Shown here: positions 1 through 64,000 of the stretch, piece by piece | Numbering within the stretch: the stretch's first letter is position 1 | How the letters are laid out: every line of letters starts with the position of its first letter | IMG/VR virus record: IMGVR_UViG_3300025664_000001 | Location: 1-64,000 of that record | Reading direction: 5' to 3' (one strand) | DNA: 64,000 bases | Source: a virus | Translations under genes and position numbers: made by a program | The notes under the pieces: model-generated | Databases searched by the model: none | What the model was told of the DNA's origin: nothing | Seen by the model: only the letters and a program-made list of their open reading frames with translations

Positions 1-792
1 CAAGTCCCAATGCTTCGGTAAATCCTCGGGCAGCTTGATGACGCGCACGCTGCGCGCCGGCAAGGCCAGAAGAATTTCGGCTACCCGGTTCGCGCCAGTC
101 ACCCCGACTTCGTCCGAGTCAGGCCAGATCGTCACGTCCCTCCCCTTAAGGGGAGTGAAGTCGGTGTACTTGGCGGCCTTCGAGCCGCCCGGCATCGTCA
201 TCGGGAACCATTCACCCATGATGCTGATAGCCGCGTCGGCAGTCTTCTCGCCCTCGACAAGCAGGATGGGGCGCGTCTCGCCCTTCAAGAGTTGCAGGCG
301 GTAGAGCGGGCGCGGCTTGGCGAACGTCTTCCACACCCAGCCAGCCTTGCCGCTATCGTAGACTCCCCACGTCTGCGACGCGAAGGTCTTGTCTGTTCGC
401 CCGTCTTCCTTGACTCCCAAGTTCCAACGGTGGACGAGACCGACCGGGTCTCCGTCGGCGGTGAAGTATTGCCAACTGCGGAACGGCTCGCCATAGCGCG
501 GATGGGCAGCACTATCCGGCCAGTCCGTTCCCTTCGGTGCGTGGGGCAGCGGCTCGGACTTCACCGCACGCTTGGGCCATAGACCCTTCGCGTCGAGCGC
601 CTTGATCACGGCCTCTTGCGTGCAGCCGCCGTGGCAATGCACGAGCAGACGACCCTGTTTGGATTCCGAGATTGTTAGGCTCGGGCCAACATCGTCGTGT
701 GCCGGGCAGACAGCATTCCAGCTATCGTCGCCGTTCTTGATCGCACCCCCGAGAGCATTTGCTATGCTCTCCGGAGTAAACATGCCTGCCAT
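1..792 (-). CDS. DNA primase, CHC2 zinc finger plus Toprim (C-terminus beyond window)
   Basis: Makes RNA primers for phage DNA replication. The first 264 codons are visible; the frame runs off the left edge without a stop. The N-terminus has a CHC2-type zinc site (C29-x2-H32, then C53-x3-C57 in VHCHGGC). A Toprim core follows: LLVEGEKT near residues 178-184 and WPDSDE near 223-228, giving the metal-binding Glu and Asp-x-Asp. ATG at 792 is the first Met of the frame and is followed directly by domain sequence. No helicase domain is visible, so a primase-helicase fusion is possible beyond the edge. It is the last visible gene of the leftward block. Confidence 0.9.
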   Translation of the reverse strand, partial: MAGMFTPESIANALGGAIKNGDDSWNAVCPAHDDVGPSLTISESKQGRLLVHCHGGCTQEAVIKALDAKGLWPKRAVKSEPLPHAPKGTDWPDSAAHPRYGEPFRSWQYFTADGDPVGLVHRWNLGVKEDGRTDKTFASQTWGVYDSGKAGWVWKTFAKPRPLYRLQLLKGETRPILLVEGEKTADAAISIMGEWFPMTMPGGSKAAKYTDFTPLKGRDVTIWPDSDEVGVTGANRVAEILLALPARSVRVIKLPEDLPKHWDL

Positions 793-798
793 GAGCGG

Positions 799-1413
799 TT
801 ATGATTCCCGAAGAGCCCCAGACCGTACGAGTACGGCCTTGCGCTGTGAAAAAATTGCCCAGATGCCACGGTCTAAGCCGCCCCCGGGATTAAGTTTTCC
901 ATCGGCAAGTGCTTCGAACATCGCGATGCGAAGTTCGGTCTCAGAGTAGTCGGCCACCTGAAGATCGGTGATGACTCGACAAAACGTGCGCAGCCGGATC
1001 ATGGACGGCTTGTTGATTCCCTTCACGCCGACGAGTATCGGCGAGCGCTCGCCGTTATCCGCGATGCTCGCGGTGCGGCCCAGATCGAACGTGTAGAGGG
1101 TGAAGTCGTGCTCGCCGCGATAGCCGTCCGGCGTGCCGACCGATTGAAGCACTGACCAGAGCTTGCCGGCAAGGATGCCGGGGGCGCTGATGGCGGTGAG
1201 GGTGAGTTGGGGCGGGGCCTTACGCCAGCCGGCCAGTGCGCAGCGCAGATCGTTGTAGGCCACTAGCAGCATGCGAGGCGTGAGCTTGTCGCTCAACTGG
1301 GTAGCGTCGGTGAAGATGTTCTCGACGCCGTTGGCAATGATCGCTCCCGCATAGTCGCGATAGAGCGTCACGTCGCGGCAACCGGGAATCCAATGAACGA
1401 TGCTATCCGGCAC
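799..1413 (-). CDS. Hypothetical protein downstream of a clear promoter
   Basis: About 204 residues; I do not recognise the family. The frame could open further upstream (ATG at 1488, 1479 or 1443). I chose GTG at 1413 because GGGGAAG lies just before it and a TTGACA-N17-TATGCT promoter at 1439-1467 would start transcription inside any longer version. It ends six bases before the primase start, so the two are probably co-transcribed. A replication accessory role is possible from position only. Confidence 0.65.
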   Translation of the reverse strand: MPDSIVHWIPGCRDVTLYRDYAGAIIANGVENIFTDATQLSDKLTPRMLLVAYNDLRCALAGWRKAPPQLTLTAISAPGILAGKLWSVLQSVGTPDGYRGEHDFTLYTFDLGRTASIADNGERSPILVGVKGINKPSMIRLRTFCRVITDLQVADYSETELRIAMFEALADGKLNPGGGLDRGIWAIFSQRKAVLVRSGALRES

Positions 1414-1438
1414 GTGGCTTCCCCAGCTAAGGTTAACA

Positions 1439-1467
1439 AGCATATAGACTTGCGTCGGCTGTGTCAA
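1439..1467 (-). promoter_or_regulatory. Sigma70-like promoter TTGACA-N17-TATGCT
   Basis: Reading leftward, TTGACA (1467-1462) and TATGCT (1444-1439) are separated by exactly 17 bases. A transcript would begin about 19 bases before GTG 1413, leaving room for the GGGGAAG ribosome site. It would drive the 799-1413 gene and primase. Confidence 0.6.
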
Positions 1468-1477
1468 ACGAGATAAC
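1450..1477 (+). promoter_or_regulatory. Possible divergent promoter TTGCGT-N16-GATAAC
   Basis: Weak match reading rightward. The -10-like GATAAC ends nine bases before ATG 1487, which would give a nearly leaderless message for the only plus-strand gene of this block. It overlaps the leftward promoter, so the two may be mutually exclusive. Confidence 0.3.
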
Positions 1478-1486
1478 ATGGGCGCC

Positions 1487-1777
1487 ATGCCCAGAAATCT
1501 ACCGCCTACACCCTGCTATCTTCTTGACCCGGCCGCGTTTACACGTCGCGAGAACTTAAGCGCGCCCGCTCGGGCCGTCGGGAACTTCATGGTTGCTTAC
1601 GGCCTAGTCACTGAAGAGATGGCCTTCAGCGGGCCGTTCATTATCAAAGCCGCGGTTGAAGCCGGGCATCTCGTTGGGGTGAGAGCAAGCCCGGCGCGAT
1701 ACCGGGCGAAGTGGAACTTCATCAAGAAAGAGCTTGGCGACCTACTCGCCTTCCCCGGCGCAAGCTCCGCACACTAG
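1487..1777 (+). CDS. Small hypothetical protein, lone plus-strand gene
   Basis: A 96-residue open frame exactly fills a stretch (1489-1741) where the minus strand has no credible frame. Composition is protein-like: a Pro-rich start, then a mixed hydrophobic/charged helical region ending KKELGDLLAF. No recognised domain. It is divergent from the primase operon and its 3' end overlaps the minus-strand gene 1742-2032 by 36 bases. A small antisense-oriented gene beside a divergent promoter could be a regulator, but nothing in the protein shows this. A CGTTTACAC motif lies inside it at 1536. Confidence 0.5.
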   Translation: MPRNLPPTPCYLLDPAAFTRRENLSAPARAVGNFMVAYGLVTEEMAFSGPFIIKAAVEAGHLVGVRASPARYRAKWNFIKKELGDLLAFPGASSAH

Positions 1778-2032
1778 ATCGTCGCCGTGCTCGCGAGCTT
1801 CGTTGAGGGGGAAGGCGGCGTCGCATTCAGCGCAAACAAAAATCTCAGCGTCGAGCGGGCCGCGGTCATCGTCGTCGTCGTCCCGGTGTTCGTTGACGTA
1901 GAACTTGCCGGTGTCTCTACGGTCGGCGGTGTGCAGCCTATCCAAAACTTCATTCGGTTGCAGCCACGGTCGAGCGTTTGTCTCTCGCTTTTTCCGATAC
2001 CTCAAATCCACCGGGCTGTTCGTACGTCCCAT
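1742..2032 (-). CDS. Small zinc-ribbon-like protein
   Basis: 96 residues. The C-terminal third carries two CxxC pairs (CAEC ... CGAC) about 20 residues apart, typical of a small zinc ribbon. A run of six Asp precedes them. Function unknown; such proteins often bind nucleic acid or a protein partner. It overlaps the end of the upstream gene 2002-2301 by 31 bases, so translation is probably coupled. Confidence 0.65.
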   Translation of the reverse strand: MGRTNSPVDLRYRKKRETNARPWLQPNEVLDRLHTADRRDTGKFYVNEHRDDDDDDRGPLDAEIFVCAECDAAFPLNEAREHGDDLVCGACAGEGE

Positions 2033-2301
2033 TTTTTGCCTGCTTGCTTTTCTTCTTTGCCGGTCTTCTTTGCCAGCATCTTCCCGATGCGGTTGTCGGT
2101 CTTGATCTTCTTGCGCTCGGCATACTCAGCGGCGATGCGGACCTTCTCGGGGTCCGTCTCAACGGGGATGAATGCCGAGACAGCTTGAAGGGACTTTCCC
2201 TTCCAGCCAGCGTCCCGTTGCGCCTGCGTCAGCCGCAAAAACTCCGGGATGCTCAGGGGATCGTTCGCGTCGTACGGTTCCATTTCCAAGTGAAGTGGCA
2301 T
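2002..2301 (-). CDS. Hypothetical protein, lysine-rich C-terminus
   Basis: 99 residues, not recognised. The C-terminal half is strongly basic (KMLAKKTGKEEKQAGKKW), which suggests nucleic-acid contact. AGAGG lies 10 bases before ATG 2301. An extended -10-like TGTTATGAT lies just upstream (2330-2335), so this may open a transcription unit. Confidence 0.65.
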   Translation of the reverse strand: MPLHLEMEPYDANDPLSIPEFLRLTQAQRDAGWKGKSLQAVSAFIPVETDPEKVRIAAEYAERKKIKTDNRIGKMLAKKTGKEEKQAGKKWDVRTARWI

Positions 2302-2329
2302 GGGGTGTTACCTCTTCTGTTGACGATGT

Positions 2330-2335
2330 ATCATA
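2330..2335 (-). promoter_or_regulatory. Possible extended -10 element (TGTTATGATAC)
   Basis: In the 56-bp gap upstream of the 2002-2301 gene, the minus strand reads TGTTATGATAC, an extended -10. No good -35 is seen at 17 bp. Two GTTAAC/TTAACC words lie 10-25 bp upstream. Confidence 0.3.
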
Positions 2336-2357
2336 ACACACCCGGGTTAACAATAGG

Positions 2358-2609
2358 TTAAGAAGATTTTCTTCCAAACGGCACGGGCGCCAGCTTCCGG
2401 ATCAACTGCCCGGCCATGTTGACGAGCGCGAGATTGGGCTTGAGCCCGGCCGCAATGTGCGAAACATACTCGTCGGCGCAGTCGCGCTTGTCAGCGAGGG
2501 GCACGGTCTTCCAGTCGGTGAGCTTGGTCAGGGCCGCTTCCCAGCCCGGGCACTCGCCCAGCCGGCGCTTCAGTGCCTCACGCTCAAAGCTGATAATAAG
2601 CTCGCTCAC
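2358..2609 (-). CDS. Hypothetical protein, translationally coupled to the HD hydrolase
   Basis: 83 residues starting VSELIISFEREAL. The frame is open further upstream, but GTG 2609 forms a GTGA overlap with the stop of the HD-domain gene, the arrangement repeated throughout this phage. The sequence has one Cys-rich turn and an amphipathic helix; no family recognised. Confidence 0.65.
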   Translation of the reverse strand: MSELIISFEREALKRRLGECPGWEAALTKLTDWKTVPLADKRDCADEYVSHIAAGLKPNLALVNMAGQLIRKLAPVPFGRKSS

Positions 2610-3256
2610 GGCATGAGCCTGCGGATATCTGCCGGCGGCTTGCCGGGCATCAGATCGAAGTAGGCGTCGATGAACAGCGCCTCGGCCTCGGTCCACGTCC
2701 AGCCCAGCGATGCGGGTGTGATGTTCGTAAGGGGCGGGCCGTAGCGCCAGTGGTCAGGGTGCCAGCGATTGAACGCAGCGTCCGCCTCAGAGTCGGAAAG
2801 CTCGGGGCGGTTCGGCAGAGCGTTGAGCCAGTCGCCGTACGGGACCAGTTCCATCATTTCGGTGGTGAGGATGCGCTTGTCGAGCGTGTGAACTTCTTCC
2901 GGATACGGGTACGGCACGCGCAGCGCGTCGGCGATGGCCTGCTCGACCCGGTCTTCGATGGGGCGCCAGAACGCGATCACTTCCGGCAGCTTCTTGATCG
3001 GACGAATCAGATCAGGCAGGTATGCCTCGCTGGCGTCGTGCATCAGCGCTGCGAACTTATTGTGGAACGATGCCTCCCGAGCCATGCGGACAGAGTGCTC
3101 GGCGACGCTGTAGAAACGTTTCGAGTGGCCGCCGTAACGGCACTTGAGACTCAGGGCGTGCGCGATATCGAAAACGTCCACGTCAGCCGGGTCGGGGTTG
3201 AGCGGCCAGAACTTCTTGCCGGTGAACGTGCGCATCCAAGCATTTTCGTTTTCCAT
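2606..3256 (-). CDS. HD-domain phosphohydrolase (YfbR-like)
   Basis: 216 residues. HD-superfamily metal ligands are visible: H54 in SVAEHSV, then H73-D74 in ALMHDASEAY, with an upstream HALSLKCRYGGH region typical of phage HD hydrolases. Related proteins remove phosphate from nucleotides, so a role in adjusting deoxynucleotide pools is likely. It fits with the nearby MazG-like pyrophosphohydrolase (4659-5294). AGGAG precedes ATG 3256. Substrate is inferred from the family. Confidence 0.85.
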   Translation of the reverse strand: MENENAWMRTFTGKKFWPLNPDPADVDVFDIAHALSLKCRYGGHSKRFYSVAEHSVRMAREASFHNKFAALMHDASEAYLPDLIRPIKKLPEVIAFWRPIEDRVEQAIADALRVPYPYPEEVHTLDKRILTTEMMELVPYGDWLNALPNRPELSDSEADAAFNRWHPDHWRYGPPLTNITPASLGWTWTEAEALFIDAYFDLMPGKPPADIRRLMP

Positions 3257-3258
3257 GC

Positions 3259-3714
3259 CTAGCTCCTAGCCCACTTTTCGATATGGGGCAAGATGGCCCG
3301 GTTCTTTTTCCGGTCCTTCTTGATGCACTCTCCGACGTTCCAACGCGCCCGGCTCATTGCGTCCCGCGGGATAGCGATGCCCTCGTTTCGGAACGCGGTG
3401 ATGGCGTATATCTCCGCCTCGTACTCTTCGATGTGCGGGATGGCATGACCGCGGTGGTGGTTCATGTTCTCTCCCGTCACCGGGTTCTTGCCGCTGTACC
3501 AGTCGTGACGGTAGCGGACGTGTCCGACTTCGTGGAAGAAAACGAAAAGCTCGAACCGACTCTCGCCCGGACAGATGTGCGGACAGCGAATGATGCGCCG
3601 CTTGTTGTCGGTCTCTCCCCAGATGTGCTTGTAGGTGTTGAAAATAACTCGCCAGCCCTTCGGGGTGTGCCTACGCAACAACCCGTCGATCTGCAACTGC
3701 GTGAGCTTCGACAT
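3259..3714 (-). CDS. Zinc metallopeptidase-like protein (HExxH)
   Basis: 151 residues. HEVGH at 61-65 and a downstream EEYEAE near 96-101 give the HExxH...E pattern of ImmA/IrrE-like metallopeptidases. In that family the proteins cleave repressors or act in host takeover; here the target is unknown. The frame is open to 3819, but MSKLTQ at 3714 is the first clean start after the upstream gene. It overlaps that gene by 44 bases. Cys44 and Cys48 near the active site could form an extra metal site. Confidence 0.7.
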   Translation of the reverse strand: MSKLTQLQIDGLLRRHTPKGWRVIFNTYKHIWGETDNKRRIIRCPHICPGESRFELFVFFHEVGHVRYRHDWYSGKNPVTGENMNHHRGHAIPHIEEYEAEIYAITAFRNEGIAIPRDAMSRARWNVGECIKKDRKKNRAILPHIEKWARS

Positions 3715-3889
3715 TGTTGACCCGAGGATTGAGAACGAAAGATGCCCAGCCGGCGGGCGTGAGATTTGTCCAGCCCCGCTTACGCATCGCGTCGTAGCAT
3801 AGCTCCGGGTCGCGCGCAAGCAGGCGCATAGCGGCGCCTAGAGCGCGAGACAGCGGCGGGTAGGTAGTGATGTAGCCGCGAGCGTTCAC
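3671..3889 (-). CDS. Small hypothetical protein
   Basis: 72 residues beginning at GTG 3889, which forms a GTGA overlap with the stop of the upstream small gene. The longer Arg-rich extension seen if ATG 3943 is used is that upstream gene read out of frame. Helical, with a Trp-Thr-x-Leu-Thr-Pro turn; no family recognised. Confidence 0.6.
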   Translation of the reverse strand: MNARGYITTYPPLSRALGAAMRLLARDPELCYDAMRKRGWTNLTPAGWASFVLNPRVNNVEAHAVADRRVVA

Positions 3890-4053
3890 TTGTTCCGCTC
3901 GACGCCGTCGGCGGCGGCGCGGTTTGTCACCTGACGGAACCACGCATGATAGCTCGGGCTGTAAAGGTAGGGGCGCTTGTCCTGCCGGGTGTACGGGGCG
4001 ATGCCCGTGCGGAAGGCGTTGCGGTTCTTGGCCAGTATGGTGCGGCGCTTCAC
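3886..4053 (-). CDS. Small basic protein, 55 residues
   Basis: Begins MKRRTILAKNRNAFRTGI and is rich in Arg, Lys and Tyr. GTG 4053 overlaps the stop of the 4050-4247 gene and its own TGA overlaps the GTG of the next gene, so it sits in a three-gene coupled chain. Function unknown; charge suggests nucleic-acid binding. Confidence 0.6.
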   Translation of the reverse strand: MKRRTILAKNRNAFRTGIAPYTRQDKRPYLYSPSYHAWFRQVTNRAAADGVERNK

Positions 4054-4247
4054 TCGTCGGTTCCCTTCTCAGCTTCCTTGGCCCGGTCCCAATCGTCTTC
4101 GGCCATCTGAACCATTTTGTCGCCGGCCTCGTTGAAAGTCAACGGTGCTACCGAAGCTTGCAGAACTCCGTTGCGGAAGACCTGATAGGTAGGCTTCTCG
4201 TTGAGAGAGCCGGCGCTAAAGAGTCTGCGGGTGTAGGTGACGGACAC
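4050..4247 (-). CDS. Small hypothetical protein
   Basis: 65 residues starting MSVTYTRRLFSAG, with a middle region resembling a short beta-hairpin and an acidic C-terminus (KEAEKGTDE). GTG 4247 overlaps the TAG of the upstream membrane protein by one base. No family recognised. Confidence 0.6.
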   Translation of the reverse strand: MSVTYTRRLFSAGSLNEKPTYQVFRNGVLQASVAPLTFNEAGDKMVQMAEDDWDRAKEAEKGTDE

Positions 4248-4453
4248 TAGACGCCGTGCCCGGTCCAGTCACGAGCCTCGCGACGGCCCTCTTCCGTAAG
4301 GCGGGGGCCAACGGCCTCGCGGCGCCGGCCGGCGAAGAGAGCCCGTGCCTCGTTGCGGACCTTCGCCTGATGATCCTTCCACATGATCGTGCCGAGCTTG
4401 GCGAAGCCGAGCACGACAAAGAAGACGGCGGTGCCTACTGCGTACGCGAACAT
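4247..4453 (-). CDS. Small single-pass membrane protein
   Basis: 68 residues: one N-terminal transmembrane segment (roughly residues 3-21, FAYAVGTAVFFVVLGF) and a basic cytoplasmic tail rich in Arg. ATG 4453 has an excellent GGAGGAATG ribosome site, which lies in the last codons of the preceding gene. Function unknown; early phage membrane proteins often act in superinfection exclusion, but nothing specific shows that here. Confidence 0.7.
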   Translation of the reverse strand: MFAYAVGTAVFFVVLGFAKLGTIMWKDHQAKVRNEARALFAGRRREAVGPRLTEEGRREARDWTGHGV

Positions 4454-4454
4454 A

Positions 4455-4604
4455 TCATTCCTCCAAGACGAGGCGACATGCCTCAGTGCGGCCAACTAGC
4501 CGGGTCAGCTTCTCAAAGTCCGCACGGCGTTCGAGGGGAGCCAGTGGTTCCAATCGCATACCTTCACGGATAATTCCTGCCAGACGTTTTGCTTGCTTTT
4601 CCAT
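4455..4604 (-). CDS. Very small hypothetical protein, 49 residues
   Basis: MEKQAKRLAGIIREG... ending in LVLEE. It fills the gap between the MazG-like gene and the small membrane protein, and GAGAAG precedes ATG 4604. Its final codons supply the ribosome site of the next gene. Helical and charged; no family recognised. A GTGTAAAC word lies 42 bases upstream (4646). Confidence 0.55.
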   Translation of the reverse strand: MEKQAKRLAGIIREGMRLEPLAPLERRADFEKLTRLVGRTEACRLVLEE

Positions 4605-4658
4605 ACTTCTCACTTGCACATTTTGCCCGGAAAATCAACGACTGCGTGTAAACATGCT

Positions 4659-5294
4659 TTAGAAACTCTTACCGCCCTTCGCCCGCCGGGCCGCCGGCTT
4701 GTGATCGTCCCGGTGCTGGTTGTAGACCATCTTCTCAGCGACGGCGCCGTCCAGATCGAGCCCTTCCTGCCCGGCGTAATTGAACACGCGAATGAGCAGA
4801 TCGGCAAGCTCGACTTCCACGGCCTTACGATGCGGCAGATGCTTGTCCTGCATGTTCTTGCGGATGCCCTCGAACGCCTCGGCAATCTCCGTGACGAAGA
4901 GCATGAAGACGTTGCCGGTGTGCGGCGTGATCGGCTTGCCGGTCTTCGGGTCATGGTAAAACTTGTCGGCCGCCCGGCGAGCGATGGCAGACAGAACGTT
5001 GAGCGGCTTGCCGAGCGGGTAGTGACCGAACGTCAGCGCGGCAATCGAAGTCGGCGAGTGCCCGTCGCGCAAGTCCTTGAAGAATTGCTTCAGCCCCGGG
5101 TTCTCGAAATCGCTGGCGAGCATCATCTTGCCCATAACCGGCTTCTTGTCCCACGGCGGCGACTTGGCCATGAGCGCCTTTAGGGCGGCGCGCTTGGCCT
5201 CTTCCGCTTTGAACTGTTCCCAGCACCACGGGCATTGCGAGCGCGGCGCGCGGAGGGCCTGATAGCGCGGATGGGTTTTGCAGGTCAGGGGCAT
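4659..5294 (-). CDS. MazG-like nucleoside triphosphate pyrophosphohydrolase
   Basis: 211 residues. The all-alpha NTP pyrophosphatase signature is clear: E136-x2-E139 in EIAEAFE, then E162-x2-D165 in ELADLL, within a helical C-terminal half. These residues bind magnesium in MazG/dUTPase-like enzymes that hydrolyse NTPs to NMP and pyrophosphate. The N-terminus has a possible zinc site (C5, C21-x2-C24). ATG 5294 overlaps the methyltransferase end by 10 bases. The likely role is nucleotide-pool control or suppressing host alarmone signalling, as proposed for phage MazG proteins. Confidence 0.8.
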   Translation of the reverse strand: MPLTCKTHPRYQALRAPRSQCPWCWEQFKAEEAKRAALKALMAKSPPWDKKPVMGKMMLASDFENPGLKQFFKDLRDGHSPTSIAALTFGHYPLGKPLNVLSAIARRAADKFYHDPKTGKPITPHTGNVFMLFVTEIAEAFEGIRKNMQDKHLPHRKAVEVELADLLIRVFNYAGQEGLDLDGAVAEKMVYNQHRDDHKPAARRAKGGKSF

Positions 5295-5971
5295 TTCGGA
5301 ACTCCTAGAATGTCGCAGCCGAGAAAGTCGATGCCGAGCGCCTTGCAGGCGTCGAGCACCATGAACGAACCGGCGCACGGGTTGACGACGAGACCGCCCG
5401 GCATGACGGTCGCGCCGAGCAGACGCTTGGTAAGCTCCAGCGGCTTGCGGTGCGGATGCAGCTTCGTGTCGGCCTTCTCAGGCCATACGTCGGGAATGCC
5501 GTGATCGGTCCACGTGGCTTTCGCGAGGATGGGGAGCTTCTGGAGCACCATGCAATACTCGCCGCGGCGCCGGGTGCGATAACCCATGCCGATGCGGAGC
5601 TTGTCCCACGTGATCAGATCGACGATCTGGAGCGCGTGGGTCGCAGCGTTGCCGGCAACCGACGTGGAGTCTTCGCCGAAGATCGAAGCCATATTGAAGT
5701 TGCAAAGCTCGAACTTGTCGAGCCAGAGAAAAATGTAGCCGCTCGGCTTCACGAGCAGGGCGATCCATTCGCCCATGTTGAGAATATCGAGCCGGGACAT
5801 TTGCGGCAGCGCGGCGCGGCGAATTTGCCGCTCGCCCTCGTTGCCGTAGCCGAGCTTGTCGAGCCCGGCGCGATACTGGGGGTCGAACACGACAGCGTCA
5901 ACGACCCGATGATTGTCGAAATTGCAGAGCAGATCGAGCCCGCGGCCCTTGTTGCGCGTGTTGAGCTTCAC
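5285..5971 (-). CDS. DNA methyltransferase, DPQY type
   Basis: 228 residues. Motif IV is D30-P-Q-Y33, a variant of the amino-methyltransferase [DNS]PP[YFW] motif. Near 176 is RKPLEL, and NPCAGS near 197 is the SAM-binding motif I placed at the C-terminus, as in beta-class adenine-N6 or cytosine-N4 enzymes. It probably modifies phage DNA against host restriction. I recall a phage subfamily with DPQYR...GNEGERQ, so the variant is unlikely to be a loss of function. GTG 5971 forms a GTGA overlap with the upstream gene. No partner endonuclease gene is adjacent. Confidence 0.85.
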   Translation of the reverse strand: MKLNTRNKGRGLDLLCNFDNHRVVDAVVFDPQYRAGLDKLGYGNEGERQIRRAALPQMSRLDILNMGEWIALLVKPSGYIFLWLDKFELCNFNMASIFGEDSTSVAGNAATHALQIVDLITWDKLRIGMGYRTRRRGEYCMVLQKLPILAKATWTDHGIPDVWPEKADTKLHPHRKPLELTKRLLGATVMPGGLVVNPCAGSFMVLDACKALGIDFLGCDILGVPKCP

Positions 5972-6390
5972 GTGTTCACCGTCACCGTGCCGTTGTCCTT
6001 GGGCTCAGCGATCACGACCTTGGCGTTGTCGCCGTTGATCGTCACCGACTTGTCGTCGCCGCCGACCAAATTCTTCGTGTCGCCGCCCTTCACGTCAGCG
6101 GCGAGTTTGAACGGTATTGCGTACGGCGGGAACGTCAGCACGAAGGCGCGCACCTTGACCAGATTGTCGAGTGATAGCGTTGAGAGAACGAATCCGTTGA
6201 TGCCGCCGGCATCCTTGACTACCCGAGCGATGTGCTCGTCGATGACCGCGACCATGTGTTCCTTCAGGATTATGGCCGTCGGATTGTTTTTGTCAGGCAT
6301 GATTTCCCAGTTCCCATTTATGAGGGTGTAGGCTTCAAAGGCTTCGAAATGATCTACGGGTGTCACGGTTTCAATCCTGCGTCGGGCCAT
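5968..6390 (-). CDS. Hypothetical protein
   Basis: 140 residues with an alpha/beta N-terminus and a beta-rich C-terminus. No family recognised. Its start overlaps the gene upstream by 28 bases and its end overlaps the methyltransferase start, so it may be made together with the enzyme. Confidence 0.65.
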   Translation of the reverse strand: MARRRIETVTPVDHFEAFEAYTLINGNWEIMPDKNNPTAIILKEHMVAVIDEHIARVVKDAGGINGFVLSTLSLDNLVKVRAFVLTFPPYAIPFKLAADVKGGDTKNLVGGDDKSVTINGDNAKVVIAEPKDNGTVTVNT

Positions 6391-6713
6391 GCGTGGGAGT
6401 TAGTGAGCGTGCTGCCCTCGTCACGAAACTGGTTCGGCGGCCGGGTAGACAGAGCCGGCGAGGCGGCGTTCACTTCTTCGATGCGCTTCCAAGAAGATGC
6501 CGCGCCCCATTCACGAAGGGCCTTGGCCAGATCGTCGTGGCCGAGCATGGCCGCACTGTCGGCCGCCCCGCTGAAATAGGGCGTGACGTTGCGCTCGCGC
6601 TCGCTACTTGTCCAGCGATATATTTGTACGAGCCGGTGATAGCCCCAGCAAAGACGACGCAAGGGCATCGAGACAGCGTACGTCGCCACGGTGCCCTTGA
6701 ATTCGCCGTTCAT
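6363..6713 (-). CDS. Hypothetical protein
   Basis: 116 residues starting MNGEFKGTVATYAVSMPLRR. Rich in Arg and Trp in the first half, ending in a Pro/Gly-rich tail. No family recognised. Lies between the SprT-like gene and 5968-6390 with no intergenic space. Confidence 0.6.
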   Translation of the reverse strand: MNGEFKGTVATYAVSMPLRRLCWGYHRLVQIYRWTSSERERNVTPYFSGAADSAAMLGHDDLAKALREWGAASSWKRIEEVNAASPALSTRPPNQFRDEGSTLTNSHAWPDAGLKP

Positions 6714-6716
6714 GGC

Positions 6717-7376
6717 CTAGTCGTCTCCCTCTTCGTCCGGGTTGTCGCATACCATACTGATATCGTCAACAGGGCAAATCGGCTCGCCGACTTCCAGCCA
6801 CTTCTTCGTCAGCCTCACGGTGTAGCCGCACTCGCCGCACTGGCACTTGAGCATGCGGGTGGACTGCTTCTTGCCGCCCTTGCCATCGTGGCGGAGCCTG
6901 CCGGCCGGGTACTGGCCGATCTTCTCGACGAGGGCCTTGGCCCACGCCACGAAGTCCGGGGCCTCGGTCGTGGCCGTCATCTTTCCCTCCAGCCCTATCG
7001 CCAGAGCGACCTTCTTGAACGCCGCCCGGTGGCCGGCTTCGGTGCCGACTACCGCGTGGACCATTTCGTGAGCGAGCACTCCGAGGATGCGAACGCTCGC
7101 CTCGACCTTGCCCTTGTCCTGCGCCCGGGGCGCATGGCCTAGCTCCGGGGAAATGAATATCTCGTTGTGCGCGTCGTCGCTCGACATGAGTGACCAGCAC
7201 TGGCCGATAGCTCGGGCCTTGCCGTGGTTGCCCTTGGGCCAGCCGATGCTGACACGCACGGCCTCGGGCACTTCGTATCCCAGAGCCGTGAACTTCTTGC
7301 GTAGGGCCGCGGTGCCCTTCTCAATCCACACGTGCCGCTCGGCAGATGTGGCCGCGAGTACGAGAGCGTTACCCAT
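6717..7376 (-). CDS. SprT-like zinc metalloprotease with zinc ribbon
   Basis: 219 residues. HEMVH at 103-107 with H116 (TEAGH) completes a SprT-type zinc site; a C-terminal ribbon carries Cys pairs (CQCGEC near 177-182, then ICP). Cellular SprT/Spartan proteins cut proteins crosslinked to DNA; phage copies are common but not characterised. A longer frame to 7505 exists, but MGNALVLAATSAERH at 7376 starts the conserved part. It overlaps the upstream 65-residue gene by 8 bases. Confidence 0.8.
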   Translation of the reverse strand: MGNALVLAATSAERHVWIEKGTAALRKKFTALGYEVPEAVRVSIGWPKGNHGKARAIGQCWSLMSSDDAHNEIFISPELGHAPRAQDKGKVEASVRILGVLAHEMVHAVVGTEAGHRAAFKKVALAIGLEGKMTATTEAPDFVAWAKALVEKIGQYPAGRLRHDGKGGKKQSTRMLKCQCGECGYTVRLTKKWLEVGEPICPVDDISMVCDNPDEEGDD

Positions 7377-7566
7377 TGATTGCCTCTTCGATTGTTTGGG
7401 TCGTATAGACCGTCTCCGTCCGCACGACGCGATAGTTGACGCCGGTTTGTTCACGGCCAAGATCAGCAAGCCTTCGGGCTTGCGCGTAAGACTTCGGGTA
7501 GCCAACTCCGCGGTCGGCGAGGCATGAGCCTTTGCCGGACACCGGGAGCACTTTGTAAATTGCCAT
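7369..7566 (-). CDS. Small hypothetical protein
   Basis: 65 residues (MAIYKVLPVSGKG...). Short alpha/beta pattern; the segment YAQARRLADL reads as an amphipathic helix. No family recognised. Overlaps the SprT-like start, consistent with coupling. Confidence 0.6.
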   Translation of the reverse strand: MAIYKVLPVSGKGSCLADRGVGYPKSYAQARRLADLGREQTGVNYRVVRTETVYTTQTIEEAING

Positions 7567-7578
7567 CTTAAAACCCTC

Positions 7579-7812
7579 CTAACCGTCTCCGTCGGCGCCG
7601 CAAAATTCGCAGTAGCAGCGGCCCTCGCCGAAGTAGCTTTCGTCGTCGCCGCCGTATGCGGTGCCGGTCAGGACGTAGCTGTGTCCGCCCTTGTTCGTGC
7701 AGTGAAGCTCGCCGTCGTCGTCATCGACTGGGCGAGACTTTTCCATGCGCTTCTTGTTGGGGACGACCTTAGCCCCCAGCTTGCGCACAGCCTTGGCAAC
7801 CGGGTTACGCAT
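7579..7812 (-). CDS. Small Cys-rich protein
   Basis: 77 residues: a basic N-terminus (AKAVRKLGAKVVPNKKR) and an acidic, Cys/His-containing C-terminus (LHC ... CYCEFCGADG), probably a small zinc-binding fold. Function unknown. Confidence 0.6.
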   Translation of the reverse strand: MRNPVAKAVRKLGAKVVPNKKRMEKSRPVDDDDGELHCTNKGGHSYVLTGTAYGGDDESYFGEGRCYCEFCGADGDG

Positions 7813-7821
7813 CTGATTCTC

Positions 7822-8037
7822 CTAGTAGTCGAAGCCACTCTCTGCGCGATCTGCGCAGCGATCACATTGGTATCCACGTGCCCGGTCGGCCGGCGTCAGA
7901 ACATTCTTGGCGCCGCAATTTGGGCACGGCAGGTTGCGCGGGTTAGAGCGCGAGGCAGCACGCAGGGCAGACTTGCCGCCCGGGTCGGCGAAGCGCATGC
8001 GGTCGTCGCCGTCTTCGTAGTCGTCATAGTCACGCAT
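7822..8037 (-). CDS. Small zinc-ribbon protein
   Basis: 71 residues. CPNCG and CDRCAD about 22 residues apart form a clear two-CxxC ribbon after an acidic start (MRDYDDYEDGDD). One of several small zinc proteins in this operon; likely nucleic-acid or protein binding. Its start overlaps the previous gene by 8 bases. Confidence 0.65.
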   Translation of the reverse strand: MRDYDDYEDGDDRMRFADPGGKSALRAASRSNPRNLPCPNCGAKNVLTPADRARGYQCDRCADRAESGFDY

Positions 8038-8224
8038 TTGAACCCTCGATGGTGAAACGGTAGTTGCTAAGCTCGGCCTCGGTCACGGCACCGGCCACGA
8101 CGAGTTGTCTGGCGGCGGCCCACTTTGCCTTGACTTTGTTTTCGGCGAACACTTCCAGAATGTTCCAGTCGTCTTGGCCGGCGACCTTGAACTTGCGGGC
8201 GACGAGAACGTTGAAGCGGGTCAT
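8030..8224 (-). CDS. Small hypothetical protein
   Basis: 64 residues (MTRFNVLVARKFKVAG...). Alternating beta and helix; no family recognised. ATG 8224 overlaps the stop of the upstream gene in an ATGA junction, so translation is coupled. Confidence 0.6.
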   Translation of the reverse strand: MTRFNVLVARKFKVAGQDDWNILEVFAENKVKAKWAAARQLVVAGAVTEAELSNYRFTIEGSNA

Positions 8225-8700
8225 GCTGTTTCCTTTTCTGCGGCGTCAACCCATTTTTGAACTTGCGCGGCATGGGACGCCGCGTTGTCCCCGGTCAATA
8301 CATCGGGGGCCTTGGTCAGCGGGAGATTGAAGAGAGTGCTGATTGCGTACCTGATCACGTTGAGCCAAACCTCGTCGGTGCAGGCGGCGTGATCATCGCG
8401 CTCAGTCAGGCCAGAGGCGAAGTCGTCGCGCCCGGCCAGAATGCAAACGTTGCGCGTGCCGGGAAGCTCGACGTGGCCGCCGCTGATGTTGTAGGCGTTG
8501 CGCACCCAGCCGCCCGAGTGAACCTTGGTCCAGCGGACATATCCCTTCACCAGCCCCTTACGTGGGCCGCGAGAGAACTTCGGGAGCAGGGAATAGATCA
8601 GGGCCGCGCCGGCCTCACCGTACCGGCGAGCAACGAAGCTCTTGCCGAAGTCGCTGGCGAGCGGGGCGAACTTGATTTCGGTGCGGGCATAGGTGGTCAT
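8221..8700 (-). CDS. Hypothetical protein
   Basis: 159 residues with several Trp and a Gly-rich central part (HSGGWVRNAYNISGGHVELPG). No family recognised. ATG 8700 overlaps the preceding stop in an ATGA junction. Confidence 0.65.
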   Translation of the reverse strand: MTTYARTEIKFAPLASDFGKSFVARRYGEAGAALIYSLLPKFSRGPRKGLVKGYVRWTKVHSGGWVRNAYNISGGHVELPGTRNVCILAGRDDFASGLTERDDHAACTDEVWLNVIRYAISTLFNLPLTKAPDVLTGDNAASHAAQVQKWVDAAEKETA

Positions 8701-8891
8701 AGCGCCACCAGATGACCAGTCGCGTACGAGTAGTTGACCGGCTCGGTCACTTCCACCGCCCGGCTATCCGCGCAGCTTGTCCAGCGCATGAACAGGTCAC
8801 GAGCGTTGTTGGCAGCTTCCGCCTCGGTCGCGAACACGAGCCCGTTGCGGGACCACTTGTTCTCTACGAAAACTTCCGGCTTCCAAGACAT
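8697..8891 (-). CDS. Small hypothetical protein, first gene of a transcription unit
   Basis: 64 residues (MSWKPEVFVENKWSRNG...). AAGGA lies nine bases before ATG 8891. The frame continues far upstream, but the leader at 8892-8977 holds an inverted repeat and the GTTAACC-N13-GTGTAAACG element, so that extension is not coding. Fold looks like a small alpha/beta protein. Confidence 0.7.
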   Translation of the reverse strand: MSWKPEVFVENKWSRNGLVFATEAEAANNARDLFMRWTSCADSRAVEVTEPVNYSYATGHLVAL

Positions 8892-8926
8892 TTTGTGTCC
8901 TTCGGGGTTTCTAGTGATACCCCTGA

Positions 8927-8955
8927 TATAGACGCTTTCGGCGAATCCGTCTATA
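8927..8955. repeat. Inverted repeat TATAGACG-N13-CGTCTATA
   Basis: Perfect 8-bp arms at 8927-8934 and 8948-8955 in the leader of the 8697-8891 gene. Could be an operator or an RNA hairpin ahead of the ribosome site. No T-run follows, so a terminator is less likely. Confidence 0.5.
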
Positions 8956-8958
8956 GCC

Positions 8959-8987
8959 CGTTTACACGGAGTATGAGCTAGGTTAAC
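8959..8987 (-). promoter_or_regulatory. Bipartite element GTTAACC-N13-GTGTAAACG (copy 1)
   Basis: On the minus strand GTTAACC (8987-8981) is followed after exactly 13 bases by GTGTAAACG (8967-8959). The same two words with the same spacing occur at 58070-58098. It lies about 70 bp upstream of the 8697-8891 gene and overlaps the end of the small membrane protein gene. It looks like a phage promoter or protein-binding site. Confidence 0.45.
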
Positions 8988-9106
8988 AGGATCATAACGA
9001 CGAAGAGCACGGCCCCGAGGAAAGCCAGATAACCCAGCAACCTCAAGGCTTTGCGGTCTTTCTGGCGCTGGGTCCGGAGGATCATTTCCGCGATGGTGAC
9101 GGGCAT
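8978..9106 (-). CDS. Very small membrane protein, 42 residues
   Basis: MPVTIAEMILRTQRQKDRK followed by one transmembrane segment (LLGYLAFLGAVLFVVMILL). CAGGAG lies nine bases before ATG 9106. It overlaps the end of the HicA-like gene by 25 bases. Function unknown; size and topology match small phage membrane effectors or lysis helpers. Confidence 0.6.
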   Translation of the reverse strand: MPVTIAEMILRTQRQKDRKALRLLGYLAFLGAVLFVVMILLT

Positions 9107-9330
9107 GCGCAAAGCTCCTGAAGGGTCCGGATGACGCGCCGGATATCACGTATCGTGTTCTTTTGACTGCGCCGGTCGCCGGGCGTGCCGGGCACAAAGA
9201 CCTTGCGCTCATGCTGCCCGAGCCTGACGACCGCAGCCGGGTGCTTCGAGTGATTGACCCAGACGACGGTCGCCCCGGCCTCGACGATGACAGCTTCGAA
9301 CACCTTGGCGTCGCGGCGGTCAAGGGGCAT
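9082..9330 (-). CDS. HicA-like protein
   Basis: 82 residues. The order helix - VVWVNHSKHPAAVVR - KVFVPGTPGDRR - helix resembles the HicA mRNA-interferase/dsRBD-like fold, with H41 and H44 near the position of the HicA catalytic His; the match is by eye. No HicB antitoxin lies next to it; the upstream neighbour 9320-9529 is a small unrelated-looking protein. MPLDRRDAK at 9330 is the likely start; an upstream GTG/ATG extension to 9375 is low-complexity. Confidence 0.5.
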   Translation of the reverse strand: MPLDRRDAKVFEAVIVEAGATVVWVNHSKHPAAVVRLGQHERKVFVPGTPGDRRSQKNTIRDIRRVIRTLQELCACPSPSRK

Positions 9331-9529
9331 CGCGCTTGTCCTCGTCGCCGCGGTACTCGACGCGCCCGTGCTCACGCAGCGTGTTGATCATCGCAGCGTG
9401 ATCGATCAATAGATTCGTGAGCGTAAGGGTTGGGAGGGTGACTGACTTGCCGCGCGTCTTATCGCTCGCGGCGTGTGCGGCCTCGAACTGAGGCATGGTC
9501 GTCGCGAGGCGGATGACTGGGCGGCTCAT
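9320..9529 (-). CDS. Small hypothetical protein
   Basis: 69 residues, helical, ending acidic (GDEDKRDAP). Lies directly upstream of the HicA-like gene, overlapping it by 11 bases, so it could be a partner; nothing in the sequence looks like a HicB fold. Confidence 0.55.
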   Translation of the reverse strand: MSRPVIRLATTMPQFEAAHAASDKTRGKSVTLPTLTLTNLLIDHAAMINTLREHGRVEYRGDEDKRDAP

Positions 9530-9861
9530 AGATCGAACCGCTCGGACAGCTTCTTGACCGTCGTCTCGCCGAGAATCAACTCAACGTCGATCACGTCTCC
9601 GTCGGACAGGTCGGCCCAATACTCTTCGATGTAGGCGTGCGCCACGCGCATCGTGCGGCTCGACGCCGGCCAATCGTACGGGTCGTACGCGGCAATGTCG
9701 CCGTGGCTGGGGGAGAGCTTCGTCAGCACGACGCACTTCTCCGTGCCGTAGCCGGCGCGGCCGAGCAGGTATCCGTCGAGATTAGTGCGAGCGACCATGC
9801 TCACCGCGAGAACTGGGATGAACGTGCAGTTGTCGCGAACTTCCAAAGCAAGCGCTCTCAT
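9526..9861 (-). CDS. Conserved-looking hypothetical protein
   Basis: 111 residues starting MRALALEVRDNCTFIPVLAV, alpha/beta. I recall similar proteins in alphaproteobacterial phages but know no function. The track is open to 10071, but GAGGAAAACGAA gives ATG 9861 a strong ribosome site and the extension is another gene's frame. ATGA overlap with the upstream 50-residue gene. Confidence 0.7.
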   Translation of the reverse strand: MRALALEVRDNCTFIPVLAVSMVARTNLDGYLLGRAGYGTEKCVVLTKLSPSHGDIAAYDPYDWPASSRTMRVAHAYIEEYWADLSDGDVIDVELILGETTVKKLSERFDL

Positions 9862-10010
9862 TTCGTTTTCCTCTTCGGGTCTTCGGCGCGGGCGTCGCGA
9901 CCGCGTGCGGAGAATGCGCCCTTCTGATTCAGGTAGATGATGTGAACAGGATTCGGCCAGACCTTCCCGTTCCGGTCCATGTAGGGGAAGCGCCTTGAAC
10001 TCGGGTTCAT
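9858..10010 (-). CDS. Very small basic protein, 50 residues
   Basis: MNPSSRRFPYMDRNGKVWPNP... ending DPKRKTK. It occupies an otherwise empty 150-bp gap and ends in an ATGA overlap with the next gene. Highly basic; function unknown. Confidence 0.55.
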   Translation of the reverse strand: MNPSSRRFPYMDRNGKVWPNPVHIIYLNQKGAFSARGRDARAEDPKRKTK

Positions 10011-10015
10011 TGGGA

Positions 10016-10261
10016 CTACCATCTGCCCCTCCCTCCACGGGCTCCGTACGAGCGCCCGGCGAACGCATCATGGTCTCCGCGCCCGCCGGACTCTCTCAGG
10101 CCAAAAACTTCAATGCCAAGGTTGGGGTCTTGATCGATGATGCACATGGTGCCGGACGGTAGTTGCACCGGGTCGCCGCCCTTGGGGCAGGCGGCCGGCG
10201 GGTTCACTGCCGACACGACGGCTAGAATTTTGGCGATCTGGGCGAGGGTCAGGACACTCAT
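10016..10261 (-). CDS. Small hypothetical protein with hydrophobic N-terminus
   Basis: 81 residues. Residues 3-20 (VLTLAQIAKILAVVSAV) may be a weak membrane or signal segment, followed by a Cys-containing region (CPKGGD ... MCIIDQ) and a Gly/Arg-rich tail. ATG 10261 directly abuts the stop of the upstream gene. Confidence 0.6.
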   Translation of the reverse strand: MSVLTLAQIAKILAVVSAVNPPAACPKGGDPVQLPSGTMCIIDQDPNLGIEVFGLRESGGRGDHDAFAGRSYGARGGRGRW

Positions 10262-10423
10262 TCAGTGCCTCGCCTTTCCGTATCCGCCGTTGAAGACTGC
10301 CCGGCGTGCCATCGCGCGGGCGGCATCACGGAGCCACTTGATCCGGGCGCGCGTGCGTGTGGCCTCGGTACGGGGTGCGGGGGTCTTGCCCCGGGTCTGC
10401 GAAAGAGTTGCTTTTAGGTCCAT
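10262..10423 (-). CDS. Small Arg-rich protein, 53 residues, probably leaderless
   Basis: MDLKATLSQTRGKTPAPRTEA... then many Arg. ATG 10423 lies six bases after the -10 of the promoter at 10430-10458, so the message would have almost no 5' leader. Basic composition suggests DNA or RNA binding; no family recognised. Confidence 0.6.
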   Translation of the reverse strand: MDLKATLSQTRGKTPAPRTEATRTRARIKWLRDAARAMARRAVFNGGYGKARH

Positions 10424-10429
10424 TCCCCA

Positions 10430-10458
10430 TACCTAGCAATCGCCAACGCTCGGGTCAA
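10430..10458 (-). promoter_or_regulatory. Promoter TTGACC-N17-TAGGTA
   Basis: Leftward -35 TTGACC (10458-10453) and -10-like TAGGTA (10435-10430), spacing 17. It sits in the 55-bp gap between the 10479-10808 gene and the 53-residue gene and ends six bases before ATG 10423. Same architecture as 17318-17346 and 63111-63139. Confidence 0.55.
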
Positions 10459-10478
10459 CTTCCTACCTTTGAGCGGGG

Positions 10479-10808
10479 TTAACGGACCGTGACGGGCTCT
10501 AGCAGCCCTTCGATGACGGCGTCCGAGCCAGACTCATAGATGACGTTGATCCGGAAATACTGGCCGCCTGTCTTCGTCGGGTGCTGGTCAGTCGTCGGGC
10601 GACCCATCTTCAGATCGGCGAGCCGGGCTACCATCGTCCGGCGCAGAGTCTCGTAGGCGACGTGACGGTCACGCCACGCCCCGAGCACAACAATCTCTGC
10701 CGGCGTTGTCAGCACGGCGACCCAGAAGGGGAGCGCGTCAGCGCGCTCGAACCTGTCCACCGGAACGCTCGCTCGTATACCAGCCAGCGGGGGAAGATCG
10801 GTCAACAT
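10479..10808 (-). CDS. Hypothetical protein
   Basis: 109 residues starting MLTDLPPLAGIRASV; the TGATG overlap with the upstream stop fixes ATG 10808. Beta-rich with an acidic patch; no family recognised. Its TAA is part of a GTTAACC word just before the promoter at 10430-10458. Confidence 0.65.
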   Translation of the reverse strand: MLTDLPPLAGIRASVPVDRFERADALPFWVAVLTTPAEIVVLGAWRDRHVAYETLRRTMVARLADLKMGRPTTDQHPTKTGGQYFRINVIYESGSDAVIEGLLEPVTVR

Positions 10809-11113
10809 CAACTCGGTTCCTTTCCGCGTGAATTCGGTTCCCTTCCTTCTCGCGCACCTTCCGCCTGAAGCCGGCCGTAGTAGGCCAGAGTCTCATGCGC
10901 AGCCGCGACAAGGTCCGCCTGCAAATCGAACATGGTCAGGTGCAGAGCGCGGAAGTACGGCAGGCGCCAGTCGTACGGCGGCTTGTCCCGCATCTTCTCG
11001 ATCTGCTTGTAATACTGCCCGGCGCACGCCTCGACGTTCGTCCGCAATTCCATCAACGACGTGTGGAGATTGCGGGCGGAGTCTATTTCGTCCTGATAGA
11101 TGGGGGCGCTCAC
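10808..11113 (-). CDS. Hypothetical helical protein
   Basis: 101 residues, almost entirely helical and charged. GTG 11113 forms a GTGA overlap with the upstream stop; a second GTG at 11128 is also in frame. Coiled-coil-like; no family recognised. Confidence 0.6.
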   Translation of the reverse strand: MSAPIYQDEIDSARNLHTSLMELRTNVEACAGQYYKQIEKMRDKPPYDWRLPYFRALHLTMFDLQADLVAAAHETLAYYGRLQAEGAREGREPNSRGKEPS

Positions 11114-11616
11114 GACGTGCGCTGCCACGTTAGGGTGAGCGTCGAGATGCGGTAGTCGTATTCCTCCCTGATCAGATCGCAGGGACCGCCAAGGACGCGC
11201 TCAGCGTCACGCAGCGCATCGACGATGCCCCGAGCGGCTCCGGTGTTGGCAAGACGTTCGAACGTGAGTGCCTTCGACAACTGATACTTCAGCTTCGACT
11301 CGAACGTCGGCTTCTGCGTGCGAACGTCGGCCGCCTTATTAGGATAGCGATACGACGGGTCACGCATCAGATTGGCCGCGTCAAACCATCCTTCGTGATT
11401 CTCTTCGTTTTTCCAGTACGATACATAGTAGCGGGGGTAGCGCCAACCAGAGTCAAAGGCTCGGATGACACCCGCCTGTAGGGGAACGTCCCACCATTCC
11501 TCCCCTAGCTTCACCGTCGCGCCGCTCGGGAACTTGTGATGGCCGACAGGATAGGTATAGGCCATCTTTCCTATATCACGGAAATAGACCGTCTCGCCTA
11601 CTTTGAATCCGTCCAT
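11110..11616 (-). CDS. Hypothetical protein
   Basis: 168 residues. The N-terminal half is rich in Tyr and Trp (KMAYTYPVGHHKFPSGA, WRYPRYYVSYWKN), suggesting a small beta domain, and the C-terminal half is helical. No family recognised. Overlaps the end of the glycosyltransferase gene by 19 bases. Confidence 0.65.
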   Translation of the reverse strand: MDGFKVGETVYFRDIGKMAYTYPVGHHKFPSGATVKLGEEWWDVPLQAGVIRAFDSGWRYPRYYVSYWKNEENHEGWFDAANLMRDPSYRYPNKAADVRTQKPTFESKLKYQLSKALTFERLANTGAARGIVDALRDAERVLGGPCDLIREEYDYRISTLTLTWQRTS

Positions 11617-12695
11617 TTGAATTTTCCTAGCTCGGCCCAGCCCACGCCCCAGAGCGTGAGCAGGCGGGTGAAGTAGGCTTCGTACTTTTGGCCGATGTGG
11701 TCAAGAGAATAGTTGTCCACGACGTGCTCGCGAATCTTCACCGGGTCGAGCGTATCCACCATGTTGCAGGCGTTGCAGAACTCGACGAGATTGCGGCAAC
11801 GGTAGCCGGTGACTCCCTGCACGACCGTCTCAGTGAACGCACCCCAGTCCGTCGTAATGGCCGGCGTGCCGCACGCCATCGCCTCGATCACGGCATTGCC
11901 GAACGGTTCGATGTAGCGCGTCGGCGCGAGCAGCGCGCGAGCCTCGCCCATGAGCTTGGACCGGAGCTTGGGTCCGACGATGCCATGATACTCAACATCG
12001 CCCACGAGCCCGGACGGCGTGCCCGGGCCGGCGACGACGAGCTTGGCCCCGAGCGCCGCGGTGATCTGCGACGCCACTTCCACACCCTTACGCGACGACG
12101 GGTCGAGCCTGCCGACGAACAGGTAGGAGTCTTTGCGTTTCGTCGAGAACGGAAAATCTTTCGGGTCGAGATAGCCCGGGATGACGGCGTCGTACCACCA
12201 GCCCTCGATGCCGTGCGCGTTGTTCATGCTCTGCGCTCCGGCAAGCGTGTGCATCCACGCATACGATTCGAAGACGCGATACTTTGAGAACGTGCCGGCG
12301 TAGCCGACGCCGAACTCAACCGCCATGTTCGACCCGTACGCATGTGCAATCTCTTGTTGCGCGCCGGATATAAGACAGATGAAGTCGTACTTCTTGACGC
12401 GCCGCTTCATCGCCCAGATCGCGTTGGCCGTGAAGATTTTCCAATGAGGCATCGTGTTGTTGAACGACGAGTAGACGTAGCCCGAAACATTCTCGCCCTT
12501 GGCCCGCTGCTTCTCGGTGATGCACGGGACGTGCTCCGTGCAGGGGGCCGTGTTCTTGGCGCCCGAGTAGAGAATGACTTCGTGGCCACGTGCCATCATC
12601 ATGCGGCAGAAGCCCATGACCTTGGTCGTGTACGCGCACGCCGGGAAGTTCCCGTCGGTTTGCGTGTGCGGCAGACTGACAACATGGAAGCGCAT
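11598..12695 (-). CDS. Glycosyltransferase, GT4-like
   Basis: 365 residues with two Rossmann-like halves. GRLDPSSRKGVEVA begins the C-terminal domain, and EPFGNAVIEAMACGTP followed by TGYRC is the E-x7-E nucleotide-sugar-binding signature of GT4 retaining enzymes. In phages such enzymes modify DNA bases, virion proteins or host surface sugars; which applies is unknown. I use ATG 12695 (MRFHVVSLPHTQTDG); a TTG at 12731 would extend it. GTGTAAACG lies two bases before this ATG, in place of a ribosome site. Confidence 0.8.
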   Translation of the reverse strand: MRFHVVSLPHTQTDGNFPACAYTTKVMGFCRMMMARGHEVILYSGAKNTAPCTEHVPCITEKQRAKGENVSGYVYSSFNNTMPHWKIFTANAIWAMKRRVKKYDFICLISGAQQEIAHAYGSNMAVEFGVGYAGTFSKYRVFESYAWMHTLAGAQSMNNAHGIEGWWYDAVIPGYLDPKDFPFSTKRKDSYLFVGRLDPSSRKGVEVASQITAALGAKLVVAGPGTPSGLVGDVEYHGIVGPKLRSKLMGEARALLAPTRYIEPFGNAVIEAMACGTPAITTDWGAFTETVVQGVTGYRCRNLVEFCNACNMVDTLDPVKIREHVVDNYSLDHIGQKYEAYFTRLLTLWGVGWAELGKFKWTDSK

Positions 12696-12700
12696 AGCGT

Positions 12701-13015
12701 TTACACGGTCCCTATCTTGTTTCCCGTCCAATAGACCTTGGTCTCACGTGCGTTGCTCGTCTTGTCTTTCATCCTCACGTATTCTCTCGTGGGCAGTAGA
12801 AGACCACGCCTGATCGCGGCAGCGGTCAGCGCTCCCCAAGCGTGAGGATCGGTAGGCGGGCCAATCGTCGGTTCTAGGGCGTGACGAAGCTGCTCGCCGG
12901 TAAAATTGCGGGAGCCAAACGTGGCAATGGTTTCAAGCGCGGCTTTCAGCCACGCCGCGTTAGGCTTGAGAACGCGCGCCATTCCCTCGTCACGGGCTTC
13001 TTCTCCGGGTTCCAT
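12701..13015 (-). CDS. Winged-helix-like hypothetical protein
   Basis: 104 residues. Pattern helix - NFTGEQLRHALE - helix (WGALTAAAIRRGLL) - YVRMKDK ... VYWTG reads as a small winged-helix domain that I recall from replication regions of other phages, function unknown. TAATG overlap with the upstream gene. Confidence 0.6.
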   Translation of the reverse strand: MEPGEEARDEGMARVLKPNAAWLKAALETIATFGSRNFTGEQLRHALEPTIGPPTDPHAWGALTAAAIRRGLLLPTREYVRMKDKTSNARETKVYWTGNKIGTV

Positions 13016-13275
13016 TAAACTCCCTCCACTTCGACGACGACGTGGTCGCCGTACTCGTTGAGCAGTTCGGCGACGCGCTCGCCGAGCTTCCGCGCCTCGG
13101 GCTCCGACATATTCATAGATATGTTGAGCACCGGCACGCCAGACTTGAGCACGGCGGTTCGACCGAACGATTGCCGGCAGTCGTAGGAATGCGGGGCTCT
13201 CTCGACGGCGAGCCTCGCGTGATCGTCAGTGGTCATGGCCGGCGCTCCTATTCCGTCGCCTTTGACAAAGCCCAT
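13015..13275 (-). CDS. Small hypothetical protein
   Basis: 86 residues with an acidic C-terminus (NEYGDHVVVEVEGV). No family recognised. ATG 13275 overlaps the upstream TAA by one base (TAATG). Confidence 0.6.
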   Translation of the reverse strand: MGFVKGDGIGAPAMTTDDHARLAVERAPHSYDCRQSFGRTAVLKSGVPVLNISMNMSEPEARKLGERVAELLNEYGDHVVVEVEGV

Positions 13276-13967
13276 TAGTGCGGGCGCGGATGGTACTTCG
13301 ACGGGTCGGTTCCGAAGATCGCGTCGAGCAGCTTCTCTTCGGGCGTCCGCTTGTCGCCGGTAACGATCTTGGCGCCGTTGCTCAGTTCTTCGAAACTGAT
13401 GACCGCAAACCCCTCGCGCTTCAGCGCCTCGGTCAGCTTCTTTTCCAGTTCCTTGGAGTCTACGGCCGGGATATCGCTGGGGTTGATGATGACATGCCCG
13501 TTCTGCTTGAAGGAATGTTTCATCGACTCTGCGACGCGGTCCACTCTTGCCTCGTGGAAGGTCTTGGCATCTTCCGCCAGCTTGCCGGCGCCGTAGCCCG
13601 TCTTCAAGGCGGCGAGCTTGTCGGCCTTAGTATGCTTCTCTTCGATACGGTCGAGCCGTTCGATTTCGGCGACGAGCATCGTCGCGGCGATGACGAGATT
13701 CTGACGCGCACTGTCCGCCGGGTGAAACTCATTGCGTGCCCAAGCCCAGAGCCCGGCCTCGTGCATGAAGCCTTTCGTGTCGTCGTCGCTCAGGTCGCCA
13801 AGGATTCGCTCGACGCCCTCGTAGGCGTAGCAGATCGCACCGTCGGCAATCTCGCCAGCCTTGTATGCGTCGTCGTGCGCTGCGCTGTACCTGTCCTTCT
13901 GCTTCTCGCGTTCGGCAACGATTTCATTGAGAACGCGGACAGTAGCGAGTGCGGAATGACTCATCAT
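13275..13967 (-). CDS. Phage protein with ERE...HDD region, function unknown
   Basis: 230 residues. The N-terminal part (NEIVAEREKQKDRYSAAHDDAYKAGEIADGAICYA) matches a domain frequent in phages, with a later WAWARNEFHP; its function is not established. The C-terminal 100 residues are charged helices plus a small beta unit. AAGGA precedes ATGATG at 13967. Upstream Met at 14018 would overlap the next gene's end. Confidence 0.65.
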   Translation of the reverse strand: MMSHSALATVRVLNEIVAEREKQKDRYSAAHDDAYKAGEIADGAICYAYEGVERILGDLSDDDTKGFMHEAGLWAWARNEFHPADSARQNLVIAATMLVAEIERLDRIEEKHTKADKLAALKTGYGAGKLAEDAKTFHEARVDRVAESMKHSFKQNGHVIINPSDIPAVDSKELEKKLTEALKREGFAVISFEELSNGAKIVTGDKRTPEEKLLDAIFGTDPSKYHPRPH

Positions 13968-13972
13968 GGGGG

Positions 13973-14242
13973 TTATCCTTTCGTGGTGATAAGCGCGGGA
14001 AGCGACACGTCGCGCCACTCCGCGGTGATGTAGAGCGTGCGCTGCGCCATGTGAGCTTTATCCACTTGAAGCGCTGACTCGTAGGAGCGCACGAATGTTT
14101 CGAATTCATCTCTGGACTTGATGGCGCCGGCATACCGCCAGCGCCCTAACTCGAACTCAGGATTCCACCACGGCACGCGCCGCTGCACAGTGAACCCGTG
14201 ATAGAAGCCATCCTTCGGGACGCAGCGATAACGGGTCTTCAC
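13973..14242 (-). CDS. Hypothetical protein
   Basis: 89 residues, rich in Arg and Trp (VQRRVPWWNPEFELGRWRY). No family recognised. ATGA overlap with the upstream gene. Confidence 0.6.
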   Translation of the reverse strand: MKTRYRCVPKDGFYHGFTVQRRVPWWNPEFELGRWRYAGAIKSRDEFETFVRSYESALQVDKAHMAQRTLYITAEWRDVSLPALITTKG

Positions 14243-14478
14243 TCGGGCTCTCCCATGCGCGGTTCGAACGAGCGAATGAATTTGCGCACGCGGTTTAGAT
14301 CATGCCGGCTCAGATTGTGCAAGAGCCAATAGTCGTGCTGCTTGCCGTGATGATCTTGGGCAAGCTGCACGTCGAGGGTCTCGACCATGCGCTTCTTCAA
14401 GTCGAGCGCGCCTTGGTCCGCGTCGGTGAGCAGACGGTTGTCACGCAGGAACGGCCCGGGGTAGGGTGACTTCGGCAT
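14239..14478 (-). CDS. Small hypothetical protein
   Basis: 79 residues, helical, with many His (QDHHGKQHDYWLLHNLSRHD). No family recognised. ATG 14478 overlaps the upstream stop by one base. Confidence 0.6.
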   Translation of the reverse strand: MPKSPYPGPFLRDNRLLTDADQGALDLKKRMVETLDVQLAQDHHGKQHDYWLLHNLSRHDLNRVRKFIRSFEPRMGEPE

Positions 14479-14921
14479 CAGAGCAGGCCAGTGACCCAGT
14501 AGATCGCCATGCCGACAACGATGCCGAACAGGAAGGCGCCGAACGGAGTTATCCGTGCGCCCTTGAACGGATTGCCCGGCGGCTTGTCCGTCAGCGATTG
14601 GCTGGCAACATCGTCGTACAGATCGACGGCGTCGGGATGCGGGCCATTGCCGGCGCGTTCGACACCGGGCGGGTAGATCGGATGATCAGGGAAGGCGAAG
14701 GCGCCTCTCTTCGGAGCCGGTTGCGGCCAGACCTTGTCAAGCGTCTTCGGCTTGCGCTTCTGTTTCACCGGAGCTTTCACTTCGGCCAGTATCGTCTTGC
14801 GCTTGGTCATGGGAATGAATTCCTCGTTAGGCGGTGTGAGCTTGCGCTTCCGAATCGGTATGCCCGCCGCGCGCAGTTCGGCGGAAGCGTTGCGCATCTC
14901 TGCATCGTAGCGGCGACCCAT
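14478..14921 (-). CDS. Membrane-anchored protein, C-terminal transmembrane segment
   Basis: 147 residues: a basic Lys/Pro-rich N-terminal region (KQKRKPKTLDKVWPQPAPKR) and one C-terminal transmembrane helix (FGAFLFGIVVGMAIYWV). Topology suggests a tail-anchored cytoplasmic protein. TGATG overlap fixes ATG 14921. Next to another membrane protein gene, so the two may act together. Confidence 0.65.
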   Translation of the reverse strand: MGRRYDAEMRNASAELRAAGIPIRKRKLTPPNEEFIPMTKRKTILAEVKAPVKQKRKPKTLDKVWPQPAPKRGAFAFPDHPIYPPGVERAGNGPHPDAVDLYDDVASQSLTDKPPGNPFKGARITPFGAFLFGIVVGMAIYWVTGLL

Positions 14922-15382
14922 CACGGCACCGGAACCCAGAGCAGATCGTACACGAGCGCGTAGAGAAGGTAGGCGAGCCCGATGATGAAGAGCGTCAGCA
15001 AGAAGCTCGGCAGCGCTTTGCGTCGCGCCTCGCGACGATCATCGGCGTGGATCATCACGCGCCCGGCCTCAGTCTCTTCCCAGTCTTCGTCGAACTTGCC
15101 GTGCTCGTCGAGCAGGTTCGTTCCGTTGCGATACTCCCAGCCGCGCGAGCGCGTGTACGGCCCGGACCAATCCCAATACCTGCGTTGATTCGGATAGCAT
15201 AGCTTGCCGCCGCCAAGCGACTTCGGGTCATAGACGACGAAGCGCGGCAACCACGCACCGTACCAGTGCCAGTTCCCATCGCGCTCGTTCGCGGTCCAGC
15301 GCCTCGGGCCGCCACTGATGCCGAGCAGGATCAGGTAGCCGGTGAACATGCACGCGAGCATGAAGATCAGGAAGAAATCCAT
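14921..15382 (-). CDS. Membrane protein with two transmembrane segments
   Basis: 153 residues. Transmembrane segments near residues 3-22 (FFLIFMLACMFTGYLILLG) and near the C-terminus (FLLTLFIIGLAYLLYALVY) flank a Trp/Tyr-rich soluble middle (NWHWYGAW, YWDWSGPY). TGATG overlap with the upstream gene sets the start. No family recognised; a host-envelope role is likely. Confidence 0.65.
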   Translation of the reverse strand: MDFFLIFMLACMFTGYLILLGISGGPRRWTANERDGNWHWYGAWLPRFVVYDPKSLGGGKLCYPNQRRYWDWSGPYTRSRGWEYRNGTNLLDEHGKFDEDWEETEAGRVMIHADDRREARRKALPSFLLTLFIIGLAYLLYALVYDLLWVPVP

Positions 15383-15603
15383 CAGTACACTTCCTTCATA
15401 GGCTTCGCGTCGTACAATCGGAACCCTGAAATCAGGCTCTTGACCCGAACGCAGCCGTAGACAAGACCGGCCGCGATAAGCTCTGCCATCGCCCTCGGCG
15501 CGCTGGTGTAGTCGTACCACGCGCCGGCTTCGATGCGCGCGTAGAGCTTCTGGGCACGCGGGGAAAGGGTCTTGAGCCGACTAGCGGCTTCGCGCTTGTT
15601 CAC
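15382..15603 (-). CDS. Small hypothetical protein, winged-helix-like
   Basis: 73 residues: two helices (EAASRLKTLSPRAQKLYARIE, RAMAELIAAGLV) followed by a short hairpin, compatible with a mini winged helix. GTG 15603 is in a GTGA overlap. Confidence 0.6.
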   Translation of the reverse strand: MNKREAASRLKTLSPRAQKLYARIEAGAWYDYTSAPRAMAELIAAGLVYGCVRVKSLISGFRLYDAKPMKEVY

Positions 15604-16064
15604 TGGGCTTCGAAGTCCGACTGAAACTGCTTCACCGACGATATGAGTCGTTTGCCGGTTAGGCTCATGTTTCCATTTGAAGACGTGTACTCGTAGACAA
15701 CCGACTTGTTGTCAGAAAAGACGACAACGATATCAGCGCCGGTTTGCCGGCCTATCCAGCATGAGCCAACTTCAGGCCGCTCCGAATGAATCACGACATG
15801 CCCGACGCTCTGCCACCTGTTCGTGTACTCGTCGGTATCATGGATGACGCGCGTCTCATAGCCATCTTCATTGCGCAGCACCGTGCCGACCGGGTAGCAC
15901 GTCACCGGGTGCTCGTGATATTCCACGTGACCGACCCTCGCCCATGCTCTTTCCGGAAAGTCCACGTTCTCAAATCTAGCATCAACAATGCGCGTGTCCG
16001 AGCACGATGCCGTGCTCTCCGCGTTTTTCTTGGTGCCAAGTATCGTTCCGAGTCGGTGTTTCAT
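15600..16064 (-). CDS. Hypothetical protein
   Basis: 154 residues, beta-rich, with His/Glu-rich central part (GHVEYHEHPVTCYPVGTV). No family recognised. A short gap of nine bases separates it from the upstream gene. Confidence 0.6.
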   Translation of the reverse strand: MKHRLGTILGTKKNAESTASCSDTRIVDARFENVDFPERAWARVGHVEYHEHPVTCYPVGTVLRNEDGYETRVIHDTDEYTNRWQSVGHVVIHSERPEVGSCWIGRQTGADIVVVFSDNKSVVYEYTSSNGNMSLTGKRLISSVKQFQSDFEAQ

Positions 16065-16073
16065 TTGCGTCTC

Positions 16074-16373
16074 CTAGAACGGAATATCTTCAGCGAGCGG
16101 AACGGGGATTTCCGGCGGGCTCAACGCGAGCGGTGCGTGCCGCGCGTTCCATCCCTGCCGATGCATGAACTCGTCGAGCACCGCTTCCAGCGTGTCGCCG
16201 GAAACGGCATTGGAAAAGTAAGTGTCGGCGGAAAGCTGATACGTGATCAGCACTTCGCCATCTTGAACGCGACCGCCGGCACTGACGCGCAGATAAAACG
16301 CGCTGCCGATGTTCGCGGCCTTGAGCGTCTCCCTAACGAGCATTGTCTGCCGCTGAAACTCTTCGCCGTTCAT
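16074..16373 (-). CDS. Hypothetical protein
   Basis: 99 residues, alpha/beta, ending PLAEDIPF. The acidic end followed by IPF is reminiscent of an SSB-type tail but is not in an SSB-like protein. ATGA overlap with the upstream gene. Confidence 0.6.
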   Translation of the reverse strand: MNGEEFQRQTMLVRETLKAANIGSAFYLRVSAGGRVQDGEVLITYQLSADTYFSNAVSGDTLEAVLDEFMHRQGWNARHAPLALSPPEIPVPLAEDIPF

Positions 16374-16660
16374 TTCGATTCCTCGATTTCTTGTCCACTG
16401 TCGAAGTAGTGCAGCACGTAGCTCTCACCGTCGAACGACAACGTTCCGATGTGATAGGAGAATTCGACCGGCACGGGTTTGCCAGTTTCAGCGGAGAACA
16501 ATCGACGCAGCACGTTCGGCGCGTCAGGATTGCACTGCGCCCACAAGCAGACTCCGCCAGCCTGCGAACCGATGTGCAGGATTTTCGCACCGCGTGGCAT
16601 CAGCACGTGAACAACGCGATGGCCGCCAGCTAGGAGCGGAAATTTCCAGACGGGGTTCAT
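16370..16660 (-). CDS. Small phage domain of unknown function (W-x-F/Y, MP.GA, LWA pattern)
   Basis: 96 residues: VWKFPL ... VLMPRGAKILHIGSQAGGVCLWAQCNP. I recall this pattern in many phage early regions (annotated as a domain of unknown function). ATG 16660 overlaps the upstream stop; the longer frame to 16837 is the shadow of that gene. Confidence 0.65.
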   Translation of the reverse strand: MNPVWKFPLLAGGHRVVHVLMPRGAKILHIGSQAGGVCLWAQCNPDAPNVLRRLFSAETGKPVPVEFSYHIGTLSFDGESYVLHYFDSGQEIEESK

Positions 16661-16941
16661 TGCGGCCAGCCGCGAATTTGCGGCGGCGGAACGACGGTGA
16701 TATCGCCATCGCTGATCCCACCACAATCGACGCCGGCCGGGCCGCACGCTTCTTCGAACGCGGCCTCGTCGAGCGGGTGAATGATGGTGATGTTGGGATA
16801 ATAGGAGCCGGGAATTTTCGAGGCGAGCGTGTAGCACGCCGCTTCGCTCGTCGCCGCACGCAACTCTTGATGCTCAGTCTGCCCCATGCCGAGGAATCCG
16901 GAACTGGTGAAGTAGAGCAGCATGCAGACGGTCGGCAACAT
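16657..16941 (-). CDS. Hypothetical protein, hydrophobic N-terminus
   Basis: 94 residues starting MLPTVCMLLYFTSSGFLG, which may be a signal peptide or anchor, then a Cys-containing domain (ACYTLASKI ... ACGPAGVDCGG) ending Pro-rich. A secreted or periplasmic early protein is possible. TGATG overlap sets ATG 16941. Confidence 0.6.
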   Translation of the reverse strand: MLPTVCMLLYFTSSGFLGMGQTEHQELRAATSEAACYTLASKIPGSYYPNITIIHPLDEAAFEEACGPAGVDCGGISDGDITVVPPPQIRGWPQ

Positions 16942-17144
16942 CAGCGTTTCACCTTGCAATCGTAGTGATCGAACAGCTTGACCGTCTGACTGACGGCGTC
17001 GAACTCGGGAACAGTGCCACGTGAACTGCAACGCGGATTCAGTTTGAGCGCGTCTTGGCCGGCTTGATACGACAATGCATCGAATGCCATGCCGACAAAC
17101 ACGACCATGAGTATCACGGAGAAGACGAGCGAGATTCGGCTCAC
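16941..17144 (-). CDS. Small membrane or secreted protein
   Basis: 67 residues with an N-terminal hydrophobic segment (ISLVFSVILMVVFVGMAFDA) and two Cys in a short outside region (NPRCSS ... HYDCKVKR). GTG 17144 is in a GTGA overlap with the 56-residue gene upstream. Paired with the next gene, which has the same build. Confidence 0.6.
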   Translation of the reverse strand: MSRISLVFSVILMVVFVGMAFDALSYQAGQDALKLNPRCSSRGTVPEFDAVSQTVKLFDHYDCKVKR

Positions 17145-17311
17145 GACGGACTCTCTTTGAAATCGACGAGGGCATCGGCCAAACGCTCTTCGGCAGTGGC
17201 GATGAACTTCTCGTCCTTGCGAAGACAGGCCCGTATCAGATCGCCTACGCAGCGCGCGGTTTCTAGCGCTTCGATGCGAACAATCTCTTCGGGTGTTCTA
17301 GCGGGCATCAT
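17141..17311 (-). CDS. Small hypothetical protein, 56 residues, probably leaderless
   Basis: MMPARTPEEIVRIEALETAR..., helical and charged. ATGATG at 17311 lies six bases after the -10 of the promoter at 17318-17346. Its TGA overlaps the GTG of the following gene. No family recognised. Confidence 0.6.
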   Translation of the reverse strand: MMPARTPEEIVRIEALETARCVGDLIRACLRKDEKFIATAEERLADALVDFKESPS

Positions 17312-17317
17312 CACGGT

Positions 17318-17346
17318 GTCCTACTCTTGGTTCTTGGGCCGGTCAA
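17318..17346 (-). promoter_or_regulatory. Promoter TTGACC-N17-TAGGAC
   Basis: -35 TTGACC (17346-17341), -10-like TAGGAC (17323-17318), spacing 17, six bases before ATG 17311. A GTTAACC word lies just upstream. Likely start of the long leftward operon below 17311. Confidence 0.55.
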
Positions 17347-17383
17347 CAGGAATCTTAGACGCACGGTTAACGCGCATCCGTCG

Positions 17384-17752
17384 TCATTTCACCGGCAGAC
17401 CAGTTGCAGGGTCGGTCATCACGTGCGCGGCGTGTTTTTCTTCGGCTTCTATTCGAGCGGCTTGGACTTTCGCTTCGCGGGCCTTGGACCGAATCCAGAA
17501 GTTCATCAGCCTAGTATCGAGTTGAGAGCCGCGAAGTAAAAAGCGCCACTTGCCCGGAACCCAGTGGCCGTCAACATGACGGATGATTCCGCGCGTCACG
17601 CTCACATTGGCCGGGATATAGTAGTCGTCGCGCCACGTCAGGAATCGCACTTTCTCGGTCCTTGCCGGCGACACGTTTTCGGTCGCATCGGGAAGAACGA
17701 GGATGGGCTTTCCGTGGTAGTGGAAGGTCGCGTCGGACTTGGTCAGGGCCAT
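17384..17752 (-). CDS. Hypothetical protein at the head of the leftward region
   Basis: 122 residues: beta-rich first half (FLTWRDDYYIPANVSVT) and a charged C-terminal helix (AREAKVQAARIEAEEKHA). No ribosome site; ATG 17752 is eight bases after the -10 of the promoter at 17761-17789, so it may be leaderless. First gene left of the intergenic region, so an early role or a regulator is possible. Confidence 0.65.
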   Translation of the reverse strand: MALTKSDATFHYHGKPILVLPDATENVSPARTEKVRFLTWRDDYYIPANVSVTRGIIRHVDGHWVPGKWRFLLRGSQLDTRLMNFWIRSKAREAKVQAARIEAEEKHAAHVMTDPATGLPVK

Positions 17753-17760
17753 TTGGGAAG

Positions 17761-17789
17761 CGATAACATGTGAGGGGATACAGCGTCAA
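17761..17789 (-). promoter_or_regulatory. Promoter TTGACG-N17-TTATCG
   Basis: -35 TTGACG (17789-17784), -10-like TTATCG (17766-17761), spacing 17, eight bases before ATG 17752. It lies at the left edge of the TTGTGCAG repeat cluster, which could regulate it. Confidence 0.5.
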
Positions 17790-17812
17790 GGGTCTTGGTC
17801 CGAATTGTGACG

Positions 17813-18078
17813 GCTTGTGCAGGTTGTGCAGCACTTGTGCAGCGCAAGGCTAGGAAAGCCGCGGCCTGCACAACCTGCACAAGCTGCACGAGTTGATCTT
17901 CAATTCGCTCATACTTGTATCGTATAACACATGTGCAGGAATATATGTGTTACACTACACAACTCGTGCGAAATATGGAGATTCGGGCCGAGGTTGTGCA
18001 GTTGGCCTCCAACCCCTTACGGCTCTAGGTGCACAAGTGCTGCACAGGTGCTTTTTCTGGGTTGTGCAGCTTGTGCAG
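17813..18078. repeat. TTGTGCAG iteron-like cluster with a 19-bp inverted repeat
   Basis: This 650-bp gene-free region (17753-18402) separates the leftward and rightward halves. It holds eight exact TTGTGCAG words: plus orientation at 17815, 17824, 17835, 17994, 18062 and 18071, and CTGCACAA at 17866 and 17875; one-mismatch copies are at 17884, 17931 and 18040. Several are 9 bp apart. The arms 17813-17831 and 17866-17884 form a perfect 19-bp inverted repeat. A second inverted repeat, TAACACAT/ATGTGTTA, is at 17925-17952. This is what a replication origin or a multi-site operator looks like; I see no DnaA box. From 18080 to 18402 I see only a weak -10-like CATAAT at 18346. Confidence 0.7.
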
Positions 18079-18402
18079 TGGATTTGACGCCCTTCCCGGA
18101 CTGTCAGCGAACCTGCACTTCGGGTCGATACGAGCGCGTCGCAATGTGCTATCTTTATGATCTGGTGCGCAGTGGACACAATGCACACCCAAGCCCTATA
18201 CGAGCCCCCGGCCAAAGCCCGCGCACCTAACCCCGAGTTGCTAGTTTCTTGCTCCGCAACCGCTTGATATTTCGTCGAGCAAAGCAACGATCTGTTCACC
18301 GTAGGAACGGCCGAACTCCACCCTCGTCGCCGCCTGATCGCGTCCCATAATACACGTTATGCGACTAGAAATACCAGCCAGTTCAAAGGCTTAAGCATAC
18401 AA

Positions 18403-19014
18403 ATGACTGAAAGAATGCACCCTGAAAGCATCCAGCATCGGCCGATATCCAGCGCACTGGCACTGGTCGAGATGCGGCGCGCTATACTGGCGCGCGTTGA
18501 TGTGATCCAGAACTTCGTCGATGTGGCCAACGGGGTTATGCCTGCACGCTGGGCAGCGGTGCTAGATGTGCCCGGACGTAAAGACGAAGTAACAGGTAAG
18601 CTGATCAAGGGCATGCCGGCCAAGCTTGCTCTGGAGCACATACTGCGTGCGAACGAACTACTGCTCAAGCGCATACTGCCCGAGTATAGGCAGATCGAAG
18701 TCAGTAGCGATACTGGTGATAACGCTATGTCCTTTGATCAGGCTAAGGCGCTAATGGCAGCGACGCTGATCAGCGCAGTCAACAGCGCAGGCGGGCGCTA
18801 CGTAGACGGCAAGCTGGTCATGCCCCCGGTGGAGCCGGGCCAAGAGACTGGGCTGATCATAGACGAGGCAGTGGTGGTTGAGCCTGACCCGGTAGCCGAG
18901 GCGCTCGTTAGCGTGGGAAGGCGGATCAGTGCCGACGATCTGGAATCGTTAGACCCCGTCTCGCCTTTGGACGCTGGGGTAGCCTCCCCGCAGGATTTTT
19001 CCCCGGCAAAATAA
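18403..19014 (+). CDS. terS: Putative small terminase subunit
   Basis: 203 residues, helical, with a central basic region (DVPGRKDEVTGKLIKGMPAKLALEHILRAN, residues about 63-92) and an acidic C-terminus. No diagnostic motif; the call rests on its place as first gene of the rightward block, three genes ahead of the large terminase. It would recognise the packaging site. Codon use differs from neighbours: more ATA, CTA and other AT-ending codons, suggesting a different recent origin. Ribosome site before ATG 18403 is weak. Confidence 0.45.
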   Translation: MTERMHPESIQHRPISSALALVEMRRAILARVDVIQNFVDVANGVMPARWAAVLDVPGRKDEVTGKLIKGMPAKLALEHILRANELLLKRILPEYRQIEVSSDTGDNAMSFDQAKALMAATLISAVNSAGGRYVDGKLVMPPVEPGQETGLIIDEAVVVEPDPVAEALVSVGRRISADDLESLDPVSPLDAGVASPQDFSPAK

Positions 19015-19039
19015 TCATTTCCAAACGGTAACAATCCAG

Positions 19040-19423
19040 ATGACGCTCGCCTCCGCCTTACGAAATTTTTTCCGGATTTTCCGGACCTCGGCCCCCGACC
19101 CCGAGACCTTCCTGCTTGAAGGCTGGGAAACTTCGATCTGCCGCGAGGCGCCGGTATCCTACCGGGACAAGTGTAAACGGCTCCGGCTCGACGGCCCGAC
19201 CCCGTGCCTCTGTTGCGAGGGCGAGTGCGTCGGCGGGGACTGGCCGTTCCTAACTATCCCGTCTGTCAAAGACGCGAAAGTTGACGAAAGCTTCCGCGTG
19301 GACGGCTGGGATGACGAGCCCGTGGACTACAGCGTGGACGGCGAGCCGCGCTTCCCGATTGAAAAGCTCGACGAGCGCTTCCGCAGCGCTGAAGGCGCAG
19401 GACACGGAGACCCGACCCTATGA
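19040..19423 (+). CDS. Hypothetical protein between terminase genes
   Basis: 127 residues. The basic start is followed by a Cys cluster (PCLCCEGECVGGDWPF) that may bind metal, then an acidic region. No family recognised. Its stop overlaps ATG 19420 of the next gene (ATGA). Confidence 0.6.
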   Translation: MTLASALRNFFRIFRTSAPDPETFLLEGWETSICREAPVSYRDKCKRLRLDGPTPCLCCEGECVGGDWPFLTIPSVKDAKVDESFRVDGWDDEPVDYSVDGEPRFPIEKLDERFRSAEGAGHGDPTL

Positions 19424-19617
19424 AACTGTGTAAACGGCTTCGGTCGGTGACGGCGCGATTCAGGCGCACCGACTATCTCTACTTCGGCCACTCGACGGTG
19501 ATCGACGGGCGCCCGTACGACCGCGGCTTCACGCAGGGCTTTGGGCCGTTCATGCTGCACGTTCACTGGAAATCGAAGAAGCTCGTCGAGGGAGATGCAT
19601 CACTTGGACCCTCTTAA
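19420..19617 (+). CDS. Small hypothetical protein
   Basis: 65 residues (MKLCKRLRSVTARFRR...), basic N-terminus, beta-rich end with HVHWKSKK. Overlaps the large terminase start by about 20 bases. No family recognised. Confidence 0.55.
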   Translation: MKLCKRLRSVTARFRRTDYLYFGHSTVIDGRPYDRGFTQGFGPFMLHVHWKSKKLVEGDASLGPS

Positions 19618-21016
19618 CGACGCAGAATTCGTGCGCCTGCTCGCGCAGGCAAACGAAGCCGGCTTGCTCGACGAGATGCTGCGTTCGCATCCCGAGATTG
19701 CCCGCGTCATCGGCGCCGACTGGGCGCTGCTCCAGCGGCCGGACCAACGCACCCCGCCCGGCGACTGGGTGACGTGGCTCATTCTGGCAGGACGCGGCGC
19801 CGGCAAGACGCGCACCGGAGCCGAGTGGATCAATGGGCTGGCGGCCACGGGCCTCTATCCGAGCATCGCGCTTGTTGCCGAGACCGCGGCCGACGTGCGC
19901 GACGTTATGATGGACGGCCCGAGCGGCATCATGCACACCGGCCACCCGGATTCCCGGCCCAAGTACCGAACTTCCCGCCGCAAGGTCGAGTGGCCGAACG
20001 GCACGATTGCGCAGACTTACTCCGCCGACGACCCCGAGCAGCTTCGTGGTCCGCAGTTTCACGCGGCTTGGTCCGACGAGTTGGCGAAATGGCGCTACGC
20101 CGACGAGGCGTGGTCCAACTTGCAGTTTGGCCTTCGACTCGGGCAAAATCCGAGGCAGACTGTGACTACTACTCCGCGTCCGATGAAGCTCATTCGCGAG
20201 ATGATCATTGAGTCGCGAAAGAAGCATCCCTCGGTCGTTCTCACCCGCGCTTCGACTAGCGCGAACATGGTCAACCTCGCGCCGTCGTTCCTGAAGACGG
20301 TCGTTGCGAAATACGTCGGCACTCGTCTCGGCCGGCAAGAACTGGAAGCCGAGATTCTCGACGACAACCCTTACGCGCTCTGGAAGCGGGACACGATAGA
20401 CAAGTACCGCGTGCCGGGCGTGAATCGGGAACTGACGCGCATCGTCGTCTCGGTAGACCCGCCGACGACGAGCGGTGAAGACGCCGACGAGTGCGGCATC
20501 ATCGTTGCCGGCTGCACGGCCGGGTTTGGGAACGACCGGCACTACTTCGTGCTGGACGACATGACGACGCAGGGCATGCGGCCGATGCGCGATAGTGTCG
20601 ATGACGATTTGGGCTGGGCGGACATTGCGATCAATGCGTGGAAGCTTCACCACGCCGATTGCATCGTCGCCGAAGTGAACAACGGCGGCGAGATGGTCAC
20701 GCAGACTATCACCCGCGCTTCAGGCGGGACGGCGATTGCCGTTCGCTCCGTGCGTGCGACGCGCGGCAAAGTTACTCGGGCCGAACCTATCTCGGCACTC
20801 TACGCTCAGGGCAAGGTGCATCACGTCGGCACCTTCGCCAAGCTGGAGGATCAGATGACAGAGTTTTCCAGCGACTTCGACAAGAAGACCGCCGGCTACT
20901 CCCCCGACCGCGTCGATGGCCTCGTCTGGGCACTGACGGAACTGTCGGGTAGCAACTGGGAAACGATTGATGACCGCGTCGGCGCAGTCGGCCCGCGGCA
21001 ACAGGGTGAGGGATAG
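19595..21016 (+). CDS. terL: Large terminase subunit
   Basis: About 473 residues. Motor ATPase: LAGRGAGKT (Walker A, near residue 64-72) and FHAAWSDELAKW (Walker B with catalytic Glu, near 155). Nuclease domain: VSVDPP near 288, then DCIVAEVNNGG near 355 and a C-terminal PDRVDGLVWAL Asp, the metal-binding acidic residues that cut concatemeric DNA. It drives genome packaging at the portal. Start is ATG 19595 or TTG 19604; GAGGGAG is better spaced for the TTG. Confidence 0.93.
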   Translation: MHHLDPLNDAEFVRLLAQANEAGLLDEMLRSHPEIARVIGADWALLQRPDQRTPPGDWVTWLILAGRGAGKTRTGAEWINGLAATGLYPSIALVAETAADVRDVMMDGPSGIMHTGHPDSRPKYRTSRRKVEWPNGTIAQTYSADDPEQLRGPQFHAAWSDELAKWRYADEAWSNLQFGLRLGQNPRQTVTTTPRPMKLIREMIIESRKKHPSVVLTRASTSANMVNLAPSFLKTVVAKYVGTRLGRQELEAEILDDNPYALWKRDTIDKYRVPGVNRELTRIVVSVDPPTTSGEDADECGIIVAGCTAGFGNDRHYFVLDDMTTQGMRPMRDSVDDDLGWADIAINAWKLHHADCIVAEVNNGGEMVTQTITRASGGTAIAVRSVRATRGKVTRAEPISALYAQGKVHHVGTFAKLEDQMTEFSSDFDKKTAGYSPDRVDGLVWALTELSGSNWETIDDRVGAVGPRQQGEG

Positions 21017-21017
21017 T

Positions 21018-22643
21018 ATGGCGAATCAACAGCCGCAAGGCTCGAACCCGCGTTCTCGGCTCGGCGCATTTCTCGCGAACACTTTCGGCCTCAACCGCTA
21101 CAACACTCCGCCGACGCAAACCGCGGGCGTGTCCGGCATCGTCTCTGCCGGCGGCTTTCTCATGTCGCCCGAGCGCGACGAGCGCTTGATTGGCGACCGC
21201 AAGTGGAAGACCTTTGCCGACCTGATCAATGACCACTCGATTATCTCCGCGGGCGTGCGCTACTTTCAGGCAATCATCGCGAAGGCGGACTGGAAAGCCG
21301 AAGCGGTCAGCGATAAGCCGGACGCCGTGGCGGCGGCCGAGTTTGTTGACGAAGCGCTCGACCGGATGGCGACTTCGTGGAAGCGCATCGTGCGCCGCGC
21401 CGCGCTCTATCGGTTCTACGGCTACTCGTTGCAGGAGTGGACCGCGCAGACGTGGGACGACGGGCGCATCGGCATCATGGACGTGGAGCTTCGTCCGCAG
21501 CGCACGATCCGCCGCTGGGACTTGGATATCGGCGGGACGGTGCAGGGCGTTGGCCAGTGGGCGCCGCAGACCGGCGTCGAGCTTTATATTCCGCGCTCGA
21601 AAATGCTCTACCTCGTCGATGACGCGCTGAGCGACGACCCGGAAGGTATCGGCCTGCTCCGTCACATCGTTGCGCCGGCCGCTCGGGCGTCGCGCTACCT
21701 GCAACTGGAAGGCTGGGGCTTCGAGACTGACTTGCGCGGCGTGCCGATTGGGCGCGCTCCGGTCCAGACCCTCAAGGACCAAGTCAAGGCCGGCACGATC
21801 ACGCAGGCCGACATGGATTTGGAACTGCGCGACATGAAAGCTTTCCTTGATCGGCACGTGAAAGACCCGAGCACCGGCTACATGCTCGACTCCGGCTCGT
21901 ACCCGACCAAAGGCCCCGTCGCCGACAACCCGACGAGCTATCCGAAGTGGGGCTTCGAACTGATCAACGGCGGCTCGACCGCGTTCCAACAGATTGCCAC
22001 GGCGCTCGACCGGCTCAATCACGAGATGGCGTGGGTGCTCGGCGTCGAGCACGTGCTGCTCGGGCAGGACACCGGCTCGTTCGCGCTCGCCAAGTCGAAG
22101 ACCACGAACCTCTATCAAGTCGCTGACTCTGTCCTTACGGAAATCGCGCAGTCGGCTTCGCGCGATATCATCGACAATCTCTGGGCGCTCAACGGCTTCG
22201 ACGAAGACCTGAAGCCGGTGCTCGTCGCAGAGAGCGCGCAGTTCAAGGACGTGGCGCAAATGTCCGCGGTGCTGAAGGACATGGCCGCCGCGGGCGCTCT
22301 GCTCGCCCCGGGCGACCCGGCGGTCAACGTGATGCGCGGGCTGATCGGCCTGCCTGACGCGGACACTTCGGGCTCTGCGCTCGTGGACGCGGCGCTGTTG
22401 AACGCGGGTATCGACCCGGCCGACGTGGGCCTCGGGGTTCCCGTCGTGGCCAAGCCGGCCAAGACCCCGCCTCAGTCGCCCTCGGGCACCGGACTGCCGA
22501 ACGAGAATAACCCGGCCGTGCCGGATAGTTCGCGCGGCGCGGCAACTCCGGGAGCGAAGAAGACGTTCTACGGATACGATTCAAAGCAGTCGCGCATGCA
22601 GCGCGCTATGCGCAAGGCGCTCAAGAAGGCAAAGGCGAAATAG
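21018..22643 (+). CDS. Portal protein, DUF935/Mu gp29-like
   Basis: 541 residues. The segment WKTFADLINDHSIISAGVRYFQ, the conserved YRFYGYSLQEW, and RPQRTIRRWDL are typical of DUF935 portals. It forms the dodecameric DNA channel at one capsid vertex and binds TerL. GAGGGAT precedes ATG 21018, one base after the TerL stop. The C-terminus is basic (MRKALKKAKAK). Confidence 0.88.
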   Translation: MANQQPQGSNPRSRLGAFLANTFGLNRYNTPPTQTAGVSGIVSAGGFLMSPERDERLIGDRKWKTFADLINDHSIISAGVRYFQAIIAKADWKAEAVSDKPDAVAAAEFVDEALDRMATSWKRIVRRAALYRFYGYSLQEWTAQTWDDGRIGIMDVELRPQRTIRRWDLDIGGTVQGVGQWAPQTGVELYIPRSKMLYLVDDALSDDPEGIGLLRHIVAPAARASRYLQLEGWGFETDLRGVPIGRAPVQTLKDQVKAGTITQADMDLELRDMKAFLDRHVKDPSTGYMLDSGSYPTKGPVADNPTSYPKWGFELINGGSTAFQQIATALDRLNHEMAWVLGVEHVLLGQDTGSFALAKSKTTNLYQVADSVLTEIAQSASRDIIDNLWALNGFDEDLKPVLVAESAQFKDVAQMSAVLKDMAAAGALLAPGDPAVNVMRGLIGLPDADTSGSALVDAALLNAGIDPADVGLGVPVVAKPAKTPPQSPSGTGLPNENNPAVPDSSRGAATPGAKKTFYGYDSKQSRMQRAMRKALKKAKAK

Positions 22644-22645
22644 TC

Positions 22646-23008
22646 ATGGCAAGCTGGGCTCGTCAGTTGAAAAATGCGCTCGACCTTACCCTCCCGGGAA
22701 CGGGCACGGGTTCGTTCGAGCGGCAGGCAGTTTTGAAGTTGCTGCCCAAGACCGTCACCGATCTGGTTGCGGCCAAGGTCTCGACTTCCTCGGCGTCGCT
22801 CACCTTCACTCCGTCAGTGGATGCGACCACGCATCAACAGCGAAAGAAGCTGCACAGCGTCAGCACGTGGGACGCAGCGGCCACGGTGCTGGAGGGCGCA
22901 ACCCTCACCGGGCTGACGATTTCAGCGACGTACGATTTCCAAGTTCGTGGCGTCAACAGCTACGGAGTCAACGAGTGGTCGAACGTATCGACCGTTGCGT
23001 TGGCGTAA
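22646..23008 (+). CDS. Small protein with fibronectin-III-like domain
   Basis: 120 residues. The second half (LTFTPSVDATTHQQ ... ISATYDFQVRGVNSYGVNEWSN) has the FN3 pattern of beta strands ending in Y-F-V-x-N-x-x-G-x-S. Such domains decorate phage surfaces and may bind carbohydrate weakly. Lies directly after the portal gene. Confidence 0.6.
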   Translation: MASWARQLKNALDLTLPGTGTGSFERQAVLKLLPKTVTDLVAAKVSTSSASLTFTPSVDATTHQQRKKLHSVSTWDAAATVLEGATLTGLTISATYDFQVRGVNSYGVNEWSNVSTVALA

Positions 23009-23039
23009 TTCTCAAGAAGACAGAAAAGGAGTCTCTTCC

Positions 23040-23246
23040 ATGTCCTTCCTTACCCCTCTGGTTATCGGCGCGTTTGCCGCTGGCGTTGCGGTTGATCGGT
23101 TCGGTGTTCCTGCCGTACTCAAGGCGATTGTCACCTTGTGGAACGATGCGAAGACCGAAGTCGCCGTTCTTACTGCCGCGAAGGTCGCCCCGGCGCCCGC
23201 GCCGGCAGTGGTTGTTGTCGAGCCGGCTGCTCCGGCCGCGAAGTAA
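23040..23246 (+). CDS. Small protein with hydrophobic N-terminus and Ala/Pro tail
   Basis: 68 residues: a membrane-like N-terminal helix (FLTPLVIGAFAAGVAVDRFG) and a low-complexity C-terminus (APAPAPAVVVVEPAAPAAK). GGAG lies upstream of ATG 23040. Function unknown. Confidence 0.6.
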   Translation: MSFLTPLVIGAFAAGVAVDRFGVPAVLKAIVTLWNDAKTEVAVLTAAKVAPAPAPAVVVVEPAAPAAK

Positions 23247-23260
23247 AATCAACCTGTAGC

Positions 23261-23284
23261 CTGATTCAGCAAACGCTGAATCAG
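23261..23284 (+). other. Perfect 10-bp hairpin between connector genes
   Basis: CTGATTCAGC (23261-23270), loop AAAC, GCTGAATCAG (23275-23284), flanked on both sides by CCTGTAG. No T-run follows, so it is more likely an RNA processing or stability element than a terminator. Confidence 0.5.
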
Positions 23285-23312
23285 CCTGTAGACTGAAAAA
23301 GGAACCTCGCCC

Positions 23313-23857
23313 GTGACTCTCATAGTTTGGCCGACTGCCGGCGCGAACAGCTACGTTTCCGTTGCGGATGCCAGCGCCTACTTCGCGCTGCGCATCAACT
23401 CGGGCGCGTGGGCTGTGAACGCCGGCATGCAAGAAGCTGCGCTGGCCACGGCGACTTCGCTTCTCGATACGTACGGCTGGGTTGGAACTCCGACCGACCC
23501 GGCGCAACCGCTCGGCTGGCCGCGAACCGGCGTCGGTGTCATCGACCCGTCCGTGCTCCCGCCCGCCGTCGTCAAGGCGGTGGAAGAGTTGGCGCTCGCG
23601 CTGATCAACACGCCTGCCCTCGCTGACCTGACCGGCACTGGGTCGAACATCTCGTCGCTCGCTGCCGGCTCGGCAAGGATCACGTACTTCGCGAAGATCA
23701 CGGGCTCGATCTTCCCGCCGCTCGTGTGGCTCATTCTCACCGGGCTGACGCAGGGCTCCGGCTCTAGCATGGGCGGCACGCAAGTTTTTGGCGATGGTCG
23801 CAGTGTGTTCTCCGAAAGTCGCGACAACGGCGACTTCGGAATGAACAGGGGGTTCTA

Positions 23858-23858
<1 letters not shown>
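23313..23858 (+). CDS. Head-tail adaptor-like protein (DnaT-like family)
   Basis: 181 residues. GANSYVSVADASAYFALR, EAALATATSLLD and AQPLGWPRTG match the phage family labelled DnaT-like, found in connector positions, so an adaptor role is inferred from context. GTG 23313 has GGAA upstream; the stop overlaps the next ATG (TAATG). Confidence 0.65.
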
Positions 23859-26061
<2,203 letters not shown>

Positions 26062-26062
<1 letters not shown>

Positions 26063-26715
26063 TGACCGCCGCCGTCGTCAACACGAGCGTCTACGCAGAC
26101 TCTACAGCGACCGCGTCTCAGGTTGTGACTTTGCCCGCGAGCATTGTTGCGGGAAATCTTTTGCTGATGTTTATAACGCTCGGCAGTGCCGGCGGCGGCT
26201 CAATCACGACTCCTTCCGGGTGGACGCAACTTGCGATCAACACCGTTAATTGGACCGGAGCGATACTTTATAAGACAGCGACCGGAAGCGAGGGCGCGAG
26301 CGTTACGATCACGACCACGATCAGAACAGCCGCAGCGGTTTGCTACCAGATCAATGCGTGGGCAGGCACTCCGGCTGTTTCGGTGGCGAAAAATGCCTCG
26401 TCAGGAGCTTCAATAACTCCGAACGCTATAACCCCTTCATGGGGAAGTGCCAGCGATCTTTTCATTGAGGCCGTGATGGCGGGCGGAGACGAGGCGCCAA
26501 TCTCGTCTTACTCGTCGGGCTATGGGAGCCCTGTTGCTTCCAACGCGGGGAACTTTTGCCTAGCTGCCACCGCGATAAAATCTGCCACGGAAACCACGGA
26601 AACTCCGGGAGCAATCACGATGAAGTATTCGGAGGCATCCGTGGCGTGGGTTGTTGCCATCCAACCTTCGGCAGTGGCCGCTCGCGCGTACGACTTCTTC
26701 AAGCTCTTCTTCTAG
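26062..26715 (+). CDS. Beta-sandwich surface or fibre protein
   Basis: 217 residues, Ser/Thr/Ala-rich strands (GNLLLMFITLGSAGGG, PSGWTQLA) with SASDLFIEAVMAGG in the middle. It resembles, in plan, each half of the 52973-54304 protein. TAATG overlap with the collagen-like gene suggests the two are made together. Confidence 0.65.
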
Positions 26716-26729
26716 GGAGTGTGTAAACG

Positions 26730-27107
26730 ATGCCTATGATTTTCGGAGTAGACATTGCCGGCATTCTCGCGACGCAGATGGGTCCGCTCTTGCTGCCGGC
26801 GACGCTGCGCGTCTTCTCGACCGCTCAGACGCGCGTCGATGGCGACCTGACGGCGGGCACCGTGAAGATCGCGACCGTGAGCACCGCGGCGCGCGGGTTC
26901 GTAGAAACCTACGACACGAAAGATCAGGGCGCCGGAAGCATCGTGCAAGTCGGCGACCGCAAGATCAGCTTGCTCGGTGCCACGCTTGGCGGAATGATTC
27001 CCGTGCCCGGCGACGAAATCGATATTGAGGGCGACACCTACACCGTCGTCGATGTGCAACGTGACCCCGCCGCGGCGATGTTCACGTGCCAAAGCCGGAG
27101 GGCGTAA
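26730..27107 (+). CDS. Head closure / head-tail joining protein (putative)
   Basis: 125 residues. The end (GGMIPVPGDEIDIEGDTYTVVDVQRDPAAAMFTCQSRRA) has the pattern of head-completion proteins: pG D.i...g..y.V..v..Dp....y.c..R. GTGTAAACG directly precedes ATG 26730 in place of a normal ribosome site. TAATG overlap with the next gene. Confidence 0.6.
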   Translation: MPMIFGVDIAGILATQMGPLLLPATLRVFSTAQTRVDGDLTAGTVKIATVSTAARGFVETYDTKDQGAGSIVQVGDRKISLLGATLGGMIPVPGDEIDIEGDTYTVVDVQRDPAAAMFTCQSRRA

Positions 27108-27433
27108 TGTCCAGTCTCGACCCGATTGAACTGAAGGCATGCAAGAACTTCGTGGACGTGTGGCGAGCCGGCCCCGGCGGCTACACGATTGACGCCGAGT
27201 CGAAAGACCTGATCGTCTTCATCCCTTACGCTGGGGTGACGAAGTTCAACACATCTCGACCCGACGAGAATCCCTATTGGCGGATGACCCGAGACTATGG
27301 TAAGGTTACTCTTGACCATGCCATCAAGCTCGTGTTAGCACCGATCAGGTGGCAGGGTCGTGCGCTCCCCGAGCGGGAGCTTTTCCATGGCCGTATTGCT
27401 GACGGCAAACTCGTACCCGAACCGAAGGGATAA
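27107..27433 (+). CDS. Hypothetical protein
   Basis: 108 residues, mixed, with WRAGPGGYTIDAESKDLIVF. No family recognised. Start set by TAATG overlap with the upstream connector gene. Confidence 0.55.
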   Translation: MSSLDPIELKACKNFVDVWRAGPGGYTIDAESKDLIVFIPYAGVTKFNTSRPDENPYWRMTRDYGKVTLDHAIKLVLAPIRWQGRALPERELFHGRIADGKLVPEPKG

Positions 27434-27441
27434 AAATCCAA

Positions 27442-28251
27442 ATGAGAGGAATTCTCGCGGCAGTCTTCGGGCTGTTCATCGCACTTGCACTACCGGCTAA
27501 CGCGGCCGACCTGACAAAGTTCCATGATCAGATGCTCTCGCCGTCCGTCTTCATCACGATGGGCGACGTGGGCAGTTGCTCGGGCGAAATCATTTACTCG
27601 AACCGTGATCAGGACACCGGCGACGTTTCGACGTACATTCTCACGGCGAAGCACTGCGTCGCGGACCTTGGCGTGAACGACCTGAAGATCAGCGTGCCGA
27701 CGTACGATGGCAACCTGATCGAAACGGGTGCGGCTGTTTATCGCGCAACCGTGGACGAGTCTTCGTGGAAGCACGATGTTGCTATCCTGATCTTGGACGA
27801 CAAGAAAACGAAGTTCGACCATGTGGCGCTTATCGCCGCACCGGATGCCGTTCTCGTCGAGGGCGAGGACTCGTGGACTGTCGGCTACCCGCTTGCCACT
27901 TCGCGCACGATCACGAAGGGCTTGATTGGCTCACAGACTTTTGAGGACGCCAGCTTTCTTCCGGGCTCGTCCGCAAAGCTCGCGCCTTTCGTTCGTGGCA
28001 CGTCACAGTCTGCCCCCGGCACGTCCGGCGGTGGTCTCTATCATCAGGCCGCGAGCGGCGACTATGAGCTAGTCGGCACTGCGTCTGGAGCTTACAACGG
28101 CCACGACTTCGTCGCGCTCTACACCGGCTTCAGGGATATCGACGATTTCCTGAATTCGCAAGAGACCGTCATGTTCAAGGCGTTGTTCCCGAACTACAAA
28201 GACCCGAAAGCGAAGAAGTCGGACCCCGGCTCGTACTACGGTTCGCACTAA
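27442..28251 (+). CDS. Secreted trypsin-like serine protease
   Basis: 269 residues. Signal peptide (residues 1-22, ILAAVFGLFIALALPANA then a cut before AD). Catalytic triad visible: H71 in LTAKHC, D112 in KHDVAIL, S195 in APGTSGGGLY, the S1 family pattern. Family members cleave peptide bonds outside the cytoplasm. A secreted protease in a phage structural operon is unusual; it might process a virion protein, help entry through the envelope, or alter the infected cell. AT-type leader AAATCCAA before ATG 27442 gives a modest ribosome site. Confidence 0.85.
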   Translation: MRGILAAVFGLFIALALPANAADLTKFHDQMLSPSVFITMGDVGSCSGEIIYSNRDQDTGDVSTYILTAKHCVADLGVNDLKISVPTYDGNLIETGAAVYRATVDESSWKHDVAILILDDKKTKFDHVALIAAPDAVLVEGEDSWTVGYPLATSRTITKGLIGSQTFEDASFLPGSSAKLAPFVRGTSQSAPGTSGGGLYHQAASGDYELVGTASGAYNGHDFVALYTGFRDIDDFLNSQETVMFKALFPNYKDPKAKKSDPGSYYGSH

Positions 28252-28258
28252 GGGATCG

Positions 28259-29320
28259 ATGGGTTCCGTCGTAAACAGCACTCAGGGCTCGGGAGAAGAG
28301 AAGCGCGTCGTCGCTATTCTCTCCCGGGCCGAACCTGCGATTCATCGGCAGTTCATGTCGATGGTGGCCGCGATCAGGCGGCAGTGGACTCCCGAATATC
28401 TGATGACGATGATCCGGCAGGGCTCGCTTGAGCCGGCCATGGTCGTCGTGCAGGCGAACGCTCAGCGCTTCGCTTCCGAAGTCAACAACGTTTTCATTGG
28501 CGCCGGCATGAGCGCGGCGGACGCAGCTACGGCTTCGTTCGCGCGTCTGACTGTGCGCAAGGCCGCGCATCCCGTTGCCGAGCACGTCATCGCCTTTGCC
28601 TTCGATCAAGTGAATCATAAGGCCGTGACGGCGATGAAGTCGGCGTCTCTCCGGCTCGTCACCGGCCTTACGTCGGGTCAGAGGGGCGCGGTGAAGTCGG
28701 CGCTTGTTCAAGGCGTCACGGTCGGTATGAACCCCGTTTCGGCTGCGCGGCTGTTGCGCGGGAGTATCGGGCTGACTGAGACTCAACAGGGCTACGTGAA
28801 CAATTTCCAAACGTCATTGCAGGCCGGCAACAAGTCTGCGCTTGACTACGTACTTCGCGACAAGCGCTACGACCCCACGATTGTCGGCGCGGCGGATGCT
28901 GGCACGGTTCTCACCGACGAGCAAATCGCGGCGATGACTGATCGCTACGCGAACAACTGGCTCAACTTTCGTGCGGACACGATTGCGAGAACTGAATCGC
29001 TAAGTGCAGTTCATGCCGGCAATCAGCAAGGCTGGGATCAAGCGCTAGTGCAGGCTCAATCGTCGCCGGCCGCCGCGTCGATTTCTCCCCAGCTTGAGCG
29101 CGAGTGGGTGACGGCGGAAGACGAGCGCGTGCGCGATAGTCATGCGGAAATGGACGGGCAGGTTGTCGGGCAGGACGAGCCGTTTGTCTCCGGTGATGGC
29201 AACGAGTTGATGTACCCGGGCGACCCGTCTGCCCCGCCCGAGGAAGTTATCCGGTGTCGCTGTGCGGTTGCGACTACGTTCGCCGACGGAAGCACGGACA
29301 CTCAGACCGCCGACGGATAA
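28259..29320 (+). CDS. MuF-like minor head protein
   Basis: 353 residues. The C-terminal third shows the Mu gpF/SPP1 gp7 signature: ARTESLSAVHAG, EREWVTAEDERVRDSH, and PPEEVIRCRCAV with the paired Cys. These proteins enter the capsid near the portal and are commonly fused to or coded beside injected effectors. The large effector protein at 30449 is two genes downstream. Confidence 0.85.
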   Translation: MGSVVNSTQGSGEEKRVVAILSRAEPAIHRQFMSMVAAIRRQWTPEYLMTMIRQGSLEPAMVVVQANAQRFASEVNNVFIGAGMSAADAATASFARLTVRKAAHPVAEHVIAFAFDQVNHKAVTAMKSASLRLVTGLTSGQRGAVKSALVQGVTVGMNPVSAARLLRGSIGLTETQQGYVNNFQTSLQAGNKSALDYVLRDKRYDPTIVGAADAGTVLTDEQIAAMTDRYANNWLNFRADTIARTESLSAVHAGNQQGWDQALVQAQSSPAAASISPQLEREWVTAEDERVRDSHAEMDGQVVGQDEPFVSGDGNELMYPGDPSAPPEEVIRCRCAVATTFADGSTDTQTADG

Positions 29321-29370
29321 AGTGCAGGCGCGCAATCACCCCCGGCGCGCTCGGGCTATCCTGTCATCCG

Positions 29371-29429
29371 TGCCTTTCGGATCATGCAGCGCAGACACCG
29401 CCGTTCATCAACGGCGCTTCCGAAAGGCA
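29371..29429 (+). ncRNA. Nested hairpin leader ahead of the 29507 gene
   Basis: Outer stem TGCCTTTCGGA (29371-29381) with TCCGAAAGGCA (29419-29429); inner stem CGCCGTT (29399-29405), loop CATC, AACGGCG (29410-29416). Both stems are perfect. It lies in the 186-bp gap 29321-29506. Could be an RNA regulatory leader or a processing site. Confidence 0.5.
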
Positions 29430-29506
29430 ATCAAGCCCCAGCCTATCGAGCCGGCCAAGGGGCGAGGAATGAAACCAGCCCAAGCTCGCAAGAAGGGAAC
29501 CCTCCT

Positions 29507-30358
29507 ATGGGTCACATCGTTGAAAAGTCCCCCGTCACCTTCAAAGAGCCGGTAGAGTTTAAGAAGGCCGTCACGTTCGACGTGTCTTCGCCCTACTCCG
29601 TCGATGAAGTCACCAGTGGTGGCGACGTGGACCTGACTCTTTCTACCGGCGTTTCGAAGCTGGCGAAGGTGCTGATCAAGCACGTCGCAAGCGTGGTCAA
29701 CCAGATCGCGATGTACGCTTCGGCGACCGGCGTCGCACTCCGTATCGTCGCCGTTGGCACGGATTCCAACATAGACGTTTCGCTTGAGCCGAAGGGCACG
29801 GGCCTGCTTCGCACTATCGCGAACTTCTGGAAGGTCGGCACGACCAACCTCCTGTTCGGCGTCGGCGCGACGAACCTCGTCGCGTTCGGTGTCAAGTACG
29901 TCGCCGTGGCCGTCAACTACATTCTCGCGCTCCCGTCCGCTACGGGCAACGCGGTTGAGTTGCAGGCTACCGGCACGGATACCGATATTGGCATTCTGCT
30001 GACTCCGAAGGGCGCCGGTCACGTGACCGTTGCCAAGCTCCAGCTTGCCGTCACCGCGGTTGCCGCGGCCGGTTCGATCATCTCCGATGCCGGCGCTCTT
30101 GCCGAAGGCATCAACGTCGTCTCTGCCGCTAACGGCACGAAGGGCGTCATCCTCCCGGTCTCTCCGGCGGCTGGCGGCATTCTGTGTCTGGTCATCGGAA
30201 CCGTTGCCGCGGTCCTGAAGGTCTGGCCGCAGTCCGGCGCCACGATCAATGCGTTGTCCGCCTCGGCGGCAATGTCGCTCGCCTCTGGCCCGATCCCGGC
30301 GATCTTCGTTTCGGTGTCGGCGACTCAGTGGTACAGCTTCCCGCTGCTGCCCTCGTAG
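29507..30358 (+). CDS. Structural protein with PKG-x-G repeats
   Basis: 283 residues. SLEPKGTGLLRT and ILLTPKGAGHVTV repeat a motif found in phage fibre and decoration proteins; the two halves around residues 60-115 and 125-180 look duplicated (LPSATGNAVELQATGTD resembles MYASATGVALRIVAVGTD). GAAGGGA precedes ATG 29507. Confidence 0.6.
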   Translation: MGHIVEKSPVTFKEPVEFKKAVTFDVSSPYSVDEVTSGGDVDLTLSTGVSKLAKVLIKHVASVVNQIAMYASATGVALRIVAVGTDSNIDVSLEPKGTGLLRTIANFWKVGTTNLLFGVGATNLVAFGVKYVAVAVNYILALPSATGNAVELQATGTDTDIGILLTPKGAGHVTVAKLQLAVTAVAAAGSIISDAGALAEGINVVSAANGTKGVILPVSPAAGGILCLVIGTVAAVLKVWPQSGATINALSASAAMSLASGPIPAIFVSVSATQWYSFPLLPS

Positions 30359-30448
30359 TAACGGGTTCGTAACCACCTTCGTCTTTGCACGAGTAGGCCC
30401 TCTCGACCAGTACATCGGGAGGGCCTATATTCCGCCAAAGAGGGAATT

Positions 30449-33400
30449 ATGACTGCCCGACTGTACCGTCTCCCTGCCGAAGTGATCGAGTCTGCGCGCC
30501 TCGCGAAGACGATTGCCGCCGTGACCGGCGAAGACTCCGGCTCCCCGCTTGTCAACAAAGTCTCGGTCCCGCTCGCCATCGTCAAGAGCATGGTAGCAGC
30601 GCTCGCGACCGATAAAGGCTACCAGCACTTTCTCGCATGGGGCGGAACGCCCGGCAAGAAGTGGGCGGAGCGCACCGTCAAGTACAACGAGAACCACGAC
30701 CCGGCCAGCGGCCAGTTCTCGGACGGCAGTGGCGGCGGCTCGGGCACGGGCGACGCTGCCCGCAGTCTCGCGGCGGCCGGTGGCCAGAAGCCGCTCACCG
30801 GGCTCCCGCAGAAGCCGCTCACCGTCAACGGCAAAGAATTCATCCCCGGCCCTAACGCCACGGCTCGCGAGGCAGCGCGCCAGTACATGCAGAACGCCGG
30901 GCTCCCGTACAATCCTCCGAGCGACTATGTCAAGGTGGACCCCGCGAACGCGACGAACATTGCCAACGCCTACGACGCGATGGCCCACGACCCGACCAAT
31001 CCGCAGGTGGCCGCCGCGTACGATGCGATGATCAAGGAAACTATCGCGCAGTACGGCGTGATCGAGAAGACCGGGCTCAAGGTGGACTTCATTGCGCCCG
31101 GCGCTCCCGACCCGTACGCCGAGTCTCCGCGCATGATGCAGCAAGACGTGCGCGACAACAATCATATGTGGGTTTTCCCGACCGTCTCCGGATTCGGCAG
31201 TGGTGACGCAGCGTCGCAAGAGGCGATGAAGAATAACCCGCTGCTCGCGCCGTCCGGCCTCGTCGCCAACGGTCACGCCATGGTGGCGAACGATGTGTTC
31301 CGAGTTGTCCACGACTACTTCGGCCACTTCAAAGAGGGCAACGGCTTCCGCGCCGTGGGCGAAGAGAACGCTTGGCGCTCGCACTCTGCGATGTATACCC
31401 CGCTCGCGCGACAGGCGATGACGAGCGAGACGCGCGGGCAAAACTCATGGGTCAACTACGGCCCGCACGGAGCCACGAACCGGACGGCCAGCGGCACTGA
31501 CACGGTCTATGCTCCGCAGAAGATTGGGCTGATGCCGGCGTGGACGACGAAGGCGGTCGAGAAGTACAACGAGAACCACGATGCTCGGGGCCAGTTCTCA
31601 GACGGCAGCGGGTCGATGACTCCCTATCGAAATACTTTTGGCACGTCGAGCTTCTACGACCCTAAGCACTTCACCACTCGTGAATCCAAACTGGTTGGGG
31701 AGGACGGCGCCGTCCTTTCATCTCACGACGTTCCGGTTCCTCTCGCTGGCAGTTGGCCGAAGTTTCCTCTGACAAGCGCACAAGACGGTGTTTTGTATCG
31801 CGGCATGTCCGCCAAGGAATACGCGGCGTTTCAGCAAACCGGCCAAGTCCAAACGGCGGGCGCCTATAATATGGGTGATCAGCAAAAGGGATTGACCTAC
31901 TTCACCACGGACCCGCAGTCTGCCGCGAGCTACTCGAACGGTTTTGCTCCCGCCGAATTCAAGCCGTCTCCCGGAAACCCGGCTTACGTTGTCGGTGTGA
32001 AGACGCCTTCCGCTGATCGTCTGCGCAATATGTATGGCCAAGCGGGAAACATGGGCGTGAGCGATGAACGCGGGGTCGTCGGTTCCATCCCCGCGAGCGA
32101 CGTTGTGTCGGTTCACCGCGGGGACGTGATCGAGTACACCCCCCAGATCAATAACTCTCGGGGTGAGCGGGCGGTCTCTGCCAGCGCGACTCTTTTGTGG
32201 ACCCGAGTGGATGCTCACAAGTACAACGAGAACCACGATGCGCGTGGTCAATTTTCTGCCGGCGATAATTTGCGGGCGGCGGCCGATGCGAAGTGGCCCC
32301 GCAACCCTCTCAACGAACGCCAGCACATTGTCCAGACTCCCGGTGGCATCGCGCTATTGGAGTTGGCCCCCGCTATGCAGGGCTCGTCGAAGCCGGTGCA
32401 TGTGTCGTGGATGCAGGCAACTCCGCAGGGGGCCGGCGTGGGCACGGCGGCGATGCGCCAGCTAACTGATCTGGCAGATCAGCACGGCGCGAAACTTGAC
32501 CTGTTCACGTGGGATGGCGGTCATCGCGAGGGCGACCTGAAAACCTTCTATGGCCAGCATGGCTTTAAGCCGGGCAAGCAAGACCCTTCGTTGCTGGTGC
32601 GGGCGCCGAAGGCTGCGAAGTACAACGAGAACCACGATGCACGCGGGGAATTCTCGTCTGCCGACTCCGCGATGTTCGTCGCGGCTCGTGACCAAGGTTC
32701 CAAGCATCCCGGATTTCTCGATAAACAGCCGGCCAGTGCGCTAGGCGATCATCAGCTATTGCTCGGCCATGGTGGCAAGGTCGGTGTTGCCGTCAGCCCG
32801 AACGGGGATATCCAAAACGTCTTCAACAACGGTGGGCCGCCCGGCGCAGGCGCCGACGCCGTGCGCGCAGCTATCGCGGCCGGCGGCGATCATCTCAATG
32901 CTTTCGATGGTAAGCTACCGGCTTACTATCAGCAATTCGGCTTCAAGGAAATTGGCCGCGTGCCGTTCAATCCGTCCCTAGCCCCTAGCGGATGGAACAC
33001 GCAGCGCTACGGCACGCCCGACATTGTCCACATGGCTCTCGCAACTGGCCGTGGTTCGGAGAGCGATCTGATCGCGGCGAGCGCGCAACAGCGTGCGGCC
33101 CTGACTCGCGCAACGGCGGCGATTCAGTCGCGCAACGGCGGCGGGCTTGACAAGGCGATCTTCGGAACGCGCATCGACGACGCAGTCTTCGGCAAGGATA
33201 GCCCGACCGGCGCCGCGGTTCACGTCCCCGTTCCTCTCTCGAACGGCGTCCGCCGCAAGAAGCCGAAAGCGCTCGACGACGAGGCGATTGCGAAAGCGAT
33301 CTTCGGCGACGACTATGTCAAGTTCAATCCGAACCACGATGCTCGCGGACTCTTTTCCGATGGTGCTGGTGGCGGCGCCGTCAGCGAACCGGAAGGAATG

Positions 33401-34231
33401 GGCGGCACGGTTAGCTCTGCCCACGGCGAGGCGACCAAGCTGTTTAATCAGCATGGTGGCGCCTCGGCCCGGACGGCGGATGCAATCATTGCCGGCTTTC
33501 GTGGCGGCGCGGAAGCTATCAAGCAGACTCAGGCGATGCTTGCTGCGACCCCGGCGACGGATGCTCAGGTCTCTGCCGGAGGCTTCAAGAATCCGGACGG
33601 CTCATGGACCGTTGACCGTCAGGCTCTTCACGCGCAAATTCTCGACAAGATATTCACTCCGAACGCGGTGGACGCGGCGACCCCGGTGGCCGGGCAGTCC
33701 CCGACCCTTACGGTGCTCGGTGGGCGCGGCGGCTCGGGCAAGAGTTTCTTGACTGGGCCGTCCGGACCCGTGGACCCGTCGAAGGCGATCATGCTTGACT
33801 CGGATGCGGTCAAGGCTATGCTGCCCGGATATGCCGGTTGGAATGCTCAGTTGTATCACGAGGAGTCCACGGCGATCTTGGACGCGGCAGACCAGCGCGC
33901 AACGGCGCTAGGTGTAAACGTCATCCACGACGCGACCATGAAGTCCGAGGGAACGCTCGCTGGGCGCATGACGACGTTTCAGGCGGCGGGGTATAATGTT
34001 TCCGGGCACTATATGTTCGCGTCGCCGGAAGTAGCGGCAGAGCGTGCGATGACTCGCTTCGCTAAGGGCGGTACTTTCAGCGGTCGCTATGTTCCGGTGA
34101 ACGTGGTGCTAGGCAACGTCAACAACGAAAAGAATTTCGACCGTATCACCCCCGGTCTCAGTAAGTGGTCGGTGTGGGACAACAACGCGACCGGCGGGAC
34201 GCCCCGTCTGGTAGCACAAGGAGGCAAGTAA
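30449..34231 (+). CDS. Multidomain effector polyprotein (polyvalent protein) with five repeated tags
   Basis: 1260 residues, the largest gene. Tags K-[YF]-N-x-N-H-D-x-x-G-x-F-S begin at residues 78, 372, 591, 724 and 958. Segments after each tag: (A, 100-365) domain with HDYFGH at 288-293 and MYTPLARQAMTSETRGQNSW, unknown, perhaps metal-binding; (B, 390-585) ADP-ribosyltransferase-like, LYRGMS at 449-454 and TYFTTDPQSAASYS; (C, 605-720) GNAT acetyltransferase, Q660-G-A-G-V-G then FYGQHGF; (D, 740-870) second acetyltransferase-like, YYQQFGF; (E, 1065-1255) zeta-toxin-like kinase, GGRGGSGKS near 1090, LDSDAVK, HEES and a late TFSGRY Arg. Such fusions near MuF and protease genes are known as polyvalent proteins delivered with phage DNA. 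Delivery and activities here are inferred. Confidence 0.85.
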   Translation: MTARLYRLPAEVIESARLAKTIAAVTGEDSGSPLVNKVSVPLAIVKSMVAALATDKGYQHFLAWGGTPGKKWAERTVKYNENHDPASGQFSDGSGGGSGTGDAARSLAAAGGQKPLTGLPQKPLTVNGKEFIPGPNATAREAARQYMQNAGLPYNPPSDYVKVDPANATNIANAYDAMAHDPTNPQVAAAYDAMIKETIAQYGVIEKTGLKVDFIAPGAPDPYAESPRMMQQDVRDNNHMWVFPTVSGFGSGDAASQEAMKNNPLLAPSGLVANGHAMVANDVFRVVHDYFGHFKEGNGFRAVGEENAWRSHSAMYTPLARQAMTSETRGQNSWVNYGPHGATNRTASGTDTVYAPQKIGLMPAWTTKAVEKYNENHDARGQFSDGSGSMTPYRNTFGTSSFYDPKHFTTRESKLVGEDGAVLSSHDVPVPLAGSWPKFPLTSAQDGVLYRGMSAKEYAAFQQTGQVQTAGAYNMGDQQKGLTYFTTDPQSAASYSNGFAPAEFKPSPGNPAYVVGVKTPSADRLRNMYGQAGNMGVSDERGVVGSIPASDVVSVHRGDVIEYTPQINNSRGERAVSASATLLWTRVDAHKYNENHDARGQFSAGDNLRAAADAKWPRNPLNERQHIVQTPGGIALLELAPAMQGSSKPVHVSWMQATPQGAGVGTAAMRQLTDLADQHGAKLDLFTWDGGHREGDLKTFYGQHGFKPGKQDPSLLVRAPKAAKYNENHDARGEFSSADSAMFVAARDQGSKHPGFLDKQPASALGDHQLLLGHGGKVGVAVSPNGDIQNVFNNGGPPGAGADAVRAAIAAGGDHLNAFDGKLPAYYQQFGFKEIGRVPFNPSLAPSGWNTQRYGTPDIVHMALATGRGSESDLIAASAQQRAALTRATAAIQSRNGGGLDKAIFGTRIDDAVFGKDSPTGAAVHVPVPLSNGVRRKKPKALDDEAIAKAIFGDDYVKFNPNHDARGLFSDGAGGGAVSEPEGMGGTVSSAHGEATKLFNQHGGASARTADAIIAGFRGGAEAIKQTQAMLAATPATDAQVSAGGFKNPDGSWTVDRQALHAQILDKIFTPNAVDAATPVAGQSPTLTVLGGRGGSGKSFLTGPSGPVDPSKAIMLDSDAVKAMLPGYAGWNAQLYHEESTAILDAADQRATALGVNVIHDATMKSEGTLAGRMTTFQAAGYNVSGHYMFASPEVAAERAMTRFAKGGTFSGRYVPVNVVLGNVNNEKNFDRITPGLSKWSVWDNNATGGTPRLVAQGGK

Positions 34232-34232
34232 G

Positions 34233-34442
34233 ATGGGCGTGTTTGTGGGAACGGATGGGAAGCCGATGCTCGGGAGCGACGGCCGGCCTGTCATGGAAGA
34301 CCAGTTCGAGAATGAGCCGGGTCCGCCGAAGACTCTCCGTGCCGGCGGCATGAGCGCAGAAGCAGAAGCCGCCTTCAATGCGAAGACGGCTGAAATGATT
34401 CGGGCACGGGCGGAGCGGCAGTTGCGACGGGCGGTAGGTTAG
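34233..34442 (+). CDS. Small protein downstream of the effector polyprotein
   Basis: 69 residues (MGVFVGTDGKPMLGSDGRPV...), two GTDGKP/GSDGRP repeats then a charged helix with many Arg. It starts one base after the polyprotein stop, so it is co-translated. It could be a chaperone or an immunity factor; no family recognised. Confidence 0.6.
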   Translation: MGVFVGTDGKPMLGSDGRPVMEDQFENEPGPPKTLRAGGMSAEAEAAFNAKTAEMIRARAERQLRRAVG

Positions 34443-34624
34443 CCTGTCTTGCGGTGTTCCGCTACGAACGCCTCGACGTGATCCTCTTCGGACAGCGTCT
34501 CCCGCGCGATGATGTTGATCATCACAAGCATGTGCTTGGCGTCGGGCAAGGTGGCGGGAACCAGTTTGTCGGTGTACTCCGCGATTCTGGTAAGAGCCCT
34601 TGTGAGGGCGGGGTTAGTTGTCAT
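34439..34624 (-). CDS. Small hypothetical protein
   Basis: 61 residues, helical (TRALTRIAEYTDKLVPATLP). Ends four bases inside the convergent plus-strand gene. Part of the minus-strand island. Confidence 0.55.
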   Translation of the reverse strand: MTTNPALTRALTRIAEYTDKLVPATLPDAKHMLVMINIIARETLSEEDHVEAFVAEHRKTG

Positions 34625-34625
34625 C

Positions 34626-35255
34626 TTAAATCCTTTCGATTGCGGGCGCGGCGGTTATCATCGCGCCTTCTAGGTAGCGGGCGGGGACTTTGAAGTAGCA
34701 CCCTTCCGAGTAGAACCGGACCTTGCGCCCCGGCCCCTTGTAGATGGTGAAGGTGTCCCGTTCGCCGGCCGCGCCGTAGTTGAGCTTCTTGGCGAGCTTG
34801 AGGGTATCGCCGGCTCGTAGTCCCCGCTTCTTGGCCTTCAGATCGGCCGCCGCGATGGACCCGATCCGGTAGTCAGTGGCCGACCGAAGTCCGCTCCACT
34901 CGTTCTCGGGAATGCCGGGAGGCACGGGCTTCAACTTGCTCGCCGCGGCGATGATCGACTTCGGCGCCGGGCAACCGTATGGTCCCATGGTCTCGTACAT
35001 GTCCTTCCAGCCGAAGGTGAAACCATCCTTGGCCTTCGGGCTGCTCTTGATCGCGATGACCGCGATTCCGCGGAACGTTCCGTCGGCGTCCACTTCGTAG
35101 ATCGAAGCATCGTACGGAGTGGCGACGTACTTGATCACGAGGAACACCGCCTCTCGCGTCGCACTCTCTGCGACGATGTTGAGCGAGCGGTACTCGTTCT
35201 TGATCACAGCGAGCGCCTTAACGCCCGGTTCCTTGTGTGTGAAAGTCCAGCCCAT
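34626..35255 (-). CDS. Conserved phage protein starting MGWTFTH, function unknown
   Basis: 209 residues. MGWTFTHKEPGVKAL, GFTFGWKDMYETMGPYGCPAP and the beta-rich C-terminal half are typical of a phage/plasmid family of unknown function that I recall from other genomes. CAGGAG precedes ATG 35255. It overlaps the upstream gene by no more than a few codons. Confidence 0.7.
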   Translation of the reverse strand: MGWTFTHKEPGVKALAVIKNEYRSLNIVAESATREAVFLVIKYVATPYDASIYEVDADGTFRGIAVIAIKSSPKAKDGFTFGWKDMYETMGPYGCPAPKSIIAAASKLKPVPPGIPENEWSGLRSATDYRIGSIAAADLKAKKRGLRAGDTLKLAKKLNYGAAGERDTFTIYKGPGRKVRFYSEGCYFKVPARYLEGAMITAAPAIERI

Positions 35256-35269
35256 CTGATTTTCTCCTG

Positions 35270-35611
35270 TTAGTCGGTGTAAGACCAAGCGCGCTTTACG
35301 AAGGCGCCGAGTCCGGCGTCGTCCAGCACCTTACGGAAGGCTCGGAATGCGTCTTCCGTAATGTCGGCGTTTTGAGACCTGATGCCCTCGGGGACCGGAA
35401 GCCGGACGAAGCCTTCGTGGTGGCCGACGATGCCGGCGGACACTGCCGCGGCAAAGAAAGCCTTGGCGCCTTTGACGCCGCCCTTGCGAAGCTCCAGCAT
35501 GTAGCCGCCGCATGACCCGGCGTCAACGCGACCGTCGGCGATCCACCTAGCGAGCGCGGCCTTGTTGCTGGCCTCGATGGCGCGAGCGATGATGATGTGG
35601 AAGCCTTCCAT
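35270..35611 (-). CDS. Hypothetical protein
   Basis: 113 residues, Ala/Gly-rich helices (AIEASNKAALARWIADG). No family recognised. Upstream sequence has GGAGAAAATC before ATG 35611, the same leader as its neighbours. Confidence 0.6.
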   Translation of the reverse strand: MEGFHIIIARAIEASNKAALARWIADGRVDAGSCGGYMLELRKGGVKGAKAFFAAAVSAGIVGHHEGFVRLPVPEGIRSQNADITEDAFRAFRKVLDDAGLGAFVKRAWSYTD

Positions 35612-35620
35612 GATTTTCTC

Positions 35621-35806
35621 CTAGCCGAATTCGGCGGTTGAGTGAGAGACCGTCACGCCGTCCTTTTCGCAGAGCACGACGGACACGAGATAAGCCTTCT
35701 TGGCACTGACGCCGAGCTTGGCGACTGCCAGCTTCCAAGCCTCATGCGTGGACGAGGCGTAGACCTCGGTCTCACGTCCTGAGTAAAAAGCCTTGTAGCC
35801 GTTCAT
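35621..35806 (-). CDS. Small hypothetical protein
   Basis: 61 residues (MNGYKAFYSGRETEVYASSTHEAWK...), alpha/beta, resembling small phage proteins that start with a Tyr-Lys-Ala-Phe strand. CAGGAGAAACCCC gives a strong ribosome site. CGTTTACAC lies 36 bp upstream. Confidence 0.65.
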   Translation of the reverse strand: MNGYKAFYSGRETEVYASSTHEAWKLAVAKLGVSAKKAYLVSVVLCEKDGVTVSHSTAEFG

Positions 35807-35894
35807 GGGGTTTCTCCTGTCTAACACCTAGAACATAAGGCCGTTTACACGTCGCCGCCATTGCCATGTTCAAAGGTGGTTAATCCTTTCCGAG

Positions 35895-35938
35895 CCCGGG
35901 GTCTAGGCCCCGGGTCTCGCCAGCGGTGCCGCCGCTGG
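35895..35938 (-). terminator. Two GC-rich hairpins downstream of the 35952-36146 gene
   Basis: CCCGGGG (35895-35901)/CCCCGGG (35908-35914) and CCAGCGG (35920-35926)/CCGCTGG (35932-35938). Perfect stems but no T-run on either strand. May act as a weak terminator or transcript stabiliser. Confidence 0.4.
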
Positions 35939-35951
35939 GCGGGCCGCGGCT

Positions 35952-36146
35952 CTAGCCGCCGGCATTCCGTATCGCCCTCTTCGCGGTCTCGCGGGGCGAA
36001 AAGCCGTCTTCGTAATCGTTGTCGAAGAGGAAGTCGTCCAGATCGGCAGTGCTCAACCCGGTCAACTTGACCACTTCAGCCTCGACCTTGGCGAGCCAAG
36101 CCCCGTACTTGAAGCCGGGTTCGCGAGCTAGGTTGGAAAGGGGCAT
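35952..36146 (-). CDS. Small acidic protein (KYGAWLAKVEA family)
   Basis: 64 residues. GAWLAKVEAEVVKLTGLSTADLDDF...YEDGFSPRETAKRAI matches a small phage/bacterial family I recall (DUF5419-like) with no known function. First gene of the minus island; the 36147-36359 gap holds its leader and that of the divergent protease gene. Confidence 0.65.
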   Translation of the reverse strand: MPLSNLAREPGFKYGAWLAKVEAEVVKLTGLSTADLDDFLFDNDYEDGFSPRETAKRAIRNAGG

Positions 36147-36323
36147 TTGAGGGGACTCCGTTTAATTAAGGGGTAGAACCGACTTGGGGAAAGTGCAGGG
36201 AATGTCTCTATCTGCTCGACTCGGACTTCCTTTCGACCTTCTCTCTACACTCAACATGGCCCCTCCCGGCCTCAGATGCAAAGACTATGTTTACACGTGC
36301 TTAACAGAAAGTTGCAGTTTTAC

Positions 36324-36349
36324 CGCCGGTTGCACTTGCCGGCGTGCAA
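36324..36349 (+). promoter_or_regulatory. Overlapping inverted repeats before the protease gene
   Basis: CGCCGG (36324-36329)/CCGGCG (36339-36344) and TTGCAC (36330-36335)/GTGCAA (36344-36349) overlap, so only one can pair at a time. They lie 11-36 bases before ATG 36360, where no ribosome site is evident. GTTTACAC is at 36289. Confidence 0.4.
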
Positions 36350-36359
36350 TCCTGTCAGC

Positions 36360-36776
36360 ATGACGACTGAGAAGTTTTCCCAGTTCTTCAAGGTTGACTC
36401 TGTTGACGAGCAGCTTGGCATCGTTTTCGGATGGGCCATGATCTGCACCGAAGACGGCAAGCCGTACTTCGATCTTCAGGACGACCACATACCCGAGCAC
36501 TCCATGACGAAGGCCCTCGCCGACTTCATGGAAAACCTCCGGGTGGCGAAGGACATGCATATCCCCGGCGACGCCGGGAAGCTTCCGGGAAGCATCGTCT
36601 TCGGGTTTCCGCTTACTACGGATATCGCGAAGAGCATGGGAATTTCGACTCGCAAGACGGGCGCCATCATCGGCATGAAGCCGGGCGACCCCGAAGTGCT
36701 TCGGAAATTTGCGAGCGGTGAGTACACGGGTTTCAGTATAGGCGGCGAACGCCTGCTTGACGAAGAGGCGGACTAG
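36360..36776 (+). CDS. Prohead protease, XkdF-like
   Basis: 138 residues. DEQLGIVFGWAMICTEDGKPYFDLQDDHIPEH, a later PGSIVFGFPL, and GEYTGFSIGGERL match the XkdF/S78-type phage protease family. It would cut scaffold and capsid proteins during maturation. Short for the family because the C-terminal part lies in the next gene, which begins with the matching LDEISAVDNPAQEGA motif. Confidence 0.75.
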   Translation: MTTEKFSQFFKVDSVDEQLGIVFGWAMICTEDGKPYFDLQDDHIPEHSMTKALADFMENLRVAKDMHIPGDAGKLPGSIVFGFPLTTDIAKSMGISTRKTGAIIGMKPGDPEVLRKFASGEYTGFSIGGERLLDEEAD

Positions 36777-36777
36777 A

Positions 36778-37977
36778 ATGTCCCGCACGATCATGCGTGC
36801 CATCAAGCTCGACGAAATTAGCGCGGTGGACAACCCCGCGCAGGAAGGCGCGCGTGCGACGATTGTCAAGCGCGCCCCTCCGATCAAGAAAGACGCGCAG
36901 ACGAAGACGCAAGACGGAGAGGAATTTCCGAAAGGGGATTTCGCCTATACCCCGGACTCGACGGACCCGAGCACTTGGAAGCTTCGGACCACGTCCACTC
37001 CGGGAGGCAGTCCGGACGCTGATATCGTAGGCGCGGCGGCAGCGGCACTCTCGCCCGGTGGCTTTCGTGGCCAGAAGGTACAGATTCCCGAAGCTGATCG
37101 CCCCGGTGTCGTGGCCAAAGTGCGGGCCGCGTGGATCAAATCCAACCCGGACAAAACCGAATCTGACATGCCGACTTCGCTCACGAAGTCCGGCGACGAA
37201 CAGGAGAGTACCATGCCGATCAATGCCAACGAGAAGCCGGAAGATGCCATCAAGCGTCTTGACGGTGAAGTAAAGGCCGCCGCCGAGAAGGCCGCGACCG
37301 CCGAGAAGAACGCCAAAGAGCAGGCGACCGTCGCCAAGCTCAACGACGTTGCGAAGAAAGCTTTCGGCGACATGACCACTCAAGAGAAGGTGGCGTTCCA
37401 TAACGCATCTTCCGAGGATCAAGAGGCCATGCTCGCCAAGGCCGTCGCCAAGTCCAGCGATGCCAACCCGGTCATCTACAAGGCCGTTGATGGCGTCGAG
37501 TACCGCAAGAACGATGACCCGCGCATGGTCGCGCTGGCCAAGCGTGCGGACGAGTCGGACAAGGCTTCCCGCGAGAGCGTCGAGAAGGCCGCGAACGCGG
37601 ACTTCGCAAAGCGCGCTGGCACCGAACTCGCCAACCTCCCCGGCGACGAAGTCGTGAAGGTTGCAGTCCTGAAGGCCGTCGAAGGCATCAAGGACGAAGC
37701 CGCCAAGAAGGGCGCGCTCGCGCTGCTCAAGGCCGGCAACACCGCCATGAAGGGCGCGTTCGTCCGTAAGGGCGCTGGCGTCGATAAGGCCGGCGAGACT
37801 GCCGACGAGTCGACTCAGGATGGCGCCGAAGCCAAGATCGACACTCTGGCCAAGGCCATTGTCGAGAAGAGCGCCGGCAAGACCAGCTACGCCGCTGCGT
37901 ACACGAAGGTTCTCGAAGAGAACCCCGACCTGTACGAAATCGCCACGGGTGGCGATGCAAACGAAGACAGCGAGTAG
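36778..37977 (+). CDS. Scaffold-like protein with protease-tail motif
   Basis: 399 residues. The start (AIKLDEISAVDNPAQEGA) resembles the C-terminal segment of XkdF-type proteases; a region of about residues 45-120 has SPGGFRGQKVQIPE, and the rest is a charged coiled coil (VKAAAEKAATAEKNAKEQATVAKL), as in capsid scaffolds. It probably organises capsid assembly and is cleaved or expelled. Two bases separate it from the protease gene. Confidence 0.65.
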   Translation: MSRTIMRAIKLDEISAVDNPAQEGARATIVKRAPPIKKDAQTKTQDGEEFPKGDFAYTPDSTDPSTWKLRTTSTPGGSPDADIVGAAAAALSPGGFRGQKVQIPEADRPGVVAKVRAAWIKSNPDKTESDMPTSLTKSGDEQESTMPINANEKPEDAIKRLDGEVKAAAEKAATAEKNAKEQATVAKLNDVAKKAFGDMTTQEKVAFHNASSEDQEAMLAKAVAKSSDANPVIYKAVDGVEYRKNDDPRMVALAKRADESDKASRESVEKAANADFAKRAGTELANLPGDEVVKVAVLKAVEGIKDEAAKKGALALLKAGNTAMKGAFVRKGAGVDKAGETADESTQDGAEAKIDTLAKAIVEKSAGKTSYAAAYTKVLEENPDLYEIATGGDANEDSE

Positions 37978-37993
37978 TCGTCACTGAAGATTT

Positions 37994-38018
37994 CCCCGCG
38001 CCTTCGGGCGCGGGGCTC
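37994..38018 (+). terminator. Hairpin terminator-like element before the decoration gene
   Basis: CCCCGCGCC-TTCG-GGCGCGGGG, a nine-bp perfect stem capped by a stable UUCG-type tetraloop, followed by CTCTGC rather than a T-run. May reduce transcription or protect the capsid transcript. Confidence 0.5.
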
Positions 38019-38110
38019 TGCACTACCGGGCAATTCGGCACGAGGGATTCCTTCTCTCCGCCCGGGGCCACGGGTAAAAGAACAAGAACCACGGTCTCAG
38101 GAGAAAACCC

Positions 38111-38494
38111 ATGAGCCTCGAACAGAATCTCACGAACGTTTCCATCCTCGCGGGTGAAGACCTGTCTGCCGGGCAGTACCTCGGCGTGGCTGTTGCCACT
38201 GACAACACTGGCGTCAAGCGCGTTGCGACGCTGGGTGCTCAGGGCGTTGGCATTCTCCAGAATGCTCCCGTCTCTGGCCAGCCGGCTTCCGTCGGCATTG
38301 TCGGCATCTCGAAAGCTATCGTTGGCGTGGGCGACGTTGCCTCTGCCGGCCTGAAGCTTCAGTTCGATGCCGCCGGCAAGGTCATCGCTTGGGCCACTGC
38401 CGGTCACTATGCTTGTGGCGTCTCGCTTGATGCGGGCGTTGCGGGTGTCGTGATCCGCGTGTTGCTCGGCTCGGCCCCGGCTCAGGCGACCTAG
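38111..38494 (+). CDS. Capsid decoration-like protein
   Basis: 127 residues of regular beta strands (SILAGEDLSAGQYLGVAVAT, GVGILQNAPVSGQPASVGIVG, KAIVGVGDVASAGLKLQFD), the pattern of DUF2190-type head decoration proteins. Lies directly before the major capsid gene. AGGAGAAAACCC is a strong ribosome site. Confidence 0.75.
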   Translation: MSLEQNLTNVSILAGEDLSAGQYLGVAVATDNTGVKRVATLGAQGVGILQNAPVSGQPASVGIVGISKAIVGVGDVASAGLKLQFDAAGKVIAWATAGHYACGVSLDAGVAGVVIRVLLGSAPAQAT

Positions 38495-38546
38495 TCGTCC
38501 AGAGCAAGCCACAAGAACAAGAACAAGAAGAGAAGGAATCTTCACC

Positions 38547-39572
38547 ATGGTTTCCCGCATGAAAAAGGGTCGCTTCTACAAGAGCAACCCGACTCAGGGC
38601 GACGTTCACGTCAATGCCCCGCTTACGAACATCTCCATCGCGTTCCTTCAGAGCGCGTCGGCGTTCGTAGCCGATCAGGTGTTCCCGAACATTCCGGTTT
38701 CGTTCCAGAGCGACCGCTACTACACCTACGACCGCGGCTACTTCAACCGCGACGAGATGGCGAAGCGCGCCGAAGGCACGGAGTCCGCAGGTTCGGGCTA
38801 CAAGATCGACAATACCCCGACCTACTTCGCCGACGTGTGGGCGTTCCATCACGACATTTCGGACCAGCGCCGCGCGAACAGCGATACGGTGCTTCAGCCC
38901 GACATGGAAGCGACGAACCTCGTCACCGGCAAGGCGCTTCTCAAGCGTGAGAAGACTTGGGTCGCGAACTACTTCGTGGCCGGCAAGTGGACCGCCGACT
39001 ACACTGGCGTTGCTTCTGCCGAAGATAACGTCACGACCTTCCGTCAGTGGAACGATGCCAACTCGACGCCCATCGAAGACCTTCGCGCTGCAAAGACGAA
39101 CGTCCTCGAACTGACCGGCTTCGAGCCGAACACTCTGGTCATCGGCCAGCGCGTGTTCGACAAGCTGATCGACCACCCGGACATTGTGGACCGTGTCAAG
39201 TACGGCCAGACCGCTCCCGGCCCGGCCATGATTGACGTGGCCGAACTCGTCGCCCTGTTCAAGATTCCCCGCATCTTCGTGATGAAGGCAATCGAGAATA
39301 CGGCAGCGGAAGGCGCGTCCAACGTCCACTCGTTCATCGGTGGCAAGAAGGCGTTCCTCTGCTACGCAGCCCCGGCTCCCGGTCTCCAGACCCCGACCGC
39401 CGGCTACACGTTCTCGTGGACCGGAATGTTCGGCGCCGCGAACAACGGCCAGCGTATCAAGCGCTTCCGTCTGGAGCGCATCGCGTCCGACCGCGTCGAA
39501 ATCGAGATGGCGTACGTCCAGTCGCTTATCTCGGCCGACCTTGGCGCGTTCTGGGATACCATCGTCGCGTAA
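38547..39572 (+). CDS. Major capsid protein
   Basis: 341 residues. VHVNAPLTNISIAFLQSASAF, VADQVFPNIPV and YYTYDRGYF are typical of HK97-fold coat proteins, and position and length agree. It builds the icosahedral shell. The A/G-rich leader (ACAAGAACAAGAAC, GAGAAGGAATC) suits very high translation. A second in-frame ATG lies at 38559. Confidence 0.9.
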   Translation: MVSRMKKGRFYKSNPTQGDVHVNAPLTNISIAFLQSASAFVADQVFPNIPVSFQSDRYYTYDRGYFNRDEMAKRAEGTESAGSGYKIDNTPTYFADVWAFHHDISDQRRANSDTVLQPDMEATNLVTGKALLKREKTWVANYFVAGKWTADYTGVASAEDNVTTFRQWNDANSTPIEDLRAAKTNVLELTGFEPNTLVIGQRVFDKLIDHPDIVDRVKYGQTAPGPAMIDVAELVALFKIPRIFVMKAIENTAAEGASNVHSFIGGKKAFLCYAAPAPGLQTPTAGYTFSWTGMFGAANNGQRIKRFRLERIASDRVEIEMAYVQSLISADLGAFWDTIVA

Positions 39573-39593
39573 GAACGACGAGGCTACAAGAAC

Positions 39594-39626
39594 TCCCCGC
39601 TCCCTTACGAGGGGGCGGGGCTCTTT
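39594..39626 (+). terminator. Terminator after the major capsid gene
   Basis: CCCCGCTCCC, a six-base loop TTACGA, then GGGGGCGGGG (one offset), followed by CTCTTTTC. A partial terminator here would make capsid mRNA exceed tail mRNA. Confidence 0.65.
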
Positions 39627-39666
39627 TCGACCACGCTGAATGATTTTCGACCCGGGAGTAAATCAC

Positions 39667-39939
39667 ATGGCGAAAGTTCGCCCGCCCTTCACCCTCGCAG
39701 ACCGCTACTTGGTTCTGCGCCCGTTCACCTACGACGCGATTCCGTTCGTGTCGGGTGACGCCTTCGTCCCCAAGATCGTCGGATGCACCGAAGAGAAGCT
39801 GCGCAAGCTCTACGAGAAGCGCAACCTTCAACTCGTTTCCGGCATGGCGGACAAGTACACTTTCTCCAGCCGCATCAAGGCGCTGCTCGGAGACAACGGT
39901 ACTCCGGTCGCTGCAACGCCGGAGCACGCCGCGGCCTAG
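39667..39939 (+). CDS. Small head-tail region protein
   Basis: 90 residues (MAKVRPPFTLADRYLVLRPF...), basic then helical. Placed between capsid and neck genes; no family recognised. GGGAG precedes ATG 39667. Confidence 0.6.
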   Translation: MAKVRPPFTLADRYLVLRPFTYDAIPFVSGDAFVPKIVGCTEEKLRKLYEKRNLQLVSGMADKYTFSSRIKALLGDNGTPVAATPEHAAA

Positions 39940-39941
39940 CC

Positions 39942-40334
39942 GTGAGCGAGAACACTGACGCAGCGGCGCTCACCATCAAGGTGCTCGCCGACTGGAGCAC
40001 TCGCCAAGTGGCGGGGCTGATGTTGAACATTACGAGCGAGCTTATCCACACGACCCCGATTGATACCGGGTGGGCTCGTTCGAACTGGGTTCCTTCTATC
40101 GGCGAGCCGTTCCTTGGCGACGTTGGAAAGAAGGGTCCGAACGACGCCGGGCCTCAGAGCGATGGCGAGTCGGCGCTGGCAGGGTACACGAACTTCGCGA
40201 TGGGGGATATCTTCATCACGAACAACGTGCCGTACATTCAGGTGCTCAACGCTGGGCACTCTAAGCAAGCCCCCGCCGGGTTCGTTGAGGCGGCAGTTGA
40301 ACGTGGATTGGCGACGACCGACGGAGTGCAGTAG
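39942..40334 (+). CDS. Tail completion / neck protein, HK97 gp10-like
   Basis: 130 residues. TPIDTGWARSNWVPSIG and VPYIQVLNAGHSKQAPAGFVEAAVE are the hallmark segments of HK97 gp10-like proteins at the head-tail interface. GTG 39942 follows the previous stop by two bases. Confidence 0.8.
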   Translation: MSENTDAAALTIKVLADWSTRQVAGLMLNITSELIHTTPIDTGWARSNWVPSIGEPFLGDVGKKGPNDAGPQSDGESALAGYTNFAMGDIFITNNVPYIQVLNAGHSKQAPAGFVEAAVERGLATTDGVQ

Positions 40335-40745
40335 ATGACTCCGAATCAGGCTCGCGAGATTTTGTACGAGGCTTTTACGTCCGGTTGGAACTCTACGTCG
40401 ATTCCTTTCACGTTCGACGATGAAGAATTCAACCCGCCGGCAAAGACCCCGTGCTGGGTGCGCTTCGTTGTCCGCCACATGCTCGTGACGCAGGACACGC
40501 TCGGGCCGCCCGGTGGACGCAAGTTCGCGGCCAGTGGCCGCATCTACCTTCAGGTGTTTGTCCCGCGGGGCAGTGCCAAGAAGGATTCGGACGCCGCCGT
40601 GCTCACGTTCAAGGGCATCATGGAGGCGAAACAGTTGAGCGGCATCAACACGTTCTCAGCGACCCCGCGAGAACTTGGGGATGACGCAAACGGATGGGAC
40701 CAGACTTCGGTCGAAGTTCCCTTCACCTACTACGACACGAAATAG
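40335..40745 (+). CDS. Tail terminator protein (putative)
   Basis: 136 residues. ASGRIYLQVFVPRGSAKK and the position between the gp10-like and tube genes fit phage tail terminators (DUF4128-like), which cap the tail tube at the correct length. Starts directly after the previous stop. Confidence 0.65.
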   Translation: MTPNQAREILYEAFTSGWNSTSIPFTFDDEEFNPPAKTPCWVRFVVRHMLVTQDTLGPPGGRKFAASGRIYLQVFVPRGSAKKDSDAAVLTFKGIMEAKQLSGINTFSATPRELGDDANGWDQTSVEVPFTYYDTK

Positions 40746-40754
40746 GAGTCCCCC

Positions 40755-42632
40755 ATGGGTCGCGTTCTTACCAACCTCACCGGCTTCGCCTTCGCCGCCG
40801 AATTGACTCCGGGCGTGCTCCCCGCGTCCCCCGTCTGGAAGCGTATCGAGCCGAACTCGATCACGACTTTTGGCGCCGTCATCAAGACCGTCGCCCGCAA
40901 GCCCATCAGCAAGAACCGGCAGAACCGGAAGGGCACCGTCACCGATTTGGACAGCAACGTCGCCTTCGTCGCGGACGCCACGCTCGATCTGATCGGCGAT
41001 TTCTTCCCGAGCTTCTTGTTCTCGAAGGCGCATGGTGGCACCGTCTTGCACCCGTATTCGGCAGTTGCCTCGACCCACAAGTTCAACGTCGTTGACGTTG
41101 ACAGCCCGGCCGTCGATTACATCAAGGTCGGAAGCCTGATGTACGTTCGCGGATTCGTGAACGCCTCGAACAACGGCCTGAAGAGCGTCGCCACCGTCGC
41201 CGCCGCGGTCGCCGCGTCGAAGGTGTTCACCGTCGCCGCCGGCAACGCCAGCGATGGCGACACCGTCAGCATCAACGGCGTCGTCTACCGCTTTGAGTCC
41301 ACGCCGTCGGCGATCAACGATATTCAGATCGGCGGCACCATCATCCTTACGGGCACGCATCTGGCCAAGGCCCTCAACGGCACCGGCCTTGCTGGCACCG
41401 ACTACTTCGCCGGCACCGTCTCGCCGGCCGCCGCCGTTACCGCGACCGACAATGGTGACGGCACTGTCACCGTGACCGCTCGTACCGCGGGCGTAGTTGG
41501 CAATGCCATCATCATTGCCAAGGCTGGCACGAACATTTCGTGGGCCGGCGCCGCGGTGCTGCTCTCGGGCGGTGTGGACTTTTACTTCACCGTCAGCGAG
41601 ACCTTGGTTGACGAAAGCGTTGCTGACTCGCTCAACGCGACGGCAGAGCTTGCCGGCTTCAAGGGCGCCGCGACCGATCTGTCTATCGACTCCTCGGGAA
41701 ACCTCAATTCGCTTGCTCTCGACTTCACCACGTTCGGGATCATCCCGGGCGCCGCGATATTCGTTGGCAACGGCGTCAACGATTCGACTCATAGCTTCGC
41801 GACGGCAGCGGACAACGGCTTCGCGCGCGTTCTCGTGGTCGCTGCGACCAAGCTCACGCTCGACAAGCAACTGGTTCCGTTCACCACGGACGCCGGCACT
41901 GGCAAGACGATCTACCTGCTCTTCGGACGCTTTCTGCGCAACGTGCCGATTGGCGATGCCGACTACTCGGAAATCACCTACCAGTTCGAGGGCACGTTCC
42001 CGAACATCGGGCCGACTCTGGAGACTCAGTACGAGTACGCCATCGGCAACGAGTGCAACAACATCAGCATCGATCTGCCGCTGACGAACAAGGCGACGAT
42101 CACCTACTCGTTCGTCGGCAAGGACGTTGAGACGTTCACCGATTCCCAGAAGACGAACGCCGCGAACGCCCGCGCCCCGGTCGAGACTTCGGCTCTCAGC
42201 ACGACCGCCGATATCGCCCGCTTGCGCGTGACGAAGACCGATGCCACCGGCCTCACCACCGACTTCAAGTCGCTGAAGCTCGATATCAACAACCAAGCGA
42301 CCCCGGAGAAGGTTCTGGGCCAGCTTGGCGGCAAGTACACGAACGTCGGCATCATGGACGTGGGCATCACCGCGTCGCTGATCTTCACCGACCCGGACGT
42401 GATCGCGGCCATCCGTGCGAACACGACCGTCACCATGGACTTCGCCATTCAGAACGCCGACGGCGGCGCCTTCTTCGACATTCCCGCCATGACGCTTGGC
42501 GGCGGTGCGCTCAGCTTCCCGTTGAACCAGTCCGTGCTTCTCGCATCGACTGGCGCTGCTTTCGCCGACCCGACGCTCAACACGTCCATCGGCGTTTCCC
42601 TCTTCCCGTATCTGCCGGCCATTGGTTCGTAA
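40755..42632 (+). CDS. Major tail tube protein with inserted Ig-like domain
   Basis: 625 residues, about twice the usual tube length. N- and C-terminal parts (LTNLTGFAFAAELTPGVLP, TYQFEGTFPNIGPTLETQYEYA) are tube-like. The insert at about 155-275 (DGDTVSINGVVYRF ... VTVTARTAGVVGNAI ... LLSGGV) recurs in the tail-tip protein 46422-47444. GGAGTCCCCC precedes ATG 40755. The insert probably projects from the tail surface. Confidence 0.75.
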   Translation: MGRVLTNLTGFAFAAELTPGVLPASPVWKRIEPNSITTFGAVIKTVARKPISKNRQNRKGTVTDLDSNVAFVADATLDLIGDFFPSFLFSKAHGGTVLHPYSAVASTHKFNVVDVDSPAVDYIKVGSLMYVRGFVNASNNGLKSVATVAAAVAASKVFTVAAGNASDGDTVSINGVVYRFESTPSAINDIQIGGTIILTGTHLAKALNGTGLAGTDYFAGTVSPAAAVTATDNGDGTVTVTARTAGVVGNAIIIAKAGTNISWAGAAVLLSGGVDFYFTVSETLVDESVADSLNATAELAGFKGAATDLSIDSSGNLNSLALDFTTFGIIPGAAIFVGNGVNDSTHSFATAADNGFARVLVVAATKLTLDKQLVPFTTDAGTGKTIYLLFGRFLRNVPIGDADYSEITYQFEGTFPNIGPTLETQYEYAIGNECNNISIDLPLTNKATITYSFVGKDVETFTDSQKTNAANARAPVETSALSTTADIARLRVTKTDATGLTTDFKSLKLDINNQATPEKVLGQLGGKYTNVGIMDVGITASLIFTDPDVIAAIRANTTVTMDFAIQNADGGAFFDIPAMTLGGGALSFPLNQSVLLASTGAAFADPTLNTSIGVSLFPYLPAIGS

Positions 42633-42684
42633 GAAGCCAGCCGGCTTAAGGGAAGTCCAGCGCGCGGACATAGACCGGCGCCGT

Positions 42685-42751
42685 GGTCTCTCGGGTCGAG
42701 GATCACGGCGCCGCGTCGGCGCGTAATCGACCCATCGACCCAAGAGAGACC
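42685..42751 (+). promoter_or_regulatory. Long hairpin sequestering the ribosome site of the chaperone gene
   Basis: GGTCTCTC (42685-42692) pairs with GAGAGACC (42744-42751) and GGGTCG (42693-42698) with CGACCC (42736-42741), a 14-bp stem with a two-base bulge. GAGAG, the only ribosome-site-like sequence before ATG 42758, is inside the stem, so translation is probably held down. Confidence 0.55.
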
Positions 42752-42757
42752 CGACCC

Positions 42758-43195
42758 ATGCCTATCGATTTTTCGAAGATCAAGGCGCTCGAAATCACGG
42801 GCGTTGAGACCGCGGACTTCACCTTCACTGAGTTGTCGTCCGAGCCCAAGCTCACTGTCCGCCCCGCGGCGGAAGCCAACGCCCCCTTCTGGAATGCCGT
42901 CGTCAAGGACTCCAACCGTGCGCTTAAGGGCGTGCAGACGAAGAACGTGACCCCGGCGCTGATGCGCGAAGTGCGCAAGGCGGACATACTGCGCTACTCC
43001 CTCTTCATCGTTGTGGGCTGGGAAAACGTGCAGGATGCCAGTGGGGCCACCGTGCCGTTCTCGCAAGAGAACGTGCTGGAGTTTCTGACGGCGTTGCCCG
43101 ACCGCTACTTCGACCAGCTTCGCCAGTTCGCCGGCAACGCCGACAACTTCGTGCAGCCGGCGCCGGCCGTCGAGGAAGCCCCCCTAAAAAACTAA
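42758..43195 (+). CDS. Tail assembly chaperone, short form
   Basis: 145 residues (MPIDFSKIKALEITGVETADFTF...). Position before the tape measure gene and the slippery site at its end identify it as the gpG-type chaperone that keeps the tape measure soluble during tail assembly. The C-terminus ends ...APLKN at a TAA straight after the shift site. Confidence 0.8.
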   Translation: MPIDFSKIKALEITGVETADFTFTELSSEPKLTVRPAAEANAPFWNAVVKDSNRALKGVQTKNVTPALMREVRKADILRYSLFIVVGWENVQDASGATVPFSQENVLEFLTALPDRYFDQLRQFAGNADNFVQPAPAVEEAPLKN

Positions 43196-43521
43196 CGGAA
43201 CGCCTTCTCTGGGAGTTGCGGTTCCATAAGGAACACTTCTCCCTCGTTGTGGGGGAGGCGAAGGGGCGTGAACCGCCCGCATGGTTTGTGAACCAGCCCG
43301 CCGTTGACCCGGTGGGCCGGTTTTACATTGACTCGTTCACGGAGTTGAGCACTGACCGGGCCGGCCCGGGCCAGCTTATCCCGCGTTGGAGCTTGGCCGA
43401 CTTTGCCGAGAAAGCTGGGCTAGACTGTGATGCGGCCCGAATCTTTGGGTCTGTTATCCGCCGTCTTGATCTAGCCTATCTGGACTGGGTCAAGGCTCAG
43501 CAACCTCCGCCGCCGAGTTAG
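42758..43521 (+). CDS. Tail assembly chaperone, frameshifted long form
   Basis: A -1 shift at 43186-43192 joins the short form to the frame ending at 43521 (HKEHFSLVVGEAKGREPPAWF...), giving about 254 residues. The 3' part has no convincing start of its own, only TTG 43216. This matches the G/GT arrangement of lambda-like siphophages. Confidence 0.8.
43186..43192 (+). other. Programmed -1 ribosomal frameshift site A-AAA-AAC
   Basis: The heptamer lies in the right codon register (CTA-AAA-AAC, then TAA), a perfect X-XXY-YYZ slippery site immediately before the stop. The -1 frame continues open to 43521. Confidence 0.85.
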
Positions 43522-43524
43522 CCC

Positions 43525-46422
43525 GTGACCGACTATAACCTGACCGTCAAGGCCGATGTGTCCGCGGCGACTGCGTCCGTCGCGGAACTCAACGACCAGA
43601 TTGAAGGGCTTGCCACGTCCTCTGACGCGGCGGGCGAGTCTGCGTCGGCCATTGGCGCCAACCTCGCGCAATCGGCCTCTGAAGCTACCCCCGCGGTCTC
43701 TGCCGTCAACGACGGCGTCGCCAAGCTCTCCCAGTCTCTTCAGAGCATGCAACAGTTCGCCGGGCAGGCGTTCGCCTTTGTCGGGGTGAGCCTTGGCGTC
43801 GATGCGCTGATTCACATGAACGACGCCGCGATCACGGCGTCGAATGCTTTGCACTCGTTGACTAACTCGACCGAAGCATACAATCAGGTCAGCAAAGATT
43901 TGCTGGGCATCGCTGATCAATCGCGTCAGAGTTTCGACGGCGTCGTGAGTCTTTACCAGCGGGTAGACAACGCGACGCAAGGGATGCACGTCTCGTCGAG
44001 CAACTTGCTGCTGATCACCCAGACCCTTACGGAAGCCCTGTCGCTTAGCGGCCAGTCGGCCGAGGGCGGCGGCCGAGCGATCTTGGGGCTGACTCTTGCT
44101 ATGCAAGGTGGCGCGGCGGGTGGCGCTCGCTTGGGACTGACCCTTCAGCGTTTCCAACCGTTGCTTGCGGCCATGGAAGAGTCTTCGCACAAGACCGCGG
44201 CCGAGCTTAGTAAGCTCGTTGGGCCGGAGCTAATCACGGCCATTGAGAAAGCGTCTGGCGCCCTCAACGATGCTTTTGTCGCCGGGTTCATTCCGGTCAA
44301 TCAGGCGATGACGGTTTTCAAAAACAATTTCGCGGATGCGTTCACGGACCTTGGCAACAAGACGGGGGCTTTTCAGGCGTTGTCGGACGTGATCATTGTC
44401 CTTGCGAATCATATGTCCATCGTCTTGCCGATTATTCTCGCGCTCGGCGGAGCGTTGGCAACACTGACCATCGTGGCGGGTGTCTCGACGGCGTTCGATG
44501 TTCTGTCCACCGCGGCTACCGCCTTGAAGGACACGTTCTGGGCACTCAACGCTTCGCTGCTCGCGAACCCGTTCGTTCTTATTGCCGCTGGTCTCACGCT
44601 TCTTATTCTTGCCATCCCTAACCTGTCGGGTGCAGTCGAAACTTTGCTCGGGTGGTTCAAAGAACTCGGGGATTGGTTCGACAACAACATCTTGCCCGGC
44701 CTCAAGCTTATCGCCCAAGGCTTCGGCTACTTCATTCAGATTTTGATTCCCGGCATAAACATTCTGAGGGACGTGGTCAACCTTCTCGCCTACCTCACGG
44801 GGAACATCAAGGACAACGTGGAAGCGCTTGGCAAGGGGGCTACCGGGTTCACTCAGTTTGGCGACGCTGCCGGGCACGCCATGGCCTCGCTTAACGCGCT
44901 GACCAAAGCTCAAACGGCCACGACTACGGCCACGACGAATCAGACCGCGGCTAACCACGGCCTGACGACCGGAATGAACGGAGACCAATACTACATCGAT
45001 CAGTACGGCAAGTGGCAGGAGACTCTTGCGAGTCAGATCAACGATACGAACAAGGCTTTGGCGGCGCAGATTAAGCTCGACGCCGCGCTCGCCGCCGCTG
45101 CCAAGGAGTCGAACGTTGGGGCTTCTGTTCTTTCGCTCCAGTCGGGCAACAGCTACGTCAACACGTACGAAGGGGAGTACAGCGGCTTTGCGTCTGGCGG
45201 CAACATGCCGGCGGGGCAGATCGCCATGGTGGGCGAGAACGGCCCCGAGCTTATCGTTCCCTCGACGAGCGGCATCGTCGTGCCGGCGACCACGACCGAA
45301 ACGATTATGAAGCTGGCGAAGACGCTGGCCTCGACGATCTTCGCGCAGAACACTAGCACTCTCGATCCGATCACGGGACTGCCTACTGGCCTGACGCCCG
45401 CGGGCTCCAGCGCGTATCAGGCTGGCAACTCTACCTTTGCTCAGCTTGGCGCACTACAGAATGTTTTCGGTGGCGGCTTTGGCAACGGCACCGGAGCGTC
45501 CGGCGCCGCAGGCGGCCCGAACATTGGCACGCCTGACATTCTGCCGAAGGATTCTACGTACACTGTTTCGCAACTCTCGACCGCGTTTGCGAACAGCCTC
45601 TTCCAGACGGAAGCCAACGAAGTCAATCTTGGCGTGCAGGCCGGGCAGATCACGGGCGCGCAGGGGACGGCCATCTCTCAAGTGCTGAGTGAATCCATCG
45701 CGGACTGGCAGACCTATCAGGCCAAAGGCCCCGATCTGACGGGTCTCTACGCCGGGAGCAACGGCTTTTACGGCTACTTCAAGGACGTGCGGAAAATGAT
45801 CAGCCAATACTCGTGGCTGAAGAACTTCGTCGGTCAAGCGTTCGGCGCGCAATTCGCTGCCGGCATCATGGACCCGGCGCCGGTTACGGCAACCAGTTCG
45901 AGCACCGCCGGCACTTCTTCTGGGGTGTCCGACTCCGTGTCCGGGGCGCAGGCAACTCTTGCTGCCCACATTGCGGACGGTTCGTGGCAGTGGAGCAATA
46001 CCACCGCTCTCATGCCGAACGGCCTCGATATTCGCGAAGTGTTGCAGGTGAAAGAATCCATCGGCGGCACTCCGCAATGGGTTGACGCGCACGACGTTGG
46101 CTTGTATCAATACGATCAGTTCGCCCCGTCCCCCGGCTTCGTAGTGACGAACGCCGGCAAGTTTGCGACCGGCGGCCAGTTCAACGTCGGCGGAGCGGGC
46201 GGCACGGACAGTCAGCTTGTGCAGTTCCTTGCGTCGCCCGACGAGACGGTGACGGTGCAGACCCCTTCCCAGCGTAAGAGCATGGCGGAGGCCACCGCTG
46301 GCGTCACTGTGAACATGACCATCAACACCCCGGACGCGAATAGCTTCGGCAAGAGCCAGACCCAGATCATCAACAGTCTGAAAATTCAACTCGATCAGAT
46401 CACCGCGCGAGTGAACCAGTAA
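43525..46422 (+). CDS. Tail tape measure protein
   Basis: 965 residues, which sets tail length (by the usual rule about 0.15 nm per residue, near 145 nm). Helical Ala/Ser/Gln-rich N-terminal region, hydrophobic segments about residues 285-365 (IVLPIILALGGALATLTIV, FVLIAAGLTLLILAIPN), and the common SGGNMPAGQIAMVGENGPELIVPS near 555-580. GTG 43525; stop overlaps next ATG (TAATG). Confidence 0.9.
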   Translation: MTDYNLTVKADVSAATASVAELNDQIEGLATSSDAAGESASAIGANLAQSASEATPAVSAVNDGVAKLSQSLQSMQQFAGQAFAFVGVSLGVDALIHMNDAAITASNALHSLTNSTEAYNQVSKDLLGIADQSRQSFDGVVSLYQRVDNATQGMHVSSSNLLLITQTLTEALSLSGQSAEGGGRAILGLTLAMQGGAAGGARLGLTLQRFQPLLAAMEESSHKTAAELSKLVGPELITAIEKASGALNDAFVAGFIPVNQAMTVFKNNFADAFTDLGNKTGAFQALSDVIIVLANHMSIVLPIILALGGALATLTIVAGVSTAFDVLSTAATALKDTFWALNASLLANPFVLIAAGLTLLILAIPNLSGAVETLLGWFKELGDWFDNNILPGLKLIAQGFGYFIQILIPGINILRDVVNLLAYLTGNIKDNVEALGKGATGFTQFGDAAGHAMASLNALTKAQTATTTATTNQTAANHGLTTGMNGDQYYIDQYGKWQETLASQINDTNKALAAQIKLDAALAAAAKESNVGASVLSLQSGNSYVNTYEGEYSGFASGGNMPAGQIAMVGENGPELIVPSTSGIVVPATTTETIMKLAKTLASTIFAQNTSTLDPITGLPTGLTPAGSSAYQAGNSTFAQLGALQNVFGGGFGNGTGASGAAGGPNIGTPDILPKDSTYTVSQLSTAFANSLFQTEANEVNLGVQAGQITGAQGTAISQVLSESIADWQTYQAKGPDLTGLYAGSNGFYGYFKDVRKMISQYSWLKNFVGQAFGAQFAAGIMDPAPVTATSSSTAGTSSGVSDSVSGAQATLAAHIADGSWQWSNTTALMPNGLDIREVLQVKESIGGTPQWVDAHDVGLYQYDQFAPSPGFVVTNAGKFATGGQFNVGGAGGTDSQLVQFLASPDETVTVQTPSQRKSMAEATAGVTVNMTINTPDANSFGKSQTQIINSLKIQLDQITARVNQ

Positions 46423-47444
46423 TGACCGACTCATCCTTCCATGATATCCGCCTGCCCGACGACGTTGAGCAAGGCGCGCAGGGCGGCCCGAGCTTCCTGA
46501 CGACCGTTGTTGCCATGGGTGGCGGCGACGAGCAGCGGAACGCTGAGTGGTCGGCCGCGCGCTTGTCGTGGGATATTGCCTACGGCATCCGCACGAAAGA
46601 CCTGTTCGAAACCACCATCGCGTTTTTCCGGGCGCGTAAGGGGCGGCTGCATGGGTTCCGCTTCCGCGATTGGTCCGACTTCGAGTCGGCTCCGGCCCCG
46701 GGCGAGACGCTTGGCGTCGGTGTGGATGCGGTCGCGGCCACCGGCCTGCTCACCTTCACGGCCGAACCGCTCAACAACGAGACCGTCGTCATCGGGGCGA
46801 CGACCTACACGTTCAAGACGACTCTGACCGGCGCCGCGAACGAAGTTCTGCGTGGCGCTTCCGCAGCGACTTCGTGCGCGAACCTGATCGCCGCCGTCAC
46901 GGCCGGCGCGGGTATTGGCACGACCTACGGCACCGGCACCACGGCGAACGCGACGGCGACGGCGTCGGCTGGCGCGGGAACCACGGTCGTTGTCACTGCC
47001 CTCACCGCGGGCGTGGCGGGCAACAGCATCGTGACGACCGAGACTTCGACGGTCGGTTCGTTCGCAGCGGCGACGCTGCTCGGCGGCTTGGAAAAGCTGC
47101 GCCTGTTCCAACTGATCAAGACCTACGAGGATTCGGAAGGGTCCGACGTGCGCGTCATCACGCGCCCCGTGGACGTGGACCCTGACACTTCGCTTCACAC
47201 GATCTTCGTCTATGTCAACGGTGTGCTGAAGACTGAGACGACGGACTGGGTGCTGGCGGATGGCGGCATCATCAACTTCAACACGAGCCACGAGCCCGCG
47301 GCCGGGGCGACCGTGTCGGCGGTGTTCGAATTCGACGTTCCTGTCCGCTTCGATGTGGACAAAATGAGCGTGTCTCTGATGTGGTATAATGCCGGCGCGA
47401 TCAATTCGCTCCCGATCATAGAACTTCGCGACGAGGCATTCTAA
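46422..47444 (+). CDS. Distal tail protein, DUF2460 family, with inserted Ig-like domain
   Basis: 340 residues. First 95 residues (RNAEWSAARLSWDIAYGI, FFRARKGRLHGFRFRDWSDF) and the C-terminal part (RLFQLIKTYE...) are DUF2460, found in gene transfer agent and siphophage tail tips. The usual protein is near 210 residues; the extra 98-225 segment (ETVVIGATTYTF ... VVVTALTAGVAGNSI ... LLGGLE) is the same domain as in the tail tube protein. Confidence 0.85.
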   Translation: MTDSSFHDIRLPDDVEQGAQGGPSFLTTVVAMGGGDEQRNAEWSAARLSWDIAYGIRTKDLFETTIAFFRARKGRLHGFRFRDWSDFESAPAPGETLGVGVDAVAATGLLTFTAEPLNNETVVIGATTYTFKTTLTGAANEVLRGASAATSCANLIAAVTAGAGIGTTYGTGTTANATATASAGAGTTVVVTALTAGVAGNSIVTTETSTVGSFAAATLLGGLEKLRLFQLIKTYEDSEGSDVRVITRPVDVDPDTSLHTIFVYVNGVLKTETTDWVLADGGIINFNTSHEPAAGATVSAVFEFDVPVRFDVDKMSVSLMWYNAGAINSLPIIELRDEAF

Positions 47445-48655
47445 TGCGCACGGCCAGCGGCACGCTTGGCACGCTGATGCAGACTGAGGCGCTGCATCTC
47501 GCGCGCCTTTGGATCATCACTCGTATCGATGGCACCGTGCTCTACCTCACCGACCATGACAAGGATATTCCCGAGGGCGGCCATGTCTTCAAGCACTCGG
47601 GCTTTACCTCGTCGGCGGTCCTGTCCGCGTCTGACCAGACGGTGATTCAGGGCATGACGATGACTGTGCTTTTCGCCACCGACCAGTTCACCATCGAAGA
47701 CTGCAACGGCCATCGCTACGATGGCTCGGCCAGCCTCTTGCGCATTGTCGATTGGACGAACCCGGATGCCGGTAGCATGACGATCTTCGGCGGCACCATC
47801 ACGCGCTCGGAAGTTAAGGGCGAGAAGCAGGTGGCGCTAGAAGTCGATGGGCTCATGTCTGCCAACCGGCAGATCAACGTTGAATCGTATGGCTCGATGT
47901 GCCGCGCCAATCTCGGGGACTCGCGTTGCAAGTTCGATATCAACTCGCTGAAGGCAACCTTCACCGTCGCCACCGTTGTCAACGCGCTGGAATTCACGAC
48001 GGTCGAACTCAATCAGGCTGACTTCTATTGGAACCTCGGGGTGCTGCAAATCACGTCCGGCCCTAACGAGGGCATGTCGGTGGAAGTGCGCAACTCGACG
48101 AGCGTGACGAAGGACATTGAAGTCTACGTTCCGCTCCCGTTCGATCTTCAGCCCGGGGACACTGGCAACATCTGGCCCGGGTGTGACAAGTCGTTCGTGA
48201 TGTGCCACGACCGTTATAACAACGTAGTCAACATTCGAGCCGAGCCGCAATTCCAGAACCCGGCGAGCGGCGTCACGGTCTCGGTTGATGGTACGGGCTC
48301 GGGCACGGGCTCGGGCTCGACCGCAAGCGTCCCGCTCCTGAATTTCTTGGCGACGATCATCTGCACGGAGCTTAACGCTCAGTGCTTGATTGAAACGAAG
48401 CTCTACGCAGCCGACCGTGAGTATGGCCGCAAGCTGGCGCTGGAGTATCCGTGGACTTACGCCGGCTACATGCTCTGGGCGACCCCTGTCGTCAAGCTCA
48501 TGCGCAAGTCCTATCGCTTCACCCAGTTCGTCGCATGGGTTGGCATGCCGATCATTCGCGAGATGGCGGGTGAGCATAGCAGGTACGGCTCCGTCGGGCT
48601 GAAGCTCGGCCGGGCGTTCTCGACGATGCTCGCTTGGCTCGTGCTCAGGGACTAG
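47444..48655 (+). CDS. Tail hub protein, DUF2163 family, with C-terminal extension
   Basis: 403 residues. LARLWIITRIDGTVLYLTDHD, DWTNPDAGSMTIFGG, SYGSMCRANLGDSRCKFD and WPGCDKSFVMCHDRYNNVVNI are DUF2163/BR0599 hallmarks. Residues about 305-403 after a GTGSGTGSGS linker form an extra domain with hydrophobic helices (YMLWATPVVKLMR), unusual for the family. Start overlaps the preceding stop. Confidence 0.8.
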   Translation: MRTASGTLGTLMQTEALHLARLWIITRIDGTVLYLTDHDKDIPEGGHVFKHSGFTSSAVLSASDQTVIQGMTMTVLFATDQFTIEDCNGHRYDGSASLLRIVDWTNPDAGSMTIFGGTITRSEVKGEKQVALEVDGLMSANRQINVESYGSMCRANLGDSRCKFDINSLKATFTVATVVNALEFTTVELNQADFYWNLGVLQITSGPNEGMSVEVRNSTSVTKDIEVYVPLPFDLQPGDTGNIWPGCDKSFVMCHDRYNNVVNIRAEPQFQNPASGVTVSVDGTGSGTGSGSTASVPLLNFLATIICTELNAQCLIETKLYAADREYGRKLALEYPWTYAGYMLWATPVVKLMRKSYRFTQFVAWVGMPIIREMAGEHSRYGSVGLKLGRAFSTMLAWLVLRD

Positions 48656-48659
48656 CGCC

Positions 48660-51600
48660 ATGGTTACGACCGTCAACACTGGCATTGCAACCAACCCGGG
48701 CGTCGCGCAGGGCTCCTACGCGGCTGACCAGACGCAGTTCTATGGCTTGCCTATCCCCATTTCCTATGGGCGTCGGATGCAGGCCGGGGTGAATCTTTGG
48801 TCTGGTCCGCTGCGCGTCAACGGTTCGTCGCGTCTGATCGACTTCGCCGTTGGCTTCGGCAAGACGGGAGTGCCGGCCGCCGAACTTCTCAACACTGATC
48901 TGCTCCGCCTTTGGATTGAAGGCATCCTCGTCATCGACCGCACGTCGCTGACGGGGTCGAGCGTATCGGCCGGCCTCAACTTCACGCTCTACAATGGCGC
49001 GGAAAACCAGCTTCCCGACCCGGACATGATCGCCAATCTCGGCGCGGACAACACTCCCGCGTTCCGCGAGATGGTTTACATGGTCTTCAAGGATTTTCCG
49101 CTCGATCAGTACGGCCTCTTCCGCCTGCCGAACATGCGGGCCGAGCTTTCCGATATCACTAGCTCGCTCGCCGAAGTGCAACAGTTCACGCGACTGACCG
49201 GCGCGCTGGACGACCGTCAGAACTCTAGTTGCGTGGACTGGGAACTGATGCGGCTCTACACGTTCGCGTTCGATACGACTGTGCTCGGCACGCCGGACGT
49301 TCCGGCAACCTACATCACTGTCTACGATCTGACGACCGGGCAGATGGTTTCTCAGAGTCTTGTTAAGGCCGAGAATAGCTTTGATCCCTTCTTCGGCATC
49401 GGCTTCCCCGCGGGCGGCTTCTGCTATCCGCTTAAGGGCTCGGGCCGCGGCTACCTCGTTCTCAAGCAGTTCAATGCCAACACCGACCCTCTCGTTGTGA
49501 TCGATCCGATTGCGGGAACCGTGGTCGGGCATTTCGGTGAGGCCAGCATAGCGCTGGAAAACACGGCGGATGGTTTTGTCGCCGTGTACTATGCCGACGG
49601 TGTGCAGTTGACGAACGATCTTGCCATCGATGGCAGTGTCATCCCGAACATTCATGCATCGGAAATTCTTGTGACCGGCTCGCTCTTCACGGATTTGGGC
49701 ATGCTGGAGATTGATGCCAGCAGCGCGCTCTCGGTCTACAATCTGGGCACTACCCTCGACGCGAACATCAAGGGCATCAAGTCCGGTGAGCCTCTGGCTA
49801 TCGACGGGGAGCCCACGGACGCTTCGTCTGTCGCTTACGTCGCGACCGACAAGCTTTGGCGCGTGCAGGTGAACCGCCAGTACCATGAGACCGTTTACAC
49901 CACCGGCACTCAGGACGCGAACGGCAATTACAACTACTCGATCACGAACAACATTTCGGCGAGTCAGTTCTACACGCCGAACGGCGGCAACATCAATTAT
50001 ATATTTGTGGACAAACCCTCCGCCGAAGTGATCGTGTTCTACACTCACGACGATCAGGATTTCGTTGCGCGCGTGAAGCACCCTAACGCGGGCAAGCTAT
50101 TCGGGAAGATTTCCAAGGACGTGCAGACTGATACTCAAGTGGGCATCGTGCTCTACGAAGAGATTGCGCTCCCGTGCGCTCTGCCCAATGGTAGCAAGCC
50201 CGGCTGGGATATGTCGGATACCCGTGCGAACACTCTTGGATGGTCCGGGCTCGATGTTCTTGGTCACGAAATCTTTTGCATCCTCAATCTGAAGACCGGA
50301 ACGTTCGTCACGTATCCGTTCACGACGTGGCGCTTCTCCGGCGACACCGTGAATCAAGTCGGCGATATCAACGCGCATAGCATTGGGTCCGTGTGGTCGA
50401 GCACGGGGAACTACCTGCTCACCTACGGCAACGTTGACACGTTCGGCTATGGCAAGGTCTACCCGGGCCGCGCTCCCGACGACGAGTACAATCTGTCCGA
50501 CTTGCTCCGCTGGTACGCGCTGGGCGCCGGCTTCGCGCCGGACCAGATCGTCGTCTCTGGCATCGACGACCTTGTCATCGGCAGCATCATAGAACAGCAA
50601 ATTCCGTTCTGGACCATGCTGGGCGATATCGCGAGCCTCTACTCGTTTCAGGTTTTTGAATCGGAAGGCGCCATCAAGTTCACGCGCAACTCCGTCGGCG
50701 AAGCGCTCGTCATCGCCGCGACGCTCGAAGCCTCGAAAGACTTGGCATGGGTCAACAATGACCCGGCGAGCGACTCCCGCATGCTACTCGACGCTAAACA
50801 GAACGCCGGGACGCTGCCGCCGTCGAAGGTCATCCTGACCTACCTCAACTTCAACGCTGACTATTCGACTGACACCGTCTATTCGTCGCGCACGACGTTC
50901 CCGGTTGAGACCACGCAGCAAGGCAGCACGCAGAACTTCGCCGTGCCGCTCGTGCTGACTCCGTCCGAAGCGCTCGTGCGGCTGACGAAGGCCCTGTACA
51001 ATCTCTGGACGAGCCAAGATCAGATTTCGTTCCGCGTGCCGCCGCGTCTCATGGGGCTGGAGCCCGCCGACGTGGTCAAGATCATCACGGACGTTGCTAC
51101 CTACCTCCTGATGATCACCGAAGATTCCATCAACGCCGACTATTCGTCGTCGATGCTCTCTGTTCCGTACACCATCGACAACACGATCACGAGTCTTGCC
51201 GCCGAGACCGCCATCCACGCGACAACGAGCGTCGCCGGGCTCGCCTATTCGATGACGTGGGTGTTCGATATCGAGCAACTTTACTTCGCCGGTCAGACCA
51301 GCACGCTCGTCCCCGTCCTTACGAAAGTGACCGGCCTCGGGCAGTTCGGATGGACGGGCGGCTCGGAATTCTTCTCTGTCAACGGGCAGGACTTTCCGCG
51401 CGCCTACCGGACCACTTTGGAGCCGGCGTTCGCAGGACGTGTTGTGGGCCTGCCGACGAACCCGGCCATGGCGCCGTTCATCGACGACGTGAACCTGATG
51501 ACAGTGACGCGCACCCATGGCTCGGGCAGCAACCTCGCGGCTATCAGCACGACGGACTTCCTCAACGGCGGGAACGTCGCGCTGTATGGCGACACTGGGC

Positions 51601-52214
51601 GTTGGGAGTGGATTCAGTTTCGTGACGTGACGGTGAACGACGATCAGAGCATCACGCTCGGGTACATCATGCGCGGCCTGCGTGGGTCTGAAGACGCCAT
51701 GGCTCTGCATCACCCCAGCGACCGCCTCTACATACCGTTCTATTACACCGACCTAGTCCCGGTGCTCGTGGACAACTCGTCGCGAGGCAGCTTTGTCTTT
51801 TACGAAGCCGTTGGCGACCGGCTCAATCAAGCCGACGAGCCGATCATTCCGGTGACGTTCTTGGGCAACGCAGGTAAGTGCTTCGCGCCGGCTACGCTGG
51901 CTGCTGCCAAGTCGGGCTCAGACGCGGTCCTGACGTGGAACGCGCGCACCCGTTTGAACGACGACACCCTGCACGATAGCGACGGCAACACTACGCTTGA
52001 GACCGCCGAGCTTTACGACGTGGAAATCATCGACCCCGGCTCGGGCCTCGTTGTACGTACGGTGACGGGCCTCACTTCGGCGACGTATACTTACACGTCG
52101 GCTCAACAGACGACCGACCTTGGCGGCGTGCTCGCGAACGTCACCTTCCGGGTCTACCAGATCAACTACCTCGGCCGCGGGTTCGCCGGCCAGCGCGCTT
52201 GTGACGTGCTCTAG
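48660..52214 (+). CDS. Tail tip / central hub protein, phage-tail_3-like
   Basis: 1184 residues. N-terminus (QFYGLPIPISYGRR, FAVGFGKTGVPAAELLNTDLLRLWIEG) and the segment DPDMIANLGADNTPAFREMVYMVFKDFPLDQYG match the large host-contact hub of alphaproteobacterial siphophages and gene transfer agents. Ends in a fibronectin-like domain (LTWNARTRLNDDTLHD ... YTYTSAQQTT). Probably carries receptor-binding determinants. ATG 48660 has no strong ribosome site and is coupled to the previous stop. Confidence 0.85.
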   Translation: MVTTVNTGIATNPGVAQGSYAADQTQFYGLPIPISYGRRMQAGVNLWSGPLRVNGSSRLIDFAVGFGKTGVPAAELLNTDLLRLWIEGILVIDRTSLTGSSVSAGLNFTLYNGAENQLPDPDMIANLGADNTPAFREMVYMVFKDFPLDQYGLFRLPNMRAELSDITSSLAEVQQFTRLTGALDDRQNSSCVDWELMRLYTFAFDTTVLGTPDVPATYITVYDLTTGQMVSQSLVKAENSFDPFFGIGFPAGGFCYPLKGSGRGYLVLKQFNANTDPLVVIDPIAGTVVGHFGEASIALENTADGFVAVYYADGVQLTNDLAIDGSVIPNIHASEILVTGSLFTDLGMLEIDASSALSVYNLGTTLDANIKGIKSGEPLAIDGEPTDASSVAYVATDKLWRVQVNRQYHETVYTTGTQDANGNYNYSITNNISASQFYTPNGGNINYIFVDKPSAEVIVFYTHDDQDFVARVKHPNAGKLFGKISKDVQTDTQVGIVLYEEIALPCALPNGSKPGWDMSDTRANTLGWSGLDVLGHEIFCILNLKTGTFVTYPFTTWRFSGDTVNQVGDINAHSIGSVWSSTGNYLLTYGNVDTFGYGKVYPGRAPDDEYNLSDLLRWYALGAGFAPDQIVVSGIDDLVIGSIIEQQIPFWTMLGDIASLYSFQVFESEGAIKFTRNSVGEALVIAATLEASKDLAWVNNDPASDSRMLLDAKQNAGTLPPSKVILTYLNFNADYSTDTVYSSRTTFPVETTQQGSTQNFAVPLVLTPSEALVRLTKALYNLWTSQDQISFRVPPRLMGLEPADVVKIITDVATYLLMITEDSINADYSSSMLSVPYTIDNTITSLAAETAIHATTSVAGLAYSMTWVFDIEQLYFAGQTSTLVPVLTKVTGLGQFGWTGGSEFFSVNGQDFPRAYRTTLEPAFAGRVVGLPTNPAMAPFIDDVNLMTVTRTHGSGSNLAAISTTDFLNGGNVALYGDTGRWEWIQFRDVTVNDDQSITLGYIMRGLRGSEDAMALHHPSDRLYIPFYYTDLVPVLVDNSSRGSFVFYEAVGDRLNQADEPIIPVTFLGNAGKCFAPATLAAAKSGSDAVLTWNARTRLNDDTLHDSDGNTTLETAELYDVEIIDPGSGLVVRTVTGLTSATYTYTSAQQTTDLGGVLANVTFRVYQINYLGRGFAGQRACDVL

Positions 52215-52223
52215 GGAGCTACC

Positions 52224-52973
52224 ATGCCTAACTCGAATTATCTTGATATCGTCCCGCTGACGACCGGCCAGACGAACAAGGAAGCCTCGATCAATACCGG
52301 CTGGTCCGCGTTTGAGCAGGCGTGTAACCAGTTGTGCGATGTGGATTTGACTTCGGCCAGCCACACGCTCAGCGTGACCGAATTCACGCGCAACATTCTC
52401 TTCGATTGTCATGGCCACTCGGTCGCGCGCAACCTCGTCACGCCGGACCATGTCAACATCGGCAACCCGATCAATCGCTTGTTCGTGGTCAAGAACCGGG
52501 GCACGTCCTCTGGCGCCGTGACGGTCAAGAACGCGGCAGGCACTACCATCGTCGTCCCCATAGGCGCCGCGGCGCTGCTCTTCAACGATGGCACGAACAT
52601 CACCGCCGTTCTCTACGACTTGTCCGCGGCGGTCTTCCCGTTCGACGTGCCCGCGGAGTGGCGCGGCGTGCTGACGAACTCGTGCGTCATCCGGCAGTTC
52701 ATCGCGGTGCGTGCGTTCGAATTCGCGGCGGTCAACCTCGTCGGCTCGGAAGCCGCGGTGACTGTCAACCCGACCGCAACTATGACAATCACGTTCAACA
52801 AGAACGGAAGCCCGTTCGCCACGCTGGCCTATAGCACGTCGGGCGTGCCGACCTTCACCATGGCCTCGCCCACGTCCTTCGCCATCGGCGATACCTTCAG
52901 CGCAGTGGGGCAGGCCAGCGCGGACGCTACCGGCGCCGGAGCCTACTTCACGCTTCTTGGGGTCCGCCTCTAA
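52224..52973 (+). CDS. Tail fibre-like protein
   Basis: 249 residues: N-terminal TTGQTNKEASINTGWSAFEQ, typical of the DUF2793-type tail-attached head seen in alphaproteobacterial phages, then strands rich in Val/Thr/Ala ending TFSAVGQASADATGAGAYFTLLGVRL. TAATG overlap with the next gene. Confidence 0.65.
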   Translation: MPNSNYLDIVPLTTGQTNKEASINTGWSAFEQACNQLCDVDLTSASHTLSVTEFTRNILFDCHGHSVARNLVTPDHVNIGNPINRLFVVKNRGTSSGAVTVKNAAGTTIVVPIGAAALLFNDGTNITAVLYDLSAAVFPFDVPAEWRGVLTNSCVIRQFIAVRAFEFAAVNLVGSEAAVTVNPTATMTITFNKNGSPFATLAYSTSGVPTFTMASPTSFAIGDTFSAVGQASADATGAGAYFTLLGVRL

Positions 52974-54304
52974 TGGGAATAACACCTAACGTTCTCGGTA
53001 CGGCAACCGGGGCAAGCACCACTGCCGTTGGGAGCTTCACGGTTCCCGCGGGCGGTGGGCTGCTCGTCGTTTCCATCATCAACAAGACCAGCATAGCCGT
53101 AACTATGGGGATGACGGTTGACGGCGTAGCTATGTCGGCGACCGAGACACCTTCCTCCGACACGAACACCGTCAATATTTTCTACGCGGTGGTTGCGGCG
53201 GGCAGTCGTGTTCTTGCCCTCACGGGCATGTCTAGCTCGTATGAGTGGGTAGCCGGCGTCACCCTGTTGACGGGTTACGACGCGGCGCTAGTTTCTTCTC
53301 CCGTTCATGGGACCAATGATGTTGGCTCAGGTACGGCCAACTCTCTGGACTTGAACATAGCCGCATCGTCGGTTGCTATTTACGCACATCTGCACTTGAA
53401 CACGAACGGCACGACGTGGGGCACGGCCACTGGTGATTTGGAGAGCGGCACATCGGGTAGCTCCGACGGCGCCGTGGCTCATTATGTCAGTACGGGGGCC
53501 GAGTCTCCGCACACTGAAACCACGGCTTTCAGTGGGGCTACGTTCACTCGGCTTACCGGCGCAACGTGGGCACCTGACACGGGCGGCGGTGGCGGTGGCG
53601 GAACGCCCGGCACGCTGGACTACCGTGGCGCATCCGCGGCCCTAGACACTAACGTCGCTGCCACTCACGACTTCGGCAGTTTCGATGTGGCCTCTGATGG
53701 TACGCTGATTGTCGTCTTCGCCGGCACGAACGATAATTTGCGCGCCATGTCCGGCATCACGGCCGGCGGTGTGGCGATGAACGTGCAGTCGAGCGAAACG
53801 ACGAACGGTCTTCAGATCATTCTCGCTACCCTCCCGGTGACGCTGGCCGGTGGCCCTTACGACATTCAGGGAACCTACGCGCTCAGCCCCGGCTCTGGCA
53901 GCTACATGCTGGCCGCCGTCTACCTGATGGCTGATGCCACGGCTGAGACGCCTGACGATTTGTTCGGGCCGACGGCGAGCAGTAGCACGACTCCGAGCGT
54001 CACGGCGAATGCTGTCGATCATAGCTGCGTTGTCATGGCGTGGGCGAGCGAGACGACCCCGGTTCCGACTCCGTCGTTCGATACCGATCTTGACGTTGCC
54101 ACGCCCAATGCTCGCGTGACCATAGGGCACAAGCTCGTCCCTACGGCTGAGACCCCGCACACGGAATCTAATGACAATCATACGGCGGGGAGCCCCATCA
54201 CCGTTGCCCTCGGCGGTGCATGGCATGCTACCGCAGACTTCACCTTTCTCTTCGTCCCCATCCCTGTTAACATCTACGAAGCCTCTGGCTTCTTCATGGA
54301 GTAG
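52973..54304 (+). CDS. Two-domain beta-sandwich fibre protein
   Basis: 443 residues. Two similar domains of about 200 residues (LVVSIINKTSIAVTMGMTVDG ... and LIVVFAGTNDNLRAMSGITAGG ...) are joined by a GGGGGGGT linker near residue 205. Both contain TAESPHTE-type and Thr-Phe strands, so an internal duplication is likely. Probable host-contact or virion surface protein; the last gene before lysis. Confidence 0.65.
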   Translation: MGITPNVLGTATGASTTAVGSFTVPAGGGLLVVSIINKTSIAVTMGMTVDGVAMSATETPSSDTNTVNIFYAVVAAGSRVLALTGMSSSYEWVAGVTLLTGYDAALVSSPVHGTNDVGSGTANSLDLNIAASSVAIYAHLHLNTNGTTWGTATGDLESGTSGSSDGAVAHYVSTGAESPHTETTAFSGATFTRLTGATWAPDTGGGGGGGTPGTLDYRGASAALDTNVAATHDFGSFDVASDGTLIVVFAGTNDNLRAMSGITAGGVAMNVQSSETTNGLQIILATLPVTLAGGPYDIQGTYALSPGSGSYMLAAVYLMADATAETPDDLFGPTASSSTTPSVTANAVDHSCVVMAWASETTPVPTPSFDTDLDVATPNARVTIGHKLVPTAETPHTESNDNHTAGSPITVALGGAWHATADFTFLFVPIPVNIYEASGFFME

Positions 54305-54307
54305 ATC

Positions 54308-55294
54308 ATGGCAAACTTGAACCTTGACCGCCCGAAATTCTATGCCGCCATCAAGGCGCAACTATTCCCGTCGATAAGCGCAACTCAAGTTGCGGGTATC
54401 GAGCGCTGGTTCGCCTACTGGGAAAGCAACCCCTCCCTCACGGACGTGCGCTGGCTGGCCTACGTGCTGGCGACGAACTACTGGGAAACCGGACGCCGGA
54501 TGCAACCCGTCGTTGAGATAGGCAAGGGCCGGGGACGGGCGTACGGCGCTCTCTACGCCCCCATCTCGTCGGGAAACCCGGTCCATGTTAAAGACGGCAT
54601 GATATACTACGGTCGCGGCGACCCGCAATTAACGTGGGAGCTTAATTACGACAAGATGCAAGCCGTGACCGGCTGGCCGCTCGTCAAGCAGCCTGACTCG
54701 ATGCTCAACCCCAAGGTGTCGGCCGAAGTCACGGTCTACGGCATGACCCATGGCTCGTTCACTGGCCGGTCGCTGGGCACCTACTTCAACGATCATGCGG
54801 CCGACCCGCTCAACGCGCGCCGGATCATCAATGGCATGGATCAAGCGGCTCAGATCGCAGCCATCTACGCGCACTTCCTAGACGCGCTGGAGCAGGCTAG
54901 GGCGATCACGGCCATTATCCCCCACGGCGACGGCGTAGGCACGCTGACGGCCACGACGTACGCCCCCAAGCCCCTCCCGGCCCTCCCGACGCCCGCCTAT
55001 CACGATATTCGGGTGTCCGGCAAGGTGGAAGCCAAGCCCGTGGCAGGCACCCCCAAGACGCTCGGGGCCACGGGTGTCGGTTCTCTGGCTATCATCTGGC
55101 AGAGCGGGTACAATAAGTGGGCTATCATGGCGGCTGTCGCGGTGTTCGCGGTTGCCCTGATCATTCACTTCGCCAAGGCCAAGCCTGTCGTCTACGTCAA
55201 GGGTCCGGTCACTGTGATCGAACCCCTGCCCGTCGTGACCCCGGCTCCGGCTCCCGACCCCGCTGCGCAACCCGTAGCTCAACCGAAGGCATAG
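54308..55294 (+). CDS. Endolysin, GH19-like, with C-terminal transmembrane segment
   Basis: 328 residues. Catalytic Glu in NYWETGRRM (about 57-65) and YYGRGDPQLTWELNY (about 100-114) are GH19 chitinase/lysozyme signatures; it would cut the glycan chains of peptidoglycan. After a Pro-rich linker (PLPALPTPAYHD) comes a transmembrane helix at about 270-292 (WAIMAAVAVFAVALIIHFA) and a Pro/Ala tail. A membrane anchor at the C-terminus is unusual and may hold the enzyme until holin action. Confidence 0.85.
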   Translation: MANLNLDRPKFYAAIKAQLFPSISATQVAGIERWFAYWESNPSLTDVRWLAYVLATNYWETGRRMQPVVEIGKGRGRAYGALYAPISSGNPVHVKDGMIYYGRGDPQLTWELNYDKMQAVTGWPLVKQPDSMLNPKVSAEVTVYGMTHGSFTGRSLGTYFNDHAADPLNARRIINGMDQAAQIAAIYAHFLDALEQARAITAIIPHGDGVGTLTATTYAPKPLPALPTPAYHDIRVSGKVEAKPVAGTPKTLGATGVGSLAIIWQSGYNKWAIMAAVAVFAVALIIHFAKAKPVVYVKGPVTVIEPLPVVTPAPAPDPAAQPVAQPKA

Positions 55295-55298
55295 ACCC

Positions 55299-55655
55299 AT
55301 GTCGTTCAAAGACCGGCTCGCCGCCGCCCGCGTCACCATCGGTTCGATGTGGGGCGCGTCGAGCACGCATATCCTCGCCGGACTGGGCTCGATCCAGTCC
55401 TTGCTTTTCGTGACCCAGCCCGACTTGTTCGGCAACAAGGCCATCCCCATCGCTCTGTTTGCCGTGACCATGACGGCCACGGTCCTGCGTATCACGTGCC
55501 CGCCTGCCCCGAGCATCCCCATCGATCAGGCCGACCGCGTGGTTCGGCATGACGACGACAATGCCGTCACCATCGTCAAGGCCACTCCGATTGACCCGAG
55601 CATCTGCAACAAGGTGCCGGGCCAGACGGTAGCCGACGCCAAGGCGGCGGTGTAG
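55299..55655 (+). CDS. Holin-like membrane protein
   Basis: 118 residues, two transmembrane segments (THILAGLGSIQSLLFV and AIPIALFAVTMTATVLRIT) with a short loop, then a soluble C-terminus (ADRVVRHDDDNAVTIVKATPIDPS). Placed after the endolysin, so probably the holin or its antagonist. Confidence 0.7.
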   Translation: MSFKDRLAAARVTIGSMWGASSTHILAGLGSIQSLLFVTQPDLFGNKAIPIALFAVTMTATVLRITCPPAPSIPIDQADRVVRHDDDNAVTIVKATPIDPSICNKVPGQTVADAKAAV

Positions 55656-55657
55656 CC

Positions 55658-56062
55658 ATGTTCGCCCTCTTACTCGGCTTCGTTACCAACCTCTTGGGCG
55701 GTAGCTTCACGTCAAGCGTGCTCGGCTACCTCGAAAAGAAGTCGGACAACGCCACCGAAGTCCTGCGTATCAGGGCGCTGAATGAGCAAGTGCTCTCTCA
55801 GACCGCGTCCACCGTCGTCGTGGCCGGCATGGCGCACCGCATGTTCTGGGTAGCGTGGTCGATGGCCGCCATCCCGATGGCCGCATGGTTCGGCTATGGC
55901 ATGCTCGATACGCTGCTCAACGGAGCCCTGCCGGCGGAAGCTTCGATTCCCGATGGCCTGCTCCCTTACGCGACCGTCGTATGGTCGAACATCTTCTATG
56001 CTGGCGCCGCTGGAGCCGTCGCCGGTTCCTTCGCGTCGGTGCTGGCGGCTCGTAAGGGGTAG
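55658..56062 (+). CDS. Holin-like protein, three transmembrane segments
   Basis: 134 residues. Segments near residues 1-17, 60-82 (MFWVAWSMAAIPMAAWFGYGM) and 108-131 (VVWSNIFYAGAAGAVAGSFASVLA), with a charged loop EKKSDNATEVLRIRALNEQ. Common in alphaproteobacterial phage lysis modules as a holin-class protein. Confidence 0.7.
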   Translation: MFALLLGFVTNLLGGSFTSSVLGYLEKKSDNATEVLRIRALNEQVLSQTASTVVVAGMAHRMFWVAWSMAAIPMAAWFGYGMLDTLLNGALPAEASIPDGLLPYATVVWSNIFYAGAAGAVAGSFASVLAARKG

Positions 56063-56066
56063 AGCG

Positions 56067-56546
56067 ATGAAGCGGGCCATGGTCTCCAATCTGGCGGCGG
56101 ACAGGGTCGAGCTTGCCCGGCGCGCGGCGGCGAACAAGCTCAAGATCGCGTCGAACAAGGCGATCATCCGCCTCGACAACGCTGCGACGGTTGCTGCGCA
56201 CACGCTCAACACGTCTGCCGTGGAAGCGTCCGCGAAGCTAAACGAGTCAGCCGTAGCCGCGGCCAGTAAGCTCAGCGCTTCCGCCGACGAGGCGAGCGCC
56301 AAGCTAGTGACGGCGGCCGACAAGGCGGTGGACAAGATCGACAACATGCTGCTCAAAATCGGCATCGATGTTGACGACCCCAAGGCGACCGTGTCCTTGA
56401 AACAGGATATCGTCTACGCCCACAACATGCGGTTGACGAGCGAACTCGTCCGCGGGCAGGGTCTCAAGGCCGCGGTGTGGACCCTCATTCCCGCCTTGCT
56501 GGCGTTCCTCGGATACACCTTTCGAGATTTCTGGTTTCACCACTAG
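56067..56546 (+). CDS. Membrane-anchored coiled-coil protein in the lysis module
   Basis: 159 residues. Long Ala-rich helix with repeating units (NESAVAAASKLSASADEASAKL) then one C-terminal transmembrane segment (WTLIPALLAFLGYTFRDFWF). Could be a spanin-like or lysis-timing component; no outer-membrane lipobox partner was found. Confidence 0.55.
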   Translation: MKRAMVSNLAADRVELARRAAANKLKIASNKAIIRLDNAATVAAHTLNTSAVEASAKLNESAVAAASKLSASADEASAKLVTAADKAVDKIDNMLLKIGIDVDDPKATVSLKQDIVYAHNMRLTSELVRGQGLKAAVWTLIPALLAFLGYTFRDFWFHH

Positions 56547-56560
56547 ACAAGGGGTCCCAT

Positions 56561-57019
56561 ATGGACTACGAACACGAGCAGACTGATGGGCGAACCCTCG
56601 AAGAGAAGGCGCTCGTAGCTCTCGGACGCATCGAAAAGGCGTTCGAGCATATCGTCCGTTCCCTTGAACGGCTCGAATCTTCACTGGCCAAACTGGAGAA
56701 TGCCATGAACCTTGACTTCACGAACGTAAACGCCGGGATTGCCGGCGTGCAAGCCGCTTTCCAGAAGCAGTCGGCAGACATTGCCGCTGCTCTCGTCATC
56801 CTCGCGGGTGTCACCGTCGTTGACGGCGATCAAGCGAAGCTCGACGCGGTTGCCACGACCCTTGGCAACATCAAGACCGCTGCCGATACGTCGGACGCGG
56901 CTCTGGAAGCAGTGCTCAATCCCCCGGCCGCCGCGGTTCCTGCCGCTGCCGCCACCACTGATGCGGCCCCGGCCGCTGCGACTGACACCGCTCCGGCCGC
57001 TGCCGCCGCTGCTCAGTAG
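56561..57019 (+). CDS. Coiled-coil protein with Ala/Pro-rich tail
   Basis: 152 residues. Charged coiled coil (EEKALVALGRIEKAFEHIVRSLERLESSLAKLENAM), a short structured part, then low-complexity Ala/Pro/Thr. Last gene of the late operon. GGGGTCCC precedes ATG 56561. Function unknown; similar tails occur on the 22646-23246 neighbours. Confidence 0.6.
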   Translation: MDYEHEQTDGRTLEEKALVALGRIEKAFEHIVRSLERLESSLAKLENAMNLDFTNVNAGIAGVQAAFQKQSADIAAALVILAGVTVVDGDQAKLDAVATTLGNIKTAADTSDAALEAVLNPPAAAVPAAAATTDAAPAAATDTAPAAAAAAQ

Positions 57020-57044
57020 CTCTTGTCGTTCTGGAAGTATGCCG

Positions 57045-57076
57045 AAGCCCCGGGGTTTGCGCCCCGGGGCTTTTTT
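57045..57076 (+). terminator. Rho-independent terminator of the late operon
   Basis: AAGCCCCGGGG-TTTGCG-CCCCGGGGCTT followed by six T (57071-57076). Strongest terminator in the window; it ends the rightward structural transcript before the convergent leftward block. Confidence 0.92.
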
Positions 57077-57100
57077 GCTGACTCCTTCTTGTTGTTGACT

Positions 57101-57400
57101 TTAGCAGTAGTGCGGGCGTTCCTCGGGGAACACGTCCGGGGGCTCGCCCTCGTTGACAATGGCGCGGTAGACGCCGTCGCTCAGGACGCTCCAGATCGGC
57201 TTACGGCCATCGTTGACGGTCCTGTCCAGCACTTCGTTCAAAGCGTATGCGGACTCGATGGCGGCATCTTCGCTGGCGAACCGCTGCACTGGGTGCCCGT
57301 CGAGCACTTCCAGATTACCAGCCTCGTACCACCAGCCGCCTTCTTCTGGGCCGCCGTAGCGCTGGCCAACTAAGTACGTCGCGACTGAGAAAAGTTTCAT
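57101..57400 (-). CDS. Hypothetical protein
   Basis: 99 residues (MKLFSVATYLVGQRYGG...), Trp/Glu-rich beta structure. GAAGG precedes ATG 57400. Last gene of the right-hand leftward operon, ending 25 bases before the late terminator. No family recognised. Confidence 0.6.
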   Translation of the reverse strand: MKLFSVATYLVGQRYGGPEEGGWWYEAGNLEVLDGHPVQRFASEDAAIESAYALNEVLDRTVNDGRKPIWSVLSDGVYRAIVNEGEPPDVFPEERPHYC

Positions 57401-57969
57401 TTGATTGCTACCTTCACTTTGCGGCTCGGCCATTGGGGGAAATACTTTCCGAGCTTGCTGACGTTGGAGATTTGCATGGTCTTCCAGACTTGCGTCTCAC
57501 CCGAGGGGAGCGTGACGGTCAGGAAGGACCATCCCCAAATGTGATTGCCCGAGAGAGTGGCGGACGTGGCCGGGCCGATCTTGTTGACCAGCTTGGCGAT
57601 GAACATATCGTATTGGGCGACGGCGGCCTCACGATAATTCTTGATCATCCGGGCGACCGCCTCGGGGGCCACGTCGGCGAGGCAAGGTCCGTCGAAGGGG
57701 TTGTAGGTGGACTTGCGCCACTTCGCGAGCGACGAGAACAGCCGGTACTTGGCGAGCATCCGGTGATAATTCTCCCTCGAACCGTAGTTCGTTCCGGGAG
57801 GGTAGGGAGCGACGGCGTTAATGTCGTTGCCGGCCTCGGCGAGAGCCTTGCGAACGTACTCGACCGTGGCGTTGGCCTTGTCTTCGGCGCTCTTGATCGC
57901 GTCGGCCCGAAGGGGCTCGACGGCGAGGGCTACCGGGTGACTGAGATATTTGTCCATTGGGGTTTTCAT
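57397..57969 (-). CDS. Hypothetical phage protein
   Basis: 190 residues, helical first half, then GNHIWGWSFLTVTLPSGETQVWKTM. No family recognised. GGAAG lies before ATG 57969; a second ATG at 57957 is also possible. Confidence 0.6.
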   Translation of the reverse strand: MKTPMDKYLSHPVALAVEPLRADAIKSAEDKANATVEYVRKALAEAGNDINAVAPYPPGTNYGSRENYHRMLAKYRLFSSLAKWRKSTYNPFDGPCLADVAPEAVARMIKNYREAAVAQYDMFIAKLVNKIGPATSATLSGNHIWGWSFLTVTLPSGETQVWKTMQISNVSKLGKYFPQWPSRKVKVAIK

Positions 57970-58048
57970 GGTGTGCTTCCGAAAGGGTCTGAGGGAGGGC
58001 CACCTGATTGGCCGCGCTTTGTTTCCCTCACTACTGAGATAGCACTAC

Positions 58049-58098
58049 GGGGCCTCGTTTCCAAGGCCCCGTTTACACGTTCTCTGCTATTGGTTAAC
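58049..58098 (-). promoter_or_regulatory. Bipartite GTTAACC-N13-GTGTAAACG element (copy 2) with adjoining hairpin
   Basis: GTTAACC (58098-58092), 13 bases, GTGTAAACG (58078-58070), as at 8959-8987. Immediately after it on the minus strand is GGGGCCT (58070-58064 side) pairing with AGGCCCC (58055-58049), a seven-bp stem with an eight-base loop. The gap 57970-58104 also holds TCCCTCACTACTGAGA at 58024, close to a sequence upstream of the 58885-59166 gene. Confidence 0.5.
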
Positions 58099-58104
58099 GA
58101 AAAC

Positions 58105-58533
58105 CTACCCGGTCTGCCGGCGAATTTCGGCGATCTTCGCCTCGATCTGCCCGAGAGTGGTGGCCTGCTTCGCCGTTAGGACGGGATAGGTGGCGGCAAG
58201 AAGACTCTTCAGGAATTCCTTTTCCCACGCACTCAGGTCGCCCGGGTGATTTAGCAGCGCATGGATGCGGTCGTTCTTTGAGAGTTTGCGCTTGGATGAC
58301 GCGCGGCCGGACGCGCTGAAGAACGGACTGACGGGCGGAACGTGCGTGCGGAAGATTTCCCGGACGATGATGCGCGGCTCTTGGACCGTGAGCATGGCCG
58401 CCAGAGCGTGCCAGTCTTTCTTGTGGGCGGCGAGATGGCGCCGGATGGCCGCGACCGCCGCAAGCACTTCACCGTCCTGATCGGAGCCGAGCAGGGGGAT
58501 CAGTAGCTTGAGGCGTTCGACGAAGTCGGCCAT
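58105..58533 (-). CDS. Hypothetical protein
   Basis: 142 residues: FVERLKLLIPLLGSDQDGEVLAAVAAIRRHLA at the start and a helical hairpin near the end (LTAKQATTLGQIEAKIAEIRRQ). I recall similar proteins in alphaproteobacterial phages; function unknown. Confidence 0.65.
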   Translation of the reverse strand: MADFVERLKLLIPLLGSDQDGEVLAAVAAIRRHLAAHKKDWHALAAMLTVQEPRIIVREIFRTHVPPVSPFFSASGRASSKRKLSKNDRIHALLNHPGDLSAWEKEFLKSLLAATYPVLTAKQATTLGQIEAKIAEIRRQTG

Positions 58534-58537
58534 GGGT

Positions 58538-58897
58538 CTACAGGATAATTACTTCCAGCCCTAACGCGATGGCTGTCGCCCGTTCGGCGGTAGCTCCCTT
58601 GCTGCTCTCCCAGCCGGGAAGCAAGGCAACGGCGTCGGCCTCTCGGCAGATAAACACTAGGTCAGCTTCCAACGCCTCGCGCAGATTAAAGCCGTGCTCT
58701 TTGGCAGCTACGGACTCGTCGCCCGTCGCGTTGCCTTTGGAGATATCGGTGCCATGGCGTTCGTTGTCTTTTTCGGCCGGGCTAAAGACCGTGTGGCCTA
58801 GAGCCCGTAGCTTGGCGGCAGCGTAATGGAACGCCGGGAAGTTGAACTCCGCAATGCCGCGCATCGGTCCTGCTAGATAGATTTTCACGGCTTCCAT
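58538..58897 (-). CDS. DUF4406-type nucleoside deoxyribosyltransferase-like protein
   Basis: 119 residues. Starts VKIYLAGPMRG, then FNFPAFHYAAAKLRALGHTVFSPAE and CREADAVALLPGWESSKGATAE, the Rossmann-like pattern of the nucleoside 2-deoxyribosyltransferase superfamily. Likely nucleotide salvage or modification, linking it to the HD and MazG genes. Confidence 0.75.
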   Translation of the reverse strand: MEAVKIYLAGPMRGIAEFNFPAFHYAAAKLRALGHTVFSPAEKDNERHGTDISKGNATGDESVAAKEHGFNLREALEADLVFICREADAVALLPGWESSKGATAERATAIALGLEVIIL

Positions 58898-59166
58898 ACC
58901 TCCTGCTTGCCCTTGCCATCGGGTGCCCAGACGATGCTGGCGATGGTACGCTGCACGCCGCTGATCGGGTCAATCAGCTTGTACTGGGTCTCGTCGGCCA
59001 GCACGTCGATGGTGGCGGGCTCAAGGCCGATCATGCAGACAACGCGGCCCGACACGCCATCGAACACGAAGCTGAAGGCGCGGACGCCTTCGATGGTCTT
59101 CCCAGTCTTCTCGTCGATAAGCAAGAGAGGCTTGCCGACTCCTTCATGCGAAATTCTCGTGGGCAT
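58885..59166 (-). CDS. Hypothetical protein
   Basis: 93 residues, beta-rich, with IGLEPATIDVLADETQYKLIDP. CCGGAGAGAAACC precedes ATG 59166. TCCCTCACCCCTGAGA lies 44 bases upstream, a relative of the sequence before 57969. No family recognised. Confidence 0.6.
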   Translation of the reverse strand: MPTRISHEGVGKPLLLIDEKTGKTIEGVRAFSFVFDGVSGRVVCMIGLEPATIDVLADETQYKLIDPISGVQRTIASIVWAPDGKGKQEVWKP

Positions 59167-59260
59167 GGTTTCTCTCCGGTTGGAGTCGCGCGTCCCGGCG
59201 GTCGCCGTGTCCCTCACCCCTGAGAGACTAGCGATTGTTCCCCCGAGACGCGCAACCAGT

Positions 59261-59587
59261 TTAGGCGAACTTCGGACGGGCCATGCCCGGCTTGAAGCCC
59301 GCGAGGGCACGAACAGCGGCTCCCTTGTAGCGGGAGAAATCGATCTTCCAGTGTCCGAACTTGATGGCGATGCGCTGCACGATGACTCGCGTTCCCTCGA
59401 CGAGCCCCGGGTTCCGCATGAACATCAAGCGAGAGACGATGGCAGTGTGAATCCATTCAGCGTACGGCTCGACAAGCTGCACGACCATGTAGCGCACGTT
59501 GCGCGGCGAGGCTCCCCCTTCATTCTTCTTCTTGAGCTTCGCCAGTAGGCCCTTGGCCAGCTTGTTCAACCAATTATCTTTTGCCAT
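59261..59587 (-). CDS. Small basic hypothetical protein
   Basis: 108 residues with a Lys-rich start (MAKDNWLNKLAKGLLAKLKKKNEGG), which could be an amphipathic membrane-binding or nucleic-acid-binding helix. Thirteen bases downstream of the helicase stop. Function unknown. Confidence 0.6.
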   Translation of the reverse strand: MAKDNWLNKLAKGLLAKLKKKNEGGASPRNVRYMVVQLVEPYAEWIHTAIVSRLMFMRNPGLVEGTRVIVQRIAIKFGHWKIDFSRYKGAAVRALAGFKPGMARPKFA

Positions 59588-59599
59588 GGGCGTGACTCC

Positions 59600-61147
59600 C
59601 TATATCCACTTGCTCAGCGGAGTGCCAAGCACTGCGTGGGACAGAACCTTCTTCTCCCGTAGCACGTCCATGATGCGCTCGTCAATGGTGCCCGGGGCAT
59701 AGAAATCGATGTAGCGGACGACCTTCTTTTGCCCGATGCGGCGCGTGCGGAACTCGGACTGAATCCGGTGCTCCAGATTGAAGGTGTTCGAATAGTAGAT
59801 GTTCAAATCTCCGGCCGTCAGCGTGTGGCTGTAGGCCATGGCCGACGAGGCAACGATGAAGCGCAGAAGCTCCGCCTCTTGGAAGTCGCGGATAACCCGG
59901 CGCCGCTCTTCCTGATCGGTGCTTCCGTAGTAGCGGGCCACGACCCCGGGTCCAAAAATCTTGGTCAGATGATCGAAGGCGTCTTCGCCCGTCTGCCGGT
60001 AGGCCGCCCAGACGATTGCCTTGTCCGGATGATCCTCTAGGATTTCTCCGAGGGTCGAGAGACGGTTGTTCGGAATCGACTTGTAGGAGTCCGGGCCGAG
60101 CTTCAACTGGCCGCACGTGATCTGATGCAGCCGCTCGAACTGAGAGAGCACGTTGTGCGCTTCGATGATCAGCGCCTCTTCCCCGGGCTCGCCGACGTAC
60201 GCACCCTTCCCTAACGCCCCCTGCAACGTCACCATGGCAGTGTCACGCATCTCGTCGTAGAGCTTCCGCTGCTCTTTCGTGAGGGGGATGGCGCGCTTGT
60301 CGTAGAGCTTCCCGGGCAGATCGACACACTCGTCGAGCGTGATGATGCTGGAGAATTTCTTCAAGCGCTCTTGAAGCTCGTCGAGCCGCTGGTAGCCAAC
60401 GACCTTGTCGAACGACGGTCGGTTCGGCCCCATGTACTGCTTCTTCAGGACGCCATAGTAGTTGCGGAAGGCGTAGTAGTTGTCGAACCCGAGCACGGGC
60501 TCTTTCGTCAGCATGAGCGTCTGACCCCACACGTCGAGCGGCCCCTTCGGGTTCGGGAGCCCAGCCATGATGCGGCGGTAGGGAGTCAGATCACGCAGCG
60601 TGATCATGCGCTTGGCGCGCTGGTTCTTCTTGCTGGCCTTGCCGCGCGTGCTCAGCGTTGTCAGGTTCTTGAGCCACGTCGCCTCGTCGCCGACCCAGAA
60701 GACTCGGGTGTCGAAGCGCTCGTAGAATTCATGGACGCTATCCCAGCACGTGTCGCCGTCCACCGCCTCGACGTTGACGACGAGGATGCGCAGGGTGTGC
60801 TTCTCGCGTATGTTGAGGAACTTATCCCAGCGGGCTTGCGCGCCCTTCTGCTTGAACGTGTCGCTGTCAAACGTGAAGACTTCACGCGCAACCTCGTCGG
60901 GCAGATGGTCGGGGATAAGGTGCTCGGGCCAGTTGTCGTACTCGCCCTTCTTGGCAAATACGATGGCGGCATCGATCATGTCGTCAAGGAAAAGATGCGC
61001 CCACGTCCAAAGGATGACCGCGGACTTGCCGGTGCCCATCTCCATGAACATCGCCCAGTACGGCAGATCGCACGTCTGGTTGTAGATGCGCAACTGATGC
61101 GCATACGGCGGAAGTCCGTTCGGGTTCTTGAAAATGAAACTTGACAA
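59600..61147 (-). CDS. SNF2-family helicase
   Basis: About 515 residues. Walker A MGTGKS (37-42), Walker B in WVGDEAT (near 152-158), and RTRRIGQKKVVRYIDF (near 468) carrying the SNF2 motif VI Arg. A phage SNF2-type ATPase probably helps unwind or remodel DNA during replication or recombination. TTG 61147 is chosen because GGAG lies seven bases before it and protein homology begins there; the frame is open to 61468. Confidence 0.85.
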   Translation of the reverse strand: MSSFIFKNPNGLPPYAHQLRIYNQTCDLPYWAMFMEMGTGKSAVILWTWAHLFLDDMIDAAIVFAKKGEYDNWPEHLIPDHLPDEVAREVFTFDSDTFKQKGAQARWDKFLNIREKHTLRILVVNVEAVDGDTCWDSVHEFYERFDTRVFWVGDEATWLKNLTTLSTRGKASKKNQRAKRMITLRDLTPYRRIMAGLPNPKGPLDVWGQTLMLTKEPVLGFDNYYAFRNYYGVLKKQYMGPNRPSFDKVVGYQRLDELQERLKKFSSIITLDECVDLPGKLYDKRAIPLTKEQRKLYDEMRDTAMVTLQGALGKGAYVGEPGEEALIIEAHNVLSQFERLHQITCGQLKLGPDSYKSIPNNRLSTLGEILEDHPDKAIVWAAYRQTGEDAFDHLTKIFGPGVVARYYGSTDQEERRRVIRDFQEAELLRFIVASSAMAYSHTLTAGDLNIYYSNTFNLEHRIQSEFRTRRIGQKKVVRYIDFYAPGTIDERIMDVLREKKVLSHAVLGTPLSKWI

Positions 61148-61165
61148 TGGGGTCTCCGAAAGAAT

Positions 61166-61206
61166 CCCCCGAGCACGCCCGCGTCGCGGGTATACATGCT
61201 CGGGGG
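61166..61206 (-). terminator. Large hairpin between SSB and helicase genes
   Basis: CCCCCGAGCA (61166-61175) pairs perfectly with TGCTCGGGGG (61197-61206); an inner CCCG/CGGG stem adds to it. On the leftward transcript it is followed by ATTCTTTC. It would act as an attenuator between the SSB gene and the helicase gene. Confidence 0.5.
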
Positions 61207-61349
61207 CCGGGTACTGCCCAGCCGCGGCGAAGGCAGTCCCTCGGTCTCGCGGCTCAGACTCACCCCCAGTTGTCGAGGCCGAACGGGGAGTCCAATTTCG
61301 CCAACGCCGCTTAGACCGGCGGACTACTAACCGCGAGGCTTCCGTTTTC

Positions 61350-62306
61350 CTAGAACGGAATCTCGTCGTCCAAGTCTTCCTGACCGGCATTGCCGCCGCC
61401 GTTGCCGCCGGCCGGGGCACTCGCCCCAGCGTTGGCGTCCACGTCGTCGAGCACTGCGCGACGCACAAGGCCCTTCCGGAACTGTTCCGAGAACGCCTTG
61501 GCCATGGTCCAAATCTCGGGCTCTCCGTTGATAAGAATGTCTTTCGTCATCAGGCCCTTGTTCTCAGGGTCAGCCGACGACGGCCCAAGCTTGGCGATGC
61601 GATACTTCCACCACGAATTCCCGTTCTTCGTTTCCATGAAGGACGTGGCCTTCATCGGGTAGAGATAGCGAAGAATGTGGTTCGTGCCGGGGATGGGCCA
61701 GTCCTTGACGAAGTCGTTGATCGCTCGCGAGCCGCCGAGACCCGTGGACTTCATGGGCATGATGGCTTCGAACGGCCGGCCCGACTTCGACATGCCGATG
61801 ATGTAGTGGAACGCGGTCTCTTCCAGCACGTTGCCAGTGGCGGCGTCGTGCGTGCGCTTCTTCTCGTCGATGACCAGCTTGATCTTGCCGTTGTTCGCGG
61901 TCTTGATGTACTCGCGGTCATGGTCAGCGACCCATCCCTTGAGTCCCTTCTCACGGTCGAGCCATTCGCTGATCACGACTTCGTACGCTACCGGCACGAA
62001 GGGGAAGCCGTTCTCACGGTCCCAAAGCTCGCCGGTTGCAGTGTTGTAGAACATCGACGGGCGAGCGCCCTTCACCTGCTTCTCGCCGCCTTCCGCAACT
62101 TGCGGGGAGCCGGGCTGGAGCAGATAGATGTAAGGAACGGATACGTCGCCGAGCCCGAGCTTTTCGGGGGCCGCTTCCGCCGCGGCAACAAGCTCGGCAA
62201 GCGCGACACTGTCGGCAGTCGCCGGCACTTGCGAGCCTACCTTGGCAATGTCAGTGCCCACGGCGGCTTCAGCCACCGGAGCGTCAGTCTGAGTCTCTTT
62301 CGTCAT
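61350..62306 (-). CDS. Single-stranded DNA-binding protein (phage type)
   Basis: 318 residues. The C-terminus is DLDDEIPF after a Gly/Asn linker, exactly the acidic tip (D-x-D-D-x-I-P-F) by which SSBs recruit replication partners. The core (VSVPYIYLLQPGSPQV, YEVVISEWLDREKGLKGW) fits a phage OB-fold family rather than bacterial SSB. It protects and organises single strands at forks. Confidence 0.8.
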   Translation of the reverse strand: MTKETQTDAPVAEAAVGTDIAKVGSQVPATADSVALAELVAAAEAAPEKLGLGDVSVPYIYLLQPGSPQVAEGGEKQVKGARPSMFYNTATGELWDRENGFPFVPVAYEVVISEWLDREKGLKGWVADHDREYIKTANNGKIKLVIDEKKRTHDAATGNVLEETAFHYIIGMSKSGRPFEAIMPMKSTGLGGSRAINDFVKDWPIPGTNHILRYLYPMKATSFMETKNGNSWWKYRIAKLGPSSADPENKGLMTKDILINGEPEIWTMAKAFSEQFRKGLVRRAVLDDVDANAGASAPAGGNGGGNAGQEDLDDEIPF

Positions 62307-62309
62307 AGG

Positions 62310-62921
62310 TTATTCCTTCTTCTTCCGGGGCTTCTTGGGCATTACAACTTCAGCCTTCTCGATGCTGTAGCACGAGAACAGCTTTTCGGGAAACGGTCGT
62401 TGATCTTCGGGCAGTAGATGCTGTTCCTCGACCCGGTCGCGCGCGAAGACGCGCAGCGTAGACGGATGGACGTAGTGGTTGATGCGCACAAGCGAACCGA
62501 ACTCGTTGTCCTTGCGCAGCTTCTCCAGCGCAGCCGCGGCCTTGTCCAGATCGCCCTTGTCGAAATCTATTTCGAGCGACGGAGTGATCAGCGACGAGTT
62601 GCCGTGATCGATCAGCCACGCGAACGCCGCGTCGTGGTTCTCTTTCGTGATCGAAGCGAACGTGATGTTATTCACTTCGATAGAACTGCCATCCTGCATG
62701 ACGAGCGACTTGATGCCCGCTTCCTTCATGGCCTCGGGCAGATATTTCTCTTCGAGCTTCTTGATTTTCTCAGCGACGACGACGCCGGCCGCGGCGAGCG
62801 CGGCAAGGTTCGACTGCTCTTCCAAAAGTTCCTTGGCGTACTTCGACACAAGCGCTTGCGCGGGCTCATTCATTTCGGTCGCCGCGGCGACAAGCTCTTC
62901 AAGATCGATTTGCTTGGACAT
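62310..62921 (-). CDS. Hypothetical replication-region protein
   Basis: 203 residues: charged helices, then GSSIEVNNITFASITKENHDAAFAWLIDHGNSSLI, a pattern I recall next to exonucleases and SSBs in other phages, role unknown. A hairpin (62946-62959) and six T (62933-62938) lie in its leader, possibly an attenuator. The upstream 235-bp gap (62922-63156) holds the promoter below and a palindrome CGCGAGCGCTCGCG at 63065. Confidence 0.65.
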   Translation of the reverse strand: MSKQIDLEELVAAATEMNEPAQALVSKYAKELLEEQSNLAALAAAGVVVAEKIKKLEEKYLPEAMKEAGIKSLVMQDGSSIEVNNITFASITKENHDAAFAWLIDHGNSSLITPSLEIDFDKGDLDKAAAALEKLRKDNEFGSLVRINHYVHPSTLRVFARDRVEEQHLLPEDQRPFPEKLFSCYSIEKAEVVMPKKPRKKKE

Positions 62922-63110
62922 GGTCTCTCCAGAAAAAACGCGACCGCCGCATCCGCGGCCACTTCAGCATCCGTTCTATTCCCCCGATATTTCCGAGCCG
63001 GGACTTACCGGCGCGGGTGCCTTTGCCCTCGGGGTGAGCGGGGCCTATGGGCCGGCTCCAGCGGCGCGAGCGCTCGCGTCGGTGGCTTACCTAGCTTCCC
63101 ACGCCCTAAA

Positions 63111-63139
63111 CGCCTAGCACCGTGGCAATAGGCCGTCAA
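63111..63139 (-). promoter_or_regulatory. Promoter TTGACG-N17-TAGGCG
   Basis: -35 TTGACG (63139-63134) and -10-like TAGGCG (63116-63111), spacing 17. It lies in the gap right of the 62310-62921 gene and would transcribe that gene, SSB and the helicase, with a leader of about 185 bases. Confidence 0.5.
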
Positions 63140-63156
63140 GCGTAATGAATCAGGGG

Positions 63157-63579
63157 TTAATTCCTCCCCAGAATCGTCGCCAACTCGCTCCACGTCGTCA
63201 GGTATTGCCAGCCGGTTTCCCGGAGAATCGCATCCACGGCTATGAAGACATGCTTGCCATAGGCCCGGCGCTCTGCGCGTAGGGCTACAGCGCCCGGAAT
63301 GATCAGGGTGCCACACGTCCCCTCGTCGATGTAGGCCAGCACCCAGCACGTCCCCGGCGCCGCCTTGAGCCGTCGCCTAATCCACGGAAGCTGGAATAGC
63401 TCAAACTTCAGCCAGCCGTCGTGCGCGACCTTCAGTTCGATCCATCCCTGCCCGAACCCCTTGACGGCGAAGTTCACGTCCGGCGTGCCGGTGTCGGCCG
63501 TGTTCTCGACGCGCTGGAAGTCGCCGTAAGGGAAGAGCCCGGGCTTGGCATGCTTGTTCCAGAAATCGGTCTCAAGCAT
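63157..63579 (-). CDS. PD-(D/E)XK nuclease (VRR-NUC / resolvase-like)
   Basis: 140 residues. TPDVNF gives D34 and WIELKV gives E48-x-K50, the PD-(D/E)XK metal-binding core, with E25 before it. Such nucleases resolve or trim DNA branches. ATG 63579 overlaps the HNH gene end by eight bases. Confidence 0.75.
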   Translation of the reverse strand: MLETDFWNKHAKPGLFPYGDFQRVENTADTGTPDVNFAVKGFGQGWIELKVAHDGWLKFELFQLPWIRRRLKAAPGTCWVLAYIDEGTCGTLIIPGAVALRAERRAYGKHVFIAVDAILRETGWQYLTTWSELATILGRN

Positions 63580-64000
63580 CGTCTTTCTCCCAGTCGGCTC
63601 GGTCGTCATCCCGTATGCAGCCCGCGGGCCAGTCATCCATCGGTTTGCAGATCGGGTTAGCGCTTTGCAGCGCGCGGCGCTTGTCTCTTTCCGCCATCTC
63701 GGTTGCGCACAACGTTGCGGCGCGATGCGCACGGCGCTGTTGATTCTCGGAATGTGTGATGGGCTCAAGGTGCTCGACCCGGATGCATCCGCGCTGATAG
63801 CACATATGATCCACGTCGAAGCCCTCGGGTATCGGCCCGCGCTGCGCTCGCCACGATAGACGGTGCGCTGCCCACATGAACCCATGAAACCGGATGCGAC
63901 CGTAGAACCCACCGCGCCCGCGGCCGGAGTGGCCGCCCGTGAAGATGTGACACTCGCTCGGCACGCCAGCGATGACATGGCCCCGGTGCTCGACCGAAAT
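63572..64000 (-). CDS. HNH endonuclease (start beyond window)
   Basis: At least 142 residues; the frame is open to the right edge. Starts near CHIFTGG, then AHRLSWRAQRGPIPEGFDVDHMC and CIRVEHLEPITHSEN, a Cys-containing HNH fold. Could be a homing endonuclease or a packaging/recombination nuclease. GTG 63964 could be its start if the frame does not continue, but the upstream residues look coding. Confidence 0.75.
   Translation of the reverse strand: MSVEHRGHVIAGVPSECHIFTGGHSGRGRGGFYGRIRFHGFMWAAHRLSWRAQRGPIPEGFDVDHMCYQRGCIRVEHLEPITHSENQQRRAHRAATLCATEMAERDKRRALQSANPICKPMDDWPAGCIRDDDRADWEKDDA

Follow-up and report, generated by a model that had tools for sequence, protein, structure and literature searches.

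Genomic setting of the iteron cluster

The DNA analysed here, referred to as the window, is the whole 64,000-nucleotide stretch that forms positions 1-64000 of the 70,651-bp IMG/VR virus record of an uncultured phage. An iteron cluster lies within a gene-poor gap (17753-18402) that has leftward genes on one side and rightward genes on the other, which confirms its placement in the earlier note at the switch between the two gene directions. The first leftward gene beside the cluster (17384..17752, minus strand) encodes a protein of 122 aa with no family match. The first rightward ORF (18403..19014, plus strand, 203 aa) has no family or phage match, gave a weak codon score and was not picked by the gene model. 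The rightward late arm starts with the gene for the terminase large subunit (19541..21016, plus strand) and continues with portal (20967), capsid and tail genes, and the leftward arm runs from 17752 down to 1 and then, if the molecule is circular, from 70587 to 57101. A glycosyltransferase gene (phrog_3408, window 11598-12731) is present in the leftward early arm, and a small block of leftward genes (window 34439-36146), two of them without a family match, lies within the late arm. Searches of named phages found no DNA similarity to positions 17000-19000. GC skew, suggested in the earlier note as a check for an origin, had no extremum at 18 kb and was uninformative.

Iteron sites and the AT-rich core

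Eight exact copies of the 8-mer TTGTGCAG are present in 17815-18078, on the plus strand at 17815, 17824, 17835, 17994, 18062 and 18071 and on the minus strand at 17866 and 17875. Outside the cluster the window contains a single further copy, at 46217; the chance expectation for the whole window is 1.6, and the maximum in 100 dinucleotide shuffles was 5. Within 17813-18078 there are also five one-mismatch copies (17884-, 17931+, 17955-, 18029- and 18040-), where three near copies had been reported previously. The recount upheld the eight exact copies on both strands and the recurrent 9-bp spacing, which is exact in four neighbouring pairs of sites, and the consensus of the cluster is the 9-bp iteron [C/G]TTGTGCAG. 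In a look-elsewhere test with 40 dinucleotide shuffles of the 70.6-kb record, the most frequent 8-mer of any sequence per 300 bp reached 3 or 4 copies, against the 8 observed. With one mismatch allowed, the best 9-mer of the gap 17753-18402 was CTTGTGCAG, found in 12 places compared with no more than 4 in shuffles. Elsewhere in the genome only 8-mers with 10 and 9 copies (from 24782) exceed this density; they belong to the repetitive coding sequence of a collagen-like tail fibre (window 24233-26062), in which 8-mers reach up to 10 copies per 300 bp.

Among all 80-bp windows of the 70.6-kb record, 17896-17975 has the lowest GC content, 0.36 (mean 0.61, sd 0.057), and the iteron sites form two sets that flank it, a layout absent from the earlier note. 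The left set (17815..17891) comprises the exact copies at 17815+, 17824+, 17835+, 17866- and 17875- and the variant TCGTGCAG at 17884-, arranged in 9-bp steps. The right set (17994..18078) comprises the exact copies at 17994+, 18062+ and 18071+ and the one-mismatch copies TTGTGCAC (18029-) and CTGTGCAG (18040-). The AT-rich segment itself, a candidate DNA unwinding element, holds few, degenerate sites (17931+ and 17955-) and an inverted repeat of TAACACAT and ATGTGTTA (17925-17932/17945-17952). Perfect 19-bp arms separated by 34 bp, as previously described, are located at 17813..17831 (plus strand) and 17866..17884 (minus strand), each consisting of two tandem iterons, those of the right arm on the other strand. 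The left and right halves of the cluster are connected by two more inverted pairs, also perfect, with lengths of 17 nt and 15 nt.

A probable primase-helicase encoded at the ends of the record

Open frames run off both ends of the record, one of 264 codons on the minus strand from base 1 and one of 495 codons at the other end. The 264-codon frame has matches to primase families and corresponds to the N-terminal (primase) part of the proposed initiator (1..792, minus strand, cut by the contig end). The second matches the helicase half of primase-helicases and corresponds to the helicase and C-terminal part (record 69163-70650, L004:9163-10650, minus strand), which lies outside the window and is cut by the record end. 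Together the two frames would form one protein of ~760 residues; they do not join directly, and a few nucleotides at the join are presumably missing. Because the primase-helicase gene is split by both ends, the record probably represents a nearly complete circular molecule with the break inside this gene. The gene would start at window position 792 and therefore lies ~17 kb from the cluster, a distance that counts against a functional link between the two.

The helicase matched PF19263 (DUF5906) with 58.7 bits, compared with 38.2 bits for P4 alpha, both above the cut-off, and phrog_1156 and phrog_1829 match this helicase and P4 alpha with E < 1e-27 each. A match to phrog_6088 was also obtained for the primase-helicase of this phage. 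In the primase half of the split gene, Zn_ribbon_DnaG and DUF6371 fell just below the cut-off. Direct comparison of P4 alpha with small alignments of the protein by hhalign gave no match (Neff about 2), and the comparison was made instead through common PHROG and Pfam profiles, by which the helicase was shown to be homologous to that of P4 alpha.

A C-terminal DNA-binding domain is plausible. The profile phrog_1156, which extends to residue 741 of P4 alpha, covers residues 74-439 of 474 of the phage's own protein, and a low-confidence model of the C-terminal domain (pLDDT 64) places a beta hairpin after helices, an arrangement seen in winged helices. A fold search with this model returned generic winged helices only (best E 0.013), with the P4 domain not among the top 50 matches, and Pox_D5, the C-terminal profile of P4 alpha, did not match the domain at E 0.001. 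A structure model of the helicase was set aside (pLDDT 51).

The phage also encodes its own family A DNA polymerase. A dATP/dGTP pyrophosphohydrolase (PF18909), a YfbR-like 5'-deoxynucleotidase and a MazG-like protein are encoded at record 66145-66627 and window 2606-3256 and 4659-5378, and these genes, together with the polymerase, suggest remodelling of the nucleotide pool or a modified base. Modification with 2-aminoadenine was considered because of the dATP/dGTP pyrophosphohydrolase; PurZ was looked for and none was found.

The same iteron core in other phages

A search pattern of two tandem TGTGCAG motifs plus one inverted copy returned 15 viral and 26 bacterial or archaeal loci. Viral loci including L203-L207, L210, L212-L215, L234/L257 and L090/L184 contain TGTGCAG blocks of ~250-300 bp with several sites on both strands. 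PF19263 (DUF5906, SF3 helicase) is encoded in 12 of the 17 other viral records with a clustered core but in 1 of 50 control records, each of which carries a single chance match to the motif (Fisher p 1e-8; with close relatives roughly collapsed, about 3e-4). The clustered-core records that lack PF19263 are 6-10 kb fragments. Eleven records were examined for the position of the block, and in eight of them it begins 10-25 bp past the stop codon of the primase-helicase gene. The other three have, respectively, a block 558 bp away, a scattered site overlapping the gene end, and a cluster elsewhere (L247, the L208 contig); the L247 helicase is unrelated by BLASTP. The helicase of this phage is only ~25% identical to those encoded beside TGTGCAG iterons, which counts against it as the binder of this motif here.

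Annotated phages with related primases also have iteron blocks of ~280 bp directly 3' of the gene, with a motif that differs per phage: TGTGCGGG in S1, TGTGCAGGG in Mcat3, TGTGTTGGG in pAN and Meadow, TGTGTCGGG in PG1 and TGTCTGA in H4907. A further pattern scan added L295, in which DUF5906 is present, and the group L290/L292/L296, in which TTGTGCAG clusters occur without DUF5906; in L292 the cluster directly follows a Toprim/AAA_25 primase-helicase gene. These three loci carry a dense TTGTGCAGA hairpin cluster, so that the core is common and, in L292, the helicase family is different.

Several candidates were rejected. The pattern TTGTGCAGNTTGTGCAG alone was too short, most of its 120 viral matches being single, and the tandem TTGTGCAGNTTGTGCAG matches in L107, L110, L138 and L188 are on one strand at multiples of 9 bp, like coding repeats. 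Matches in Azospirillum soli recur on many contigs, look like dispersed palindromic repeats and were discarded as origins; at L222, L224, L227, L228, L232, L237, L239 and L241 they form a short, REP-like palindromic arrangement of TGTGCAG. Loci retrieved through the terminase large subunit (L006-L081) contain no TTGTGCAG cluster.

Position of the cluster in the nearest relatives

The closest named helicases are those of YuA-like phages (Mesyanzhinovviridae), with 33% identity. In YuA, MP1412, CN2, RHph_I65, Donnerlittchen, A1432 and Bhz59, the lowest-GC window falls in the pre-terminase or post-primase gap (z -4.6 to -7.1, measured over the whole genome of YuA and over stretches of 5.7-22 kb for the other six; in Bhz59 the gap concerned is the end of the record). 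Clusters above every shuffle were found in three of these gaps: CN2 has three TACTTACCT and three inverted copies in 9-bp steps, RHph_I65 has a 9-mer cluster with nine copies of CTTAACTTT, and Donnerlittchen has a 9-mer cluster of seven. The RHph_I65 gap (MN988541.1 16769-17066, L282 1270-1567), which is unannotated and precedes terS, also contains seven copies of AAGTTAAGA on both strands and is a probable origin. In YuA and MP1412, 9-bp tandem copies of TAAGTTAAG are present without significant enrichment; as a point against the origin reading, the 9-mer enrichment in YuA, MP1412, A1432 and Bhz59 equals or comes close to the shuffle maximum.

Across portal, capsid, tail, polymerase, helicase and primase genes, the 76-kb record G085 shares synteny with this phage. 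It has 12 sites of the GAGTGGACG type at 15.2-15.65 kb, against a shuffle maximum of 5, in a gap of 1.6 kb that holds no genes and precedes its late arm, which is led by the portal gene. Two observations count against the origin reading: the iteron gap of G085 is not its lowest-GC site, and no pre-terminase cluster is present in most portal-based fragments or in Polewnik. In all, the genomic place is largely kept and the iteron sequence changes among kin. The conservation of repeats in relatives to which the earlier note had pointed thus did not hold for the sequence in the nearest named kin, YuA having no TGTGCAG at all, and held largely for place and architecture.

Interpretation of the cluster

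On the strength of its layout and AT-rich core, of the association between the motif and primase-helicase genes, and of where such gaps lie in kin, the cluster is interpreted as a P4/PICI-type replication origin, with the phage's own primase-helicase as the candidate binder of the iterons, at a probability of about 0.73. The Toprim primase and SF3 helicase (DUF5906) protein would use a C-terminal winged-helix domain to bind the 9-bp iterons that flank the AT-rich core. Once assembled at the iterons it would melt the core, load as a hexameric helicase and then prime, and the phage's family A DNA polymerase would extend the primers. We infer binding, melting and the direction of the forks, as well as the primase-helicase rather than another phage protein as the binder. 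It is named only as a candidate because it is ~25% identical to the helicases associated with TGTGCAG and its closer kin (YuA, 33%) lack this motif.

An origin and a master operator were the main options in the earlier note; that proposal is supported, and comparative evidence clearly favours the origin because of the two-set layout, the occurrence of the core beside P4-alpha-type genes elsewhere, the phage's own distant homologue of these genes and the AT-rich, iteron-bearing gaps in kin. A phage repressor or activator that acts on the iterons and thereby regulates the two divergent units, leftward (early) and rightward (late), is unlikely, although the position at the switch between the arms, its main support, the tandem and inverted arrangement typical of operators and the several uncharacterised small early genes in the window are consistent with it. 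No match to a sigma-70-type promoter was found in 17300-18700 (0.8 expected by chance), so there is no obvious promoter for the sites to overlap, though promoters of other types may be present; elsewhere the same iterons follow a replication gene instead of lying at a promoter, and the grouping of thirteen sites about the lowest-GC window is more in keeping with an origin. Operator function would be conceivable as a second role, and the two roles would be combined if the initiator acted at the origin as its own regulator.

It is improbable that the origin is read by another factor, either host DnaA or a small phage protein, which would hand over to the helicase. A weak HTH_3 match, below the cut-off, in an early gene (record 66602-67063) agrees with this, as do the TTGTGCAG clusters of L290/L292/L296, which lack DUF5906 and indicate that the motif goes with more than one helicase family. 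However, the clustered core is strongly enriched in phages that encode DUF5906, and the iteron sequence varies from phage to phage beside the primase-helicase gene, which suggests a phage-encoded reader. The DnaA box, TTATNCACA, matches the iteron only in part, and this argues against DnaA. A further reading takes the cluster as a site for packaging or partition (pac/cos or parS-like) close to the terminase genes on their upstream side; the large terminase gene lies 1.5 kb downstream, and in some phages the small terminase subunit binds to repeated sites. Such a function is nevertheless very improbable, since in the TGTGCAG phages it is the primase-helicase gene that the block follows, the equivalent blocks of P4 are ori and crr, no ParA/ParB gene was present among the proteins scanned, and an AT-rich core is not known to act in packaging.

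Read as an origin, the cluster and the primase-helicase offer a testable origin and initiator pair for a phage group for which no published origin was found in the open-access papers searched. The comparisons suggest that origins of the P4/PICI style occur widely among ordinary tailed phages, their location largely fixed and their iteron changing fast, and iteron and primase-helicase pairs collected from many phages could serve to work out how the initiator recognises DNA. More speculatively, and at low probability, the TGTGCAG core at 9-bp spacing may be an origin 'address' common to several unrelated replication systems (DUF5906 SF3 and Toprim/AAA_25). Phages or satellites that infect the same cell could then trigger or titrate one another's origins, and close kin would escape by changing the iteron at a fixed place.

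Comparison with known replication systems

Mesyanzhinovviridae (YuA, CN2, MP1412) and RHph_I65 resemble this phage in their helicases (~33% identity) and in a lowest-GC window before the small terminase gene, several with 9-bp iterons. Unlike here, their early and late genes are co-directional, their iterons are different (for example TACTTACCT and CTTAACTTT) and, by BLASTP, their terminase is unrelated to that of this phage. The iteron phages with DUF5906 primases (Stenotrophomonas S1, Moraxella Mcat3, IMG/VR L203-L217 and L090/L184) are similar in their cores, TGTGCAG(G) or TGTGCGGG, which occupy both strands of a ~280-bp block at 9-bp steps. Their blocks, however, adjoin the initiator gene, their iterons are GG-extended and not preceded by T, and their helicases are ~25% identical to the one encoded here.

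The annotated satellite phage P4 (NC_001609) has 8-bp type-1 repeats (GGTGAACA) in ori and crr, on both strands, with adjacent repeats mostly 9-10 bp apart; crr ends 45 bp from the alpha stop codon, and ori lies between leftward and rightward genes, as does the cluster described here. The winged-helix domain of P4 alpha binds the type-1 repeats, after which unwinding and priming follow (summarised in PMC4234260). The P4 iteron, GGTGAACAG, agrees with the relatives' iteron GGTGTGCAG in 7 of 9 positions. P4 and the present phage both have iterons of 8-9 bp on both strands, many of them 9-10 bp apart, and P4 has, as proposed for this phage, an initiator that combines a Toprim primase and an SF3 helicase with DUF5906. 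The differences are that P4 needs both ori and crr, the latter adjoining alpha, where a single cluster was found here, that the iteron sequence differs (TTGTGCAG in this phage) and that the Pox_D5 C-terminal profile is unmatched here.

Origins of PICIs always have two iteron sets around an AT-rich region, and a Pri-Rep-ori segment of a PICI replicated a plasmid (PMC6092414). By description, the Pri-Rep-ori of PICIs (SaPI, EcCICFT073) is alike in that two iteron sets flank an AT-rich segment and are read by an island-encoded primase/initiator (PMC6092414). The PICI origin, however, lies immediately 3' of rep, and the present phage is large and has its own DNA polymerase. Features of P4/PICI-type origins found here are thus 8-9-bp repeats on both strands in steps of ~9 bp, two sets around an AT-rich segment, and a primase/SF3 helicase initiator encoded in the same genome. 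A block immediately 3' of the initiator gene, as in crr and the PICI ori, was not found, the cluster being ~17 kb away. Because P4's own ori is also away from alpha, adjacency defines only crr and the PICI ori; in its absence, the proposal is therefore that the cluster would work like a P4-type origin, and not that it is a PICI ori.
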